DNA of 64,000 nucleotides from Acholoe squamosa (Eukaryota > Annelida > Polychaeta > Phyllodocida > Polynoidae). The notes under the pieces were generated by a model. That model was not told the origin of the DNA, did no database searches, and saw only the letters and a list, made by a program, of their open reading frames with translations. The position numbers and the translations under genes were made by a program. Shown piece by piece: positions 1 through 64,000 of this stretch. How positions within the stretch are numbered: the first letter of the stretch is position 1; each line of letters begins with the position of its first letter. The DNA lies in NCBI GenBank assembly GCA_949317995.1, contig OX439039.1:77544002-77608001 (forward strand), given 5' to 3'.

Positions 1-19
1 TCAGCAGAATTATAGTAGC

Positions 20-800
20 TACCTCGGAGGACCCGCGCACTGCTGTGAAAAATGGCACTTTTATAAAAACTAGCTTGTCTTTCCAAGTCTCTGTAGGGCA
101 AAGTACTGAAGATACAGGAATGGCAAGCCCCATTTCTGAAAGGTCCAGACCTCCTCTTTCCACCTGATAACATGAATGCATGGTATTGTGGAATTATGAG
201 GGCATACATGGGTGGTGTTTACATGGTCATTTTCAGCAACTTCTTAAATTTGTCCCCTGTTGTTCTCAATATAATTTTGAAAGGTATGCTATGGAGGGCT
301 CTTGCAAAATCGCCATGGTAGATAGACAATGTAAAAAATTTGATCAGTTTATATTTCAAGCTACATTTTGATATGCGGGACTATCTGACATATTAACATC
401 TTCATATTGCAGCTGCAGTAATAATAATAGAGATACTTTAAAAACATAGTACCTGTAGAAATTAAAGAAAGTCCCACACCTTACAAGGAAGCTGGAAGGG
501 TCTAAATTCATCATATAAAAAAAAGCTAAGGTTCCAGAAATGGCAGACCCCATCTGAAAAGGGTCTGAGTCCCCTTGTCCCAAACTATAGTCCTATTTTA
601 TAGGTTTCAGCATTATGAGACCAAAAATGGGTTTGTTTCATAGGGTTGATTTCAGGAACTTCTGCATTTTGTCCCCTATTTGCCACCAGGTGGCCCCTTA
701 GTCTGTATCATTGCATACCTTTGATGATTGTACAAAAAGAATTTTGTACAGCGTATTCATATTTCAGATTTGAAAGCAATCAGACATGTAGTTAAGATGC
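20..800. repeat. Diverged tandem duplication, about 417-bp period
   Basis: Two diverged units lie head to tail. Matching landmarks are 'ggaatggcaagccccat' near 128 and 'gaaatggcagaccccat' near 538, then 'aacttcttaaatttgtcccc' near 238 and 'aacttctgcattttgtcccc' near 657. The spacing is about 415-420 bp. No open reading frame is shared between the units, so I read this as an old noncoding duplication. The outer edges are approximate. Confidence 0.5.
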
Positions 801-2108
801 TATAGCCTATCATATTGCATAGTCTAACATGCTTCTTAGAAGTAGTATATAGGGGCAAAGCTTTCATCCTGTAGTAAGTTCCCAATGGATTTTAACAAGA
901 CTTATATTGCTGTTTTTCCAACCTATCAGGCTTTCTAATGAATAAAATTTCACATAGCTGTGTTATGTTTCTAGAGAATATGTGGTTTACCTACTATAAA
1001 TTATAGACACGTGTGCTGTGTGTGTGTGTGTAGGGGGGGGGGGTCAGGGCTGGCAGGAAGCACTCTCACATCGCCTACCATGTCCCATGCCCTCAATCCA
1101 CATAGAAATCCCTTTAAGGTATGTCTAGTGCTTTAATGCTCCATGCCCTCTGGTCGGCAGTTCTCAGGTACACTCTAAGAAATGACTCTTCAATCTACCA
1201 CCAGGAATCTAAGTTAACTATACAGTGAACCCCATCTTCATGATGCAGTTTAATTTTTGTGATACAGTCCCAGATACAGTACAGAGAAAAAATCAATGCT
1301 AGAATGAAAATGAAGGTAAAAACATTGGCCAAAAGTTGCAAAAGAACAGTGGGTATTTGGTTGGCATTCTTTCTACATTTCATGAATGCAGCTTGGCGAG
1401 TGATGCGTAGTACGATATTCAGGCCTCATGCTGATGCTCAAGGGTTGATACGCTCCAACAGGATTTGCATGATGCACTAATGCAACATTGGCGAGTTACT
1501 CACCAGTGTATCATTAGGGCAAGCGAACATGACACCCAAGGCAACGAGAAGTCCCCAAAGGGCTTATAAGTCCCACGCTTTGATATGAGTGGACTTAATT
1601 TCACACTCTGTTGACAAGATGTCTGCCCCCTCTTGCCCTTCATATTTGTAGGTACTGCATTCCGATACACACAGAAAGAGGGTCCCACTACATCTCCTAG
1701 AATCCTGCATCAAAATGACACCCACTTGTCAGTCCAGGCAGGCCTCTTGTAACCTGCACCAGTAGCATCAGGTTTCCCTGTATTTGAAGGATTCTAAGAA
1801 AAAAGAAATAAAATAAAAAAAAAGACCTCGTATTGTTACTGTTGCTGACCTTGTACAATTTAGCACAACTGTTGATATGTAGTCTATGGGCTACTTTAAA
1901 AAATGACCTGCAAAATGAAACTTTCCATATTTACTTTCCATAGTACACTTCACATTTGTTTCTGATTATGTATTGTCTAGGGCTCTCGCTCACCTCGCAC
2001 ATAACCTTTAAGGAAGGTGAGGTTTCTCATTGGAAAACCTTTTTATATGTTTATTTATTACTAATTTCTCTACTTTCTATTTAGAATAAGAGAGTCTTCA
2101 GCAAGTTT

Positions 2109-2109
<1 letters not shown>
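801..2109. other. No gene recognised; simple repeats
   Basis: Apart from a (TG)n tract followed by poly-G near 1016-1042, I see nothing supportable here. Short overlapping ORFs on both strands around 1195-1690 look like noise. Degenerate copies of a GATGCATGAATGCA-like word occur near 1380-1480. Confidence 0.4.

Positions 2110-2146
<37 letters not shown>
2110..2146. repeat. (GTT)n microsatellite
   Basis: About twelve uninterrupted GTT triplets in sequence that is otherwise not repetitive. Confidence 0.95.
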
Positions 2147-2431
2147 GTCCTTATTGCCAATTTAACATGATAAGAAACTACATGCAAATTGCTATCTTCA
2201 GGGTTGATTGAGGCCCTACTCTGCAGGAGGAAGGAGTCACATTAGGAGCTACGTTAGGCCTAATTCAAATATATTGGTCAGACGAACCTTCAAGAATTAT
2301 TCATACATGGGAATATTTGCCTTATTTTGGATAGAGCCTAGGTCATTTGGATGGTTCTTCTGAGAGGGTTGTGCAGTCCTTAAGTGGGTAACAACAATAG
2401 GATGAATCTCCTTTTCTTTTCATTTTCTCAG

Positions 2432-2578
2432 AATGCAGTAGTGAATATTGCTTTTCTTTGAAAGCGGCCAGATATAAATGCAATAGTGAATATTACCTTT
2501 CTTTCAAAATAACCAAATATCAATCTAATAGTGAATATTACCTTTCTTTGAAAATGGCTAAATATAATTTTAAGTAAA
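2432..2578. repeat. Short tandem repeat, about 46-bp unit, three copies
   Basis: Three head-to-tail units each contain 'agtgaatatt' followed by 'ctttctttgaaa' and 'aaatataa' (starts near 2440, 2486 and 2531). It is noncoding and diverged by a few bases per unit. Confidence 0.8.
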
Positions 2579-3680
2579 GATACATAATCCCACAAAGTAG
2601 GCAAAACCGACAGGTCTTAAGATCACTAATCCTAAATTTAAAGCTAGTCATTAAGAATCAGTGCATCGTGGTGGGCAAACGCGAATAACACTGAAACCTT
2701 GGGAGGGCTACTCGGTATGACCGGTTTCACATGTGAGGGGCTTATTTCAAAACAGGTGACGACCATATAAGCTTCAACTTGTCAAAAAAAAACAACAAAA
2801 AAAAACATCGATGCTTTCAATACACAATTCTACTTCATGATAGGCCTATAGTATTAGAGAATATTAGCTAGGGCATGACTACTTATGGAGACAAGACCTG
2901 GAGTTACAGCATACTTGGATTAGATAGATATCAGCCAAAACTGAAAATTGTGATCTAGTGTAACTCCTAATTAAGTAACACTAGTACTTGTTATTGCAAA
3001 CACACCGAGTTACCCTAGTACTGTCAAATCTAAAACCTCTCTACACTACTCTTCTAGACAATGCCAGCTTACAGTTATAAACTTAGATGATTGTGCAGTT
3101 GTATGCCACATCTTAACAACGTAGCAATACTCAAATCAGTAGAAATACTGTGTAATATCCCCTTTTAGTTCTATATACAACACACATGATCCGCCATGTT
3201 GGATGGGGTAGTTACCCAGTTACCCTTGTACCTTCTGCACTGTGATGGTTGCACCCTTCAAAGCGTGGCAAAATCTCCATGGGAATAGCATTCAATTCGT
3301 AAGGCTGTGTGCAATCGTAAAGCATTAAGAAATGACCTCATGACACGAGCATTTCTCGCCATTAAAATAGTTAAAATTGGAAGCGGACTTTCAGGTCGTC
3401 AGCTTTATTGAAACAACCCCGGTATGATGTAGAGTGGAAAATAGATTGCATGATTGTATACATGCTAATGAGTCAAAATGATAACAATAACGCATATTGT
3501 GTGCAATTGACGGCCATTTAGTTGTATGCCATTGTCATTATTATGGAGTTGTGAGATAATCACTAAACTATGATAACATAAATCAAACACAATTGACAAT
3601 AACTACTCAATTACTAATGCTGTAAGAGCTGATAGATCATTTTGTGAATAATACCCAATGGTAGGCAGTCCGCCGGCCAG
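2579..3680. other. No gene recognised
   Basis: An AT-rich stretch with no ORF of convincing length, no RNA gene signature and no repeat that I can pair within the window. Confidence 0.4.
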
Positions 3681-3830
3681 TGGCAGATTTAGACGGGGGC
3701 ATGGGGGCACACGCACCCTCCCTTTCCCTGTAATTTTATTTGGCTCATTTAAGCCTGAAATGTAGCCAAAATAAGGACTAATCAAGGGGCGCGCCCCCTC
3801 TTTTTCAAAATACTGGATCCGCCTCTGCCA
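3681..3830. mobile_element. Small TIR element (MITE), TGGCAGA ends
   Basis: It begins TGGCAGATTTAG and ends GGATCCGCCTCTGCCA, so the ends are imperfect inverted repeats. The interior has C-rich and G-rich tracts next to 'ggggcgcgccccct'. A related fragment with 'gagggggcgcggccc' and 'ggggggcgcg' is near 56707-56830. I see no coding capacity and could not define a target duplication. Confidence 0.55.
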
Positions 3831-4095
3831 GCATTTCATTGGGGGTGTATTAGATCAGTAATGTCAGCATGATGCATGAATGTAACGCTGCAGAATGGAA
3901 AGAGGGAGTTAAGAAGATTCTTGATGCTGGGCCAAAAGTGAAATGCAGAGTGATCCGAATAGGCTTTTAATTTTGGCAATACATAATGATCATCCAGAGC
4001 TGATTCAGCTGTTTCTGACATCTGGTGCCGAACCATAATCATTACAAAACAGATGGAGACATATGATCCATTACAATAAGTACAGTTAGGTACAG

Positions 4096-4145
4096 AGGCG
4101 TAGGAAGCAAATCTTCATTTGGGGGGGGGGGGGCAGCAGGCCTCC
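4096..4145. mobile_element. Fragment of a GGCGTAGGAA TIR element
   Basis: 'cagaggcgtaggaagcaaat' followed by a poly-G run matches the left end of the full-length copy at 18041-18361. Only the terminal 50 bp or so remains here. Confidence 0.6.
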
Positions 4146-4472
4146 CACCACAACCACCTTAATCTGTCGGCTGAAGTGCGATGACGAACATTTATATTTA
4201 TTATATTTATAATTTTCCCTTGTACCTGCACCCGTGCAGGTACAAGGGAAAATTAAATCAGGCATAATGAGCGTTGGATATGATCTATATCATCCCATTA
4301 ACAGCCCCCTAAAGAAATTATTACTCATTTAACCTATTCACGTCCTCATCTTACAATTATGTTATCGCATTGCAGGACAGAATGAAACAGATGTATAAGT
4401 TATCTCGCTACCAGGGAATGATAAACCGGTAATAACGATGATAGTAATGAAGATAACAGAGATGATAATATA

Positions 4473-5971
4473 CCCAGCAAATTGTCGTGACTCCTCGTCA
4501 ACCTGTGTGAAGTGGCTTACACATGTCGCTAGATGGAACACGACGTCGCTATAGCACAAGATCACCAGGAATAGCAATGGTGGTGATCACATGGCCTCAC
4601 CTCAGATGACGAGGATGGTGATCACTCAGACTCACCAGGGATGGCAACGCGGGTGATCACTAACCTCGCTAGATGAAACACGCACCTCGTCATAGCACAT
4701 GTTCACCAGGGATGGCGAGGATCGTGATCACTCATCCTCACCAGGGATGGCGACATGAGTGATCACTCATCCTCACCAGGGATGGCGACATGAGTGATCA
4801 CTCACTTCGCTAGATGAGACGCACACCACGTCATAATACACATTCACCACGGATAGCAAGGATTGTGATCAGTCACTTCGCTAGATAAAACGCGTACCTC
4901 GTGATAGCACAGGTTCACCACAGAGGGTGAGGATCTTGATCACCCACACTCACCAGGGATGGCGACACGAGTGATCACTCACCTCGCTAGATGAAACGCG
5001 CACCACGTCATAGCGCAGGTTCACCATGGATGGCGAGAGTGGTGATCACTCAGACTCACCAGGGATGGCGACGCTGGTGATCACTCACCTTGTTAGATGA
5101 AAAGCTCATGATCATCGACATTGGTAATCATGCAGCCTCACATCTGCCAGATCAAAGTATGTTTTGCCAGAGAAGGTATTGCCATATGTATCTTCCCTCT
5201 AACCACAGACAAGGTGTTCATGTTGATATTCCCCTATGTATTTTTCCTGTAACCAGAGAAAAGGTGTTTATGGATAGTTGCTTTCATTTTAGAGATACCT
5301 CTATCTAAATTCAATTGATATTCTCTCTATATAATCTTGTTTGATTCAACTCTGAAGTATTACATGGAAATCAGTGTGAAACAAAGCACATTTGATACGT
5401 ATGGGACTTATACTTCATGCCCACACTTCCTAGATAGGCTACATGTTGAACAGTGGTGCTGTCTCAACAACTTTGGCAATGGTGGTGATAAGTTGCCACT
5501 GTGAGTGAGAGTGAGTGACAGATGATGCAATCCTCAGAGAGCATTGACTTGGAGTGACACAAATTCACGTATTGAGTGAGACCAATGTTGACAATGGTGG
5601 TGATAAGTCGCCATTTTGAGAGAAGATTAACAAGGAGTGATACACACTCACGCAGTGAGTGAGAGCCATGTGGCAATGCAGGTGAAAAGTTGCCATTCTG
5701 ACTGAGAGTTGACAGGCAGTGGCACATACTCATGCAGTGAGTTAGATCCATTTTGGCGATGGTGGTGATAAGTTACCATGCTTTGTGAGGGATGACAAGG
5801 GGTGGCACATACTCACGCAGTGAGTGAGATCATGTTGGCAACTGTTGTGATAAATCGCCATGCCATGTGAGACTGACACACAGTGGCGAAAGATGACACA
5901 GTGAGTTATCACTCAGAAAGGAGTCACCATTGATGACCAATCATGGCGACAGATAACGACAATTTGCTGGG
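4473..5971 (+). mobile_element. Non-autonomous TIR element, CCCAGCAAATTGTCG family, copy 1
   Basis: The ends are CCCAGCAAATTGTCGTGA and the inverted GACAATTTGCTGGG, flanked by TA on both sides. The sister repeat at 6389-6556 lacks the insertion, which fixes the boundaries and the TA duplication. The left third (about 4490-5090) is an array of modules with 'tcgctagatga', 'caccagggatggcga' and repeated GTGATCAC palindromes. The right third (about 5460-5960) is a different array with 'gtgataagttgcca' and 'gcagtgagtgaga'. The middle is unique. No transposase is present. The subterminal arrays may be transposase-binding sites, by inference. A second copy is at 57189-58899. Confidence 0.88.
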
Positions 5972-6179
5972 TATGAACAGTGGTAATATAAATGATCATA
6001 TCACAGACACATGAGTTTGGTGGGTTACTGACCTTGGGGCTATCAGCACCATACATGCCTTTATTAAAACAACTATAATAATTAGTTGACAATAAGCATA
6101 GTCAGTAAAATGCATAATATAATAACAATAATACAGTCATAACAATAGTAATAACAATAGTAATAACAATAGTAAAATT

Positions 6180-6388
6180 TAAAATTCCAGGGAACACCGA
6201 GCGTGGTGTTACCTGTACAGGTGAAAACGAGCCAATTGGCCGTTACATTGAAAACTCCCCCTTATATACTGGAGGAGTGTTTACCATGACGTCATGCTAT
6301 GACATCATAGATACCAATGCGCACAGAAAGTAGTCCCTAACCGTTCGTGGCTAATTATATATATATACACGAGTGTATATAGTTCCAT
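6180..6388 (-). repeat. DIRS split repeat A2
   Basis: Nearly identical to 13601-13809 in the same orientation. It contains 'atgacgtcatgctatgacat', a CRE-like palindrome with a second related copy, and a short TATA-rich tract. Its left side joins B2 and its right side joins B1 at 'ccata/agttatc'. Confidence 0.85.
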
Positions 6389-6556
6389 AAGTTATCTCGC
6401 TACCAGGGAATGATAAACCGGTAATAACGATGATAGTAATGAAGATAACAGAGATGATAATATATGAACAGTGGTAATATAAATGATCATATCACAGACA
6501 CATGAGTTTGGTGGGTTACTGACCTTGGGGCTATCAGCACAATACATGCCAAACAC
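6389..6556 (-). repeat. DIRS split repeat B1 (uninterrupted copy)
   Basis: Matches 4399-4472 joined to 5974-6058, which is B2 without its inserted TIR element. This gives a natural empty site for the element at 4473-5971 and shows a 2-bp TA target duplication. Confidence 0.88.
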
Positions 6557-6594
6557 CTAAACACGCCAAACACATGTGAACAAACACATACCAA

Positions 6595-7526
6595 TCAACA
6601 ATGCAATTGAGATTGGCAAAGTCTATCTAATTCTAAAAGTTCACTTTTATGATTATGTAAATATGTAAAAACAGAATTAGATTTCCAATTTACCTTCTTC
6701 TTAATAGACTCTATACTAAGTCCTGCGTCCTTTAACATAGTAGCCCCACCATGCCTAAGTGAGTGAGTGGAGATTGAACCTCTGATACCAGCACGTAAAG
6801 ATAAAGATTTCAACTTCGAATTAATATATTGGTACTGTAGAGGAACACCATTAATTTTAAATAAAAAATCACTCACAGCCCTACCTGTGCACAATTTTTC
6901 TAATCCTCTACATGGACATAACAGTGAGGTATCATCCCTACATAAGTATATGTTAAAAGCATGGCCACCAAGCTGATCAGTCTTAGAAGTATTAATGCTA
7001 AGACTAGCATAACTTTTAAATATTTTAACATCACCTACCCTTAGTGTATGGGGGGAAGATACAACATGCCCTATCCTGAGGACACCTCTATAACATAACA
7101 GAATAGCTAACCAGAACTTCAAGTCAGCCCTGTTGGAGAGATCCAAATATGATCTAATACATAACATTTCTTTTGGACTCAAAGGATGAATAACCCTAGT
7201 TGGAACAGCATAATTCCTACCAATACCATCTAACACCTTTTTTAGCATGAAATTACTGCTATGGTCTAGGCCACCCCTAAGCTTTGATGATACCAAATGG
7301 ACGATAAATAATTCCTTACAGAAGAAGGTCTCATATGTTCGGATAAGTATACTGCATATGTAGCAGCCTGTGAGGGAGAACAAGGGAAATAAGTTAAATT
7401 GAATTCATTACAAAATTTTTTATACCTGTTAAGCTGTTGTCTCCTTGTTCTCCTCGTATTCTCTGATACACCCTTCGATAAAAGACACTCTTTTCTTTTT
7501 TGTAACCTTTTCCATTCTGGAATCAA
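6595..7526 (-). pseudogene. Tyrosine recombinase region of the DIRS element
   Basis: This region would encode the integrase of the element, which joins a circular DNA intermediate to the genome. Near the end of the translation is a HSLRHGG box (the H-x-x-R signature of tyrosine recombinases), followed about 30 residues later by a segment with tyrosines such as VFTYLHN that fits the catalytic Tyr. The upstream part has a basic, helix-rich N-terminal domain (RRTRRQQLNRYKKFC) typical of phage-integrase SAM-like domains. It overlaps the end of the RNase H region in another frame, a layout used by this family. It belongs to a broken element. Confidence 0.8.
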
Positions 7527-9049
7527 AGCAACACATATTATTATGCTGAAGAGTGTGAATGCATTTCTTCACAATACCTTTATAAGGTAACCTAGACAAT
7601 TGGTCAGCTAGAACATTATCCTCAGATTTGATATAAGTGGCATAAATTTCAACATTGTTGAGGAAACACAACCAAAATATTTCCCTTAACCACTCCATAC
7701 ATAGTTTATTTTTTGATCTACCGGTATTTATCATGGCTAAAACCTGCATATTGTCCGTTATACAACATATTCTTTTACTTTTACAGCCAGATATCCAACG
7801 CCTAAGACTCATAAGAAGAGGATATAACTCATATACATTTATATTTCTATGGTGATTTTCCAAATTATCCAGTATTGGTGATTGAGTAAAGTGACCACTA
7901 CCTAAATTGAATTTATCGTAAGAAGTCCAGTCACCATATAAATAATCTTTACCCATCCAAGCTCCGAAGCCTTTAATGGATGAATCTGAGTACATAGGTG
8001 TATCGACCAGATCATTTAAGATTAAACTTTTACCATTAAAAGTATTGCAGAATCTCAACCACCATTCCATATCATTCCTTGTACACTCAGAAATTTTTAT
8101 AATACCTTTAGGCCTTGCTCTGGCACAAAGATCAAAAATTCTGCGACTAAACGTTCTCCCACCTCTAACAACCTGGGAGCAGAAAGACATTAAACCACCG
8201 ATCCTCTCTAGATTCTTCTTAGAAATAAATTTCTTACTAACGTTCTCTAATAAGAGATTTTCCATTTTCTCAACCTTTTCAATAGGCAAAGACAGTTCCA
8301 ACTTAACTGAATCTATATTAATGCCTAAGAATTTACAAACTTGAGATGGGTCGGTCACCTTTTCTTTGGATACTACAAAGCCCATGTAGGCCATACATTC
8401 CATCAATAAATTCCTCTGCCTAAGACATTCAGCATAAGAATCTGCCAAAATTATAAAATCATCTAGATAATTTACAATTCTTTTTACACCGTAGAATTTT
8501 GCCACCCCCACAATAAAATATATGGAGCACATTTCAGACCAAAAGTTAACCTGTTGCTCACATAATAATTCTCACCATGCCCAAAATCCCATCTGAAACC
8601 TTGCATGGTCGTGTGAGGTGCATACACATTAATAGACCTATACGCTGACTTCAAGTCTACCACGCTCATGAAATCGTTCCTATCCAACTGGGCAGTCACC
8701 GTGCTGATATTATTATAAGAAAATGTTGAGCTAGTGGTATCCATAAAATTATTAATAGAAATTTTATCAGGCATGCTGCAGTCCGTTATGGGTCTCAATT
8801 TACCATTTGATTTCTCGACACCCCCTAAAGAATGTATACAACGGGGCTTAATTTTTGTTTTTGAGACCAGACCAGCAGAAATTTCTTCTAATAAAATACC
8901 ACACATCTCATTATAAAATTTTCCTTCCAAAATAGACTTATAGTTTTTACAGTCATAAGAAGTACTACAAGAGGGGTCAACAATTTTAAAACCTTGAACA
9001 AAGCCCTGCCATAGAAAATTTGCTTCTACATCATTAATACTAATGACTA
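7429..9049 (-). pseudogene. Reverse transcriptase and RNase H region of the DIRS element
   Basis: The RT fingers motif GKLRPITDCS, the motif A segment VVDLKSAYRSI, the LTFGLKCAPY segment and the active-site box YLDDFIIL are all visible. Downstream, MYSDSSIKGFGAWM and ITDNMQVLAMINTGRS resemble the RNase H Asp-containing strands, with the final segment near SEDNVLADQLSRLP. This D-S-x-x-G RNase H and the RT type match DIRS/Ngaro elements. The upstream edge abuts the foldback insertion at 9050. The region is broken, with about one small break. Confidence 0.83.
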
Positions 9050-9254
9050 CAGTGGCCCACAAGGGTCAAATTGAAGTTGAAGCAAAGAGTTGACTTTCAC
9101 AAAAAAAGTTAAAGTCCAAAACCAAAATCAATGTTCAAAGTCAATTTCATTTCATTGCTGTCAAACTGTCAAGGTGTCAACTCATGAAAACCAACTTGTG
9201 ACAGGTATCTTTTAGCATTGCATGGTGCACTCTATGTCTTTCTATATGAACAAA

Positions 9255-9712
9255 GTTTATACCAGCAACTACTGGGTAGCTATCGGTTTCCTGACACAAT
9301 AACTGATGGTTCCACACAAAGTAGTTGCTGGTTCCAGCATCCTGTAACTGATGGTTCCCACCCACTGTAACTGCGGTTCCACACTTATCCGCTACTGGCA
9401 CTGGATCCCATACCAGGTAGCTGCTGGTTCCCACACCAGAACTTGGTGGTTCCCATGCACATTAGTTGCTGTTTCCTGTACCCAGTACATGCTGGTTCCC
9501 ACATACAGTAGCTACTGCTTCCCACATCCAGCAGCTGCTGGTTCCCATATAAACTGGTTCCTAACCCAAGTAGCTGCTGGATCCCACACCCTTGCTGGTT
9601 CTTGCACCCAGTACCTGCTGGCTTCCACATAGAGTAGCTGGTAGTGGTTCCCACATCCATTAGGTGCTGGTTCCTGCACCCACTACCTGCTGGTTCCCAA
9701 ATACAGTGCAAT
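9255..9712. repeat. Foldback wing array, left arm
   Basis: Tandem degenerate units built on 'agctgctggttcccacac' with a period of about 30 bp. The inverted counterpart is at 11335-11900. ORFs here on both strands are by-products of the repeat. Confidence 0.85.
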
Positions 9713-10445
9713 TGGGTCAGGATAGGTCAAATTAGGTCAAATATGTGAAAATAGGTCATATTGGTGAAAAATAGGTCTATTCAGGTAGTATAGGTCAGAT
9801 TATGTCAAATATGGTGAAAAGAGGTCAAATTGGTCAAAAGCAGGTCAATTAGGGAAGGATAGGACAAATTAGAGTAAATATGGTGAAACTAGGTCAAATT
9901 GGTCAAAAGTAAGTAAATAAGGTCAGGATAGGTGAAATTAAGTCAAATACGGTGAAAATAGGTCTAATTGGTAAAAAGTAGGTCAATAAGGGTAGGATAG
10001 GTCAAATTAGGTAAAATATTGTGGAAACCAGTCAAATTGGTCAGAAATAGGTCAATAAGGTCAAAGTAGGTCAAATATGGTCAGAATAGGTCGAATTGGT
10101 CAAAAACAGGTCAATTACGGTAGGATAGGCCAAATAAGGTCAAATGTGGTGAAAACTGGACAAATTGGCCAAAAGTAGGTCAATTAGGTCAGGATGGGTC
10201 AATTAAGGTCATATATAGTGAAAATATGTCAGATTGATCAAAAGTAGGTTAATTAGGTCCAATAAGGTCAGGATAGATCAAATATGGTTGAAATAGATCA
10301 AATTTGTCAAAAGTAGGTCAATTTCGTCAAAGTGGGTCAAAGTAGGTTAGGATAGGTGAAGTAAGGTCAAATATGCTGGAAATAGGTAAAATTTATCAAA
10401 AGTAGGTCAATTAGGTCAAATTATGTCCAAATTTGTCAAAATAAG
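9713..10445. repeat. Foldback inner arm, AGGTCA-rich
   Basis: Degenerate repeats of 'aggtcaaattggtcaaaagt'. By eye there are roughly two dozen exact AGGTCA hexamers on the plus strand. Some are spaced as direct repeats, for example 9724-9739 (4-bp spacer), 10177-10191 and 10404-10418 (3-bp spacer). Confidence 0.88.
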
Positions 10446-10449
10446 ATCG

Positions 10450-11334
10450 GATATGACTATTTTTGACCAATCTAGCTATATTTGACCTAATTTTACCTAT
10501 TCTAACCTACTTTGTCCTAATAGACCTACTTTTGACTGATTTGACCTATTTTAACATATTTGACCTATCCTTACTTCTTTTGAACAATTTGACCTATTTT
10601 AACGATTATTTGACCTATCTTAGCCTAATTTGTCCTACTGACCTACTTTTGACCAATTTGACCTACTTTCACCATATATGACCTGATTTAACCTCATTAA
10701 CCTACCTTTTCCCAATTTGACCTATTTCCGCTATATTTAACCTTATTTGACCTAGCTGAACCTAGTTTGACCTTATTGACCTACTTTTGACCAATTTGAC
10801 CTACTTTTACCATATTTGACCTGATTTCACCTAAGTGGCCTACCTTTCACCAATTTGACCTATTTTCGGTAGATTTGACCTTATTTGACCTATCCTTACC
10901 TACTCTGACATAATTCGACCTTAATTGAACAAATTTTGACCAATTTGACTCATTTGAACCCACTTGGACCTAATTACCCTAATTTTGACCAATGTGATCT
11001 ATTCTTACTACTGTTGACCTAATTTGATAGAATTTGACCTGATTGACCCAATTTCAACCAATTTGACATAATTTATCCTAGTTTGACCTCATTTGATGCA
11101 TTTGACCTACTTTTAGCCAATTTGATCTGATTTGTCTAATTTTGACCTAATAGGCTATTCTGACCTAATTTCATCCAATATGACCTACTTGGAACCAATT
11201 TGACCTATTTTGACAAATTTTAGCTGTCTTGACTGCTTATGACCTAGTTTCACCCAACTTTCCCAATTTGCCCATTTTTGACCAATATGACCTTTTCATC
11301 CAGAATTTACCCAGATCACCCTTTTGCTACTAGG
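10450..11334. repeat. Foldback inner arm, inverted (TGACCT-rich)
   Basis: The inverse of the left inner arm: 'gacctacttttgaccaattt' type units, so TGACCT appears on the plus strand. The two inner arms face each other across a centre near 10450. Confidence 0.88.
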
Positions 11335-11900
11335 TATGGGAACCTGTAGCTACTCTATATCGGAATCAGGAGCTACTGGATATGGGAACAAGTAGCTACT
11401 GTGTGGGAACCAACAGCTACTGTTTTAAGAACTAGCAACTACCTGATGTGGGAACCAGCAGGCACTGTATTTGGGAACCAGCAGGTAGTGGGTGCAGGAA
11501 CCAGCACCTAATGGATGTGGGAACCACTACCAGCTACTCTATGAGGAAGCCAGCAGGTACTGGGTGCAAGAACCAGCAAGGGTGTGGGATCCGGCAGCTA
11601 CTTGGGTTAGGAACCAGTTTATATGGGAACCAGCAGCTACTGGATGTGGGAAGCAGTAGCTACTGTATGTGGGAACCAGGATGTACTGGGTACAGGAACC
11701 AGCAACTAATGTGTATGGTAACTACCAAGTGCTGGGTGTGGGAACCAGCAGCTACTTGGTATGGGATCCAGTACCAGTAGCTGATTGGTGTGGAACCACC
11801 AGTTACAGTGGGTGGGAACCACCAGTTACAGGATGCTGGAACCAGCAGCTACTTGGTGTGGAATCATCAGTTATTGTGTGAGGGAACCGATAGCTACCCA
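11335..11900. repeat. Foldback wing array, right arm
   Basis: Units of 'gtgggaaccagcagctact' type, inverted relative to 9255-9712. The array is about 100 bp longer than the left wing, so the arms have lost or gained units independently. Confidence 0.85.
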
Positions 11901-12118
11901 GTAGTTGCTGGTATAGACATATAGAAAGACATAGAGTGCACCATGCAATACTAAAAGATACCTGTCACAAGTTGGTTTGCATGAGTTGACACATTGACAG
12001 CTTGACAGCAACGAAATGAAATTGACTTTGAACATTGATTTTGGTTTTGGACTTTAACTTTTTTTGTGAAAGTCAACTCTTTGCTCCAACTTCAATTTGA
12101 CCCTTTTGGGCCACTGTA

Positions 12119-13578
12119 AATGACACCTTTCTGAGTCAAAAAGGGGGCTACCCTACATGGTAAAATTTGAGCTCTCTCACCAGCAATGTAATGAACACAA
12201 GTACATACACCATTTATACAGTTGTCATATACCCTGATGCTGGGCAAATCTGCAACACTAACCGTAAAAAGAGGTTCACTACCAACCTGTATTAGACTAT
12301 TACAAGTAACATCTATATCATTTCCTAAAGAATTAAATTCTTGGAAAATACTTTGTTCTGTTACGGATTCAGTGAAAAGAATACAATCCTTAACCCTCTC
12401 CGTATGATTCACCTCCTGTACTGGAGTTTGTGAAGGCAAGTCGACATCTACCACACCTACCATAACTTGATCAGGCACCAAACAAAAATCATTACAAGCT
12501 ATGGGACATCGACCACCTACAGTTTCCTATTCATTCCTGGATTTTTGGCATTCAGTTTTACCATGTCCAGAAGAACTGCAAGCACTGCAAACATGCCTAT
12601 ACTTGCAGGGGTCCCTTACACAACCTTCTGCTCTATTAAAAGCATAGCAAGAATTGTTTGAGATTTTTTGTTTGATACCATTCCTAGTTTTGGTGGCGTA
12701 TGCCTTCTGTGCCTGAACAGTACCATCATATGATAAGTGTCTCAGAATGTCAGAATTGTCTATAATCCCAAAGGCCTCTATCCCCTCCTTGTTTGCCCTG
12801 GTCCTAACTGATTTATCGTATGCCAATAGGGCTGCTACTGTATACATTCTTGTACCAGCCTTTTCAACCAGAACTTGGAGATGTTTTAACATGCCTTCTA
12901 CATCACTGTTGTCTTTGTAATAATCTAAGACAAAATTCAAGTTGACCAACATCAACTTCTCAACGGTATCGATCTTTTCCCGTTTTTTCACATACATTTC
13001 ATGGTCAAACTCACCATATTTGGTACTGGTGTGAAGCTTGGATGTAGTGGAATCCACTGACACCCTCCTGAAGACGACCGAGGTCTGTGACGAGTAGAAA
13101 AGGATGATTTCGATCTCCGGCGACGACCACGATGCCCGACTTCGTCCCATTTCAAACCGTCGCTAAGGACGCTGGGGGACCGCTGCCTGGATACGCGCCT
13201 GCACCCTTGGAGATGTGACGTCATCGATCGTTGACAAACATTCGCACGTGCATGCTGCCACGCCCCCTCCATAGGCTTCGTCTCGTCTTTCTTGTCCTTT
13301 CCAGCCACCAGCTCCTGTAGCAAACCTTTGATATTACATAGTTCATCCTCTAACGACTCCAGCCTCTCCGTCTGGTCAATGAATTGGTCATCTTCTAACA
13401 CCCTAGCATGGTTTGGCGATGTAGATCTCCGATCTACACAAGACGAATCCAACTCACTCGCAAGTCCTAAATTGGCCGATTCTACCGTTTTCTTCGCCGA
13501 TTTGGCCGATTTCTTAGAAGCAGTAACCGCCTTGGCACTCTTAGTTGATTTTCTCCCCATCCTGGTTCGAAAAATCAC
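12119..13578 (-). pseudogene. Gag-like region of the DIRS element
   Basis: The first part is basic and Ser/Lys-rich (ASKKSAKSAKKTVESA), followed by a possible coiled-coil stretch. A later segment holds a cysteine/histidine cluster (CRDPCKYRHVC, then CSSSGHGKTEC spacing) that could bind nucleic acid. The position directly behind the A1 repeat fits a gag-like ORF1 of the Ngaro/DIRS group. The downstream side is cut by the foldback element ending at 12116. The sequence is broken, with about one small break. Confidence 0.65.
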
Positions 13579-13600
13579 ATATCAACCAAGAAAAACCGTT

Positions 13601-13809
13601 AAAATTCCAGGGAACACCCAGCGTGGTGTTACCTGTACAGGTGAAAACGAGCCAATTGGCCGTTACATTGAAAACTCCCCCTTATATACTGGAGGAGTGT
13701 TTACCATGACGTCATGCTATGACATCATAGATACCAATGCGCACAGAAAGTAGTCCCTAACCGTTCGCGGCTAATTATATATATATACACGAGTGTATAT
13801 AGTTCCATA
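13601..13809 (-). repeat. DIRS split repeat A1 (element 5' end)
   Basis: Direct repeat of 6180-6388 with about two differences. It lies just upstream of the gag-like region on the minus strand and so probably carries the promoter. The palindrome TGACGTCA could be an ATF/CREB-type site, by inference. Confidence 0.85.
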
Positions 13810-14236
13810 TATGTGGGTGGATGCTTTGGAGTATTTCAGGGGGTTATTTCTCAACAGGTTTCTGGTACCGCTCATATCATATTTACAGATGCATACATTA
13901 GTGCAACTTCAAACTAGAATTAGTGATCATCTTTGAAAACCCTGAAGGGCCTTTCTATCTATAGGATGAAACCTGAAAAAATATCGATGTCGTGCACAAT
14001 ATTTCGCCCTTTCAAATGTCAAGTGAAAATGAATAATAATGTTACCATGACATTTCCCCATGTCAACTGTCAAGGCGGTAATAGAAAGCTATTGTTAATA
14101 GTACATTTTCCACTGTCGGCTGACAAGTTAGAAAATAAAATCTGATGTCAGCACAGATTCTCGCTTGTCAACTGCCGACTCATGTAGAGTGATTTGTGAC
14201 AATTTTCCTTCAGCATAACGAGTAAGGAACACCTAA
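13810..14236. other. No gene recognised
   Basis: Flanking sequence between the DIRS element and the next MITE. I see no supportable feature; the 70-codon ORF near 13933 shows no recognisable motif. Confidence 0.4.
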
Positions 14237-14557
14237 GGGAGTGATCATTTTTTAACAACAGGGGGGGGCTGGTGGGTTTGCGCGCGGACGCGCGAAAAAA
14301 ATTTCGACCCCCCCCTCTCGAGGGGGTAAAATTTTTTCGACCCCCCCCCATAAGGGACAAAAATCGCGCGCGAACGTCCCCTTTTAGCCTATAGTAACGC
14401 GCGGGGTTTTCCACTAAAAACAGGTGAAATTATTTTGACCCCCCCCATCAGAGGTATTGAAAAAATTCTGACCCCCCCCGGTCAAGGGGTTGAAAAAATT
14501 CTGACCCCCCCCTCAAACCCACCGGCCCCCCCCTGTTGTTAAAAAATGATCACTCCC
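14237..14557 (+). mobile_element. PIF/Harbinger-like MITE, copy 1
   Basis: TIRs GGGAGTGATCATTTTTTAAC and its inverse, with TAA on both sides (14234-14236 and 14558-14560). A 3-bp TAA/TTA duplication is the hallmark of PIF/Harbinger elements. The interior alternates poly-C/poly-G runs with 'gaaaaaattctgac' segments. It is noncoding. Sister copies are at 18877-19187 and 31264-31555. Confidence 0.85.
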
Positions 14558-14737
14558 TAAGAGGTGAAAAGAATCAATGTTGACAATATGATGCATATTC
14601 AAAGTAGCCATGTGGATTGGGTGGGTTGTGTAAACACAGGGGAGACCGGGGACTTTGCTGACTGTCAGACCCTGTCTATACTACTAGAGGGGACTACACT
14701 GACCATGTGGTTGAGACTTGTTTTCCAACCATGGTAT

Positions 14738-14985
14738 ACACTTTAAAAAAAGGTGTTTAAAAATACACCCCAAATTTTCTCAACACCAACATTTAAACAC
14801 CTAAACACTGAAGTGTTAAGTGTTTTGCATTAAAACACTTGGTTAAACACTTTTTAGTTAAACACGTTTAAAATTGAACACATTAAGCCCAAAATAGGTT
14901 TTTAGAGAAGTGGGACAAGGAAGTGTTTAACCAAGTGTTTAAGTCCTAAACATTAGTGTTTAATCCCTAAACACATCATATTTCT
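14738..14985. repeat. Inverted GTGTTTAA/TTAAACAC cluster
   Basis: Many copies of GTGTTTAA and TTAAACAC in both orientations. 'aaacacttggttaaacac' near 14838 is the exact inverse of 'gtgtttaaccaagtgttt' near 14924, so the region can fold into a hairpin. It may be a decayed MITE; the edges are unclear. Confidence 0.5.
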
Positions 14986-15254
14986 GTTTTTTAGTTTCTG
15001 ATGCCACATAAATGGGACCGCAGAAGGCCGACTGATCGTGATATTGGGGGCATCTGCAGAGGACGCCCGCTAGAGTCCAACAATATCAAACATGTTTGAT
15101 CTTCCAGATCCCGTCTGCCACCCTTTCCCCAACTACCGATCAAATCTGGCCTGTCTGCAGTTGCCTTAATGGATAGATTACCTGGTACTTTCAGACCAGT
15201 TCTGTGGGGAAACAGCATTGAGTAACACCATCATCTAGACTACAGGAGACCCCA

Positions 15255-15380
15255 GGAGATCATTTCATAAGGTACTGGGACAACACACGACCCTACGACC
15301 GCAAAATATCAGTGATATTCCTGTGGGGAATTCGGTACGATTTGGAGGGTGCAGTCGTAGTATGCTAAGAAATAACCTCC
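15255..15380. mobile_element. Small element of the GTCGTA TIR family
   Basis: Ends resemble GGAGATCATTTCATAAGGTA and GTCGTAGTATGCTAAGAAAT followed by AACCTCC. The inner part ('attcctgtggggaatt', 'gtgcagtcgtag') aligns with 43430-43494. No coding capacity. Confidence 0.5.
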
Positions 15381-17149
15381 AGACTGAACTGCTGGCGGGC
15401 CCATTAAGTTAATTTATGAATAACGAACTTGACATTGTTTATAGATGACCTTTCTAGGACATTAATCTATGGTGAAGAAGTAAATCGAGCAGTCTTCAAA
15501 CCTCACCAAGAGGCTGCTATTGGTGAACACCTTTAACATTCAAAAGCATCAAGGTATACAAAAACAAGATATATGAACTCATGGAAATTAACCATGCACA
15601 CATCAATCCAAATCAAATGTACTGTCCTGTTTAAACCTTGTTAGTGGAAGAGAGAAAAAGAGGATAAGGCATCTAAAAGGTAGTCTGTGGTCAATGCACT
15701 TCCCACCCTTCAACTCCCATACAACTTTATAACAGGTATATAGGGGTGGTATGGTGGGAGAATTCCCAGAGAGCTGCCAGACTCAGGGGTCTAGATGAGA
15801 GCTCCCATGTCGCATATCTAATTTAAGAAAAGGGCATGTCACATTTCAATAAATTTCTATTTTCCATGTCCTTGTCACTAAGCTTCATGTCACATGTTGA
15901 TTTTAGAAAAATGCAATTTACTGCCCCCTGTCCCTGTTACCACGGTTCATGTGACATGCCAATTTTAAGAAATAGTCATGTCACCTTGTCAATTTAAGGG
16001 CCAAGGTGCTCTCAGCCAAGAAACCCTTTTACATTAGAAATAGAACAAAACATCTTCATTTGTCGTTTATTTTAGGAAATATCAAATTATCATCAACGTT
16101 TATTGCTTTATCATGAAAATGGAATTTACTTGGAAACTGGGTGAGAACAATCATGGGATTCACGTGGGTAGGACTGGACTGCCAGGTGGGACCATGTGGG
16201 TCAGCCCAGGAACCTGAAAATCTTCTCATTAATAAATGTTTTACCAGCACAGAAAACCTAAAGTTGTCCGATCTAGGGCCCATGTGGGCGTGCCGTCTGG
16301 ACTCCCATCCCCTGTACATATATGACAAAGACACTTTTAAACAAAACATGATATCAGACATGACAGTATCCATGTATACGTAATAGAAGAGAAAAGACAC
16401 AGAAAACGACCCCCACCAAATCTCAATGCTAAAGAACCCTTAAATGAAATGTTGAACCCCAAATCAATTTTCTGGTTTTGTGTTTAAAGAGAAAAAAGGA
16501 ATAAATAAGCAAGCAAAAAACAAACAAAAAAATGACTTCAGTCACCACCCATGTGGTTTGATTTACTGCTACACATCTAGGACTATTCTGCTTACTCATG
16601 TGTTTTCCTGTTTTCATTTTAATGATTTTGTAATAAAAGGCCGCCGGCTTATGTTAAATCCACCTCAGCATGAATGACATATCCGGTGTCCCCCACATAT
16701 ATGTTCTGTTCCCAAAATACATAGATCTCTTGCCAGTAGCAAATAGCTACAACCTGCACACCTGTGACACTAAGAATGTCGCAGTTTATTGATGAAATGC
16801 ATACTGCATATTGGATATCTCATCTAAAGGTGAAGCTGATAAGGACGTCCTTGATACATCCAGTGGGCAGGAGGGCCTTGCCAAAAAAGAGACGCGAACC
16901 AAAAATGTAAAACGTGCACTTTTTTGTATTGCTAAAAGTATTCTCGTCAGTTCAGGGAGTAAAACGTGCATGGATGGTTAAAAATGAATGTTTCCTGGAG
17001 GTATCTGAATAAGCTTTATTAGCAATTAAGTTAAGTAAACCATTATTTTGAGACATATTTATATATGACTTATCTTATCTAGAGTTATCGTTTCTAAATC
17101 CATAGTTGAGGCATTGCATAGTCGTCGGTCTTTATAAATAGCACTCCAG
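15381..17149. other. No gene recognised
   Basis: No RNA gene, repeat or convincing ORF. The 114-codon minus-strand ORF at 16056-16400 has no family motif and overlaps an 80-codon ORF on the other strand; I do not call either. Confidence 0.4.
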
Positions 17150-17659
17150 GGAGGCATGTGTTAACATGGTGCGACTGCACACACCCACTATAATTTGAAA
17201 CCCTTAGAGTGGTTGATCAAAGCTAATATATTAGGACTGCTTTCTACGATCAGCACTTAATGTAGTAAGTATATACATAGGGTTTGGTAGGGCAGTCAAA
17301 CAGTGTAATCATTCATTCTACCATAGTGGTGTGGAGCTGGGCAGGGTGATCCCATTGAAGCCTATGCTAACCAGAATGAGTCACTGGGCAGATCACCCGT
17401 CCAGTGGTAAAAATACTCTCAAACCAGAGCGCTTCACTTAATACTGTGCATTCTAATAACTGAATAGGGCTTAGAAACTATGTAGAACAGTTATCCTTTA
17501 TAGTTATGTGTGTCCGAGGTGAGCTGATCACTGCTCAACCCCTCCGCACATAGTAGTGATCAATTAGACCACTAGATGCAGGGCTGTAATTGCATTAGGG
17601 CTAGGGAGCCTGAAACGATCTGAAGGGGTCTAGTCGTACCATCTTGAAAGATGCCTTCC
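17150..17659. mobile_element. GTCGTA-family TIR element, 0.5 kb
   Basis: The left end GGAGGCATGTGTTAACATGG precedes TGCGACTGCAC. The right end has TAGTCGTACCATCTTGAAAG before ATGCCTTCC, an imperfect inverse. The interior phrase 'gcagggctgtaattgcatta' is also found in the 51499-51791 copy as 'ccagggctgtataatggcat'. Confidence 0.5.
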
Positions 17660-18040
17660 AGAACCATGTGTGAACAGCCAAGTGAAAAGGATAGCCCATG
17701 TACCCTTAAATGTGAGGTGAAGCAGTGATGTTTTACTGGTAGTGGCCCATTTAACCTTTACGTGCCCAGAATTATTTGATGATTTTCCATTTATTTCACA
17801 TGTACATCACCGCAGTGATAAAGTACATATATAATTCTGAACAGGTATTTGATATGGAATTTACATTATGCACCTGGTTCTTTTTTACTTAAACCTTCAG
17901 TTAAGAGAGAGATTTCTGACTGAGTGTGGTTATAAGGAGCAACCAAAGTGTTCCTTTTGTTGTTATTCACTAGTATATAGCTTCTTTAGTGCTGTCATGC
18001 TCTAATCTCATATAGTGTGTGATATTTGCATAACTACAGA

Positions 18041-18361
18041 GGCGTAGGAACCAAATCTTGATTGGGGGGGGCCCAGGGGGGCCTTGTCGCACCCATCATA
18101 ATTCATCGGAGAGAGTGGGCTGACACTTATTCATGGGTACATAAGATATATGTATTAATATGTCTTTGATGACTTTTGCCTGTGATTTAAAGCCCAGGCC
18201 CCCTTTTTCCATTGTGCTACCATATTTGTGAAAGATTTGGGGGAAATCTTGGCATTATATCATGGGTCTTGACAAATATTGGGGGCCCAGACATATTCAG
18301 GCCCCACCTCCTCTGGGATTGGGGGGGCCTGGGCCCCTCTGGCCCCCCCTTTTCCTACGCC
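18041..18361 (+). mobile_element. MITE with GGCGTAGGAA ends, full-length
   Basis: Perfect 10-bp terminal inverted repeats GGCGTAGGAA and TTCCTACGCC bound 321 bp with poly-G/poly-C tracts near each end. An inverted sister copy is at 32345-32663 and a terminal fragment at 4096-4145. Noncoding; ORFs across the G-rich half are artefacts. Confidence 0.75.
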
Positions 18362-18876
18362 CATGAACTATACTCAACTGGTTCTGCCTGTGTGTACTAC
18401 CTGGGCGCAAAATGTCTTGGTCACAGTTCATGACATCATTTACATGGATATGAACAATTCCTACGAATAGATTAGTTGTAAGGTTGGAAAGTCTATCAAA
18501 GGTGTAGCAATAGGGGACAAACGATCCAGCATCACCTTGCTATCATGCTAGATCCTATCTCCTTGGCCAATTCACATGCATGACAACTAATTTTCAGGTT
18601 TTGACTCACTGTGTCTGAGGTAATGGTGATACAGTCAAAAGGATGGTCTCATTGGAATGTAGGGGTCATGGCCGTTCTGATGAGGGTATAACTTTGCAGA
18701 TTATACCAGTAGATGTTCGTGGATGAAAATTTACTTCAATGTGCATTTAAGCCCAAAACCCCGCATTTAAACACGCTTGGGCACCAGGGTCTCAAATAAA
18801 CGCCGGTCTCGAATAAGCATTAGGGGTCAGGGGGTATTGAAACCAATCTTAAGCACTAAAAACAGTATTCAAATAA
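18362..18876. other. No gene recognised
   Basis: A stretch near 18745-18850 ('accccgcatttaaacacgc', 'aaataaacgccgg') faintly resembles the interior of TACCGTAA-type TIR elements. Nothing else is supportable. Confidence 0.35.
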
Positions 18877-19187
18877 GGGAGTGATCATTTTTTAACAACA
18901 GGGGGGAGCTGGTGGGTTTGAGGGGGGTCGAAATTTTTTCAACCCCTTGACCGGGGGGGGGGGTCAGAATTTTTCAACACCTCTGATGGGGGGTCAAAAT
19001 AATTTCACCTGTTTTCAGTGGAAAACCCCGCGCGTTACTATAGGCTAAAAGGGGATATGCACGCGCGATTTTTGTCCCTTATGGGGGGGGGTGAAAAAAT
19101 TTTACCCCCTCGAGAGGGGGGGTCGAAATATTTTTTCGTGCACAAACACACCAACCCCCCCTCTGTTGTTAAAAAATGATCACTCTC
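18877..19187 (-). mobile_element. PIF/Harbinger-like MITE, copy 2 (inverted)
   Basis: The same family as 14237-14557 but in opposite orientation, with TAA again on both sides (18874-18876 and 19188-19190). Two independent copies with the same 3-bp duplication fix the family boundaries. Confidence 0.85.
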
Positions 19188-19190
19188 TAA

Positions 19191-20033
19191 GCACCGCTCT
19201 CACTCAGATAGGGGGTTGGTGTGCACTGTGATTCATAAGCCCCAGGGTGCTTATATCTAGCCAATAGTTTGCAGATATTCTGATACAGACCAGGTTTTTA
19301 ATGCAAAGTGACGTCCAGAATATCTAGCTGCATACTGTGTGAGTTGTGCTCTGGTTCACTAGTTTCACCTTTTAGAATACTTTTCCAGAGAAAGCTGTAA
19401 CAAATGATTGATGGCGTATTAGTCAGACTTAAATATGTAACGGCATTATCTTTGCTTATATAACTGTATCACTCCAACTTGTATACTTTTTGTGGTCTTG
19501 ACTAGGCATGTAACATCTTGTAAGACAATGTCAAGACAATTATCATCACTTCATTCTGTCTTCATCTATCATATCATCTCATAAATGTGTGCACATTAGG
19601 GTCGACTGTCTACAATGATTGAGACAGATATTTCTTACTGTCATTTTCTTTAGTAACATCAACTGATAATATAAATGGTCCATTATCAAAGCGTTTATTG
19701 TTATTCAACCAGTGTAACAATACTGGGATGTACGTAGCATTTTGACACATCATGCCCTTCATAATTTAGAGTACCATTCCAAAAATATAGATTACCTCGG
19801 AATTGTGATAATTTGAAAACCGCAATGGTATGTATCTTCTCTATTACCACTTATAAAACGGCTGGCAGTGCTCTGCTGCACGATAGAAGGGACCTTGAGT
19901 GCATTATAAGAGTGTAGTGCACACCTGAGCAAGGTCACCATAGTTGTAAACAGGTCAAGGGCCATTATTTGGTCTAGAAATACATTAATTGGGTACTTAA
20001 GTGACTGAAATGAAATGTACATTTTATAAAGAC
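19191..20033. other. No gene recognised
   Basis: No repeat partner, RNA signature or convincing ORF found. Confidence 0.4.
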
Positions 20034-20148
20034 AATAGACAACTTCTTCTTCACATCTCGACTGCCTGTTGTCCTATAATGCACTCAGATGCATTCGTGC
20101 ATTATAGGACAAGAGACAGTCTTGATGTGAAGAAGATAGTTGTCTATT
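20034..20148. repeat. Long near-perfect palindrome (about 50-bp arms)
   Basis: 'aatagacaacttcttcttca' at the left pairs with 'tgaagaagatagttgtctat' at the right, and 'gtcctataatgcac' pairs with 'gtgcattataggac' around a short loop. It could be a minimal foldback element or a hairpin RNA source. No flanking duplication is evident. Confidence 0.8.
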
Positions 20149-20299
20149 CTCTAAGCAATGGGTGTCTATTAATGTTAGTCTCCTTTGCAAAACAAAGATG
20201 GATTACTTTTTGATTATCAGAAATCTATGAAACTGCAATGTAGACTTGCATTTTGATAACATGGTGCATACCCCAAGTGAATACTCTTCGAATTTTGTT

Positions 20300-20980
20300 A
20301 CAATTTGATCTGCCTCAGGTGGTGAAATGCACACCTGTTATACACTCTAACAATAGAATTCTGAACAGATCAGTCAATGTGGACCTTTTGTGTTTGCTGT
20401 TTCACGTATGCACTGCCCTACCATGACGCACATATAAGGTTACTTCTACTACGCTTAACACATGTTATATCAGCAACTCTACACCTTCTCTAACTAAACA
20501 GGTTCATTTATAGTATATTTTCTACTGAATGCCTTTCTCTGGTAGGCCTACATATTACAGGTGAAGGATGTATTCTAGGATGTGCTACCTTTTGTATTCG
20601 TGATCTATTACCTAGGGATCTGTCTAGAGGACAACAGATAGTCAAGACGTAATGGAAGTGTTGCTTTAGTCATTCAAAAGTGGATGGTTGATAGGCGGAG
20701 GTGAAATCCACACCTATTCTTCACCCTGAGAATGAGAATAAATGGAGAACTATTGTGTGTGCTTCTCCTTGCACTGCATACTATGACGCACAGAATGTCA
20801 CCTATCCCACGCTCAGAGTCAAACACATGTTATATGCCAATTTATTCAACAACCCCTCACCTCTTTTCTTCTAATTTAAGCTAATCAAAAAAAGGTTACA
20901 GATGCAGGATGTCTTGTAGGAGGTGCTACTTTGCTGTATTGGTGATTTACTCCCTAGTGACCTGATTAGCCATCTAAGGT
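20300..20980. repeat. Diverged tandem duplication, about 380-bp period
   Basis: Paired landmarks occur in the same order: 'gtgaaatgcacacct' / 'gtgaaatccacacct', 'ccatgacgcac' / 'ctatgacgcac', 'aacacatgttatat' in both, 'gaaggatgtattctaggatg' / 'gcaggatgtcttgtaggagg', and 'ttacctagggatctg' / 'ctccctagtgacctg'. The similarity is patchy, as expected for an old duplication. It is noncoding as far as I can see. Confidence 0.6.
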
Positions 20981-21128
20981 TTGCATGATGCCTCTAGGTT
21001 AATGCACCTGTTTTCATGATGCCCCATTTCAGTGCAAACACTGCATTGGTGCATCGTGCACACTATTCCAATATGTGTATCAACTCAGTGGACCTGATCT
21101 TGTCCCAGCTTTCAGATCTTGTCACAGC

Positions 21129-21520
21129 TTAAAGTTGCCCCCCTTCATACTGCCCTCACATCCACTTCGTCTATATTCCCTCACTCTGCCCTTATACCCA
21201 CTCACATACCCCCTCACACCCACTTACACATCCCGTCAACCTGCCCTCACATCCACTTGCATACCCCCTCACCCTGCCCTCACACTCACTTACATTGCCC
21301 TCACCCTGCCCTCACATTCACTTACATACCCCTCACCCTAACCTCACACCCACTTACATGATCCCCTAAACCTGCCCTCAATCCGACTTACATACCCGCT
21401 CACCCTGCCCTCACACCCACTTACTTACCCCCTCACCCTGCCCTCATACCCACTTACATAGCCCCTCACCCTGCCCTCACACCCCCCCCCCCTTGCCCTG
21501 CCCTTACACCTACTTACATT
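21129..21520. repeat. 33-bp minisatellite, left part (split by LINE)
   Basis: Degenerate units 'ccctgccctcacacccac' plus 'ttacataccccctca'. The array starts with the same lead-in, 'cagatcttgtc' and 'ttgccccc', as the array at 35017. Because the unit is a multiple of three, long Pro/Leu/Thr/His ORFs appear; they are not genes. Confidence 0.92.
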
Positions 21521-21527
21521 GGAAGAA

Positions 21528-22478
21528 ATGGGTAAAGATCCTAGAGATATAGTACATGGCAGTGGTTTCAAATTTGTATTGTTTAATGCACAAAGTTTAA
21601 AGGATAAATATAACTATGTGGCAAAAGAGTTTGTAGGGTTCGATGCTATTGGTATAACAGAAACCTGGTTAAAACCATCAACCCCGAGCAGTCAAATTAG
21701 TATTCATAACATGTCACTTTACAGAAATGATAGAAGGAGAGGGAAGAGAGGTGGAGTAGGCTGCTACGTGAGAGATGTATATGTACCATATCTAACTATT
21801 CTGAATGATCTAACAGTGGTGAATCGCAACATTGAAACACTATGTATATCACTTAAATACCCAGGACATAGAGAGAAAGTGATTGTTGTAGTATATAGAC
21901 CCCCAAAGGGTAAAGTATTGGAGTGCTATGATCAACTAAGATTAATTGTAAATGATATTGAATGTAGAGGAAAAGAGTTATGGATCATGGGTGATATGAA
22001 TGTCAATAGCCGCAGTCGAAATTGTATAAAATTTTTGAAGGATACTGGTCTCAAATATTATAGAACTGCCCAGACATACTACCATACTTATGGGAAATCG
22101 ACCTTCCATCATTATTATACCAACTGTGACTGTGTAATGGAGGTAGGTCTACTAAATGACATCTGTGGAGACCATGTACCTGTTTACCTAATTAGAAAAT
22201 TAGTGAAACCTGTTAAAAATCCAGTCAAAATTATCAGTACTAGGAACATGAAGTCTCTTAATAAAGAAAACTTCTGTAGGTTCATATCCAGTAGAGACTG
22301 GACGGATTGCATTGTGAATGATACAAACTCAGTTAATATATATGAAAAGGTTGTCAATTGTATTAAGTCGTACCTGGATGAATATCACCCTGTAATAAAA
22401 TTTAAAGTACAAGAGAATGACATATTTTTTGATGAAAGAGTTGGTAGAATGATTTCTAAAAAAAAAAAGACTTTTTAG
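21528..22478 (+). CDS. LINE endonuclease domain (APE type), first part of ORF2
   Basis: This would nick target DNA to prime reverse transcription. From the first ATG at 21528, the apurinic-endonuclease fold is visible: KFVLFNAQSL near the N-terminus (metal-binding Asn), AIGITETWL (catalytic Glu), VVVYRPP, LWIMGDMNVNS (Asp and Asn pair) and near the end ICGDHVPV, where the usual SDH triad is GDH. The reading frame closes right after an 11-base A run at 22458-22468. The linker and RT continue in the next frame, so a single inserted A (10 to 11) is the likely cause. A triplet TTG upstream is not needed as a start. Confidence 0.85.
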   Translation: MGKDPRDIVHGSGFKFVLFNAQSLKDKYNYVAKEFVGFDAIGITETWLKPSTPSSQISIHNMSLYRNDRRRGKRGGVGCYVRDVYVPYLTILNDLTVVNRNIETLCISLKYPGHREKVIVVVYRPPKGKVLECYDQLRLIVNDIECRGKELWIMGDMNVNSRSRNCIKFLKDTGLKYYRTAQTYYHTYGKSTFHHYYTNCDCVMEVGLLNDICGDHVPVYLIRKLVKPVKNPVKIISTRNMKSLNKENFCRFISSRDWTDCIVNDTNSVNIYEKVVNCIKSYLDEYHPVIKFKVQENDIFFDERVGRMISKKKKTF

Positions 22479-24360
22479 AAGGGCAAAACGCTGTATTACT
22501 GGTTATAGAAATGAGTTGTTGGACAGGGTAAAGGTACTAAAAAAGGCAATTAACCAACGCTTGGTATATAAGAAGCGTACTGTTATGCTACAATTACTTA
22601 ATAAATACAGAAAGGACCCAAAAAGATTTTGGAAAATATTAAAGCTGGTATGGCAAGGCAAGGCAACGACCCCGACAATGAACTTAGTGGATAAAGATGG
22701 TAATGTGGTTTTAATGGGTCAACTTGCCAACTATGTAAATGATTTTTATATTAATATTGGTAGTGATCTTGCTAGGGCGTTTACTATCCAGCCCTATCCT
22801 GATCTAGCACCTCAGTGTGAGAATATTATGACACTGAGAACCTGTACTATTGATGTATGTATTGACATATTAAAATCCATCGATGGGAGTAAGAACTCAT
22901 GTATTACAAATATACCTTGTAATATGGTAAAGGAATGTCTTTTAATAAAACCTGAGTTACTTGAAAATTTTATAAATAGATCCATTGCTGATGCTAAATT
23001 TCCAGACCTGTTGAAAATAAGTTATGTGGTACCATTACCCAAGGATGGGTTACTAAGTGATGTATCTAATTGGAGACCGATCACTATGACTAATGTTTTC
23101 TCTAAACTTATTGAGAAATGTGTACATCGACAGTTAATGAATTTCATTACAGAAAATAATATAATAAGTGGAAATCAATATGGTTTTATTCCTGGTAAAT
23201 CTACTGTTGATGCAACTTTTGGACTGATTCAATACTTGTTTGAAGCTAGAAATCGGAATGAATATTCAGTTATTTTGTTTTTGGACATAAAAAAGGTGTT
23301 TAATACTGTAAATCTAAATATAATGTTAAAGAAATTGAAATATATAAACTGTGATGATATGTGTCTGAAATGGTTTGAAAGTTTTCTATGTAATAGACTC
23401 CAATCAACAAGAGTTAATAACAAGTCTTCTGACACAAAGGTTATGGATTGTGGAGTAGCTCAGGGCACAGTACTGGGTCCATTGATGTTTAACCTGTATT
23501 TAAATTCTATAGTGTCAATTATTGAACACTGTCAATATTTCCTGTATGCGGATGATGTAGCATTGGTGGTAAATGGAAATGATGTTGAAATAATGTCAAG
23601 TCTATTACAGTCTGATGTCAATAGAATTGGTGAATGGTGTAAGACAAATATACTTACAGTTAATGTCAGGAAGACCAAATTATTATGGTGTCATTCGACA
23701 AGACAGTGTATTAACCCTATGGATATCTTTATGCAAGGTACTAAATTAACTGTTGTACAGAGTTTTTCATACCTTGGTGTCTTAATAGATAGTGGTTTAA
23801 CTTTTAAATCACATTGTAAAAAAGTAGATATGATGGGTACAACTAAGCTGAAACAATTGAGAAATATAGTGAAGTATGTTGATAGAGAAAATTCCCTGCG
23901 TATTTACAAACAAATGATTGTACCAACTTTAGAATATTACAGTTATATCCTAGATAGTGGACCCAAGACCATTGTAGACCATATTGATGTAATCCAAAAT
24001 CACTGCCTTAGGGCCTGTTTAAAGGTAAGAAATGCCCAAGATATGCATGTAGCTGATTTACTACAGCAGTGTAAGGTGGACGCCCTAGACATAAGGAGAA
24101 GAAAGTCCTTGACATGCCTGATGTATAAATATGCACAAGATATTGATCATATACTGGTACCTCCTAGGTTATTAAGAGGACATGATAAGAAGAAGATAAA
24201 AGTGAATAGGCCAGTCTATGAATCATACAGGGTTAGTCCGCTATATAGAGGTAACCGTCTTTGGGAAACTCTGACAAGTGATATACAACAGAAGGATACT
24301 CTAAACAACTTTAAAGCATGTTTAAAAGGAGAGGTATTAAATACCTTGGGCAATGTCTGA
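22468..24360 (+). CDS. LINE reverse transcriptase, second part of ORF2
   Basis: This is the target-primed reverse transcriptase. The frame is open from the A run (KRLFRRAKRC linker). Motifs in order: SNWRPITMTNVFSKLIEK, GFIPGKSTVDATF, motif A ILFLDIKKVFNTVN near 23275, GVAQGTVLGPLMFNLYLN, and the catalytic box YADD at 23545-23556, then the thumb and a C-terminal region with LGVLIDSGLTFKSH and MIVPTLEYYSYI typical of CR1/Jockey elements. The catalytic first Asp of motif A is present, but the normally conserved second Asp (AFD) is Asn (VFN). The ORF ends in TGA at 24358-24360. Confidence 0.88.
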   Translation, partial: RLFRRAKRCITGYRNELLDRVKVLKKAINQRLVYKKRTVMLQLLNKYRKDPKRFWKILKLVWQGKATTPTMNLVDKDGNVVLMGQLANYVNDFYINIGSDLARAFTIQPYPDLAPQCENIMTLRTCTIDVCIDILKSIDGSKNSCITNIPCNMVKECLLIKPELLENFINRSIADAKFPDLLKISYVVPLPKDGLLSDVSNWRPITMTNVFSKLIEKCVHRQLMNFITENNIISGNQYGFIPGKSTVDATFGLIQYLFEARNRNEYSVILFLDIKKVFNTVNLNIMLKKLKYINCDDMCLKWFESFLCNRLQSTRVNNKSSDTKVMDCGVAQGTVLGPLMFNLYLNSIVSIIEHCQYFLYADDVALVVNGNDVEIMSSLLQSDVNRIGEWCKTNILTVNVRKTKLLWCHSTRQCINPMDIFMQGTKLTVVQSFSYLGVLIDSGLTFKSHCKKVDMMGTTKLKQLRNIVKYVDRENSLRIYKQMIVPTLEYYSYILDSGPKTIVDHIDVIQNHCLRACLKVRNAQDMHVADLLQQCKVDALDIRRRKSLTCLMYKYAQDIDHILVPPRLLRGHDKKKIKVNRPVYESYRVSPLYRGNRLWETLTSDIQQKDTLNNFKACLKGEVLNTLGNV

Positions 24361-24553
24361 TTCATATGAATTTTATGTATTGACTAGTGTAATTTCATAT
24401 GATAGTTTCATGGAAACTATCTGAACTTCAATTATGACTCAATTGAACCTGTGTATAACTATTGTATCAATTATCCCACTTGGCGACTTGTTGTAATAAC
24501 TTATGTCTAAGTGTTTCGAGAAGCCAATAAACAGTGTTGAAACTTCAAAACTT

Positions 24554-24845
24554 CATTCCCCCATCTTACCCTCGCACCCACTTACACACCCCCTCATCCT
24601 GCCCTCACACCCACTTACATACCCTCACCCTGCTCTCACACTCACCTACACCCCCATCACCCTGTCCTTACACCTACTTACATACCCCCCATCCTACCCT
24701 CGCACCCACTTACATATCCCCTCACCCTGCCCTCCCAACCACTTAGGTACCCCCTCACCCTGCCCTCACACCCACTTACACACCCCCTCTCTCTGCCACC
24801 ACACCCACTTACATAGCCCCTCACCCTGCCCTCACACCTACTTAC
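24554..24845. repeat. 33-bp minisatellite, right part
   Basis: Same unit as 21129-21520, continuing after the LINE. It runs directly into a tRNA-like sequence. Confidence 0.9.
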
Positions 24846-24869
24846 TTTTTCACCAACCTCTACATTGGT

Positions 24870-24946
24870 GGAGAAACCAGGACCCGAACCCGGGGCCCTC
24901 GAACTTCGAAGTGGCTGCTCAACCTATGAGCTACTTCCCCTGGCCT
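24870..24946 (-). mobile_element. tRNA-derived SINE head or tRNA pseudogene
   Basis: On the minus strand an A-box-like TAGCTCATAGGTTGAGC and a B-box-like GGGTTCGGGTCC are spaced as in a tRNA, and CCAGG/CCTGG can pair as part of an acceptor stem. The anticodon arm is not convincing and the body after the B box is short. More likely a SINE head than a working tRNA. Confidence 0.6.
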
Positions 24947-25063
24947 GACGTTCTCACCTTCCAACCACACCTGGATCCGTATGATACACACTAGGGGGCA
25001 GTGGTTACCCGGAGACCATTCCCTAGGGGTCAGTCAACCGAGTACAGGGAATTACTGACCCTG

Positions 25064-25676
25064 CATAAGTATTGATGACAACTGCTAAAAAGGACATCAC
25101 CGCCTGTAAATTTCAAAGGGGATTGACCTCTTGCAGAACAAAATGGTGAGTGCACTCTCAAAAGTACTGTTGTGTTTACTAGACATGGCTGTGAACTGTT
25201 AATAAAAGTCACTGTATTTGTTATGCTGAGAAATGGTGTGATTTCTATATTGAAGTCCCAGAAAATGGCACAATAAGCACTCCATTTGGGATTGACAATT
25301 TTTTCTAGTTTGACAATTATCTATAATACCATCACAGGCTGAAACAACATAAAATACTAGGCTGCTTATTGAATATGTTGGGTTTAATGGTAAAGGCAAG
25401 ACACTCTGGTTTGGTGATTTTGTATCACAGTAGGCGGCACCACTGTCTATGGTTTCCCCCCATAGACAGTGGTGTCGCCTGTACTGCAAAGATGACAGTG
25501 GATATCCACCCTGATCTTTAGAGTACAGGCGGCACCACTCTCTTAGGGGGAAACATAGACAGTGGTGCCGCCTACGGTGATACTAAATGACCAAGACTAG
25601 AGTGTCTTGCCTTTACATATAATATACATAACCATATACTAGCAGCCTAAAATTCTGTGTTGTTTCGGCCTGTGAT
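25064..25676 (+). repeat. Dispersed repeat with palindromic right half, copy 1
   Basis: Starts 'tattgatgacaactgctaa' and ends 'gtttcggcctgtg'. The second copy is 37668-40105. The right half (25331-25676) folds back: 'cacaggctgaaacaac' pairs with 'gttgtttcggcctgtg', and 'ggcggcaccactgtctatgg' has its inverse near 25557. Noncoding. A MITE is likely. Confidence 0.8.
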
Positions 25677-27988
25677 GTAGGCTATCAACCCCTTTGCTTT
25701 GACAGCATTCATCCATCATGACAACCAATAGATTAGATGTAAAAAATAAGGTATCGGCTGAAAACGAGTCAGGCCATACACGTTTTCCTCAGCACTCTCT
25801 GAAAGGCTTTGCAGAGGTTCGTCCTCGTTATCTTTTGGCAAGAACCTCCAGAAGTACTCTACATCATGCAGATCATTAGTGCCCGGGGTGAATATTGAAT
25901 TAATCTGATGCACTTATTGAAACTTTAAGTTAATTCATGAAATGGACTGAAATGATATATGCTCTCAATAACCTGATATCCCTTTCCTAAAGGAATGTAC
26001 ATTATTGAGGAAGTAGAGAGTCAAAAGAAACATGGAAATATCATGAAATTAAGATTTTAAGAGTTACCAATTTCCTTACCACAAAGTAAATGGCAGATTT
26101 GTCTAAGCTTGGTCATGCTTTAGGCATTAGTGACTTTCATTATCCCACGACGTCGATTACTGAACCTTGCATTGTCTAAACCTTCAAAGAACAAGTTAAA
26201 ATAGGCTTCCACGGGATTCCTCACGGAGGTCCCTTTAAGCTTATAGAGTCTGTTCTTCCAACTTGATTTTTCTCTTGAAACTTAGCCAAACTCATGGGAA
26301 TCCAAATGTAGCGGCCGAGGCAATTGTCATCACCTTTCCTCTCACCTCCGTGTGATGTAGTTATTTTGCCCCCCCCCCCCTGTGTTGGCCGCCCCTGCCT
26401 CCTCCTGCCCCTCCGTAGCCTATTGCTGGCACCCCTCTCTGCACTCCACAATGAAACAGAGACACCATTCGCGTAAATGTTTATCAAAAAGTAATACTTC
26501 TTAATGTATTCCAGATGAACACAGCCTCTCTTTTTCTGTGACTACCCACTGCCTACTTTCAGTTCTAAGATAAGCGCTCAAAGTTACCATTAGTGAGTTT
26601 TCTTTTATTCCGTTCCTTTTATTTTTACTTCAACTAATAACATCCATAAAACTACTATTATTTCATTTTAATTAGTTGTTAAAGCCTTTTGCCTGTGATT
26701 TGCCAGAGTTTTCTCGGAGAGTTGGGCAGAAGACTTTACACCTTCTCATTACTTAATTTTACCAACTTTTCATCAAGGAAAAAAAGACTTTCCTTTTCCA
26801 GCTATCAATGGTTTTCCATATCAACATCGCACCCTCTTCTAAATTCTCTTCATGTGTGAACTTATCAATTGGAGCTTATTATAAGCAATTTTCTAACGAG
26901 GATGGTGTAGGTATGGCAGCCGAGTGCAGGGGCCGGGCTCTCCCTTCATAACCCACTCCCCTTGCCATGCCTGCCTCCCGTGCCTGCCCAGCCCGGCCCG
27001 GCCCGCTAACACAGTTCTTCACTCTCCAGGGCTACTTATCTCTTATATGTTTCCTGTTCACACTCTGCACCAACCTACTTTTTTATTTACTTCAAGAATG
27101 AACCTTTTGGCGTTAACTGCACTACAGTGGACAATTGATTTGACCTTTATCATAGATTTGAAACATTCTGATTGTACATTTTTCAGAATAACCATGGCGC
27201 TGCCATGATAGTATCCTTACATTGATCAATAAAGCCTTTTTGAATCTTGTCTGATTGCATAACAAAGAAATGTCTGAGGAAGTAAAGCTTTATCATGAAT
27301 AGTCTAGTAGTACAAAGCGTGTATGGCTACCCAGTACAATTGCATTCCATTTTACCAAATCACTAGAGATGGTCTGCAGTTACTATGTTGTAGTAGAAAC
27401 GGGGTTTGGTGATTTTTCAGTGCTTTGGTCAGCGTGCAGCATTCTGAAATTTCAGTGGTTTGGTGATCGTTCAATGTTCTGAAATCGTCCCTTGGCTATT
27501 GAGCATCTGCGGCAACTTCCCTCCTGTCTACGGTAAAGTTGGGCTTCTCCTATAAGTTATCATCTTTAACAAAAATGGCCTTTTTCATATGTCGCCCTTT
27601 GTTTCCCCTCTTATTGGGTGTTTCCAAATTCCATGCCGAGCAGCTGCTAACCTACTCCACGTGTAAGTGGCGATCACATAATATTATGAACCGCACCTGG
27701 GGTTGGGAGAAATCTATAAGCCTCTCTTGGTGCTTGAGGTTTGCTATTTCGGTAGAGTTCTACAGCATAATGCTACATGCATACCATCCATTCATTTCTA
27801 CAGGCTACGGCTACTTGAGGTTAGAACCTATATCCTATATCGTCGCCTCAGTGCAACAAGGTTGCATCTGCATTTTTCAAGTTTTGTAGGTGAGGCAAAA
27901 GTAGTGTTACAGTTACTATAGCACAAAGTGGCCAGAACCTTATTTCACTGGGGTCTGCAGGCACATATCATAGGCAGAACTTCGGTGC
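25677..27988. other. No gene recognised
   Basis: Contains a poly-C tract (26368-26381) and a small GC-rich patch at 26925-27005 ('cccggcccggcccgc'). Several 60-116 codon ORFs occur, none with a recognisable domain or codon pattern. I see no splice or promoter combination that I would defend. Confidence 0.35.
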
Positions 27989-28001
27989 TTTCATAGTAGG
28001 T

Positions 28002-28206
28002 GAGTGAGTGAGTAAGTGAGTGAGTAATAGATGTTTAACGCCATTTCGACAGCTAAGGTCATATTCATGGCGAGAACTACATTACACAATTTCACAGAGG
28101 AATGTATCAGCAGCTGATCAGTGCCACCGCATATGTGCACCACACACATCCTGAGGGAATAGATAAGAGGAGAAATAGACCCTTTTAAGTGGGCTAGGGA
28201 AGCCCG
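28002..28206 (+). mobile_element. GAGTGAGT...ACGCC SINE-like retroposon, copy 1
   Basis: Starts with a GAGTGAGT run, then 'gtttaacgccatttcgacag', and ends GGGCTAGGGAAGCCCG, a terminal hairpin. A perfect 13-bp duplication TTTCATAGTAGGT flanks it (27989-28001 and 28207-28219), which indicates target-primed retroposition. I cannot find clear tRNA A and B boxes. No poly-A tail. Confidence 0.88.
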
Positions 28207-28219
28207 TTTCATAGTAGGT

Positions 28220-29369
28220 AGATTGGGGTCATTAGATGGTAAAACAGAAGCAAACTCCATCTTGCCAAAATGCAAAACCTTGTTGCACTGAGGCGATGAT
28301 ATATTGGTTTGCTATAAACCGCAGTTTGGGCCTGATAATAGAATATTATAGTTTGTATATGTAAAACCACATTATAAGCCGTACCGTGACTTCCGATAAC
28401 CCTCGGTATCCCTCTGAAATGGACTATAAGATTTGGCTTATTTCAGGCGTTTTTCGGCTACTCGAGATCAAGTGTTTAGTGCAGCTAAGAGAAATGGGGC
28501 AGAGATAAAGTAGACAGCGAGGACCACTACATGGAGAGTGGCTGCAGGGGTGACTGAGTCTGGCTGCGTGGGCGTACTTCCATCTCCCGCTGCGCCACCT
28601 ATCGACTGGTCGCCGAAATAGCTACCGAGAGAAGCTCCCCTGGGCGTATGCCGGTTTTTCACGGCTGTGTTTGATCGTGGCTGTTCACAACATGCCTAAA
28701 GTTCCCGCTGCCCATGCATAAGGAAAGAGGCGAGTGGCCTTCCAGAGGGTGGCTATGTAGGGGGAGTATGCATATAGTCATATACAGGCAAATAGGTTTG
28801 GGGCTCTGCCCATACATACCTAGCGGCTAGACAGACAGACATATTAGGCTTTATGGTATTAGAGGCATAGGCTGCAGGTGTGAGGGCAATGCACAATGCT
28901 TTAGATGACGGTGTTTTATGGTTTAGGCCAGCTTTAAAATCTTAAAGTGCTGTATAGTATACCACAACTAATGCTGTAATTTAGTAAACTGTCACAGATT
29001 CGACAGCTTAGCCGAGCTTCTACTTCAAGTGACTTCCCCCTGTTGTCTAAGTTTCAACAGCTTACCCAGGTCTCCACCTGAATTGACTGTGAGTCGTGTA
29101 GCAGGATTAAAAAGTGGGGGCGGAGCTGCTGAAAAAGTGTGGGGATGAGCTGTAAAGAAATTGCATTTCAATATAATCTTTAGTGGCACCTGTAAAAGTG
29201 TAGACGATGCATCCCCCATACCCCGGTGATTTGAGTAGGGAAAAAAGCCTTTGGTAGAGCTAGTGCGAGTCGTGTTTGGAAATAAGGCTTTGGCCGTGCG
29301 GACAGTGTGAACAGAATAAGGAAATCAAATTCTGTTGCAGAGGACTTTAGTGGTGTAGGGAAAGTGGGA
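28220..29369. other. No gene recognised
   Basis: A minus-strand reading frame at 28468-28686 has a hydrophobic C-terminus but no ATG (see rejected items). Otherwise nothing supportable. Confidence 0.35.
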
Positions 29370-29870
29370 TTTGGCACAGGGTGTAAGTAGTATGGGGAAA
29401 GCAGGCATTGATACAGGGAGTGTGAGTAGTATGGGCAAAGCAGATTTTGATGCAGCCAGTGTGAAAAGTATGGGGAAAGCAGGCTTTGATACAGTCAGTG
29501 TGAGTAGTATGGGTAGGAAGGCTTTGATACAGTCAGTGTGAGTAGTATGGGGAAAGTAGGCTTTGATACAGTCAGTGTGAGTAGTATGGGGAAAGTAGGC
29601 ATTGATACAGTCAGTGTGAGTAGTATGGGGAAAGTAGGCATTGATACAGTCAGTGTGAGTAGTATGGGGAAAGTAGGCATTGATACAGTCAGTGTGAGTA
29701 GTATGGGGAAAGTAGGCATTGATACAGTCAGTGTGAGTAGTATGGGGAAAGTAGGCATTGATACAGTCAGTGTGAGTAGTATGGGGAAAGTAGGCATTGA
29801 TACAGTCAGTGTGAGTAGTATGGGTAGGAAGGCTTTGATACAGTCAGTGTTTGTAGTATGGGGAAAGCAA
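29370..29870. repeat. 39-bp minisatellite
   Basis: About a dozen units based on 'agtatggggaaagtaggcat' plus 'tgatacagtcagtgtgagt'; the central six or so are almost identical. The 39-bp period keeps both strands open and produces 100-148 codon ORFs that are not genes. Confidence 0.95.
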
Positions 29871-30039
29871 GCGTTTAATCAGGCATTACCTTATTTCAGC
29901 TGTGCCCTGACAGACCTGGGTGGGAAAACAGTATCTTATAATCCACCTCGAAACAAAGGTAGTGTGAGTAGTATTCATGTGTGAGTAGGCTCTTTGAAGA
30001 ACGCAGTACTAAAGGTATAGTAGGCCTAGATGAAGGCTT

Positions 30040-30300
30040 TGGTGCAGGTAGTGTGAGTATAGTATAGGGAAAGTACGCTTTGCTACAGTCAGTGTGAGTA
30101 GTATGGGGAAAGTGAGCTTTGGCGCAGGATGTGAGTAGTATAGGGAAAGTAGGCGTTGGGTTAGGCTATAGGCTTTGATACAGGTAGTGTGAGTAGTATG
30201 TGGAAAACACGCTTTGGGCCAGGGTGTGGCTAGTATCGGGAAGTAGGCTTTGATACAGTCTGTGTGAGTATTATATGGAAAGTAGGCTTTGGGGAAATTT
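30040..30300. repeat. Diverged outlier units of the 39-bp minisatellite
   Basis: 'gtgtgagtagtatgggg' and 'ggctttgatacag' phrases recur with irregular spacing. These look like older, decaying units of the array at 29370-29870. Isolated phrases continue to about 30730. Confidence 0.75.
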
Positions 30301-31263
30301 AGACAGAGGTGCACTATAAGGTGTGGCGACAGAACCAATTTCGTCACAAAGTGGGTTTGGACAGCCTGACTTACATAAGGGAAGAAATTGGCAGTGAAGA
30401 CACTCTAATGTGGATCACTTAATAAGCAGAGTAGATCTTCTTGTGGCAAAGGGGGCTTTGATAGCTTTTATTCAGAGAAATGAGGTCTTAACCTAGTCCG
30501 GTTGTGTATGATTTAATATAAAATTACACAATGCATGTATCCCGAGTAGAATGAGGTTGCTCTTAGGTCTATTCAGACAGGTTTATTTCACAACCGCCAT
30601 ATAAATAGTAAAAAGAAGAGGTCTCAAATAATACAGGTATGCCTTCCCTCTTCCTACTCACCATAAAGAATAAGGCAATATAGGGAAAGTAAGCTTAAGT
30701 GCAGGCGATGTGAGTAATATTGGGAAAAGCCTTGGAGGAGGTGCTTTCTGAGCCTCATTTAACGGGCCATTTCCCAGATTAAAATTCAGTCAGTCTAGAT
30801 AAAGGAATTTGGAAGATAGAGTAAATTCAAGTTTTCTTTGTAGTCTCGGTTCATTTTGCATTAATACTGATGGATCTTAATAGCTTATTTTTCAAACCAT
30901 CAAGGTACATCTTTCCAACTACCCCCACCTGTGTTCAGACTGCATTGGCCCTCATCAGAACATTGGTGCCACGCCGACAATCTAGATTACTAAATATATT
31001 TATTCAAAAGACCATGTTAGTATACAGAAAAATTGGAGAAAATCAATATGTCTAGCAGGACCAAAATATGTAATGAATATCTGAATATTCTATTATTTAT
31101 TGACTGTAAGATTACACAAAGGTTCTCAACATGTAAAACATAAGTATAAATAAACTGATAATGTTGGTTTACTGGAAGGGTACAGTTGAAAGCCGAATAG
31201 TGACCGTGTAAAAACCATGTGATTAATGAGGCAATATGAATACTCAAACTCATAATATTGTGT
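30301..31263. other. No gene recognised
   Basis: AT-rich sequence with no supportable feature other than isolated minisatellite-like phrases. Confidence 0.35.
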
Positions 31264-31555
31264 GTCAGGTAGTGATCATTTTTTTAACAACAGGGAGGGA
31301 GGGGGGGCTGGAGCATTTGCGCATGGATGTGTGAAAATGTTTTTAACGGACCCCCTCTCAAGGGTAAATTCTTTTTGACCCCCCATAGGGGAAGAAAATT
31401 GCACGTGAATGCACCCTTTTACCTATAGTAATGCTCTGGCTTTTTTCTACTGAAAATAGATGAAATTGTTTCGAACCCCCACCTTAGAGGGTTCGAAAAA
31501 AATTTGATCCCCCCTGGTCAAGGGTTCAAAAAAATTCTGACCCCCCAACCCACCA
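31264..31555 (+). mobile_element. PIF/Harbinger-like MITE, copy 3, decayed
   Basis: 'gtagtgatcatttttttaac' and the poly-G/poly-C interior match 14237-14557, but the right TIR is missing. The sequence breaks off after 'accccccaacccaccagc'. More diverged than the other two copies. Confidence 0.75.
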
Positions 31556-31622
31556 GCTAAAGTAACCGAAATTTGAGCAGTGCTAAAATTCACACTGCCC
31601 GACAGTGGTCTATTTAAGAAAA

Positions 31623-32037
31623 TACCATAAAACCCTGCGTATATACTAAGGCTTTTAGACCATTTCAGACCCTTGGTGTGGCTTATAGGATGTCAGGGTG
31701 TGGCTTTTGAGGGAGTGAGTGAGTAACATATGTTTAACGCCATTTCGACAGCTAAGGTCATATTCATGGCGAGAACTACATTACACAATTTCACAGAGGA
31801 ATGTGTCAGTGCCCACGCATATGTGCACCACACACATCCGAGGGGATAGCAGAGAGGAGAAATAGACCCTTTTAAGTGGGCTAGGGAAGCCCGGTGTGGC
31901 TTTTATGCGTGGTTTGAATATATAGACATTAATAAGGAATGAGAACTTTCCAGGCTTCAGATGTGGCTTAAAGCATTCTCAAAAGTCCGGGTATGGCTTA
32001 TATGCAGGTGCAGCTAACGTACAGGGTTTTACAGTGA
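31623..32037. mobile_element. TIR element with TACCATAAAACCCTG ends, split by a SINE
   Basis: Left end TACCATAAAACCCTGCGTAT; the right end is the approximate inverse (CAGGGTTTTACAGTGATA). Phrases such as 'ggtgtggctttt' and 'gtatggcttatatgcaggtg' repeat inside it. It is interrupted at 31709-31892 by a SINE. It resembles the TACCGTAATC element at 55087-55838 in its terminal bases. Confidence 0.65.
31709..31892 (+). mobile_element. GAGTGAGT...ACGCC SINE-like retroposon, copy 2
   Basis: Same core and 3' hairpin as 28002-28206. It is flanked by a perfect 12-bp duplication GGTGTGGCTTTT (31697-31708 and 31893-31904). A deletion relative to copy 1 removes about 11 bp near 'gtatcagcagctgatcagtg'. Inserted inside an older TIR element. 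Confidence 0.9.
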
Positions 32038-32344
32038 TATAGATGTACACAATGCTGATAATGACTCATGGGTTTCTAACTCATAATGGTTGTTTTTTCC
32101 CAGCCTGTAGAAATAGTTGCACGAATGCTGCCCTGGTTGCTGGCCAGGCCTGGGTGAGAAAGTTGTATCTTAGAAGCCACCTCCAAGCAAAGCTTTGCAT
32201 TTGACTGCCATAGTGTAGGTTAGCTATCGCCCATTATCATTCTGAACTCAATCCTGTGGCACCGCTAGCAGCATTGCCCTGCCAAGACTGATAGCAGATT
32301 GTAGCAGTCTTATAAGCACATGCATAGAACCTATAGTTATGACA

Positions 32345-32663
32345 GGGGCCTAGGAAAAGACTAGGGGAGAGGAGGGGAGGAGGAGGTGGGGCCTGAATAT
32401 GTGTGGGCCCCCTCAAAATTTGCCAGGACCCATGATATAATGCAAAATTTCCCACAGATAAATATATATGGTAGGAGAATGGGAAAAGGTAGGAGCCTGG
32501 GCTTTAAATTAGAGGCAAAAGTCAGCAAGGAATACTTTTATACACATATCTTATTATCACATATCATATCTTATCATGCATGAATAAATGTCTAGTGGAT
32601 GAATCATAATGGGTGAGTTGTGTTCCCCCTGGGCCCTCCAAATGAAGATTTGGTTCCTATGCC
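32345..32663 (-). mobile_element. GGCGTAGGAA MITE, inverted copy
   Basis: Reverse-orientation counterpart of 18041-18361: 'aggcaaaagtcagcaagga' and 'cccatgatataatgcaaaat' match the interior in inverse. The ends are GGCCTAGGAA-like and TTCCTATGCC, each with changes from the consensus, so it is older. Confidence 0.7.
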
Positions 32664-32778
32664 TCTGCTTTATATGCTCAATTGTCTCAATCTCAGCTAT
32701 TACTTTTACATACAATGGGTGCTCATTCAAGGATCCGATGCTTCTACAGGCCACAAAGGTGCTCGTTGGTAGTCCCCA

Positions 32779-33027
32779 CCCAGTCAGCACATAGGTATGG
32801 GAATGCGCTGGCCTTTCTGGGCTAGCCCAGATGTCGGTTTAAGCTGGTAAATTACCGGCCTGGCTGGTGGGGCCAAGGTGGACTCAGCCCAGAAGCAAGT
32901 GTCTGGGCCTAGCCCACCGGGGCCCCACCTCTCAGCCCAGACATTGACCAGGTTGAATCTACATCTGGGCTAGCGCCGAAAGCCCAGTTGTTTCCCATCT
33001 GGGCCACAAAAGAACGTGCTGGCTGGG
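32779..33027. mobile_element. Palindromic CCCAGTCAGCAC MITE
   Basis: Ends CCCAGTCAGCAC and GTGCTGGCTGGG. 'ctgggctagcccagatgt' near 32818 is inverted as 'acatctgggctagcgc' near 32962. Most of the 249 bp folds back. No ORF. Confidence 0.75.
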
Positions 33028-33219
33028 TAGGCGCCCTAAACTAGTGGGCTGCCAGCCTGGTACCTTAACTTTCCTGTGTCCTCATGATCGGGACTATTGT
33101 CTATATGAGGCAGGAAGCATGGGATCATGGGACAATATTTGCTCACTGACTCACCTCCTGGTTCATGTGTATGCCTACTGGTGAGCGGAATCGATCTAGT
33201 GTTAGGAGCTGGGTAGGGA

Positions 33220-33740
33220 CACATGGTAAGGGGGAGGGGTGAGACGCATGGAAAGCAGAGCAGAATTTAGAGGGAGAAAGAGGTGGGGAGGTAGAAAGAG
33301 GAAAGAGTGGGGAGGGTATAGAGAAGGGGTAGTAGGGAATTCGGGAATTTAGATTAATGGGGAAGTGGGGTGAGATGCATGGAAAGCAGAAGATCCAGAA
33401 AATTTAGAGGGTTGAGAGGCTGCGGGGGGGGGGGGGTAGAGTGGGGGAGGTTGAGAGATGGGAGAAGGAGGATTTAAAACGAGGCGGGGTGGGGAGGGAA
33501 AACAGGGGGAGGGTTGGGGAGGTATAGAGAAGTGGCATTTAGAGGTAACGGAAAGTGGGGATTTATAAAGGGAAGGGGGAATTGAGGGAGAGGGAAGGGG
33601 GAGTGTTGGAATTAGAGGGCAGGGAGAGTAGGGAATTAAGAGGACAGGGGGGGTTGGAGAGGGAGAGGGAGGAGTATATGGGAGGTGACAGGAGAGACAC
33701 ACAAGGGGGGAGCAGAAAGTGGGAGACAGGAAAAGATTGC
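33220..33740. repeat. Purine-rich (GGGGA/GGAG) low-complexity tract
   Basis: Strongly strand-asymmetric G+A sequence with runs of G. ORFs on either strand (Pro/Ser-rich on the minus) follow from composition, not from coding. Confidence 0.85.
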
Positions 33741-33754
33741 CAAAAGAAAGCACA

Positions 33755-34170
33755 AATGGCCTGCAACATTAGAAGGATAAGAGGATAAGTTACAATTATA
33801 AGAACCCACATGTCATTTTAATAATAATTCTTTCATATGTGGCTGGCTGTGCCAGGTTGCATGCCAATATCTTGCTAGTGTTGAAAGGCAAAGTGTGCAG
33901 GATGGCTGCGGTGGGCATGAGTGAAGCATATGACAGGAAAAGAATGTCAATGAAACAAATAACCTGCAGCCTGAGAAGGATAAGAGGGTGAGTTACAATT
34001 ATAAAAAGCCACATGTCAATGCAAACAAGTTCTCCTTATAGCGAGTCCTTGATGTGTGGCCAGCAGTGCCAGGTTGCATGCCAATATCTCCCTAGGGTTA
34101 ATAGGCAAAATGTGCAGGATGGCTGTGGTGGCCATGAGTGAAGGGTATGACAGGAAAAGGTGGCAAGTGA
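33755..34170. repeat. Tandem duplication, about 205-bp unit
   Basis: 'gagttacaattataa', 'gtgccaggttgcatgccaat', 'gtgcaggatggctg' and 'catatgacaggaaaag'/'gtatgacaggaaaag' recur in order about 210 bp apart, with a partial third unit upstream at 33735-33790. Confidence 0.8.
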
Positions 34171-34229
34171 CCGGCCCATGTTTGCCTTTGCTGCTGCAAC
34201 TGCTTCTGTACTAGGGGTACAGGAGTAGA

Positions 34230-34374
34230 ATGCAGATGGTGCGGGGGAGGATGTGTCGTCAACTACTCCTGCTGCTATTGCTCAGGGCCGAGCACTGCAA
34301 TACAACAGCCACTGCAGCAGCAGCAGTGTACGGTGCCCACAGCAGTGTGCAAACGCCCCACCTGGACCCACCAG
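34230..34374 (+). CDS. Possible first coding exon with signal peptide
   Basis: I do not recognise the protein. From ATG at 34230 (alternatives at 34236 and 34251) the peptide begins MQMVRGRMCRQLLLLLLLRA, a basic start followed by a seven-Leu core encoded by mixed codons, and then a Cys: a good signal-peptide shape. An Ala-rich run from CAG/GCA triplets follows. CCAG/GTAACT at 34371-34380 would serve as a splice donor, leaving phase 1. The surrounding 34230-34560 is locally GC-rich compared with its AT-rich flanks. No partner exon is seen in the window. It could equally be chance in a CTG/CAG-rich patch. Confidence 0.28.
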
Positions 34375-35016
34375 GTAACTCCCCCCGCTCCCCCCTGACC
34401 GCCACCTTCCTGCTCCATCTCTGTTTATCCCTCCCAGCCGCCGGATAGACAGGCCTGGTGATAGGGCTGCACAGGGCAGCCAGGCCGCCACCACAACTTC
34501 CACACAAATAGACTCAGCTAATCGGAAATACTCACTCATGCACGGCTGCCACTGATCGTGCCGACTCAGGTGACCTGTCTGTATGCACGCTTCCTGTTCT
34601 CGCACCCAATTGAGGCACTCCTTACAGTCCCCTCATATCCACTTAAGTCACTATTCTAATGTTCCCAACAGAGCCACTTAAAGCTAGTATATAAGCTGAT
34701 ATAGTGTTGTCTGATATGTATTTCAGAGGATTATATACCCCTTCCCAAGTCATAGGGTGCCACTTATTATGGCACGATATGGGCTCATTATGTGCACATA
34801 ATTGGACTTTAGTTTCAGCTGGTCTATCCTCTTTGGAGGGAAGGGAAACCACTTGGTTAATTAGTTCTGGTCCTAATTAATACATTAAACTCTACACACA
34901 TATATGCTTGAATTTGACATGGTTGGAATGCACTATATAGATTGAGATTTTGGCAGGACACTTTCACAAGTGGGGTGATGATAGATATGCATAAATTGGA
35001 AAATCTATATATTTCA

Positions 35017-35995
35017 GATCTTGTCTCAGCTTTAAGTTGCCCCCCTACATCCTGCCCTCACATCCACTTCGTCTATATTCCCTCACTCTGCCCTGTCGTC
35101 CACTTACATACCCCCTCACCCTGGCCTTATACCTACTTACATACCCCTCGCCTTGCCCTCACACCAATGTCTATATCCCCTCACTCTGCCCTCACACCCA
35201 CTTACACACCCCGTCAACCTGCCCTCATATCCACTTGCATACCCCCCCACCCTGCCCTCACACTCACTTACATACCCCTCACCCTGCCCTCACATCCACT
35301 TACATACCCCTCACCCTAACCTCACACTCACTTACATACCCCTCGCCTTGCCCTCACACCAATGTCTATATCCCCTCACTATGCCCTCACACCCATTTGC
35401 ACACCCCCTCACCCTGCCCTCACACCCACTTACACACCCCATCAACCTGCCCTCACACCCACTTAATACTCCCTCACCCTGCCCTTATACCCACCTACAT
35501 ATCCCCCATCCTACCCTCACACCCACTTACATACCCCCTCACCCTGCCCTACCACCCACTTACATACCCCCTTACCCTGCCCTTATACCCACCTACATAT
35601 CCCCCATCCTACCCTCACACTCACTTACACACCCCCTCACTCTGCCCTCCCACCCACTTACATACCCCCTTACCCTGCCCTCACATCCACTCACGCACCC
35701 CTTCACTCTGCCCTCCCACCCACTTACATACCCCTCACCCTGCCCTCACATCCAGTTACATACCCCCTTAACCTGCCCTCACACCCACTCACGCACCCCT
35801 TCACTCTGCCCTCCCACCCACTTACATAACCCTCACCCTGCCCTCACATCCAGTTACATACCCCCTTCACCTGCCCTCTTACCCACTCACGCACCCCTTC
35901 ACTCTGCCCTCCCACCCACTTACATAATCCTCACCCTGCCCTCACATCCAGTTACATACCCCCTTAACCATACCCTCACACCCACTTAAGTTACA
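35017..35995. repeat. 33-bp minisatellite, second array
   Basis: Same unit and the same lead-in as 21129-21520 ('cagatcttgtctcagctt', 'ttgcccccct'). About thirty degenerate units. Long ORFs (125, 244 and 278 codons) of L-P-S-H-P-L-T-Y-P repeats run in overlapping frames and are repeat artefacts. Confidence 0.95.
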
Positions 35996-37667
35996 GCCTT
36001 AACCCTGTCCTGAACCACATATAAAGTAACTCCTTATATAAGGTGAATTAGCCAAGCCTATGACAATAGATCATATGTGACCCATCCTAACAAAGTGGAA
36101 CGGAAGTCGCAGATAGAAAATGTTTAGATATTCCCAGCTCTGTTTAAAGCTCATCAAGAGCTTCAATTTGGTATATGACACTTGCATATTTGAACCACAT
36201 TGCCCTCTCTGGATCTTCTGGCAGTACATATAGTCAAATTCATTAAAAATTAATTAAATTGAAATAATTAGCATTTTAGATATATAATATTTTATTAATT
36301 CCATATAATTCCTATGTAATTCTTTATAGCTATGGATTCTATAGGTATGTCTTTCAGGCATTTGGGGCTTAAATTCAGTTCAATCCTAGGATTCTCAAAG
36401 ACATCTACCTGTATGATAGGAAAATTCTAAAATATCAATTTTGAAAAATCCAAAACTTTTGACACTATACCACTTGAGAAGGCCATATCTAGGTTTCTAA
36501 ATGTGCGACTTCAGTACCACTTTGTAAAGATGGGTCACATATTAATTCCCCCTGGAGGAACTGACTGTTGATAGATGTATTTTGTGCTCACTTGAACCCA
36601 GCAGAGAATACCTGGTGGCTGTTGCTAAACCCTTGGAAGTCACTTCTGTCGGAGGTGTACTTCCAAAAACGGAAGGCACTCATCTTTGGTAGTCTCTTCT
36701 CTATTGCATTGCCAAATGGCACTTCCCAATAGAAGTGGTCAAGAAGTGGTTACTAACAACCCCTCAACTGGAAGTTGGTTCCTACACTGCGTGGGCAGTC
36801 TGGGAGGCACTCAGGTATGACCATTTTTCGCAACACAGTTTGATTTGTGGGAAAGTGACTACTTCTGAACTACAATGTTGGAAGTGATACTAAGTGGTTA
36901 AGTAGAGGAGGGAAGTGGGAAGTGAGGTACCTACCCTGGAAAGCAACAACTCAATCTTTTTGCAACAGCCTCCTGGCCTACTCTCTATGTTGACAGTTTG
37001 CCCTTCTCCCAGACTCTACAATCCTCTATCCTTCCAGCTGGGTAGTCTGGGAAGAGACTATCATTGCACTGGTTATGTATCCTCTCAGTTGCTTAGAGGG
37101 ATCTAGAAAAGAAATGAAAAGCATTACAAGGGTCGGTTGCACGACTCTGTTCATACATTCACCCTAATGACTAAAGTGCTGGCTCCACTGCCCTGTAGGG
37201 TGAGCTTTTTCTAATCTGACTGAATTTTTTTTTTATACTTTCACAACCTTTTGAATCATCGGATTAGTGACAATTTGCCTGGCCAATGGCCCTATAAGCG
37301 TTCATTCCACTGCCATCGGATGCATCATATTTCGCTACTCAGACATTTTATTTTTGTACATTTGCTATAAAGAATCTATAATTTGTTTAATATAATCTAT
37401 ACATTTGCCATATAAAAATCATCAAGTGACTTCATTAACAGTGTTCTACCTCTGCAAGGAGGTTGTATATCCTCCTACATATGTGGAGAACATCTTAAGG
37501 TGAAGTCTGCATCCAGTCGATAGAACATAAACTCAAGAGGCTGGAGCCTGTTGTCCTGTAGGCCAGCAAGGGACTGTTGTGCCAGAACCCATCTCTTGGG
37601 GCAGGTGACCTTTACCTGGCTTTTCAGACAGAGTTGAATGACAATTGGGGACCATTATCAGAGAAAT
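35996..37667. other. No gene recognised
   Basis: 36600-36920 is enriched in ACTTCC/GGAAGT words in both orientations, which may be a decayed palindromic element. No supportable gene. Confidence 0.35.
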
Positions 37668-38004
37668 AGGTATTGATGACAACTGCTAAAAAGGACATTA
37701 CCGCCTGTAGATTTCAAAGGGGATTGACCTGCTGCAGAACAACATGGTGAGTGCACTCTCAAAAGTACTGTTGTGTTTACTAGGCATGGCTGTGAACTGT
37801 TAATAAAAGTCACTGTATTTGTTATGCTGAGAAATGGTGTGATTTCTATATTGTAGTCCCAGAAAATGGTACAGTAAGCACTCCATTTGGGATTGACAAT
37901 TTATTTGTTTGACAATTATATATTCAATTTCCAGAAAATGGTACAGTAAACTACGAAGCCCCTAATAGGACACACCAAAAAGTTTTTTTTCATGTAATAA
38001 TTAT

Positions 38005-38415
38005 TCCTGCGGGTACAGGATATTTCTGCGGGTACAGGAGTATTCCTGCGGGTACAGGAGTATTCCTGCGGGTACAGGAGAATTCCTGCGGGTACAGGAG
38101 AATTCCTGCGGGTACAGGATATTTCTGCGGGTACAGGAGTATTCCTGCGGGTTCAGGAGTATTCCTGAGGGTACAGGAGGATACCTGCAGGTACAGGAGT
38201 ATTCCTGCGGGTACAGGAGGATTCCTGCGGGTACAGGAGTATTCCTGCAGGTACAGGAGGATTCCTGCGGGTACAGGAGGATTCCTGCGGGTACAGGAGG
38301 ATTCCTGCGGGTACAGGGAGTATTCCTGTGGGTACAGGAGGATTCCTGCGGGTACAGGAGTATTCCTGTGGTTACAGGAGTATCCCTGCAGGTACAGGAG
38401 TATTCCTGCAGGTAC
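38005..38415. repeat. 20-bp minisatellite (CCTGCGGGTACAGGAG)
   Basis: About twenty near-perfect 20-bp units 'attcctgcgggtacaggagt'. The minus-strand ORF of 162 codons across it is a repeat artefact. Confidence 0.95.
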
Positions 38416-38939
38416 TAGGGTGATTTCTGTGGATACAGAATGATTTGTGCATGCACTAGATTGTTTGAATACCCACAAGAATATTAATGTATTTGTACCC
38501 GCAAAATCGTTTCTGTATACCCAGGAATAGTATCTGTAGGCCTAGGATGCATTAAGTATATCAAAAATAAAATAATTTTCACAAGTAGGGCAACTTTAAA
38601 GCACAAAACCTGTAGGGGAAATCTCCCCACAAATCGAGCTGCCACCTAGTGGGAAGACATGTATAAAAATGTTAGGAAACATTCTACAAACGTTTGTTGA
38701 CTGTTTTTCTATGTTGTAAAGCATTTAAAATGAATGTTTGCATTCTAACTTATTGTGAACATATCCAAACATTTGTTTGAAATCTTTTCTATTGTAAATA
38801 AATGTTTGTTTTAGAGTCTTTGCAGACATTTAGAAAAGTTTGCTGAAAATTTCCTTAGAAAATATCAAAAGGTAATGTTTACATTTTAGCTTTGAAATGA
38901 CGTTCATGAACGTTCACCAAACATTGTTGTTCACTGTGC

Positions 38940-39080
38940 TACCCACAGGAATATTTCTGTCCCACAAGAATTGTTCCTGTGCCCACAAGAATTGTTCAGT
39001 ATCCGCAACAATTGTTCAGTGTCCGCAAGAATACTCCAGTATCCGCAAGAATTGTTCAGTATCCGCAAGAATTGTTCATT
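38940..39080. repeat. Inverted 20-bp units (first block)
   Basis: Six or seven units of 'caagaattgttcagtatccg' type, inverted with respect to 38005-38415. Confidence 0.88.
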
Positions 39081-39625
39081 ATTATATGGCTAATATCGAC
39101 GACACTATAGATTAGTACTACTTACTCCGTATTCAATGGGGGGGTGGAATATGATCCTCACATATTCGGCAGCGCCATTTTGAAATTTATACAGAGCTAA
39201 CTAGTTTCGTATTTAGGTATGGTTATTAGAAGTTTTACGGTAAAACAATGATTGAACTAGTTAAATAATATCTTATGAATTGTTTAAGGTATATTTAAGT
39301 ATAAGCGCCATGTTAAAAATAGAAGATATTGCCCTGCGCAAGGAACATTTATATCGAAACTAAAAGCAGCGGCTAGCTCCGTATCACGTGACCTATTTCC
39401 ATCGAGCAAGCTGTCATGGCGGATCAAAACAAACCGAGACAACTCAGCGTCTTCAAAATCAGTAAATATAGTTGAAATCCCTTATTTAAAAGCAATTTAA
39501 ACCCGTGGGCCATATAATAAATGCCATATAATAAATGCGGTGAGGCCTGTCTGCATTCAACTCCACCTATAAGGCATCGTTGAATATGGACAGCCTCACC
39601 TTGGTGAATACGATGCAAAATTATT

Positions 39626-39745
39626 CACTGCAAGAATACTCCAGTATCCGCAAGAATTGTTCAGTATCCGCAAGAATTGTTCAGTATCCGCAAGAATTGT
39701 TCAGTATCCGCCAGAATTATTCAGTATCCGCAAGAATATTTTTTC
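39626..39745. repeat. Inverted 20-bp units (second block)
   Basis: Six units of 'caagaattgttcagtatccg', nearly identical to each other, ending next to the right TIR of the element at 37951-39788. Confidence 0.92.
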
Positions 39746-40105
39746 TGATGAAAAAGAATTTTGGTATGTCCTATTAGGGGCTCCGTAGTACGCACTCCAT
39801 ATGGGATTGACAATTCTTTTTTATTTTGACAATAAATTATAATACCACAGGCTGAAACAACATAGAATACTAGGCTGCTTATTTAATATGTTGGGTTTAA
39901 TGGTACTGCAAAGATGACAGTGGATATCCACCCTGATCTTTGCAGTACAGGCGGCACCACTGTCTATGGGGAAAAACATAGACAGTGGTGCCGCCTACTG
40001 TGATACAAAATGAAAAAGACCAGAGTGTCTTGCCTTTATATAATAATATACATAACGATACACTAGCAGCCTAAGATTCTGTGTTGTTTCGGCCTGTGCC
40101 TTCCA

Positions 40106-41215
40106 TATAGCAGTCATTGACCTGGGCCTTCCTACAAATCAATTTTCATTTCTATAGTTTTTCTTTCAAGAAAATAATAATCATTAGAGCCATCTGTGAA
40201 CTGCAGATTGAGATTATATAGATAAATGGTGAAGTACAAAGGTCACAGTAAATTCAACAATTGCCATTTATTCATATTTGGAATAGTTGAAAATTGTCTC
40301 ACATGTGTTAGCACATACATTGGACAACATTAATAAACACTTGGATACAAAGGTTACATATTCTTAGACCTTATGCAAAAGTGATGATATTCAGAATTGT
40401 TTGAGAAATCGTGTGTATATGCCCAATCACCATACAGGAATAATCATCTGTAATGCCAATGAATGAAAACTTATTTTGAAAATACATTCAGCATAACACA
40501 GGGAACATTCCCTTACAATGATTATTTGACATAGGTGTATGATATTTCATTTCACAAACGATAAAAGTTGGAACCCTTTTAGAAATGGCCTAGTATATTG
40601 ATTGTTGGGAAGAGAGAAATAGTATAAGGCACACGCTGGCTTGAATAAGTAACTACTCGTCCGTCTACAGTATACAGATACCTGTGCTATTTCTATGGGC
40701 AGCTGTCTATGGGACTTTCGGTTCGGACAAAAAAAAACTACAGAAGATGATGATTTCATTATAATTCATAATGACTTATTTCTTAAATAATATCTTTTTG
40801 CCTCATGATATTCGACTTAGAAACAGGTCACATGATACAAGGAGATACTGGTTTCGTTTTTATTCCTTATGATCCAAAACCCATTTCCCAAATTATAATA
40901 CTTTGCCTCATGAAATTTGACTTAGAAAGCAAGTTACATGAAACAGGTGATATAAATGAACACCAAAATAATAGAGAAACTGACATTTGAATTATGATTA
41001 TTCAATAATCATGAGACTTTGAGGTTTCCATCCCAATTAAAACCTGTCTGCGTGTGTATTTAAAGGTCCATATGTTTCTAGTTGAAAAAAAGAGAAACCC
41101 TTTCTGAGAGCGTTCTTGAACACATTTCATGAACATTGATTAAAACGTTTTGGGACCAAAGTCTGATTACAAAAGCCTCTAGGCCGTAAACAAAAATTAT
41201 TTTGCCAAGTGGACT
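40106..41215. other. No gene; small tandem duplication at 40800-40935
   Basis: 'tttgcctcatgatattcgac' near 40798 and 'tttgcctcatgaaatttgac' near 40903 mark two diverged units of about 105 bp. The rest is AT-rich with no supportable feature. Confidence 0.5.
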
Positions 41216-41475
41216 GGAGGCCATTTCTTAACACACTACGACTGCTGTCCTTTAAATCGTAGTGAGAACCAAACAATTTGGCCATAACAGCACCATGAAC
41301 TAGTAGTCCCTAATGTCTGCACCAGTACGACTGCCCTACTTAACCTTATGTACATGCATAGCTGCTAATCGTAGCGAGCAGTCGTAGGGCAGTTCCTACG
41401 ATAGCCTGGCTTATTCTTGGCATTTTTAAATCGTAGTGGCTGCGTGTAGTCGTAGTACATTGAGAAATTGCCTCC
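41216..41475. mobile_element. GTCGTA-family TIR element, 260 bp
   Basis: GGAGGCCATTTCTTAACACA plus CTACGACTGC at the left; GTAGTCGTAGTACATTGAGA plus AATTGCCTCC at the right. The centre also has inverted 'acgactgccctac' and 'gtagggcagt', so it can fold into a compact hairpin. Confidence 0.65.
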
Positions 41476-43369
41476 TGGCCTACACATGGCTAATAATCAA
41501 ATAGACTATTTGGAATCGGGATCTGGGGACTTCCATTGCGTCGTAGTTTGGCGCAGGTATATGAGAACATGTATCCAATGCAGTAATACATGCATTTATC
41601 TGAAGGGGTATAAGCACCTCTTTAGGTAATTGTTGCTAGACGGAAGTGGGCGTGGGGCTGGAAATTGGCAGACATGTGCAAGATAATCAGCCAACCATTT
41701 AATGAGCACGCAATGTCTCAAGGCCTTCCAGCCATTCTACTCACCAGCACTGCATTCGTGCATCATGCCAACCCTGCAGAAGTGCATCATTATTCTAGGG
41801 GCAGTATGATGCATGAATGCATCACTTATACGATGCAGGAATGCACCCTTGATACTTTCTCCCTGCATTCATGCATCATGGTGACTAAAAAGGGCAGGAA
41901 TGTATCATGTAACCCTCAATATGCTCCTAATATCGCTCATCAGGCAGATGGGGAGACAGGCAATGAGCAGGTAAGGGACCAATCAGTTAGTGGTTGGGGG
42001 GGGAGGGGCAATTTGAACAGGGAGTTCTCTGCGTTGGGAGCTAGTTGATTTATGTATACATTGAGGAAGTAGATCTAGATAATATTATGGTCGATTAAAC
42101 CATAATTATGCACCTGTAGTTGGGGCGATTTTACAAAATCAGTTCTTAGTGCAGACTTTGGTCGGCTTGACTGAATTGGTCTAGGTGGGTTGGAAAAACA
42201 TGTGTAGGTCCAAAACTCCAAAGGTCCCTCCCTCAGTGGCAATAAATGACTGTTCCTAAAGGGAAAGAGCACTATGTGGAGATAAATTCTTCTCAGATAC
42301 CAGGCCCAGCACTTTGGCAGTCATTATCCAACTACCATCTTCTCGCTATGCTAGGGTAGTGGGAGTGGAAGGACTGGCACACACCTTTTCTTAGTGAACT
42401 CTTTAATACGTGCCCCACTGAACAGGACTCAAGTTGGGAATGTTCGCTACTGGGTGAATTTGGGGGATGACTTCCTAACAAGAACTCAAGAGCTTCTCAA
42501 GAATTAAACATGTCACCTTTTACAAAAACAGAAACAAGTCATTTACTCTAGAGTGACTGGAGACAGATTTGCTCATATAAATCTTGAGATCAACTAAGGA
42601 TCTAGACTTGAGAATCTTCCTGAGTATAAGATGTTTTGGCATGTCCTCCTTTCCAGGAGAAAATCATATTCTTAGTTCTTGTAGTGTTCACTAGTCGGGG
42701 CTCAGGAAATTCTTTAGACCTCCGTGAGATCTTGTTCAATGGGTGAATTCATTATGCCACGATGCGCGAATGCAGCAGTGGCCAGTCCATACCCACCAGT
42801 GCTGCCCACCACACAAAGAACAGGGTCTTAAATATCCACCGGTCTAAAATAGTCACCAGTGATAGGCAGGTGTTCAAATTAATCTCCAAAAATTGATTTG
42901 AAATTTTAATGAATGGTTTTGTACTCAATTTGTTGTAATTTCTTTTTCTTGGCAGGCTCCTTGTCGCTATGGTGCACCAATGCAGTGCGGGTCATCACTG
43001 CATACTAAAATCATTCCCACTCCTGGGGAGTCATTTTCGTAACATGCTATGATTGATCCCTTCAAATCGAGAGGGAGCCCTTACCATGGCCTTCTAAGAC
43101 CAGTTATGTTTGCTGTACTGAAACCCTTCGTAATTAGTACCTTCATAAATGCCCCTCCCCTCAGAAATCCATTCTGTAGGAAAGTGTGGTGCATGAATTC
43201 ATCTCAGAAGGCACTGCACACAAGAGCTATAATCTTATACACTCAAAATTAGAGTGGGTAATCGGAGGTAGATTAGCCATACTGGTGCAAGCATTTGTGA
43301 CCCTGTTTTATGACGGTAATGACAGGACGATTTGAAAGCTATTGGTCGTACCATCTGACTATATGATCA
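41476..43369. other. No gene recognised; dispersed GCATGATGC words
   Basis: 41740-41885 carries several copies of a degenerate 'atgatgcatgaatgca' word in both orientations. The 127-codon ORF at 41665-42048 runs through these words and shows no domain, so I do not call it. Confidence 0.4.
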
Positions 43370-43494
43370 GGTGGTCATTTCCTAAGGTACAATTACCTCA
43401 AACTTTTCTACGACTCTATGTTCCAGTGCCATTCCTTGGGGAAATTTGGTAAAACGTGAAGGTTGCAGTTGTAGTCTTTTATGAAATAGCCTCC
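43370..43494. mobile_element. Small GTCGTA-family element
   Basis: 'gtggtcatttcctaaggtac' at the left and 'gcagttgtagtcttttatga' plus 'aatagcctcc' at the right match the termini of 15255-15380. The right-end phrase recurs near 44451-44495. Confidence 0.5.
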
Positions 43495-43589
43495 TTTGAT
43501 GGGCTGTATTCATGCATCATTATTGATCGATTGAAACTATTCTACTCAGACTGATAATGATAAGGCAAACATGAATTTATATACGAATC

Positions 43590-44410
43590 ATGGTGTTGTT
43601 TAATATAAGACACTTATACTGAATTGGACATTTCTGACGATTTTGGCAAAAATCTTAAGCATGATTCTAATAATTCAGAACTGTAATATCACATTCCTTT
43701 TAGAAAAACCCATCGGCTTCTATCAACTCAGGCTTTCATCAGTCTGTGGTGGTAAAGGATAAAATGAAAAAAATCTTGTTGAGGAGATTTTTCCCCAGGA
43801 TGCCTACGACCAAACGAATACTTTGAACTTTATTTCCTGAAAAAGGAATATGACATTATAATCAACCTTTGGAAAGGGTTTGCAACACCAAAAACCTATT
43901 CATCATTTCTTTCCCCTTGAAAGACAATCTGTGACTTTGTCATATAAGTTCATCATTCAAGGACATCGCTAATGGGGAAAGTGACTTTTAATGATAAAAA
44001 TACACTTTACACAGTCCAAAGTATTAAAGCATATTTCCTTTTTATTCTTTTCTCTCAAACTCAAGCCAAACTTGTGAGAATAATCTATATATGGCAGGTG
44101 CCCAAAATGCTGAGTGGGCAGTTTTACTCTACAAACATAAATCACATTAACCCTTTAAGGGCTGCATGATCCTCTCATAAACCTTTAAGGAGTAGTGTCG
44201 ACTTCAGTTGACAATGGGGCAGGCCTAAAGTTAAGTATAATCAACACCATGGTGGGCCTAATTTAGACTATATTCTACTAAAGCCAATAGAAATTGCAAA
44301 TAGGCCCGTCGTCTTAGGAACTATAATTTCTTAGAGGTCGCCCCATGGTCAGGGTTTAAGGCCAACAGCGCATTAATGTATTATGCCGATGCATTGCATT
44401 CAGGCGTTGT
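43590..44410. repeat. Diverged 0.8-kb duplication, copy 1
   Basis: Matches 47985-48745 in the same orientation. Shared landmarks: 'atttctgacgatttt'/'atatctgacgattt', 'ccccttgaaagacaatct', 'atatatggcaggtg', 'caaaatgctgagtgggcagt', 'caccatggtgggcctaat'. No ORF is conserved between the copies. Confidence 0.82.
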
Positions 44411-44737
44411 ATTCTTGCCAAAGCTAAACCGTTGCATCATGCTGATCTGTTGTAGTCTTTTATGAAATAGCCTCCTTTTCTGGGCTGTATTCATGCATCA
44501 AAATGGCAAATGAGCATGTTGCATAATTGCCTCCCATGGTATTTAAAGGTCCAACTGGTGTTACTATCTTTAAACTTGTGCAACCTGGAAGCCATTCATT
44601 ATTTGATCGGAAGCCTACGAAAATAGAATATAGTACTCTCATCATATTTTTGTTAGACGTCTCTATATTAGACTACAAAGAGACTATCTGATAATTTAGG
44701 ACATATCAGGCTTGCAACAATACCAGCTACAGTACTA

Positions 44738-45394
44738 ATGACCTTGTCTCCTCCTCCTCCTCCACCTTCATCAGCTGGAATGTATTGGCGACCTATATTA
44801 CTTAGGGTTAGGAAAGCTAATGACCTTAAAGTGAAGGATCCAGATGAAAACATTAAAGAACGATGCCAGCAGTCCATTGACATACAAAAAGATGAGTTCG
44901 AAGCTTGGCAAGAGCACCATCTGAACCAGAGCGTGACCTATCTCCGCAGTATGACTGAAGGTGTCTTCAAATGCCTTCATGAAATACAGTGAAGAGAGTC
45001 TGAGCGAATTACTTCCGAAGCCTATGGGAAGATTAGCCAAGAAAGCCAGGAAGCTGAACAGAAACTGAAGGATGCTGCTAATACCAAGAGCATGTGTGAG
45101 CTGAAACTCAGGAAACAGAGGGAAGAGATGTACACCATGGATGCTAAATTCATGGGTGCTTTTGGTTGCCTCTTTTCCGAATGGGATGGCACACCTGAGT
45201 CTGCTTTCGAAAAGTTTATGAAGCAGCAAACAATAACTCAACCTACCAAGTCCTTGAATCCAGAGTCCGGACCAAGTGCTACAGCTGGCTCTGCTTCAAC
45301 TGCTTCACCTGCTAGGCCTGATAAACCAGCTGGTACTAAACCAGAGAGTCAGAAGTCTTACCAGGCCTGTGCTATGGACACTTCCGATAAATAA
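44738..45394 (+). pseudogene. Broken ORF, charged coiled-coil-like protein of unknown origin
   Basis: I do not recognise the family. The reading frame is rich in Glu, Lys and Gln with heptad-like spacing (ERCQQSIDIQKDEFEAW, SQESQEAEQKLKDAA), then a hydrophobic patch KFMGAFGCLFSEWDG, and a Pro/Ser/Thr/Ala-rich tail. It has about one break. A candidate LTR lies 1 kb downstream (46428-46718), so it could be an internal ORF of a fossil LTR element. A retrocopy of a host coiled-coil gene is the alternative. Confidence 0.45.
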
Positions 45395-46427
45395 CTGATT
45401 TACTATAGATCCAACTTGGAGTAATTTTTTTCTAAATTGGAGTACAACTTACCTGGAATAGGACAGATGCAGTGATGGCCTTGATGACCGGACTGATGCA
45501 GCCTTGAATCGTCTGTGATGAGCTACATCTTTCCATCTTCATCAGGGCACAACATAACAGCAACGTGGCTTGCCACTGCCAAGTTCAACCTACACGCCAA
45601 ATAGATCTGCAGACAAGCAGTGATATGTATATGAAGACACTTGAAGTCTAACTTTATTGTACAGATGGACCCACTACACTGGTGGGCCATCTTTAACTAT
45701 ATTCTATTACATACTACTGTTTAAATTATAGGTTTGAACTTAACCACATGGTAATACACCTATACATCTATATTTAGAAACTTCAAAGTGTGACTTATAC
45801 TATTTAACTATGCATAAATGAGCTGATCTCATATTACATTATGTGTGTATAATATTTAACTACAGTATTATGTACCTTTGATCTGTAAACTGAACTTAGA
45901 TGTTTAGTATCTCACTATGGTATTATACTATTATATATCTAAGTCACTTCGAACTTCACCGTCTGTGTTAAACATAAAACAAAGTCAAAGTAGTATGTAT
46001 ATAGTAACTTTATTTTTGATATCATTGTATAAAACTAAAATCAGTTTGACGAACTGACTAAAAAAATCTAAAAATGGAACTGATACGTGGGTTCTAAAAT
46101 TTTTCTTTTTCAGGTAACAGTGTACATAAGTATTGCAATGTCATAATACTTGTTTAGAACCAGGTACTTGTAAAATGTTTAATATGATAGTTGTTCTTTT
46201 GAACTACTATTGTATAATTTAACTTAACCTAACCTTGAAGTTAAAGTGTATCTTACTTTGAAGTAGCACATTACTACTAGCTATGTTACTTTAAAGGTTT
46301 ATAGTGTTACATATTTAATATATTTCGCTCCACTTTATTATTGTGTACATACTTACCTCGAGGACTGTTATAGTTTTTACACTATTTCCCATGTGTTTTC
46401 TACCCTAGTCATAGCCGATGGGGGTAA
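45395..46427. other. AT-rich noncoding stretch between broken ORF and LTR candidate
   Basis: No ORF of note. It ends with GATGGGGGTAA, which could be a polypurine tract directly before the LTR candidate. Confidence 0.35.
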
Positions 46428-46718
46428 TGTAGGGGCTTGTGGAGCATCTTATATAGTTATATAGTCATTGCTGTCCCAGTCCCTACCTGGGACCACGTAA
46501 GGAGTTCACTTGGCTTCTGGCTGTGGCCAGAGCAACATCTCTTGGCCAGAGCAACATCTCTTGAGCACTGAGCTATATCCATAGCGCCACTTTGAACCTA
46601 TGCAACTACTGAATAAACATGTGCTGGTTGCACTTACCCAAGCTTACTTGTCTGGTTTTACTTGATATTGACATATCTCGAACTTAACCGAAGTTATACA
46701 AGAACTCAAACCATTACA
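46428..46718 (+). mobile_element. Possible solo or 3' LTR, Gypsy-like
   Basis: Begins TGTAGGGGC just after a purine-rich GGGGGTAA, contains AATAAA at 46612-46617 followed by a T-rich 'cttgtctggttttact' stretch, and ends CCATTACA. These are LTR-like features. I find no matching second LTR in the window and no clear target duplication, so it stays tentative. Fossil. Confidence 0.35.
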
Positions 46719-47066
46719 CAGTCTTTAAGTGGGTACATATCTCTTGAAGGTGGCTCCCAAGGTCTTACTAGCGCATTAAGAGGCACATTGTGCAATTATG
46801 ATTAGTGCCTATTTCTAGTCACAGTGTAGCTCTGAATTCTAACCGGCTGCAGGAAAACATTTGTATTGAAATTTATAATTAACTATCATCATAATAAGCT
46901 ATCAGCTAAAGCTATCATCTAAATGTAGTATATGGTAAGATATCATCTAAAGATATGAAGCTGCACAAGTGCGTAGAATACAATAAAATAAAATTGAAAA
47001 AAAAAGAGAGAGAAAATGAAATAAATATCAAATAAGGCAACTTTATTTAATAGATGTAGTAGATGT
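46719..47066. other. No gene recognised
   Basis: AT-rich, with a short repeated 'tatcatctaaa' phrase near 46915-46950. Nothing else. Confidence 0.35.
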
Positions 47067-47469
47067 GGAGGGTGTTGCTCCTATGGGAAAAGGTAGTACT
47101 GGCTCGTGAAGGACCTGAGGTCCTTCCCTCGGGAAAGACATAGTTACGTCCTTCACAGTGGGTAGTTCCCTGATAGAAGTGCCTCTTCTACAGAACTGAC
47201 TTTTCACTTGTGTTGCTCACAAGTGGTCATGCTAATACGGTGCTAGGAAAGGGTGGTTTGAGTAGGTACCGGTACCTAGTCAGGAGAAACCAGGCAGTAT
47301 AGTATAGTATAGACTGTGTGACAAGAGTAGGTGCCTGATAGTCCAGCTCTCTCTATTTTAAATAAGGCAGGGAGTGGGAGTGCAAGTTGAATGGTGAAGC
47401 AGAGCGTGACATGTTTTGAAAAGAGGGCACATACTGACAGCTCTATTTACCATAGGAGCAACACCCTCC
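47067..47469. mobile_element. TIR element GGAGGGTGTTGCTCCTAT, copy 1 (uninterrupted)
   Basis: Perfect inverted ends GGAGGGTGTTGCTCCTAT and ATAGGAGCAACACCCTCC, 403 bp. The interior ('tgagtaggtacc', 'cagtatagtatagtatag', 'gtccagctctctct', 'aaaagagggcacatac') is shared with the copy at 54979-56094. Confidence 0.85.
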
Positions 47470-47984
47470 ACATTATGCAGCATCATGCACCATGTGTGTA
47501 GGTATGGGTGAGTTGTGGGCGGAATACCTGCAGGCAGCAAAGGACGAGTACCTATTAATCTAGAGCCGATCAGCACTTGCAGGTGTGGCTGACCACACGA
47601 TAAGGTCAATGCTATCTGCCATGACATTTGCAAATAACAACATGAAGTTCAGCCCTCTCTTAGCTGCCATATAATGACTTGTTAAATACTCTGGTGTAGC
47701 AGGAATGACGGCAGAACCTGGTAGACTCACGATTTTGGCCAATTCTTTATTTAACTATTATATAGATAAAAATAGAAAGATGAAAATACTTTTTTTCTAT
47801 TTTTTTTTTTAAACATTTTTTGTGTGTATAAATTCATCTTATTTTATATCATATTATGCAAGCAAGCTTCATTGATATCATCTACTATTTACATAATTTA
47901 CACTGCAATAACATCATTGAATTATTGATCAATTGATTGAATTTCTTTTATACTGACAATTATGAGGCAAAGATTAGTTTATGG

Positions 47985-48745
47985 ATGATGTTGTTAAATA
48001 TAAGAAACCTTCAGATTGAATCGGAAATATCTGACGATTTGGGGCAGAAGTTTAAGCACGATTCTGATTATTCATCTCTGCAATACCCCACTTTTTTATG
48101 AAGGCATCATCGCCTTCAATTGTCTTCTCATGCTTTTATCAGTCAGTGTGGGTACAAAATGATATAAATTATACCCTAGCTTTGACCAGGAGATTTTATT
48201 TCAGGATACATATACGATACATATTTTTCTCCCCTTGAAAGACAATCTATGACTCTGTGGTATGATTTCGTCATGCAAGGACATTGCTTATGCGGGATGA
48301 CATTAAGGAATATTCCCATTTTCTTTTGTTTTCTTTTATTTCTCTCAAATTCAACCCAAACTTGTGAGAATGATCAATATATGGCAGGTGTACAAAATGC
48401 TGAGTGGGCAGTTTTACTCTACAAACGTAAATCACATTAACCCTTTTAGGGCCACATGGTCCTCTCACTTAACCTTTAAGGAGTAGCATTGACTACAGTT
48501 GACAACGGTATAGGTCTAAAGTTAAGTATAATCGACACCATGGTGGGCCTAATGTTGACTATTGTCGACACTCATTATATAGGATTTGTATAGGAATTGC
48601 AAATAGGTCGTCCCTCCAAGGGAGTATTATTTCTTAAAGGCCGCTCCATTACCAGGGTTGATTTAATGCATCGTGCCAATGCATTGATAGGTGTGCTTGA
48701 GGCTTCTCAGCAACACTACATCATTGCATCATGCTTACCTGTAGG
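47985..48745. repeat. Diverged 0.8-kb duplication, copy 2
   Basis: Direct-orientation counterpart of 43590-44410, about 4.4 kb away, with many indels. Either a dispersed element family or a local segmental duplication. Confidence 0.82.
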
Positions 48746-49865
48746 GCTGTTATGGAGCATGAACATAGTCATGGTAAGGCATTCTCAAGGGCTGGAAATA
48801 TGTATAATCATGACTAGGGGCAAATGCAAGCAAAGCTGCCATTAAATCATTTTTCATGTCTCAGAGGATTAAAAAGCATTCTATTAGGGGCTTCCGGCCG
48901 GAAGATATAAGGAGAGCCATTGATAATTTAATTGATTATTAGAAATAGCTTTTGACTGGAAATGATCAGGTTTTTGAGAAAACCCCCTTGATCGCTTTGA
49001 TGCAATTCACAACATGCTGTATTCATAGTTATAATGAAATTTGTAAATGATTTTCATGAAAGATTTTCCTTTCAATGAAAATTCACAGCATGAATGGCTG
49101 ACGTCAGTCTGATCATATCAGTGAATTAATTTTCTTTTAAACTTATGGAGTATCCCCCAGGCCCTTCATACATCTGTGTGACGCTGGTGGAACTCGGTAA
49201 ATATATATTAGGTACAGCTGTAACTCTCAGTGGGACCGCGTGGAAGTTATGGCCAGAAGTGTCAATTTTCCACTGGTTTGTTGTAGATGACTTTTAATCA
49301 TTGGTACTTTTTAGTAGGTCTATACAAATCAAAACCTACTTTGAGTGAGTAGGTATGGCTGAGATGAATTAAGGATGATGGTAACAACAGTGTCTAGACC
49401 AATTAAAGATGCTGAGGAATATACAGTCAGCCCTTGCTTTCTCGACCCTTTAATTCCTCAGATCCCTCATTACCTCAGACAGAAGATCTGCATCTAGCTC
49501 TATGTTTTCTATTATATTTGGACGTACATCCTCATATAATTTGCTTCTTCAGACATTTTCCCATGCATTTTCCAAATTTGAGGAAGCAACGGCCGACTGT
49601 ACATATCTGTGCGGACTACTGTCATCAAAGTGGCTTGTTTTGTAAAATCAGTACATAAATCCAAAATGTTAAAATTTGCGAAGGTCATGGATATTCCTAA
49701 GGGGCTGTATGTGAAACTACAGGTCAGAAAGAGTCATATTGAAAAGAAAGGTCTTCTTATGTCAAGGTGAATATCGTAGTTCCATAGAGAAAGCACTGAG
49801 ACCGCGTATTGTACCCCCGCGTTAAATAATGATCGTCAAATCCGCACGATGACGTCATAGGTCCA
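48746..49865. other. No gene recognised
   Basis: No repeat partner and no convincing ORF. Confidence 0.35.
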
Positions 49866-49914
49866 CTGCGCATGCGCAGCCTTTTTGAAACGTAAACATT
49901 CAAGATGGTGGCGG
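49866..49914 (+). promoter_or_regulatory. NRF1-like and YY1-like promoter motif pair
   Basis: CTGCGCATGCGCAG (49866-49879) is a perfect palindrome matching the NRF1 consensus. AAGATGGTGGCGG (49902-49914) is one base-insert away from the YY1 promoter motif AAGATGGCGGC. This pair is typical of TATA-less housekeeping promoters in animals, which would place transcription to the right. No TATA box is visible. Inference only. Confidence 0.45.
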
Positions 49915-49933
49915 TCAGCATTTCTCGGTGACG

Positions 49934-50098
49934 ATGGGTAAATCAGAGTTAATTATGGATTATATTGATGAAATATTGATTAATTATCCACCCAAACACC
50001 TTGACATAAATGTAAAGATGAACTCTGATCAGTTTGAGCTTCCTCTTTCTTCACTCGCGTGTCCTGCCCACTCCGGAACGGGCAGGACACGTTCGTGA
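49934..50098 (+). CDS. Small ORF (54 codons) downstream of the promoter-like motifs
   Basis: The ORF starts 20 bp after the YY1-like motif: MGKSELIMDYIDEILINYPP, then a segment ending with SLACPAHSGTGRTRS. I recognise no family. The second half lies in the left arm of a hairpin (50012-50137), so if a gene exists the exon may end earlier by splicing. It may instead be part of a decayed mobile element that begins with its own promoter. Confidence 0.2.
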   Translation: MGKSELIMDYIDEILINYPPKHLDINVKMNSDQFELPLSSLACPAHSGTGRTRS

Positions 50099-50137
50099 AG
50101 AAACGGTCAGCTCAAACTGCTCATCGTTCACCTTTAC
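50012..50137. repeat. Inverted repeat, about 58-bp arms
   Basis: 'gtgtcctgccc' and 'gggcaggacac' flank an 11-bp loop; 'cagtttgagct' pairs with 'agctcaaactg' and 'taaagatgaac' with 'gttcaccttta'. Several mismatches near 'ttcttcactcgcg'. Confidence 0.8.
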
Positions 50138-51342
50138 CATTGTGCTTCACACTGCCTTCCAAATACTTAAGGCCCACAACATTTAAGTGACATAGTCCGA
50201 TTTTCTTTTTCATTTTTCAAAACCTATTCAAATCTGTTCCAAATACTGTAATGATATTATATTTATACCTGAGTGAATCGACCAGCTGTTGATACCTTTC
50301 ATATAAGCTCAGAATCGGGGTCCCGTGGACCTATCCACAGGCAGTTTACAGTGTATTTCCAATGGATGGACTTTCAGTCTGCACTCCAAAACTAGGAAAT
50401 TGGGTATAAATCTAACAGTTCCTTTAAATAATGCTTAATTATGGGTAAGGAGAGCAATTACAGATGGTACCATAGGAAGTATGATGTATATCCTTGTTAA
50501 TTTTGAGAAGATTGATTTTTGAGCCCCAACCATTGGACTGTGCCACGTTAATATGCTTGGTTAATGTGGGCTACAAGTTGTACTGCATATTAGTATGCAG
50601 CTAGGACTCACAGTAAAATGATCACCATACCTACAAATATCACCTTATGACAGGTGGCAGGTGAACTGTTCTTGGGTTACACTCCTCAACCCTAAACTCC
50701 AGGCACCTGGTGCCCAAGCTGCAAACACCTACGCTGCTGCACTCTGAGCCCCATTTGTAAATATACAGCACATTGTCGTGTACTGGGTACAGGGCTATTT
50801 ACTGTAGAGTCATTAGGTTTGTACTGACAGCCCTTCTTACTGTTTTCTAAAATCACCTGTCACTTCAGTATAACCAATGCTGCAGTCTCATTGGCTTTAA
50901 TGGCCTGTATACGTGGGACTGAAGCTGGTTTCTGGTGACATACACTGATAAGAGCTAATGAGATGAAACCAGCTTGTCCCTGGAAGTGGGTGTTATCCAG
51001 CGGAAAGGTACTCATCATAACATTTCTTATCCATGTGTTTTGCCATTTCTAACAAAACCAGCAAAATTCAAAATGGTTGACCCACGGGTATGTGTCTGGA
51101 CTCCTGACGTACATAAACAACGTACATTTAAAGGGATACACAACACAGTCATCTTTCAAATGATGGACATTTCATGGCAGGCCTGGCAAGGAAATTTGCC
51201 TTCTCAATAGTTTAGCCCATGAAAAGCCAAAGAGTTTGCAATAGAATTTTATCGACAACTTTTCTAAAAAATCACCCTTTCTTGTCATATTGATCATAGT
51301 TTCCCTGAAAGAGCTTGAAGTTAATCTACCCTACATGAATGC

Positions 51343-51346
<4 letters not shown>
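50138..51346. other. No gene recognised
   Basis: No motif, RNA gene or repeat that I can support. Confidence 0.35.
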
Positions 51347-51406
<60 letters not shown>

Positions 51407-51407
51407 T
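51347..51407. repeat. (TA)n microsatellite
   Basis: About 29 uninterrupted TA units. Confidence 0.97.
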
Positions 51408-51498
51408 ATTACAGCCCTGTATCTAGTGGACATTAATAATCGCACTGGTACGACTTCCCAAACCCTATGCAATTCCCTGCATAAGGCTAAGCGTGTCT

Positions 51499-51791
51499 GG
51501 AGGGCATTTCACAAAATGGTACGACTACACCCAGCCACTACGACATAAAAACTTCAAGCGTAGATTGGGTGATCGTAGGTGATTCCCTACCACAGCTCTA
51601 TACGATCTGGTAAGGCAATCATACCAGTGCAATCATTAGTGACTGTTAGATCCAGGGCTGTATAATGGCATAAGGGTGAGAGATCCCACTATGATTTGAA
51701 GGCCTAATCGTTCTTGAGAAGTTCCTCCCAGAACAGTCTTTGGACAAAACCTATATAAGTGGCTGCAGTCGTACCATGTTGAGAAATGCCC
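51499..51791. mobile_element. GTCGTA-family TIR element, 293 bp
   Basis: Left GGAGGGCATTTCACAAAATG plus GTACGACTAC; right GCAGTCGTACCATGTTGAGA plus AATGCCC. This is the clearest terminal match in the family. The interior is AT/GC mixed and noncoding. Confidence 0.7.
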
Positions 51792-51999
51792 GTGTAGTCT
51801 GGTGCATATACTCAGATCTAGCCTCTGTATGTTTTGCTTCGGAGAGCTCCCCCTCATCAACTATCTTCAGATCTGTTATATAAATAAATCAGATCTATGT
51901 CATCAACCTTAATTGGACAAGTTAAAGATAATCATTTCAATATTTCGCGTACGGCAGAATCTATAGATCATTGAAGGAAGGGGCACACAGAAGTGGATA

Positions 52000-52520
52000 G
52001 AGAGGGAAATCTAGCTCAAGGCAGAGGGGGAGAGGGGAGGGGAACACAGTAGAGAGAAGGGGGTAGGGGGGGAAGGGAGTGGGAGGCAGACAGAGGGTGG
52101 ACGGAGGCGGGGAGCGTATGGGGGAGGCAGAGCAGAGAATCAGAGGATGACGGGGGCAAAAAGAGGGAGAGAGGTAGAGTGTATGGATGAAGGGAAGGTT
52201 AGGGAGAGAGGGGCAGAGGATCGGGTGGGGGAGGAAGACAAGGGATGGGAGAGGAAGGCAGAGGAAGAAGAGCCAGAGGAGCGGGAGACAGAGAGATAGA
52301 GGGTGGGAATAAGAAGGCAGAGGACAGGGAGGGAGATTCGGTTAAAGAGGGGAAAGGACATTGAGGTAGATGCAACGGAAGGGGGCTGAGAGAAAGAGAT
52401 ATAGACAAAGGGAGAGGGTGACAGAGAGAGAAGGTGAGGGAGGGAGGGGGAGAGGAAGGAAGAGAGAGAAAGAAAGAGATAGAGAAAGAGAGAGAGAGAG
52501 AAAGAGAGAGAGAAAGGGTG

Positions 52521-52558
<38 letters not shown>

Positions 52559-52590
52559 GGAGGGAGGGAGGGAGGGAGATTATACTTAAC
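52000..52590. repeat. GA-rich tract with (GA)n cores
   Basis: Purine-only runs such as 'gagagagagagagaaagaga'. The 192-codon minus-strand Ser/Leu/Pro ORF is produced by the composition. Confidence 0.92.
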
Positions 52591-53276
52591 AGTGCTGCCA
52601 GTGTGGTACTATACAGAGAGCCCCCGGTATCCCTAGCATTGCTGGGGACCTCTCGTTTTGATATTGTGTATGCATCTGGTTTTATTTGCCTAGGGAAAAG
52701 TATGATTACCGACGTCATTCTGACGTCAGAGGCCTGGTGTGTTGGATGGAGATGTGGTGGTGGGAGTAGTGCAGAGATAGGGAGAGAGCTGAGTAGGCTT
52801 GTAGTAGGGAAGGACCTGTCAGGGGTCTATTTCAAAACAGACAACGATTTGCCCCTCTTTTGGAATCTCATAAATTGTACAACTTGTTAATGATCATAAT
52901 GAGGCATATTACACTGCAAGAAATCCTTGAAATGCAAGGAAAATGACCTCACACTATTCAGAGCTATATATAGTAGAAATATCTCATACCTGTTCTTGTT
53001 CTTGGTACGATTTTGTATATATGTGCACAATATTTCACGAAGCGGGAAATGTTGGTATATATTGAGACACATAGAGGTCGCTGTTGTATGTATCACTACT
53101 CACATTGGTCTTGGGACTATTTCACACTTCCACCTTACCCGCCATATTTGTCAAATCACTGGTACAGCACGGTTCAATTTTTTCTTTTTGTTTCAATTTA
53201 ATAAATTAGCCCCTGGTTTGTGTCAGGAACTAAGGCAAAAGTGTATACGGTTTTGGTTATGTTTTCTCGCCAGTAT

Positions 53277-53277
<1 letters not shown>

Positions 53278-53316
<39 letters not shown>
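53278..53316. repeat. (TA)n microsatellite
   Basis: About 19 TA units directly abutting the DIRS end fragment at 53317. Confidence 0.95.
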
Positions 53317-53318
<2 letters not shown>

Positions 53319-53672
53319 AACTATGTACACTCGTATATATATATAATTAGCCGCGGACGGTTAGGGTACTACTTGCAGAGCGCAGGAATATCTATGATGT
53401 CATGGTATGATGTCATAATAAACAGGTCACCAGTATATAAGGTGCAACTTTGAATCAACCGTCAGTTGGCAAATCTCACCTGTACAGGTAACACCACGCC
53501 AGGTGTTTCCTTGTTTTTAAATTTTAAAGTTTTACTATTGTTATTACTATTGTTCAATTGTACTGACTTATGGTTATTGTCAACTAATTATTATGGTTGT
53601 CTTTTTAATAAAGGCATGTATGGTGCTGATAGCCCCAAGGTCAGTAACCCACCAAACTCATGTGTCAGTGTT
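53317..53672 (+). mobile_element. Fossil end fragment of the DIRS element family
   Basis: Matches the A2-B2 side of the 4395-13809 element in inverse orientation: 'tataattagccgcg', 'acctgtacaggtaacaccac', 'tggtgctgatagccccaagg', 'cagtaacccaccaaactcat'. It holds A, the spacer and the start of B but no coding part. It is clearly more diverged than A1 and A2 are from each other, so it is an older remnant. Confidence 0.8.
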
Positions 53673-53759
53673 AGGTCATTATTATATACTATTTATTATA
53701 TTCATATGTACCGTACCATTCCATATTACATTCATTCATTATAACTGGTATATTCTTCC

Positions 53760-53760
<1 letters not shown>

Positions 53761-53810
<50 letters not shown>
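53761..53810. repeat. (TA)n microsatellite
   Basis: About 24 TA units. Confidence 0.95.
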
Positions 53811-53939
53811 TATCATGTTTATCCAGACTCTTTGATAATAGTGGGGTTTTGGTTATTGTACGGTGAGTTGGTGATCATACAATGTTCTGCAATAGACCTC
53901 AGGGAGATGGAGGGTGGGGACCCGGTGATGAAATAGAAT

Positions 53940-54105
53940 GAATCATAGTACCCTGTGTATAAGGCGACCCCGCATATAAGACCCACTCTGAGATCAAGTC
54001 ATACCTACTACAAGGTGCAGCTGAGGGCTATTTTGGGTTACTTTGAGTCAGATTTGATTTCACCATATAAGGCGCACCCCTGTTTTAGAGAGTTCCCAGT
54101 AAACA
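53940..54105. mobile_element. Fragment of a TACCGTAA/GTATAAGGCGC-type TIR element
   Basis: 'taccctgtgtataaggcgac' and 'ccatataaggcgcacccctg' resemble phrases in the element at 55087-55838 and those at 31623-32037. One end only, decayed. Confidence 0.45.
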
Positions 54106-54302
54106 CAACTTTATATATGGACATTGTAAGAGGTATGTATCTACGTAGAATTGTGGCTGCAACTACATATTCTGCTTGGTATGTGGAAATTCAAATGTTA
54201 AGGTTTATCTATGTTCTAGATACGTAAATATATAATAAATACATATTTCTACATATTTTTACATTTTTCTACTACCAAAGAGCGTTGGTAAAAGTCCATC
54301 AG

Positions 54303-54370
54303 TGTGAAGCCTTGAACCCTAGATCTTCCACATCTAATGCCTGCTTCCTACCACTGCGCTATAGATTCTG
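54303..54370 (-). mobile_element. tRNA-like sequence, minus strand
   Basis: Reads TAGCGCAGTGGTAGGA (A-box-like) and GGGTTCAAGGCTTC (B-box-like) at tRNA spacing. No convincing acceptor or anticodon stems, so a SINE head or tRNA pseudogene. Confidence 0.5.
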
Positions 54371-54433
54371 AAAAAGATGTGTGTATGAAAAGTCCATTAT
54401 GTCATTATGCTCTTGAATTTAGATAAATTGACT

Positions 54434-54500
54434 GCCTGGATAGCTCAGTCTGTAGAGCAAAGCTTTTTGAATCCAGGGGTCCTGGGATCAATCCCAGGCC
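54434..54500 (+). mobile_element. tRNA-Lys-like pseudogene or SINE head
   Basis: GCCTGGATAGCTCAGTCTGT, then AGAGC, closely follows animal tRNA-Lys. The GGGTC and TCAATCCC parts match the variable and T arms. The anticodon stem (AAGCT/TCCAG) does not pair and the 3' acceptor strand is missing, so it is not a working tRNA. Confidence 0.65.
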
Positions 54501-54978
54501 ATACCTGGAAATTATTTTGATATAGGGAGCATTATAAGTTTTTTCTTTTTTTCAAATTTTTAGGTAGCTTTTTGGTACAAGAAAAACGTAAAAATAAATA
54601 AGGAAATATATTTTAGATGCTGCGTATCTAGAAGTAGTTAAACCTTAACGTTTGAACCTCCATATACCAAGCAAAAAAAATGTAATTTAAACCAATTTGG
54701 TAGGAACCAAACCTAGTTATACCAAAGATCTACGTAGCAGTTTGGTATGGTGTTTACTGGGTTCTAGTTATATTAAAATAAGGCAGTATAGATCTATGTT
54801 ATCTGGGATCAAGGACGTGGTGCCCTCCTCCCCTTGCTGTGGGATGATTACGACATTTATTAGTGGCATCAATGACACCAACAAGAGGAATTTATTCCCA
54901 TCCCTTTGAAAGTGTCATTTAGAGTCCCCAAGCTGTGTGATAGAAGATCAAATGCCCTAGAGGAGAGATGTGAAGTGA

Positions 54979-56094
54979 GGAGGGTGTTGCTCCTATAGTA
55001 ATAGGAAGAGCTGGCTAAAAATGCCCTCATTTCCAGTCCTTTCTTTTCATGTACCTATAACGTGTCCCTTTTGTTGCACACAAGTACCGTAATCTCCCGC
55101 GTAGAAGGCGCGTCTTCTACACCAAACAAAATGCTGCTGGGTCTTATACGCGGGAGGGTAATTGCCTTGAGTTGGGGGTGCGCCTTATACGCGGGTTTTT
55201 CCAACATCTCAATTGGATAACGCCCCAAAATAAGGCCGACCGTGTGCCGATGACAGCTTGAACTCATTATAGCCAGCAGCGCGGCAGACCGGGAGGTGTC
55301 AACGCGCTCGCTGGGGATAAGGCCCACCATGCGCCGATGACAGCTTGAACTCATAGTGCCAGCAGTGCGGCAGACCAGTACGTGTCAACGCGCTCGGCGG
55401 GTTCAAGCCGACCGTGTGCCAATGACAGCTTGAACTCATATAGCCAGCACCGCGGCAGACCGGGAGGTGTCGACGGGCGCTCGGCGGGTTCAAGCCAACC
55501 GTGTGCCGATGACAGCTTGAACTCATAGCGCCAGCAACGCGGCAGACCAGTACGTGTCAACGCGCTTGGCGGGCAATACGCCGACCGTGTGCTGATGACA
55601 GCTTGAACTCATAGAGCCAGCACCGCGGCAGGTGTACAATAGTGAGGGTGAGGGGGGGTGGGGAGGGGGGTGCCTTCTACGTGAAACAGCCCCCCTGTGA
55701 GTTGGGGGGCGCCTTATACGCGGGTTTTTCCAGGAATCGATCCAGAAGAGGTACGTGCACCTTCTACGTAAAAAAGCATTCTCTGAGTTGGGGGGGCGCC
55801 TTCTACGTGAGCTGCGCCTTCTACGCGGGAGATTACGGTAGCCATTCAAGTATGGTGCTAAAAAAGGGGGATTTGAGTAGGTACCTTGTTGGGAGAAGTC
55901 AGTCAGTATAGTATACTATAGAGTGTGTGACGTGAGTAAGTACCTAATAGTGCAGCTCTCTCTGTTTTAAACAAGGCAGGTGACTTTTCAGACTGATGTG
56001 GTGAGTGCAAGTACTTTGGTGAAGCAATGCACAACTTGTTTAGAAAAGAGGGCACATACTCACAGCTCTTTTTACAATAGGAGCAACACCCTCC
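54979..56094. mobile_element. TIR element GGAGGGTGTTGCTCCTAT, copy 2, with nested insertion
   Basis: Same ends and interior phrases as 47067-47469. It is expanded by the 752-bp element at 55087-55838. Comparison with the uninterrupted copy ('cacaagtggtcatgctaa') shows where the insertion entered. Confidence 0.85.
55087..55838. mobile_element. TIR element CCGTAATCTCCCGCG with internal 85-bp tandem repeats
   Basis: Inverted ends CCGTAATCTCCCGCGTAGAA and TTCTACGCGGGAGATTACGG, flanked by TA (55085-55086 and 55839-55840). Between about 55215 and 55635 lie five units of 'gatgacagcttgaactcata' plus 'gcggcagaccag' and 'gtgtcaacgcgctcgg'. High GC compared with the surroundings. ORFs on both strands are repeat artefacts. 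Confidence 0.85.
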
Positions 56095-57188
56095 TGGTTA
56101 ATATACTACTTAAATGTAGTCTTGTTAACATACTACTTAAATGTAGCCACTGATCACAGCTTTTAGTGTCCCTCAGAGAAATCAATAGCCAGGCCCTTTG
56201 TCAGCCTCGCCGGGTTCTGATAGACAAGCTATAGTAGATCTAGTAGTGGTTCGGCCATGGGATTGTACGTCCACATATGAAACCAATCTAACAAGAGTTA
56301 TAGGTGCAAATGTTAAATAATGTAAATTCATCCTAGTTTTGTATATTTAGAGATGGATAAGTATTCATACGTATGGGTAATTTGAAATGTGTGGGGTAAA
56401 TATATGCCCCCCTCCCACCTAATCCTTAAACTTTGAACGCTCTTCAAGATACCCAGTCCAAAATAGACACATTTAGAATCCCAATAGCTTTTAGCACAAC
56501 CATCAGAACTTAAACAATAAATGTCAAAGGACAAGAGACCGAGCTCTGTATTACTGACTTTCCCTTTTTAAAGTGCCTCGCTTTGTATCCTTAATTGAAG
56601 AAATATCATCAGTTAAGAAATTAGAGCCAAAGTGACCTTCTCATTATATGAATTCTAGATGCCATGAGTCTTACTTTCTTTCTTTTTGGCTTCTATTCAT
56701 ACTCAGGGTCGGATACAGGATTTTGTAAAGGAGGGGGCGCGGCCCTCATTTAGCCCCTAATTCTGGCTAAATTCTTAGGTAAAAAAAGTTGGGTAAACTC
56801 AGGGAAAGGGGGGCGCGTATTTTCTCTCTGGACAGCAAAGTTAAGGGGGGAAATGTGAAAAAAATTATATCACCAATCAGTGAATTCGGTTAATTTTTCA
56901 GGAGGAATAGGTTGTGACAAAATTAGGAGCATATTCTAATACATTCTGGGTAAAATCGTGGTTGCCAACAAAAGGTAACAAATTGACTAGTTATCACAAT
57001 TTTTGTTTCTTTTGGTTGTCATGGCAACAGGAAAACACGATATTTCTAAACACCTTTCTGATGAAAAAGTTGGTAATTCTTAAAGTATCGATCATATAGA
57101 ATTCATTTCATACTGATAGGTACATTGTGAACTGAAATACTTTAATTTGAAAATTGAGCATTGCAAAATTGTTACACCTGCAAGCCAT
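56095..57188. other. No gene; MITE fragment near 56707-56830
   Basis: 'gggtcggatacaggattttg' with 'gagggggcgcggccc' resembles one side of the 3681-3830 element. Nothing else is supportable. Confidence 0.4.
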
Positions 57189-58899
57189 CCCAGCAAATTG
57201 TCGTTATCTGTCGCCATGATTGGTCATCAATGGTGACTCCTTTTTGAGTGATAACTCACTGCGTCATCTTTCGCCACTGTGTGTCAGTCTCACATGGCAT
57301 GGCAATTTATCACAACAGTCACCAACATGATCTCACTCACTGCGTGAGTATGTGCCACCCCTTGTCATCCCTCACAAAGCATGGTGACTTATCACCACCG
57401 TTGCCAACATGGATCTAACTCACTGCCAGAGTATGTGCCACTGCCTGTCAACTCTCACTCAGAATGGCGGGTTATCACAAGCATCGCCAACATGGATCTG
57501 ACTCACTGCGTGATTATGTACCACTCTCGGTCAGCTCTCAATCAGAATGGCAGCTTATCACCACCATCGCCAACATGGATCTCACTCACTCCGTCAATAT
57601 GTGCCACTGCCTGTCAACTCTCACTCAGAATGGCGGCTTATCACAAGCATCGCCAAAATGGATCTGACTCACTGTGTGATTATGTACCACTCCCGTGCCA
57701 CTGGCATCAACTCTCACACAAAATGGTGACTTATCGCTACCATTGCCAACATTGGTCTCACTCAATGCGTGAATTTGTGTCACTCCAAGTCAATGCTCTC
57801 TGAGGATTGCATCATCTGTCACTCACTCTCACTCAGAATGGCAACTTCTCACCACCATTGCCAAAGTTGTTGAGACAGCACCACTGTTCAACATGTAGCC
57901 TATCTAAGAAGTGTGGGCATGAAGTATAAGTCCCATACTTATCAAATGTGCTTTGTTGCACACTGATTTCCATGTAATACTTCAGGGTTGAATCAAACAA
58001 GATTATATAGAGAAAATATCAATTGAATTTAGATAGAGGTATCTCTAAAATAAAAGCAACTATCCATAAACACCTTTTCTCTGGTTACAGGAAAAATACA
58101 TAAGGAAGTATCTACATGAACACCTTGTCTGTGGTTAGAGGGAAGATACATATGGCAATACCTTCTCTGGCAAAACATACATTGATCTGGCAGATGTGAG
58201 GCTGCATGATTACAAATGTCGATGATCATGAGCTTTTCATCTAACAAGATGAGTGATCACCAGCATCGCCATCACTGGTGAGTCTGAGTGATCACCACTC
58301 TCGCCATCCATGGTGAACCTGCGCTATGACGTGGTGCGCATTTCATCTAGCGAGGTGAGTGATCAACCGCCTTGCCATCCCTGGTGAGTGTGAGTCATCA
58401 CGATCCTCGCCAACCGTGGTGAATGTGCATTATGGCATGGTGTGCGTTTCATCTAGCGAGATGAATGATCACCTGAGTGACCATCCCCCGTGAGTGTGAG
58501 TGGTCACGATCCTTACCATCTGTGGTGAATGTGCGTTATGACGTGGTGTGCGTCTCATCTAGCGAAGTGAGTGATCACTCATGTCGCCATCCCTGGTGAG
58601 GATGAGTGATCACTCATGTCGCCATCCCTGGTGAGGATGAGTGATCACTCATGTCGCCATCCCTGGTGAACATGCACTATGACGAGGTGCGTGTTTCATC
58701 TAGCGAGGTGAGTGATCACCTGCGTCGCTATCCCTGGTGAGTCTGAGTGATCACCATCCTCGCCATCTGAGGTGAGGCCATGTGATCACCACCATTGCTA
58801 TTCCTGGTGATCTTGTGCTATAGTGACGTCGTGTTCCATCTAGCGACATGTGTGAGCCACTTCACACAGGTTGACGAGGAATCACGACAATTTGCTGGG
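57189..58899 (-). mobile_element. CCCAGCAAATTGTCG family TIR element, copy 2 (inverted)
   Basis: Ends CCCAGCAAATTGTCGTTATC and CACGACAATTTGCTGGG, flanked by AT on both sides. Array order and the unique centre mirror 4473-5971, so it lies in opposite orientation. It is 212 bp longer, mainly from additional array modules. A 72-codon frame in the centre (58029-58247) is open in both copies but shows no sign of selection. Confidence 0.88.
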
Positions 58900-59943
58900 A
58901 TATTAATCATACCATATCCTTTAATTAGGGCCTAATCCCACTAATGCGGGTCTCTCGCTTTTTCATTATTAAGGTGACCAAACTCCTCATAAGTTCACTT
59001 ATATTTGGAATATCAAAAAAAATTCTTTTAGTTTCCTAAAGACATTTTGGATCAGCATGCAGTCTTCCTAGGGTTATTTTAAGAAGAATGTAGTAAGAAA
59101 CAACTTGAACACATCCATATTTTTCTGGAATGAGCTTTATTCAAAGATTCAGAACCAACAATGGAATGATAGTAGAGAGAGTTCTGATCACATGTTTCAT
59201 CATTGATGTCCCAAATTAATAATTTGCCTCTGTCACAGCCGGCTAGCGCCAACGGCTCACCTCACACCCTCTGCTTTGGTACTTGAACATTGCTATGTAA
59301 CCGTAATATGGGTAATGCATGTCACCGATATTGATGAAAATAAAACTTGTCTATCTCCTGTTAGCTGGAGACCACTTCAGTCCATTATAAGTCGCCCTGT
59401 CCTTTAGGACTTCACAATAGCAGTCTGCATAAGCTGCCATTGCACCCTGTCAGCCAAATTGCTCTTATCTGTGGTGTCACCAGGTCTTTTCTTACACCTA
59501 GCTCTCTTTCTCTTATCTACATATCTCTGTCTCTCCTTTTCCCTGCCCATCTGTTACACCTTATGTATGCCAGCATGCTCCTGCATGTGTCAAATCACCA
59601 TATTATATCTCACATCACCATATCTAATAGCTTTACTCCACTGCAGTATTTGCCAGGTGAAAGTGTGGCTCGGTGCCAGTTTCAAACACTCTTTCCTATG
59701 CATCATCACTTTAAATATACGTCACACCTCCACCAAGCCACACAACCACTGAACACAATTGCACAGTGAATTTTAGCTATAAGAGAATCTCACATCACTG
59801 TGTACATATGATACTTAAACATAGTCTATCCATATTCATCCAAAGACTGATGTAGCATAGCTCAGCAGAGTCAAAGTCTGTTTGCTTGTTCGCTTTATCT
59901 GTCGGTGTTCGAATGAACAGTCCATGTTTTCAGGTATCATACG
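58900..59943. other. No gene recognised
   Basis: ORFs at 59440-59770 overlap in two frames with Ser/Leu/His-rich content and no domain; not called. Confidence 0.35.
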
Positions 59944-60147
59944 TTAACCGTTTAAGGGCCACATAGTACTTCATAAATCATCTCTGCCGAGCGACTCACC
60001 AGGGATCGGTTTATGCATTTCATTGACCCCTCAGGGTTTATGCAATGAAGTGCTGGTGAGTTATTCACCAGACGTCCACTGCTGCATCATAATGGCAATT
60101 GTACTTGAAGTGCCATGCAGGCATTACGTCGCCCTTAAAGGGTTGAT
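59944..60147. mobile_element. Possible small TIR element, TTAACCSTTTAAGGGC ends
   Basis: 'ttaaccgtttaagggccaca' at the left and 'cgcccttaaagggttgataa' at the right are imperfect inverses. A similar left end is found inside both copies of the 0.8-kb duplication ('attaaccctttaagggc'). Confidence 0.45.
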
Positions 60148-61901
60148 AAACCATATCAGTTCATATCTGGTTTCCCTGCTGATACGCCACAAGTGTCATA
60201 TTGACTACCACCCACTCTAAGGTAGCCAGCCCAAGACTTGACCACTCTAGCCATTTGGTACGGAAAGGTGACCACCGCACCTTCAAACACATTATTTTGG
60301 GTCTTCCCTGTAACAGTTTAACAGTTTGTTAAATTAATGCTTAATGATTGATCATTTGGTGTATGTTTTCTAAACAAAGTTAGCGGTTGGCTTCAGGTAT
60401 CAAATGGCGAAGTGGTCGATTTTTGGACGGTCTACCCTACTTCGCCACCTCAGCAGCTCACCCACAGTATATTCTACTTCCATCACTCAACCACAACCAA
60501 TTTTGCATTCATACATAACTACATACAGGTATTCATGTAAATATGTAGAATGCATTGGTACTGTGTTAACAAGATAATTGACTGAATATATATCTATATA
60601 TACATACATATATTTATATAGTAACATATCATATATATCATATAACAGTTCCTAGACAAGATGAAAAAATATTCTTTTTTTTCAGCGATTCATAATATAA
60701 TCTTTTCCACAGCGAATACCACATTGCATGTAGAATATAAATCGATGTACAAGAAAAGAAAAAAAGAACTATTACAACTCAAAGTACATCAATTAGCAAA
60801 ACAATGCAATTCAAGTCCCAAATCAATTCTTACAAAAGAGAAGACTGAACCAATTTTTAAAGGGAGTATCTTGTGTAATGAATACCACCCAGCCTAATGA
60901 CTTGTGCTTCATTTCAGCAAGCCACACTCGAGGTAATTCATTGCTAGCTACCTTTTCCATAGAATACTATAGGATGAATAAATAACTAATAACCAATCGG
61001 AGACAGCGTAAATAACTCCTGTCTGAGTCAAACCACTTTTCAAGATCAGTCGCACCATTTCAGGCCATAAAGCTATTACTTTCCATCCAATAACAATGTT
61101 CACAGGCTATTGGATATCAAAAGCAGGTATAGCCAAAAGTGCCAATGCTATGAATGTAGCCCTGTGGTCCATCACAAATAGAGACTTTATTTTTCTCTTG
61201 TATTCTGCACTGTAGCATTATTAAATTAAACTAAATGGGAAGCAGGCATATCACGGCAGAACTCAAAATGTGACATTAAGTAGCGTGAGTGTGAAGCAAA
61301 AAAAAGCAATAGGGACAAAAAGCAGGGGGTCGTGTTGGACATGGAATGTGGGCGGACAGCGCATGTGTTACTCTGATTTATGAGCACATGCGCACCACTA
61401 ATTCGCCTTCCTGTCTGCCACAAAGAGACAATACATCATAAAGCTTCAGAGTATTGCTGCCCTTTTTCCCTCCACAAAGGCCTGCATAATGGCAATAAAA
61501 CAAATGCCGACTCAGCGAAAAAACCACTAGCGCATTGTTTTCTGTTCACTAAGGTAAAATCATGACAGAACATTGGAAAACAAATTCAGAATGATGGTCA
61601 TCATTGAATTGGTGTTAGTTATATGCATTGCAATAACTTAGTAGTACGCACTTCCTTTGCAAATAAAAATTCAGAAGTGAATATTAAACAAAATGGGCAG
61701 AACTGAGAAGAAATAAAGTGGGTTTCCTGCATGGTTATAGCACACAACATGGTATATATAGCTGTCAGTTTGATTTAACTTGTAGCTCTTGGTATGCATT
61801 ATGATGCACTGTTCATTCCAATCGTATTTCAATCTGTAGCTCTCTACAGTGGAACAACACTGTAGTGTGTGCAGCTGTTCCCCTCAGTTGGATTCACCAC
61901 A
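60148..61901. other. No gene; TA-rich microsatellite near 60588-60640
   Basis: A mixed TATATC/TACATA tract lies at 60588-60640. ORFs of 61-78 codons have no motif. Confidence 0.35.
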
Positions 61902-62007
61902 CCCAGTGGGCACAGAACATTGAAACAATGTTGAAAACTGGTCGATCAATGTCGATCAGCCACCTGTTAGTGTTCAACGTTGCAGTGATTTTCTTGTACC
62001 CACTGGG
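61902..62007. mobile_element. Short palindromic CCCAGTGGGCAC MITE
   Basis: Ends CCCAGTGGGCAC and GTACCCACTGGG around a 'cattgaaacaatgttgaaaa' interior. Very short CCCAGTGGGC palindromic elements are widespread in marine animal genomes. Confidence 0.6.
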
Positions 62008-62329
62008 CAGTTCACATGGAAGGGCCATTTGTATTAACAAAGCAATGACATTGCAACTGTCAGCAATAAAACATATTAGAATTAGCAATGCGCTTCGTTG
62101 TTCGCAATGCTGTACCACTGTTGTCCTTAATACGATGGTATTTAAGTTTGCCATACAGCACCACTGCAGAAAAGTGTTATTGCCATTCATGATGAAATAT
62201 CTCTGCAGTTCAGCCTTGTGTAATACCACAGTATACATGACACAGTACCATCGGAGTTTATGCTGCAATGTTCCCTTAATGTACAAAGCAGATACACCAC
62301 AGTTTAAAATGCCCTGCTACTGATGTTTG

Positions 62330-63320
62330 CAATACATCTGTTCACTGCAAAGTGATACAATAGTTCACAATGATAGTATCACTGATATGAACAGGTTCAC
62401 AATGAATTGTTTGTTTGTAATTCTTTTATTTATACAGGCCAAATTGTCAATTGACAGTTCACAATGCAATGCCACCATATTTCACCATATGATGTTACCA
62501 CAGTTCACAATGCAATACCACCACAGTTCACAATATGCTGTCAAAACTGTGTCACCACAATTCACAATGTGGTGACATCAGAGTTCAAAATCAGGTGTCA
62601 ACACAGTTCACAATGTAATGTCACCACAGTTCACAATGAAATGACATGACATCACAGTTCACAATATAGTGTTCACAACAGTTCACAATGTTGTGATAGT
62701 TTATGGTCTGTTGCCAACACAGTTCACGATGTGTTGCCACCATAGTTTATGATGTTGTGTCAACACAGTTCACAATGTGTTGCCACCTCATGATGTGATG
62801 TCACCACAGTTCACAATGATTGTGTTGTCACTGCAGTTCACAATGTGTTGTCACTGCAATTCACAATGTAGTGTCAACACAGTTCACAATGTGGCATCAC
62901 CACAGTTCACAATATGATGTCACCACAGTTCAAGATGTAGTGTCAACACAGTTCACAATATGATGTCACCACAGTTCAAGATGTGATGTCACCACAGTTC
63001 ACAATGTGGTTCCCACAGTTCACAATGTGGTGTCACCACAGTTCACAATAGTATTACCGCCCACAGACCTGAACAGTTGGGAAATTTTTCAGGCCTTTAA
63101 TAACTTTGGAAAGAATGAGAGTTGAGCCAAAAGATTTCATATATAGTATCTAGGGAGGGCAATGGAGTACTGGTAATCTTAGTTCAAAGTAGAAATATTT
63201 TTTTGACCACAGTTCACAATGTAGTGTCACAACAGTTCACAATGCGATGTCACCTCTGTAGTTTGAAATGTTGCGTAATCAGAGTTCAGAAAGAGCAATG
63301 ATACTGTAGTTCACAATACA
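62330..63320. repeat. CACAGTTCACAATG minisatellite
   Basis: Units of about 22-24 bp, 'caccacagttcacaatgtg' plus 'gtgt' or 'atgt'. The best preserved part is about 62500-63050; an unrelated stretch (63060-63200) interrupts it. Confidence 0.92.
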
Positions 63321-64000
63321 ATACCACTGTCCTGAACTATTTCTAGATTTCCTTTAGGTACACCAATACTGTGCCAGTGATATGAGCAAGGTTAAACTGT
63401 CGTGTAACTGCAGAATATGACACAACTCCATTTTCACTGCCGTGCTATTGTAGTTCACAATACAATGCCACTGCAGTTCTCAATGGCGTGTTGCTGCAAT
63501 ATATCATGACTGTGTCATAAAATGATAAAGTACAACTGCAATTCATAATGTCATGGAAATGCAGTTTACTATACAGTACCAGAAAAGAGTAATGTGGTGT
63601 CATTGTGATTCACAGAGAAGTCATACTGTAGGTAACAATACAGTATCATTTCTGTGAGGTTTCAAATGTGGTGGTACTGCAATTTAGATTGTGGTATAAC
63701 TTTCATAAAGAAATTGACCATGTGGTGTCAGTGTAATTTAAATTCTTGTACTGTTGTTTGGCTTCCGATGGGACTGCCATTTGCAATGTAGCGCCCACTC
63801 TATTATAAAGAAGTTAGCAAAGTAATGCTCTTGCTGCTCATGGTACATGGCCACTTCATCAGTGGGCTCTTACTGCAATAGATATTACAGTGGTACTGAG
63901 TATCACAATGCAGTGCAACCTTTATGGACAAGTTCATATTCTAGAGGCATTGCAGTTCACTATGCAATACCAATTCTAGAAACAGGTTAGCAATGTCATG
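63321..64000. repeat. Decayed continuation of the CACAGTTCACAATG array
   Basis: 'tgcagttcac', 'gtagttcacaatacaatgcc' and 'gcaatttagattgtg' phrases continue at irregular spacing to the window end. No gene seen. Confidence 0.65.

Follow-up and report, generated by a model that had tools for sequence, protein, structure and literature searches.

A hairpin of about 3 kb in the polynoid annelid Acholoe squamosa, composed almost entirely of repeats, raises two questions: which kind of transposase could move such an element, and how have its two arms come to match each other? The hairpin lies in a window of 64,000 nucleotides, the whole stretch of DNA that was analysed. Based on its ends and its target site, we propose, with a probability of roughly 0.7, that it is a non-autonomous, foldback-shaped DNA transposon of the little-studied IS3EU/GingerRoot type that is moved in trans by cut-and-paste. 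The superfamily, the supply of transposase in trans and the cut-and-paste movement are what we infer here, and membership in the group rests on the ends and the target site duplication (TSD) of one insertion.

Boundaries of the element and its host

The element occupies positions 9048-12118 (3,071 bp) as an inverted repeat with the termini TACAGTGGCCC...GGGCCACTGTA. An earlier note on this DNA had seen it inserted in a retroelement, and this was borne out, as a host with a tyrosine recombinase, a reverse transcriptase (RT) and direct end repeats flanks the hairpin on both sides:

6179..13809, minus strand: the host, a DIRS/Ngaro-like retroelement with a tyrosine recombinase, extending from one end repeat to the other and split by the hairpin
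6595-7404, minus strand: host integrase (Pfam Phage_integrase, 4.2e-11)
7429-8571 and 8484-9047, minus strand: host RT pieces (Pfam RVT_1, 3.7e-05 and 4.5e-07, the first of which does not reach the cut-off set by Pfam)
9042..9047, no strand: target site duplication AATGAC, left copy, identical to 12119-12124
12119..12124, no strand: target site duplication AATGAC, right copy, identical to 9042-9047
12125-13581, minus strand: host upstream ORF pieces, beyond the hairpin

The combination of an RT with a tyrosine recombinase, found through RVT_1 and Phage_integrase, is that of DIRS/Ngaro-like elements. The direct terminal repeats of the host (6179-6389 and 13599-13809, 211 bp) are 99% alike, which supports the youth that the earlier note had assigned to it, although its RT already runs in two frames, a frame break of its own besides the hairpin. 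A diverged relative of these terminal repeats was observed near 53311-53807. Additionally, the 40 bases that follow the host end repeat (6390-6429, after 6389) recur exactly at 4398-4437, shortly before another terminal-inverted-repeat (TIR) element beginning at 4473, and therefore that element may be nested in the tail of the retroelement.

The earlier note had set the end at CAGTGGCCC with a duplicated TA, which is off by two bases: TA forms the last two bases of each element end, and directly outside TA...TA stands AATGAC on both sides, a perfect 6-bp duplication once TA is counted as element (AATGAC-TA-CAGTGG...CCACTG-TA-AATGAC). Two 6-mers drawn at random from the window agreed in 71 of 200,000 draws, and in 94 of 200,000 by a second form of draw, these figures being per draw while a few boundary choices had been looked at. 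Because the insertion lies within coding sequence of the retroelement, an empty-site test could be applied to three models. Removing the element and one AATGAC yielded an open stretch of 249 codons across the join, while leaving one TA yielded 163 codons on one side and 127 on the other, out of frame with each other, and keeping all duplicated bases yielded 162 and 122 codons, again out of frame. Only the 6-bp model, among the three tried, thus leaves the host frame open across the site; this supports it without alone proving it, because the host has its own RT frame break and chance closure amounts to one in three. In this one insertion, the target duplication is best read as AATGAC and not as TA, and the boundary shifted by two bases points to a different transposase family. 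The intact duplication inside the host coding region also suggests that the hairpin is probably younger than the coding ancestor of the host element.

Two other assignments follow from ends drawn further inside, and both have to be weighed against this site. The former boundary would imply a foldback of Tc1/mariner type with CAGTGGCCC at its ends and a duplicated TA beside it, which is quite unlikely; CAGT ends are common in Tc1-like elements, and TA does stand on both sides of CAGTGGCCC...GGGCCACTG, but just inside the 6-bp repeat, so that the AATGAC beside it is left unexplained at the chance figures given above, and the TA model leaves the host frame broken. The long TIRs of direct repeats and palindromes described for the mariner-like Mcmar (PMC3169594) offer a structural parallel to such a foldback. 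A hAT-type element is less probable still, and we give it very little weight: CAG..CTG ends are usual in hAT elements, but the 8 bases outside CAG and CTG, AATGACTA and TAAATGAC, do not match, and the 6-bp duplication exists only with TA counted in the ends. Families of hAT with 5-, 6- and 7-bp TSDs are described in PMC12730594.

Layers of the arms and their different histories

Each arm is built in three layers, as the earlier note had announced: the outer TIR measures about 210 bp, the wing next to it has 23-bp repeats, and innermost lies an array of approximately 10-bp repeats. The layers can be delimited as follows:

9048..9258, plus strand: outer TIR, left, beginning with TACAGTGGCCC; 9048-9248 pairs with 11918-12118 (201 nt, 97%)
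9265..9708, plus strand: left wing, an array of 444 bp or about 19 lengths of a 23-bp unit (roughly CTGGTTCCCACACCCAGTAGCTG)
9710..10470, plus strand: left inner array, 761 bp, built on a unit of about 10 bp around AGGTCAAATT and showing a higher-order period of 69 bp
10471..11316, minus strand: inner array, right, the same unit of about 10 bp in opposite direction; 846 bp
11317..11912, minus strand: wing array, right, the 23-bp unit of the left wing; 596 bp, about 26 unit lengths
11918..12118, minus strand: outer TIR, right, ending with GGGCCACTGTA

The right wing exceeds the left by about 150 bp. The hairpin turns near 10470, where the inner unit switches direction: at one mismatch or fewer, the left arm has 38 forward copies of GGTCAAAT and a single reversed one, against counts of 39 and 0 in the right arm with the direction switched. 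The repeat period is 23 in the wings, and periods of 10, 20, 59 and 69 were found in the inner arrays. The 69-bp higher-order period is clear in the left inner array (identity 0.66 at lag 69), while the right one has its best lag at 59 (0.53, versus 0.49 at lag 69), and a tandem-repeat program also gives 69- and 138-bp periods over parts of the latter.

The motif GGTCAAATTG, which both TIRs contain, has 10 occurrences in the element and none in the remaining 60.9 kb of the window. On this count, the inner unit might have been amplified from part of the element end, and the array could then serve as a store of extra predicted transposase binding sites. Against this, whole-TIR alignments lent no support to an origin of the arrays in the outer TIR: 213 of 500 shuffles of the left TIR reached its score for the inner unit, and 402 of 500 shuffles did as well for the wing unit. 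Two annotations within the arrays were also set aside: an ARAGORN call of tRNA-Gly(ccc) at 11775-11853, which lies in the right wing array and has no Rfam match at the gathering score, is probably due to chance, and an AWS-domain match in an array ORF (11436-11777; E 0.034, 14.6 bits versus a cut-off of 23.3, 11 residues) was taken as chance. The CpG observed/expected ratio is 0.13 in the hairpin (9050-12116) versus 0.40 in the window, which may reflect only the make-up of the repeat units.

The earlier note had described nearly the entire 3.07 kb as one palindrome. A large inverted repeat does fill 9048-12118, with its TIR and wing blocks 94-97% alike, but the inner arrays mirror each other in direction alone. 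Inside the outer block, 9255-9373 pairs with 11800-11918 (119 nt, 94%) and 9436-9709 with 11462-11735 (274 nt, 97%), and aligning 9048-9709 to 12118-11462 with gaps gives 94.3%; the two arms disagree at 7 of the 201 outer-TIR positions and at 9 of the 274 in the long wing block. Pairs of inner-array blocks are 70-81% complementary (among the 25 longest of the 115 pairs listed). The predicted DNA fold has an energy of -1120, versus -332 to -358 for six dinucleotide shuffles, and 1140 of its 1260 predicted pairs span the hairpin centre.

Pieces of 40 bases were compared with their best ungapped match in their own arm and in the opposite arm. The wings reach a best identity of 0.923 across (mean, left pieces against the right wing), compared with 0.699 within the left and 0.748 within the right arm, and because the opposite arm is far closer than the own arm, the wings are position-by-position copies of each other. 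The inner arrays reach 0.785 across versus 0.808 within when taken from the left, and 0.746 versus 0.762 from the right; they are inverted in direction and not position-matched between the arms. The palindrome therefore has two histories, with the TIR and wing matched and the inner arrays not, which implies that the TIR and wing were copied recently or kept alike, while the inner arrays were turned over independently or came from different sources. Mechanistically, the outer ~660 bp of each arm could be kept alike by inter-arm copying, through template switching in gap repair or through gene conversion, while the 10-bp inner arrays could expand and contract by slippage in each arm independently.

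The same contrast bears on the suspicion of a false inverted duplication, as long palindromes are prone to misassembly. We regard an assembly artefact as extremely improbable, given that the arms differ at the sites counted above, the wings are unequal in length, the inner arrays are not copies of each other, and the 6-bp duplication flanks the whole element.

Search for a transposase and for relatives

No DDE transposase, which in an autonomous IS3EU/GingerRoot partner would be IS3/IS481-like, was found among the 23 window ORFs scanned with Pfam, 6 of which overlap the element's arrays; the window holds 156 stop-to-stop stretches of at least 70 codons. A search with the whole element (E up to 0.01) returned no second copy in the 64-kb window, and the end motif at one mismatch gave 6 matches there versus 4.3 expected, being exact only at the two ends. 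Outside the window, no relatives were obtained from a phage collection by distant blastn with the whole element, from viral contigs with the TIR pattern and the inner-array pattern, or from prokaryotic genome contigs with the TIR pattern, and 2 stretches of viral contigs matched the pattern of a host RT piece with none confirmed; the collections searched were of viruses and prokaryotes, so these misses say little about a eukaryote.

Many tandem arrays occur across the window and, together with its retroelement genes, give it a eukaryotic character. A second TIR element, CCCAGCAAATTGTCGT...ACGACAATTTGCTGGG, is present in two copies of opposite orientation (4473-5971 and 57189-58899; 88% alike over 1477 aligned positions), with TA/TA and AT/AT as flanks, and both copies carry 35-bp and 83-bp tandem arrays; array-carrying transposons are therefore not confined to the hairpin here. 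A 33-bp array (CCCTCACACCCACTTACATA...) lies at 21211-21484 and 24569-24845, flanking a LINE-like ORF pair (endonuclease 21462-22478, RT 22453-24360), and in a larger form at 35041-35988. Just past the array at 24569-24845, an Rfam tRNA match on the minus strand (24869-24940; 32.6 bits, cut-off 29), which has no ARAGORN call, could be a tRNA-derived repeat. Positions 62454-63253 hold an array of a different 23-bp unit (ACAGTTCACAATG...), equal in length to the wing unit and unlike it by eye.

Placement among known transposons and foldback elements

Non-autonomous TIR elements are usually mobilised in trans. A predicted DDE transposase, encoded elsewhere in the genome, would recognise the TACAGTGGCCC ends and excise the element, and its insertion by a 6-bp staggered cut would produce the AATGAC duplication in the RT region of the tyrosine-recombinase retroelement. 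The published signature of IS3EU is TA..TA ends with 6-bp TSDs, and GingerRoot has 6-bp TSDs with mostly TA..TA ends (PMC10045372). Because the hairpin has TA..TA termini (TACAGTGGCCC at 9048 and GGGCCACTGTA ending at 12118) and, in its one insertion, a 6-bp duplication, it most likely belongs to the IS3EU/GingerRoot group or to something very near, as judged from these sequence features. Its likeness to the group lies in these ends and this duplication (PMC10045372, PMC12730594), and its difference in the lack of a transposase and in foldback arms with two tandem arrays. Fungal IS3EU elements share the 6-bp TSDs, whereas their TAYGG..CCRTA ends, a motif stated for the Pucciniales families in the available text of PMC12730594 and not for the whole group, differ from the TACAGTGG ends seen here. 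Styx, which its authors tie to IS3EU, made new insertions in crosses with 6-bp TSDs, and its movement is thought to be non-replicative (PMC10853768).

It is unlikely that the element belongs instead to another or an undescribed superfamily with TA..TA ends and 6-bp TSDs. The ORF scan described above, which found no transposase, leaves room for this reading, and Polinton also yields 6-bp TSDs (PMC10045372). Against it, Polinton ends are AG..CT. The TSDs of Ginger1 and Ginger2 are 4-5 bp, and TA..TA with 6 bp is the very pattern stated for IS3EU/GingerRoot (PMC10045372). The case also illustrates that a two-base boundary error can shift a transposon's classification.

The hairpin is a real foldback transposon in its structure, with long tandem-repeat TIRs and arms that account for most of its length. 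Repeats of several lengths are also present in the FB arms of Drosophila. The earlier note knew of no foldback element with this organisation in two arrays, and the rarity this implies is overstated for layered arms, which are known in Tetris (PMC4079207) and Tm1 (PMC3169594). No description of two unrelated arrays in one arm was found for Tetris, Tm1 or Galileo in the portions of these sources and of PMC2775673 that were available. By title, no IS3EU foldback stood among the matches listed in a limited literature search without Repbase; the one paper in the literature searched that contains both terms is an oyster satellitome study, whose accessible part reports satellites CgiSat35 and CgiSat47 as similar to IS3EU and has foldback only once, in a reference title (PMC8268682). 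Tentatively, and with less confidence than in the placement itself, the hairpin might be the first foldback in the IS3EU/GingerRoot group, and its palindrome a composite one, in which the outer TIR and wing would have been recently copied between the arms and the inner 10-bp arrays not. If so, two half-elements would have been joined to form the foldback, or renewed copying would be limited to its outer ~660 bp. The matched outer arms set against unmatched inner arrays make foldback arm copying testable.

Layered tandem-repeat TIRs have precedents in other superfamilies, as Tetris, Tm1 and Galileo are placed in the Mutator-like and P superfamilies (PMC4079207, PMC3169594, PMC2775673). Tetris, a foldback of Drosophila virilis whose arms comprise flanking, tandem-repeat and inner domains, resembles the hairpin in being non-autonomous with a layered TIR (up to 1,735 bp), but differs in its 8-10-bp TSDs, ~220-bp repeats and separate middle domain, and its authors suggested Mutator (PMC4079207). 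Tm1 of root-knot nematodes, with four sequence domains and 13-15-bp repeats in its TIRs, shares the composite multi-domain TIR and short repeats unequal in number between the arms, but has 9-bp TSDs, a Phantom-like transposase and repeats of ~14 bp (PMC3169594). Galileo of Drosophila likewise has long, internally repetitive TIRs, but belongs to the P superfamily, with 7-bp TSDs and a middle segment (PMC2775673). Unrelated transposon lineages have probably acquired a foldback form on repeated occasions (PMC4079207, PMC3169594), and a foldback in IS3EU/GingerRoot, if true, would extend this origin to another transposase lineage.
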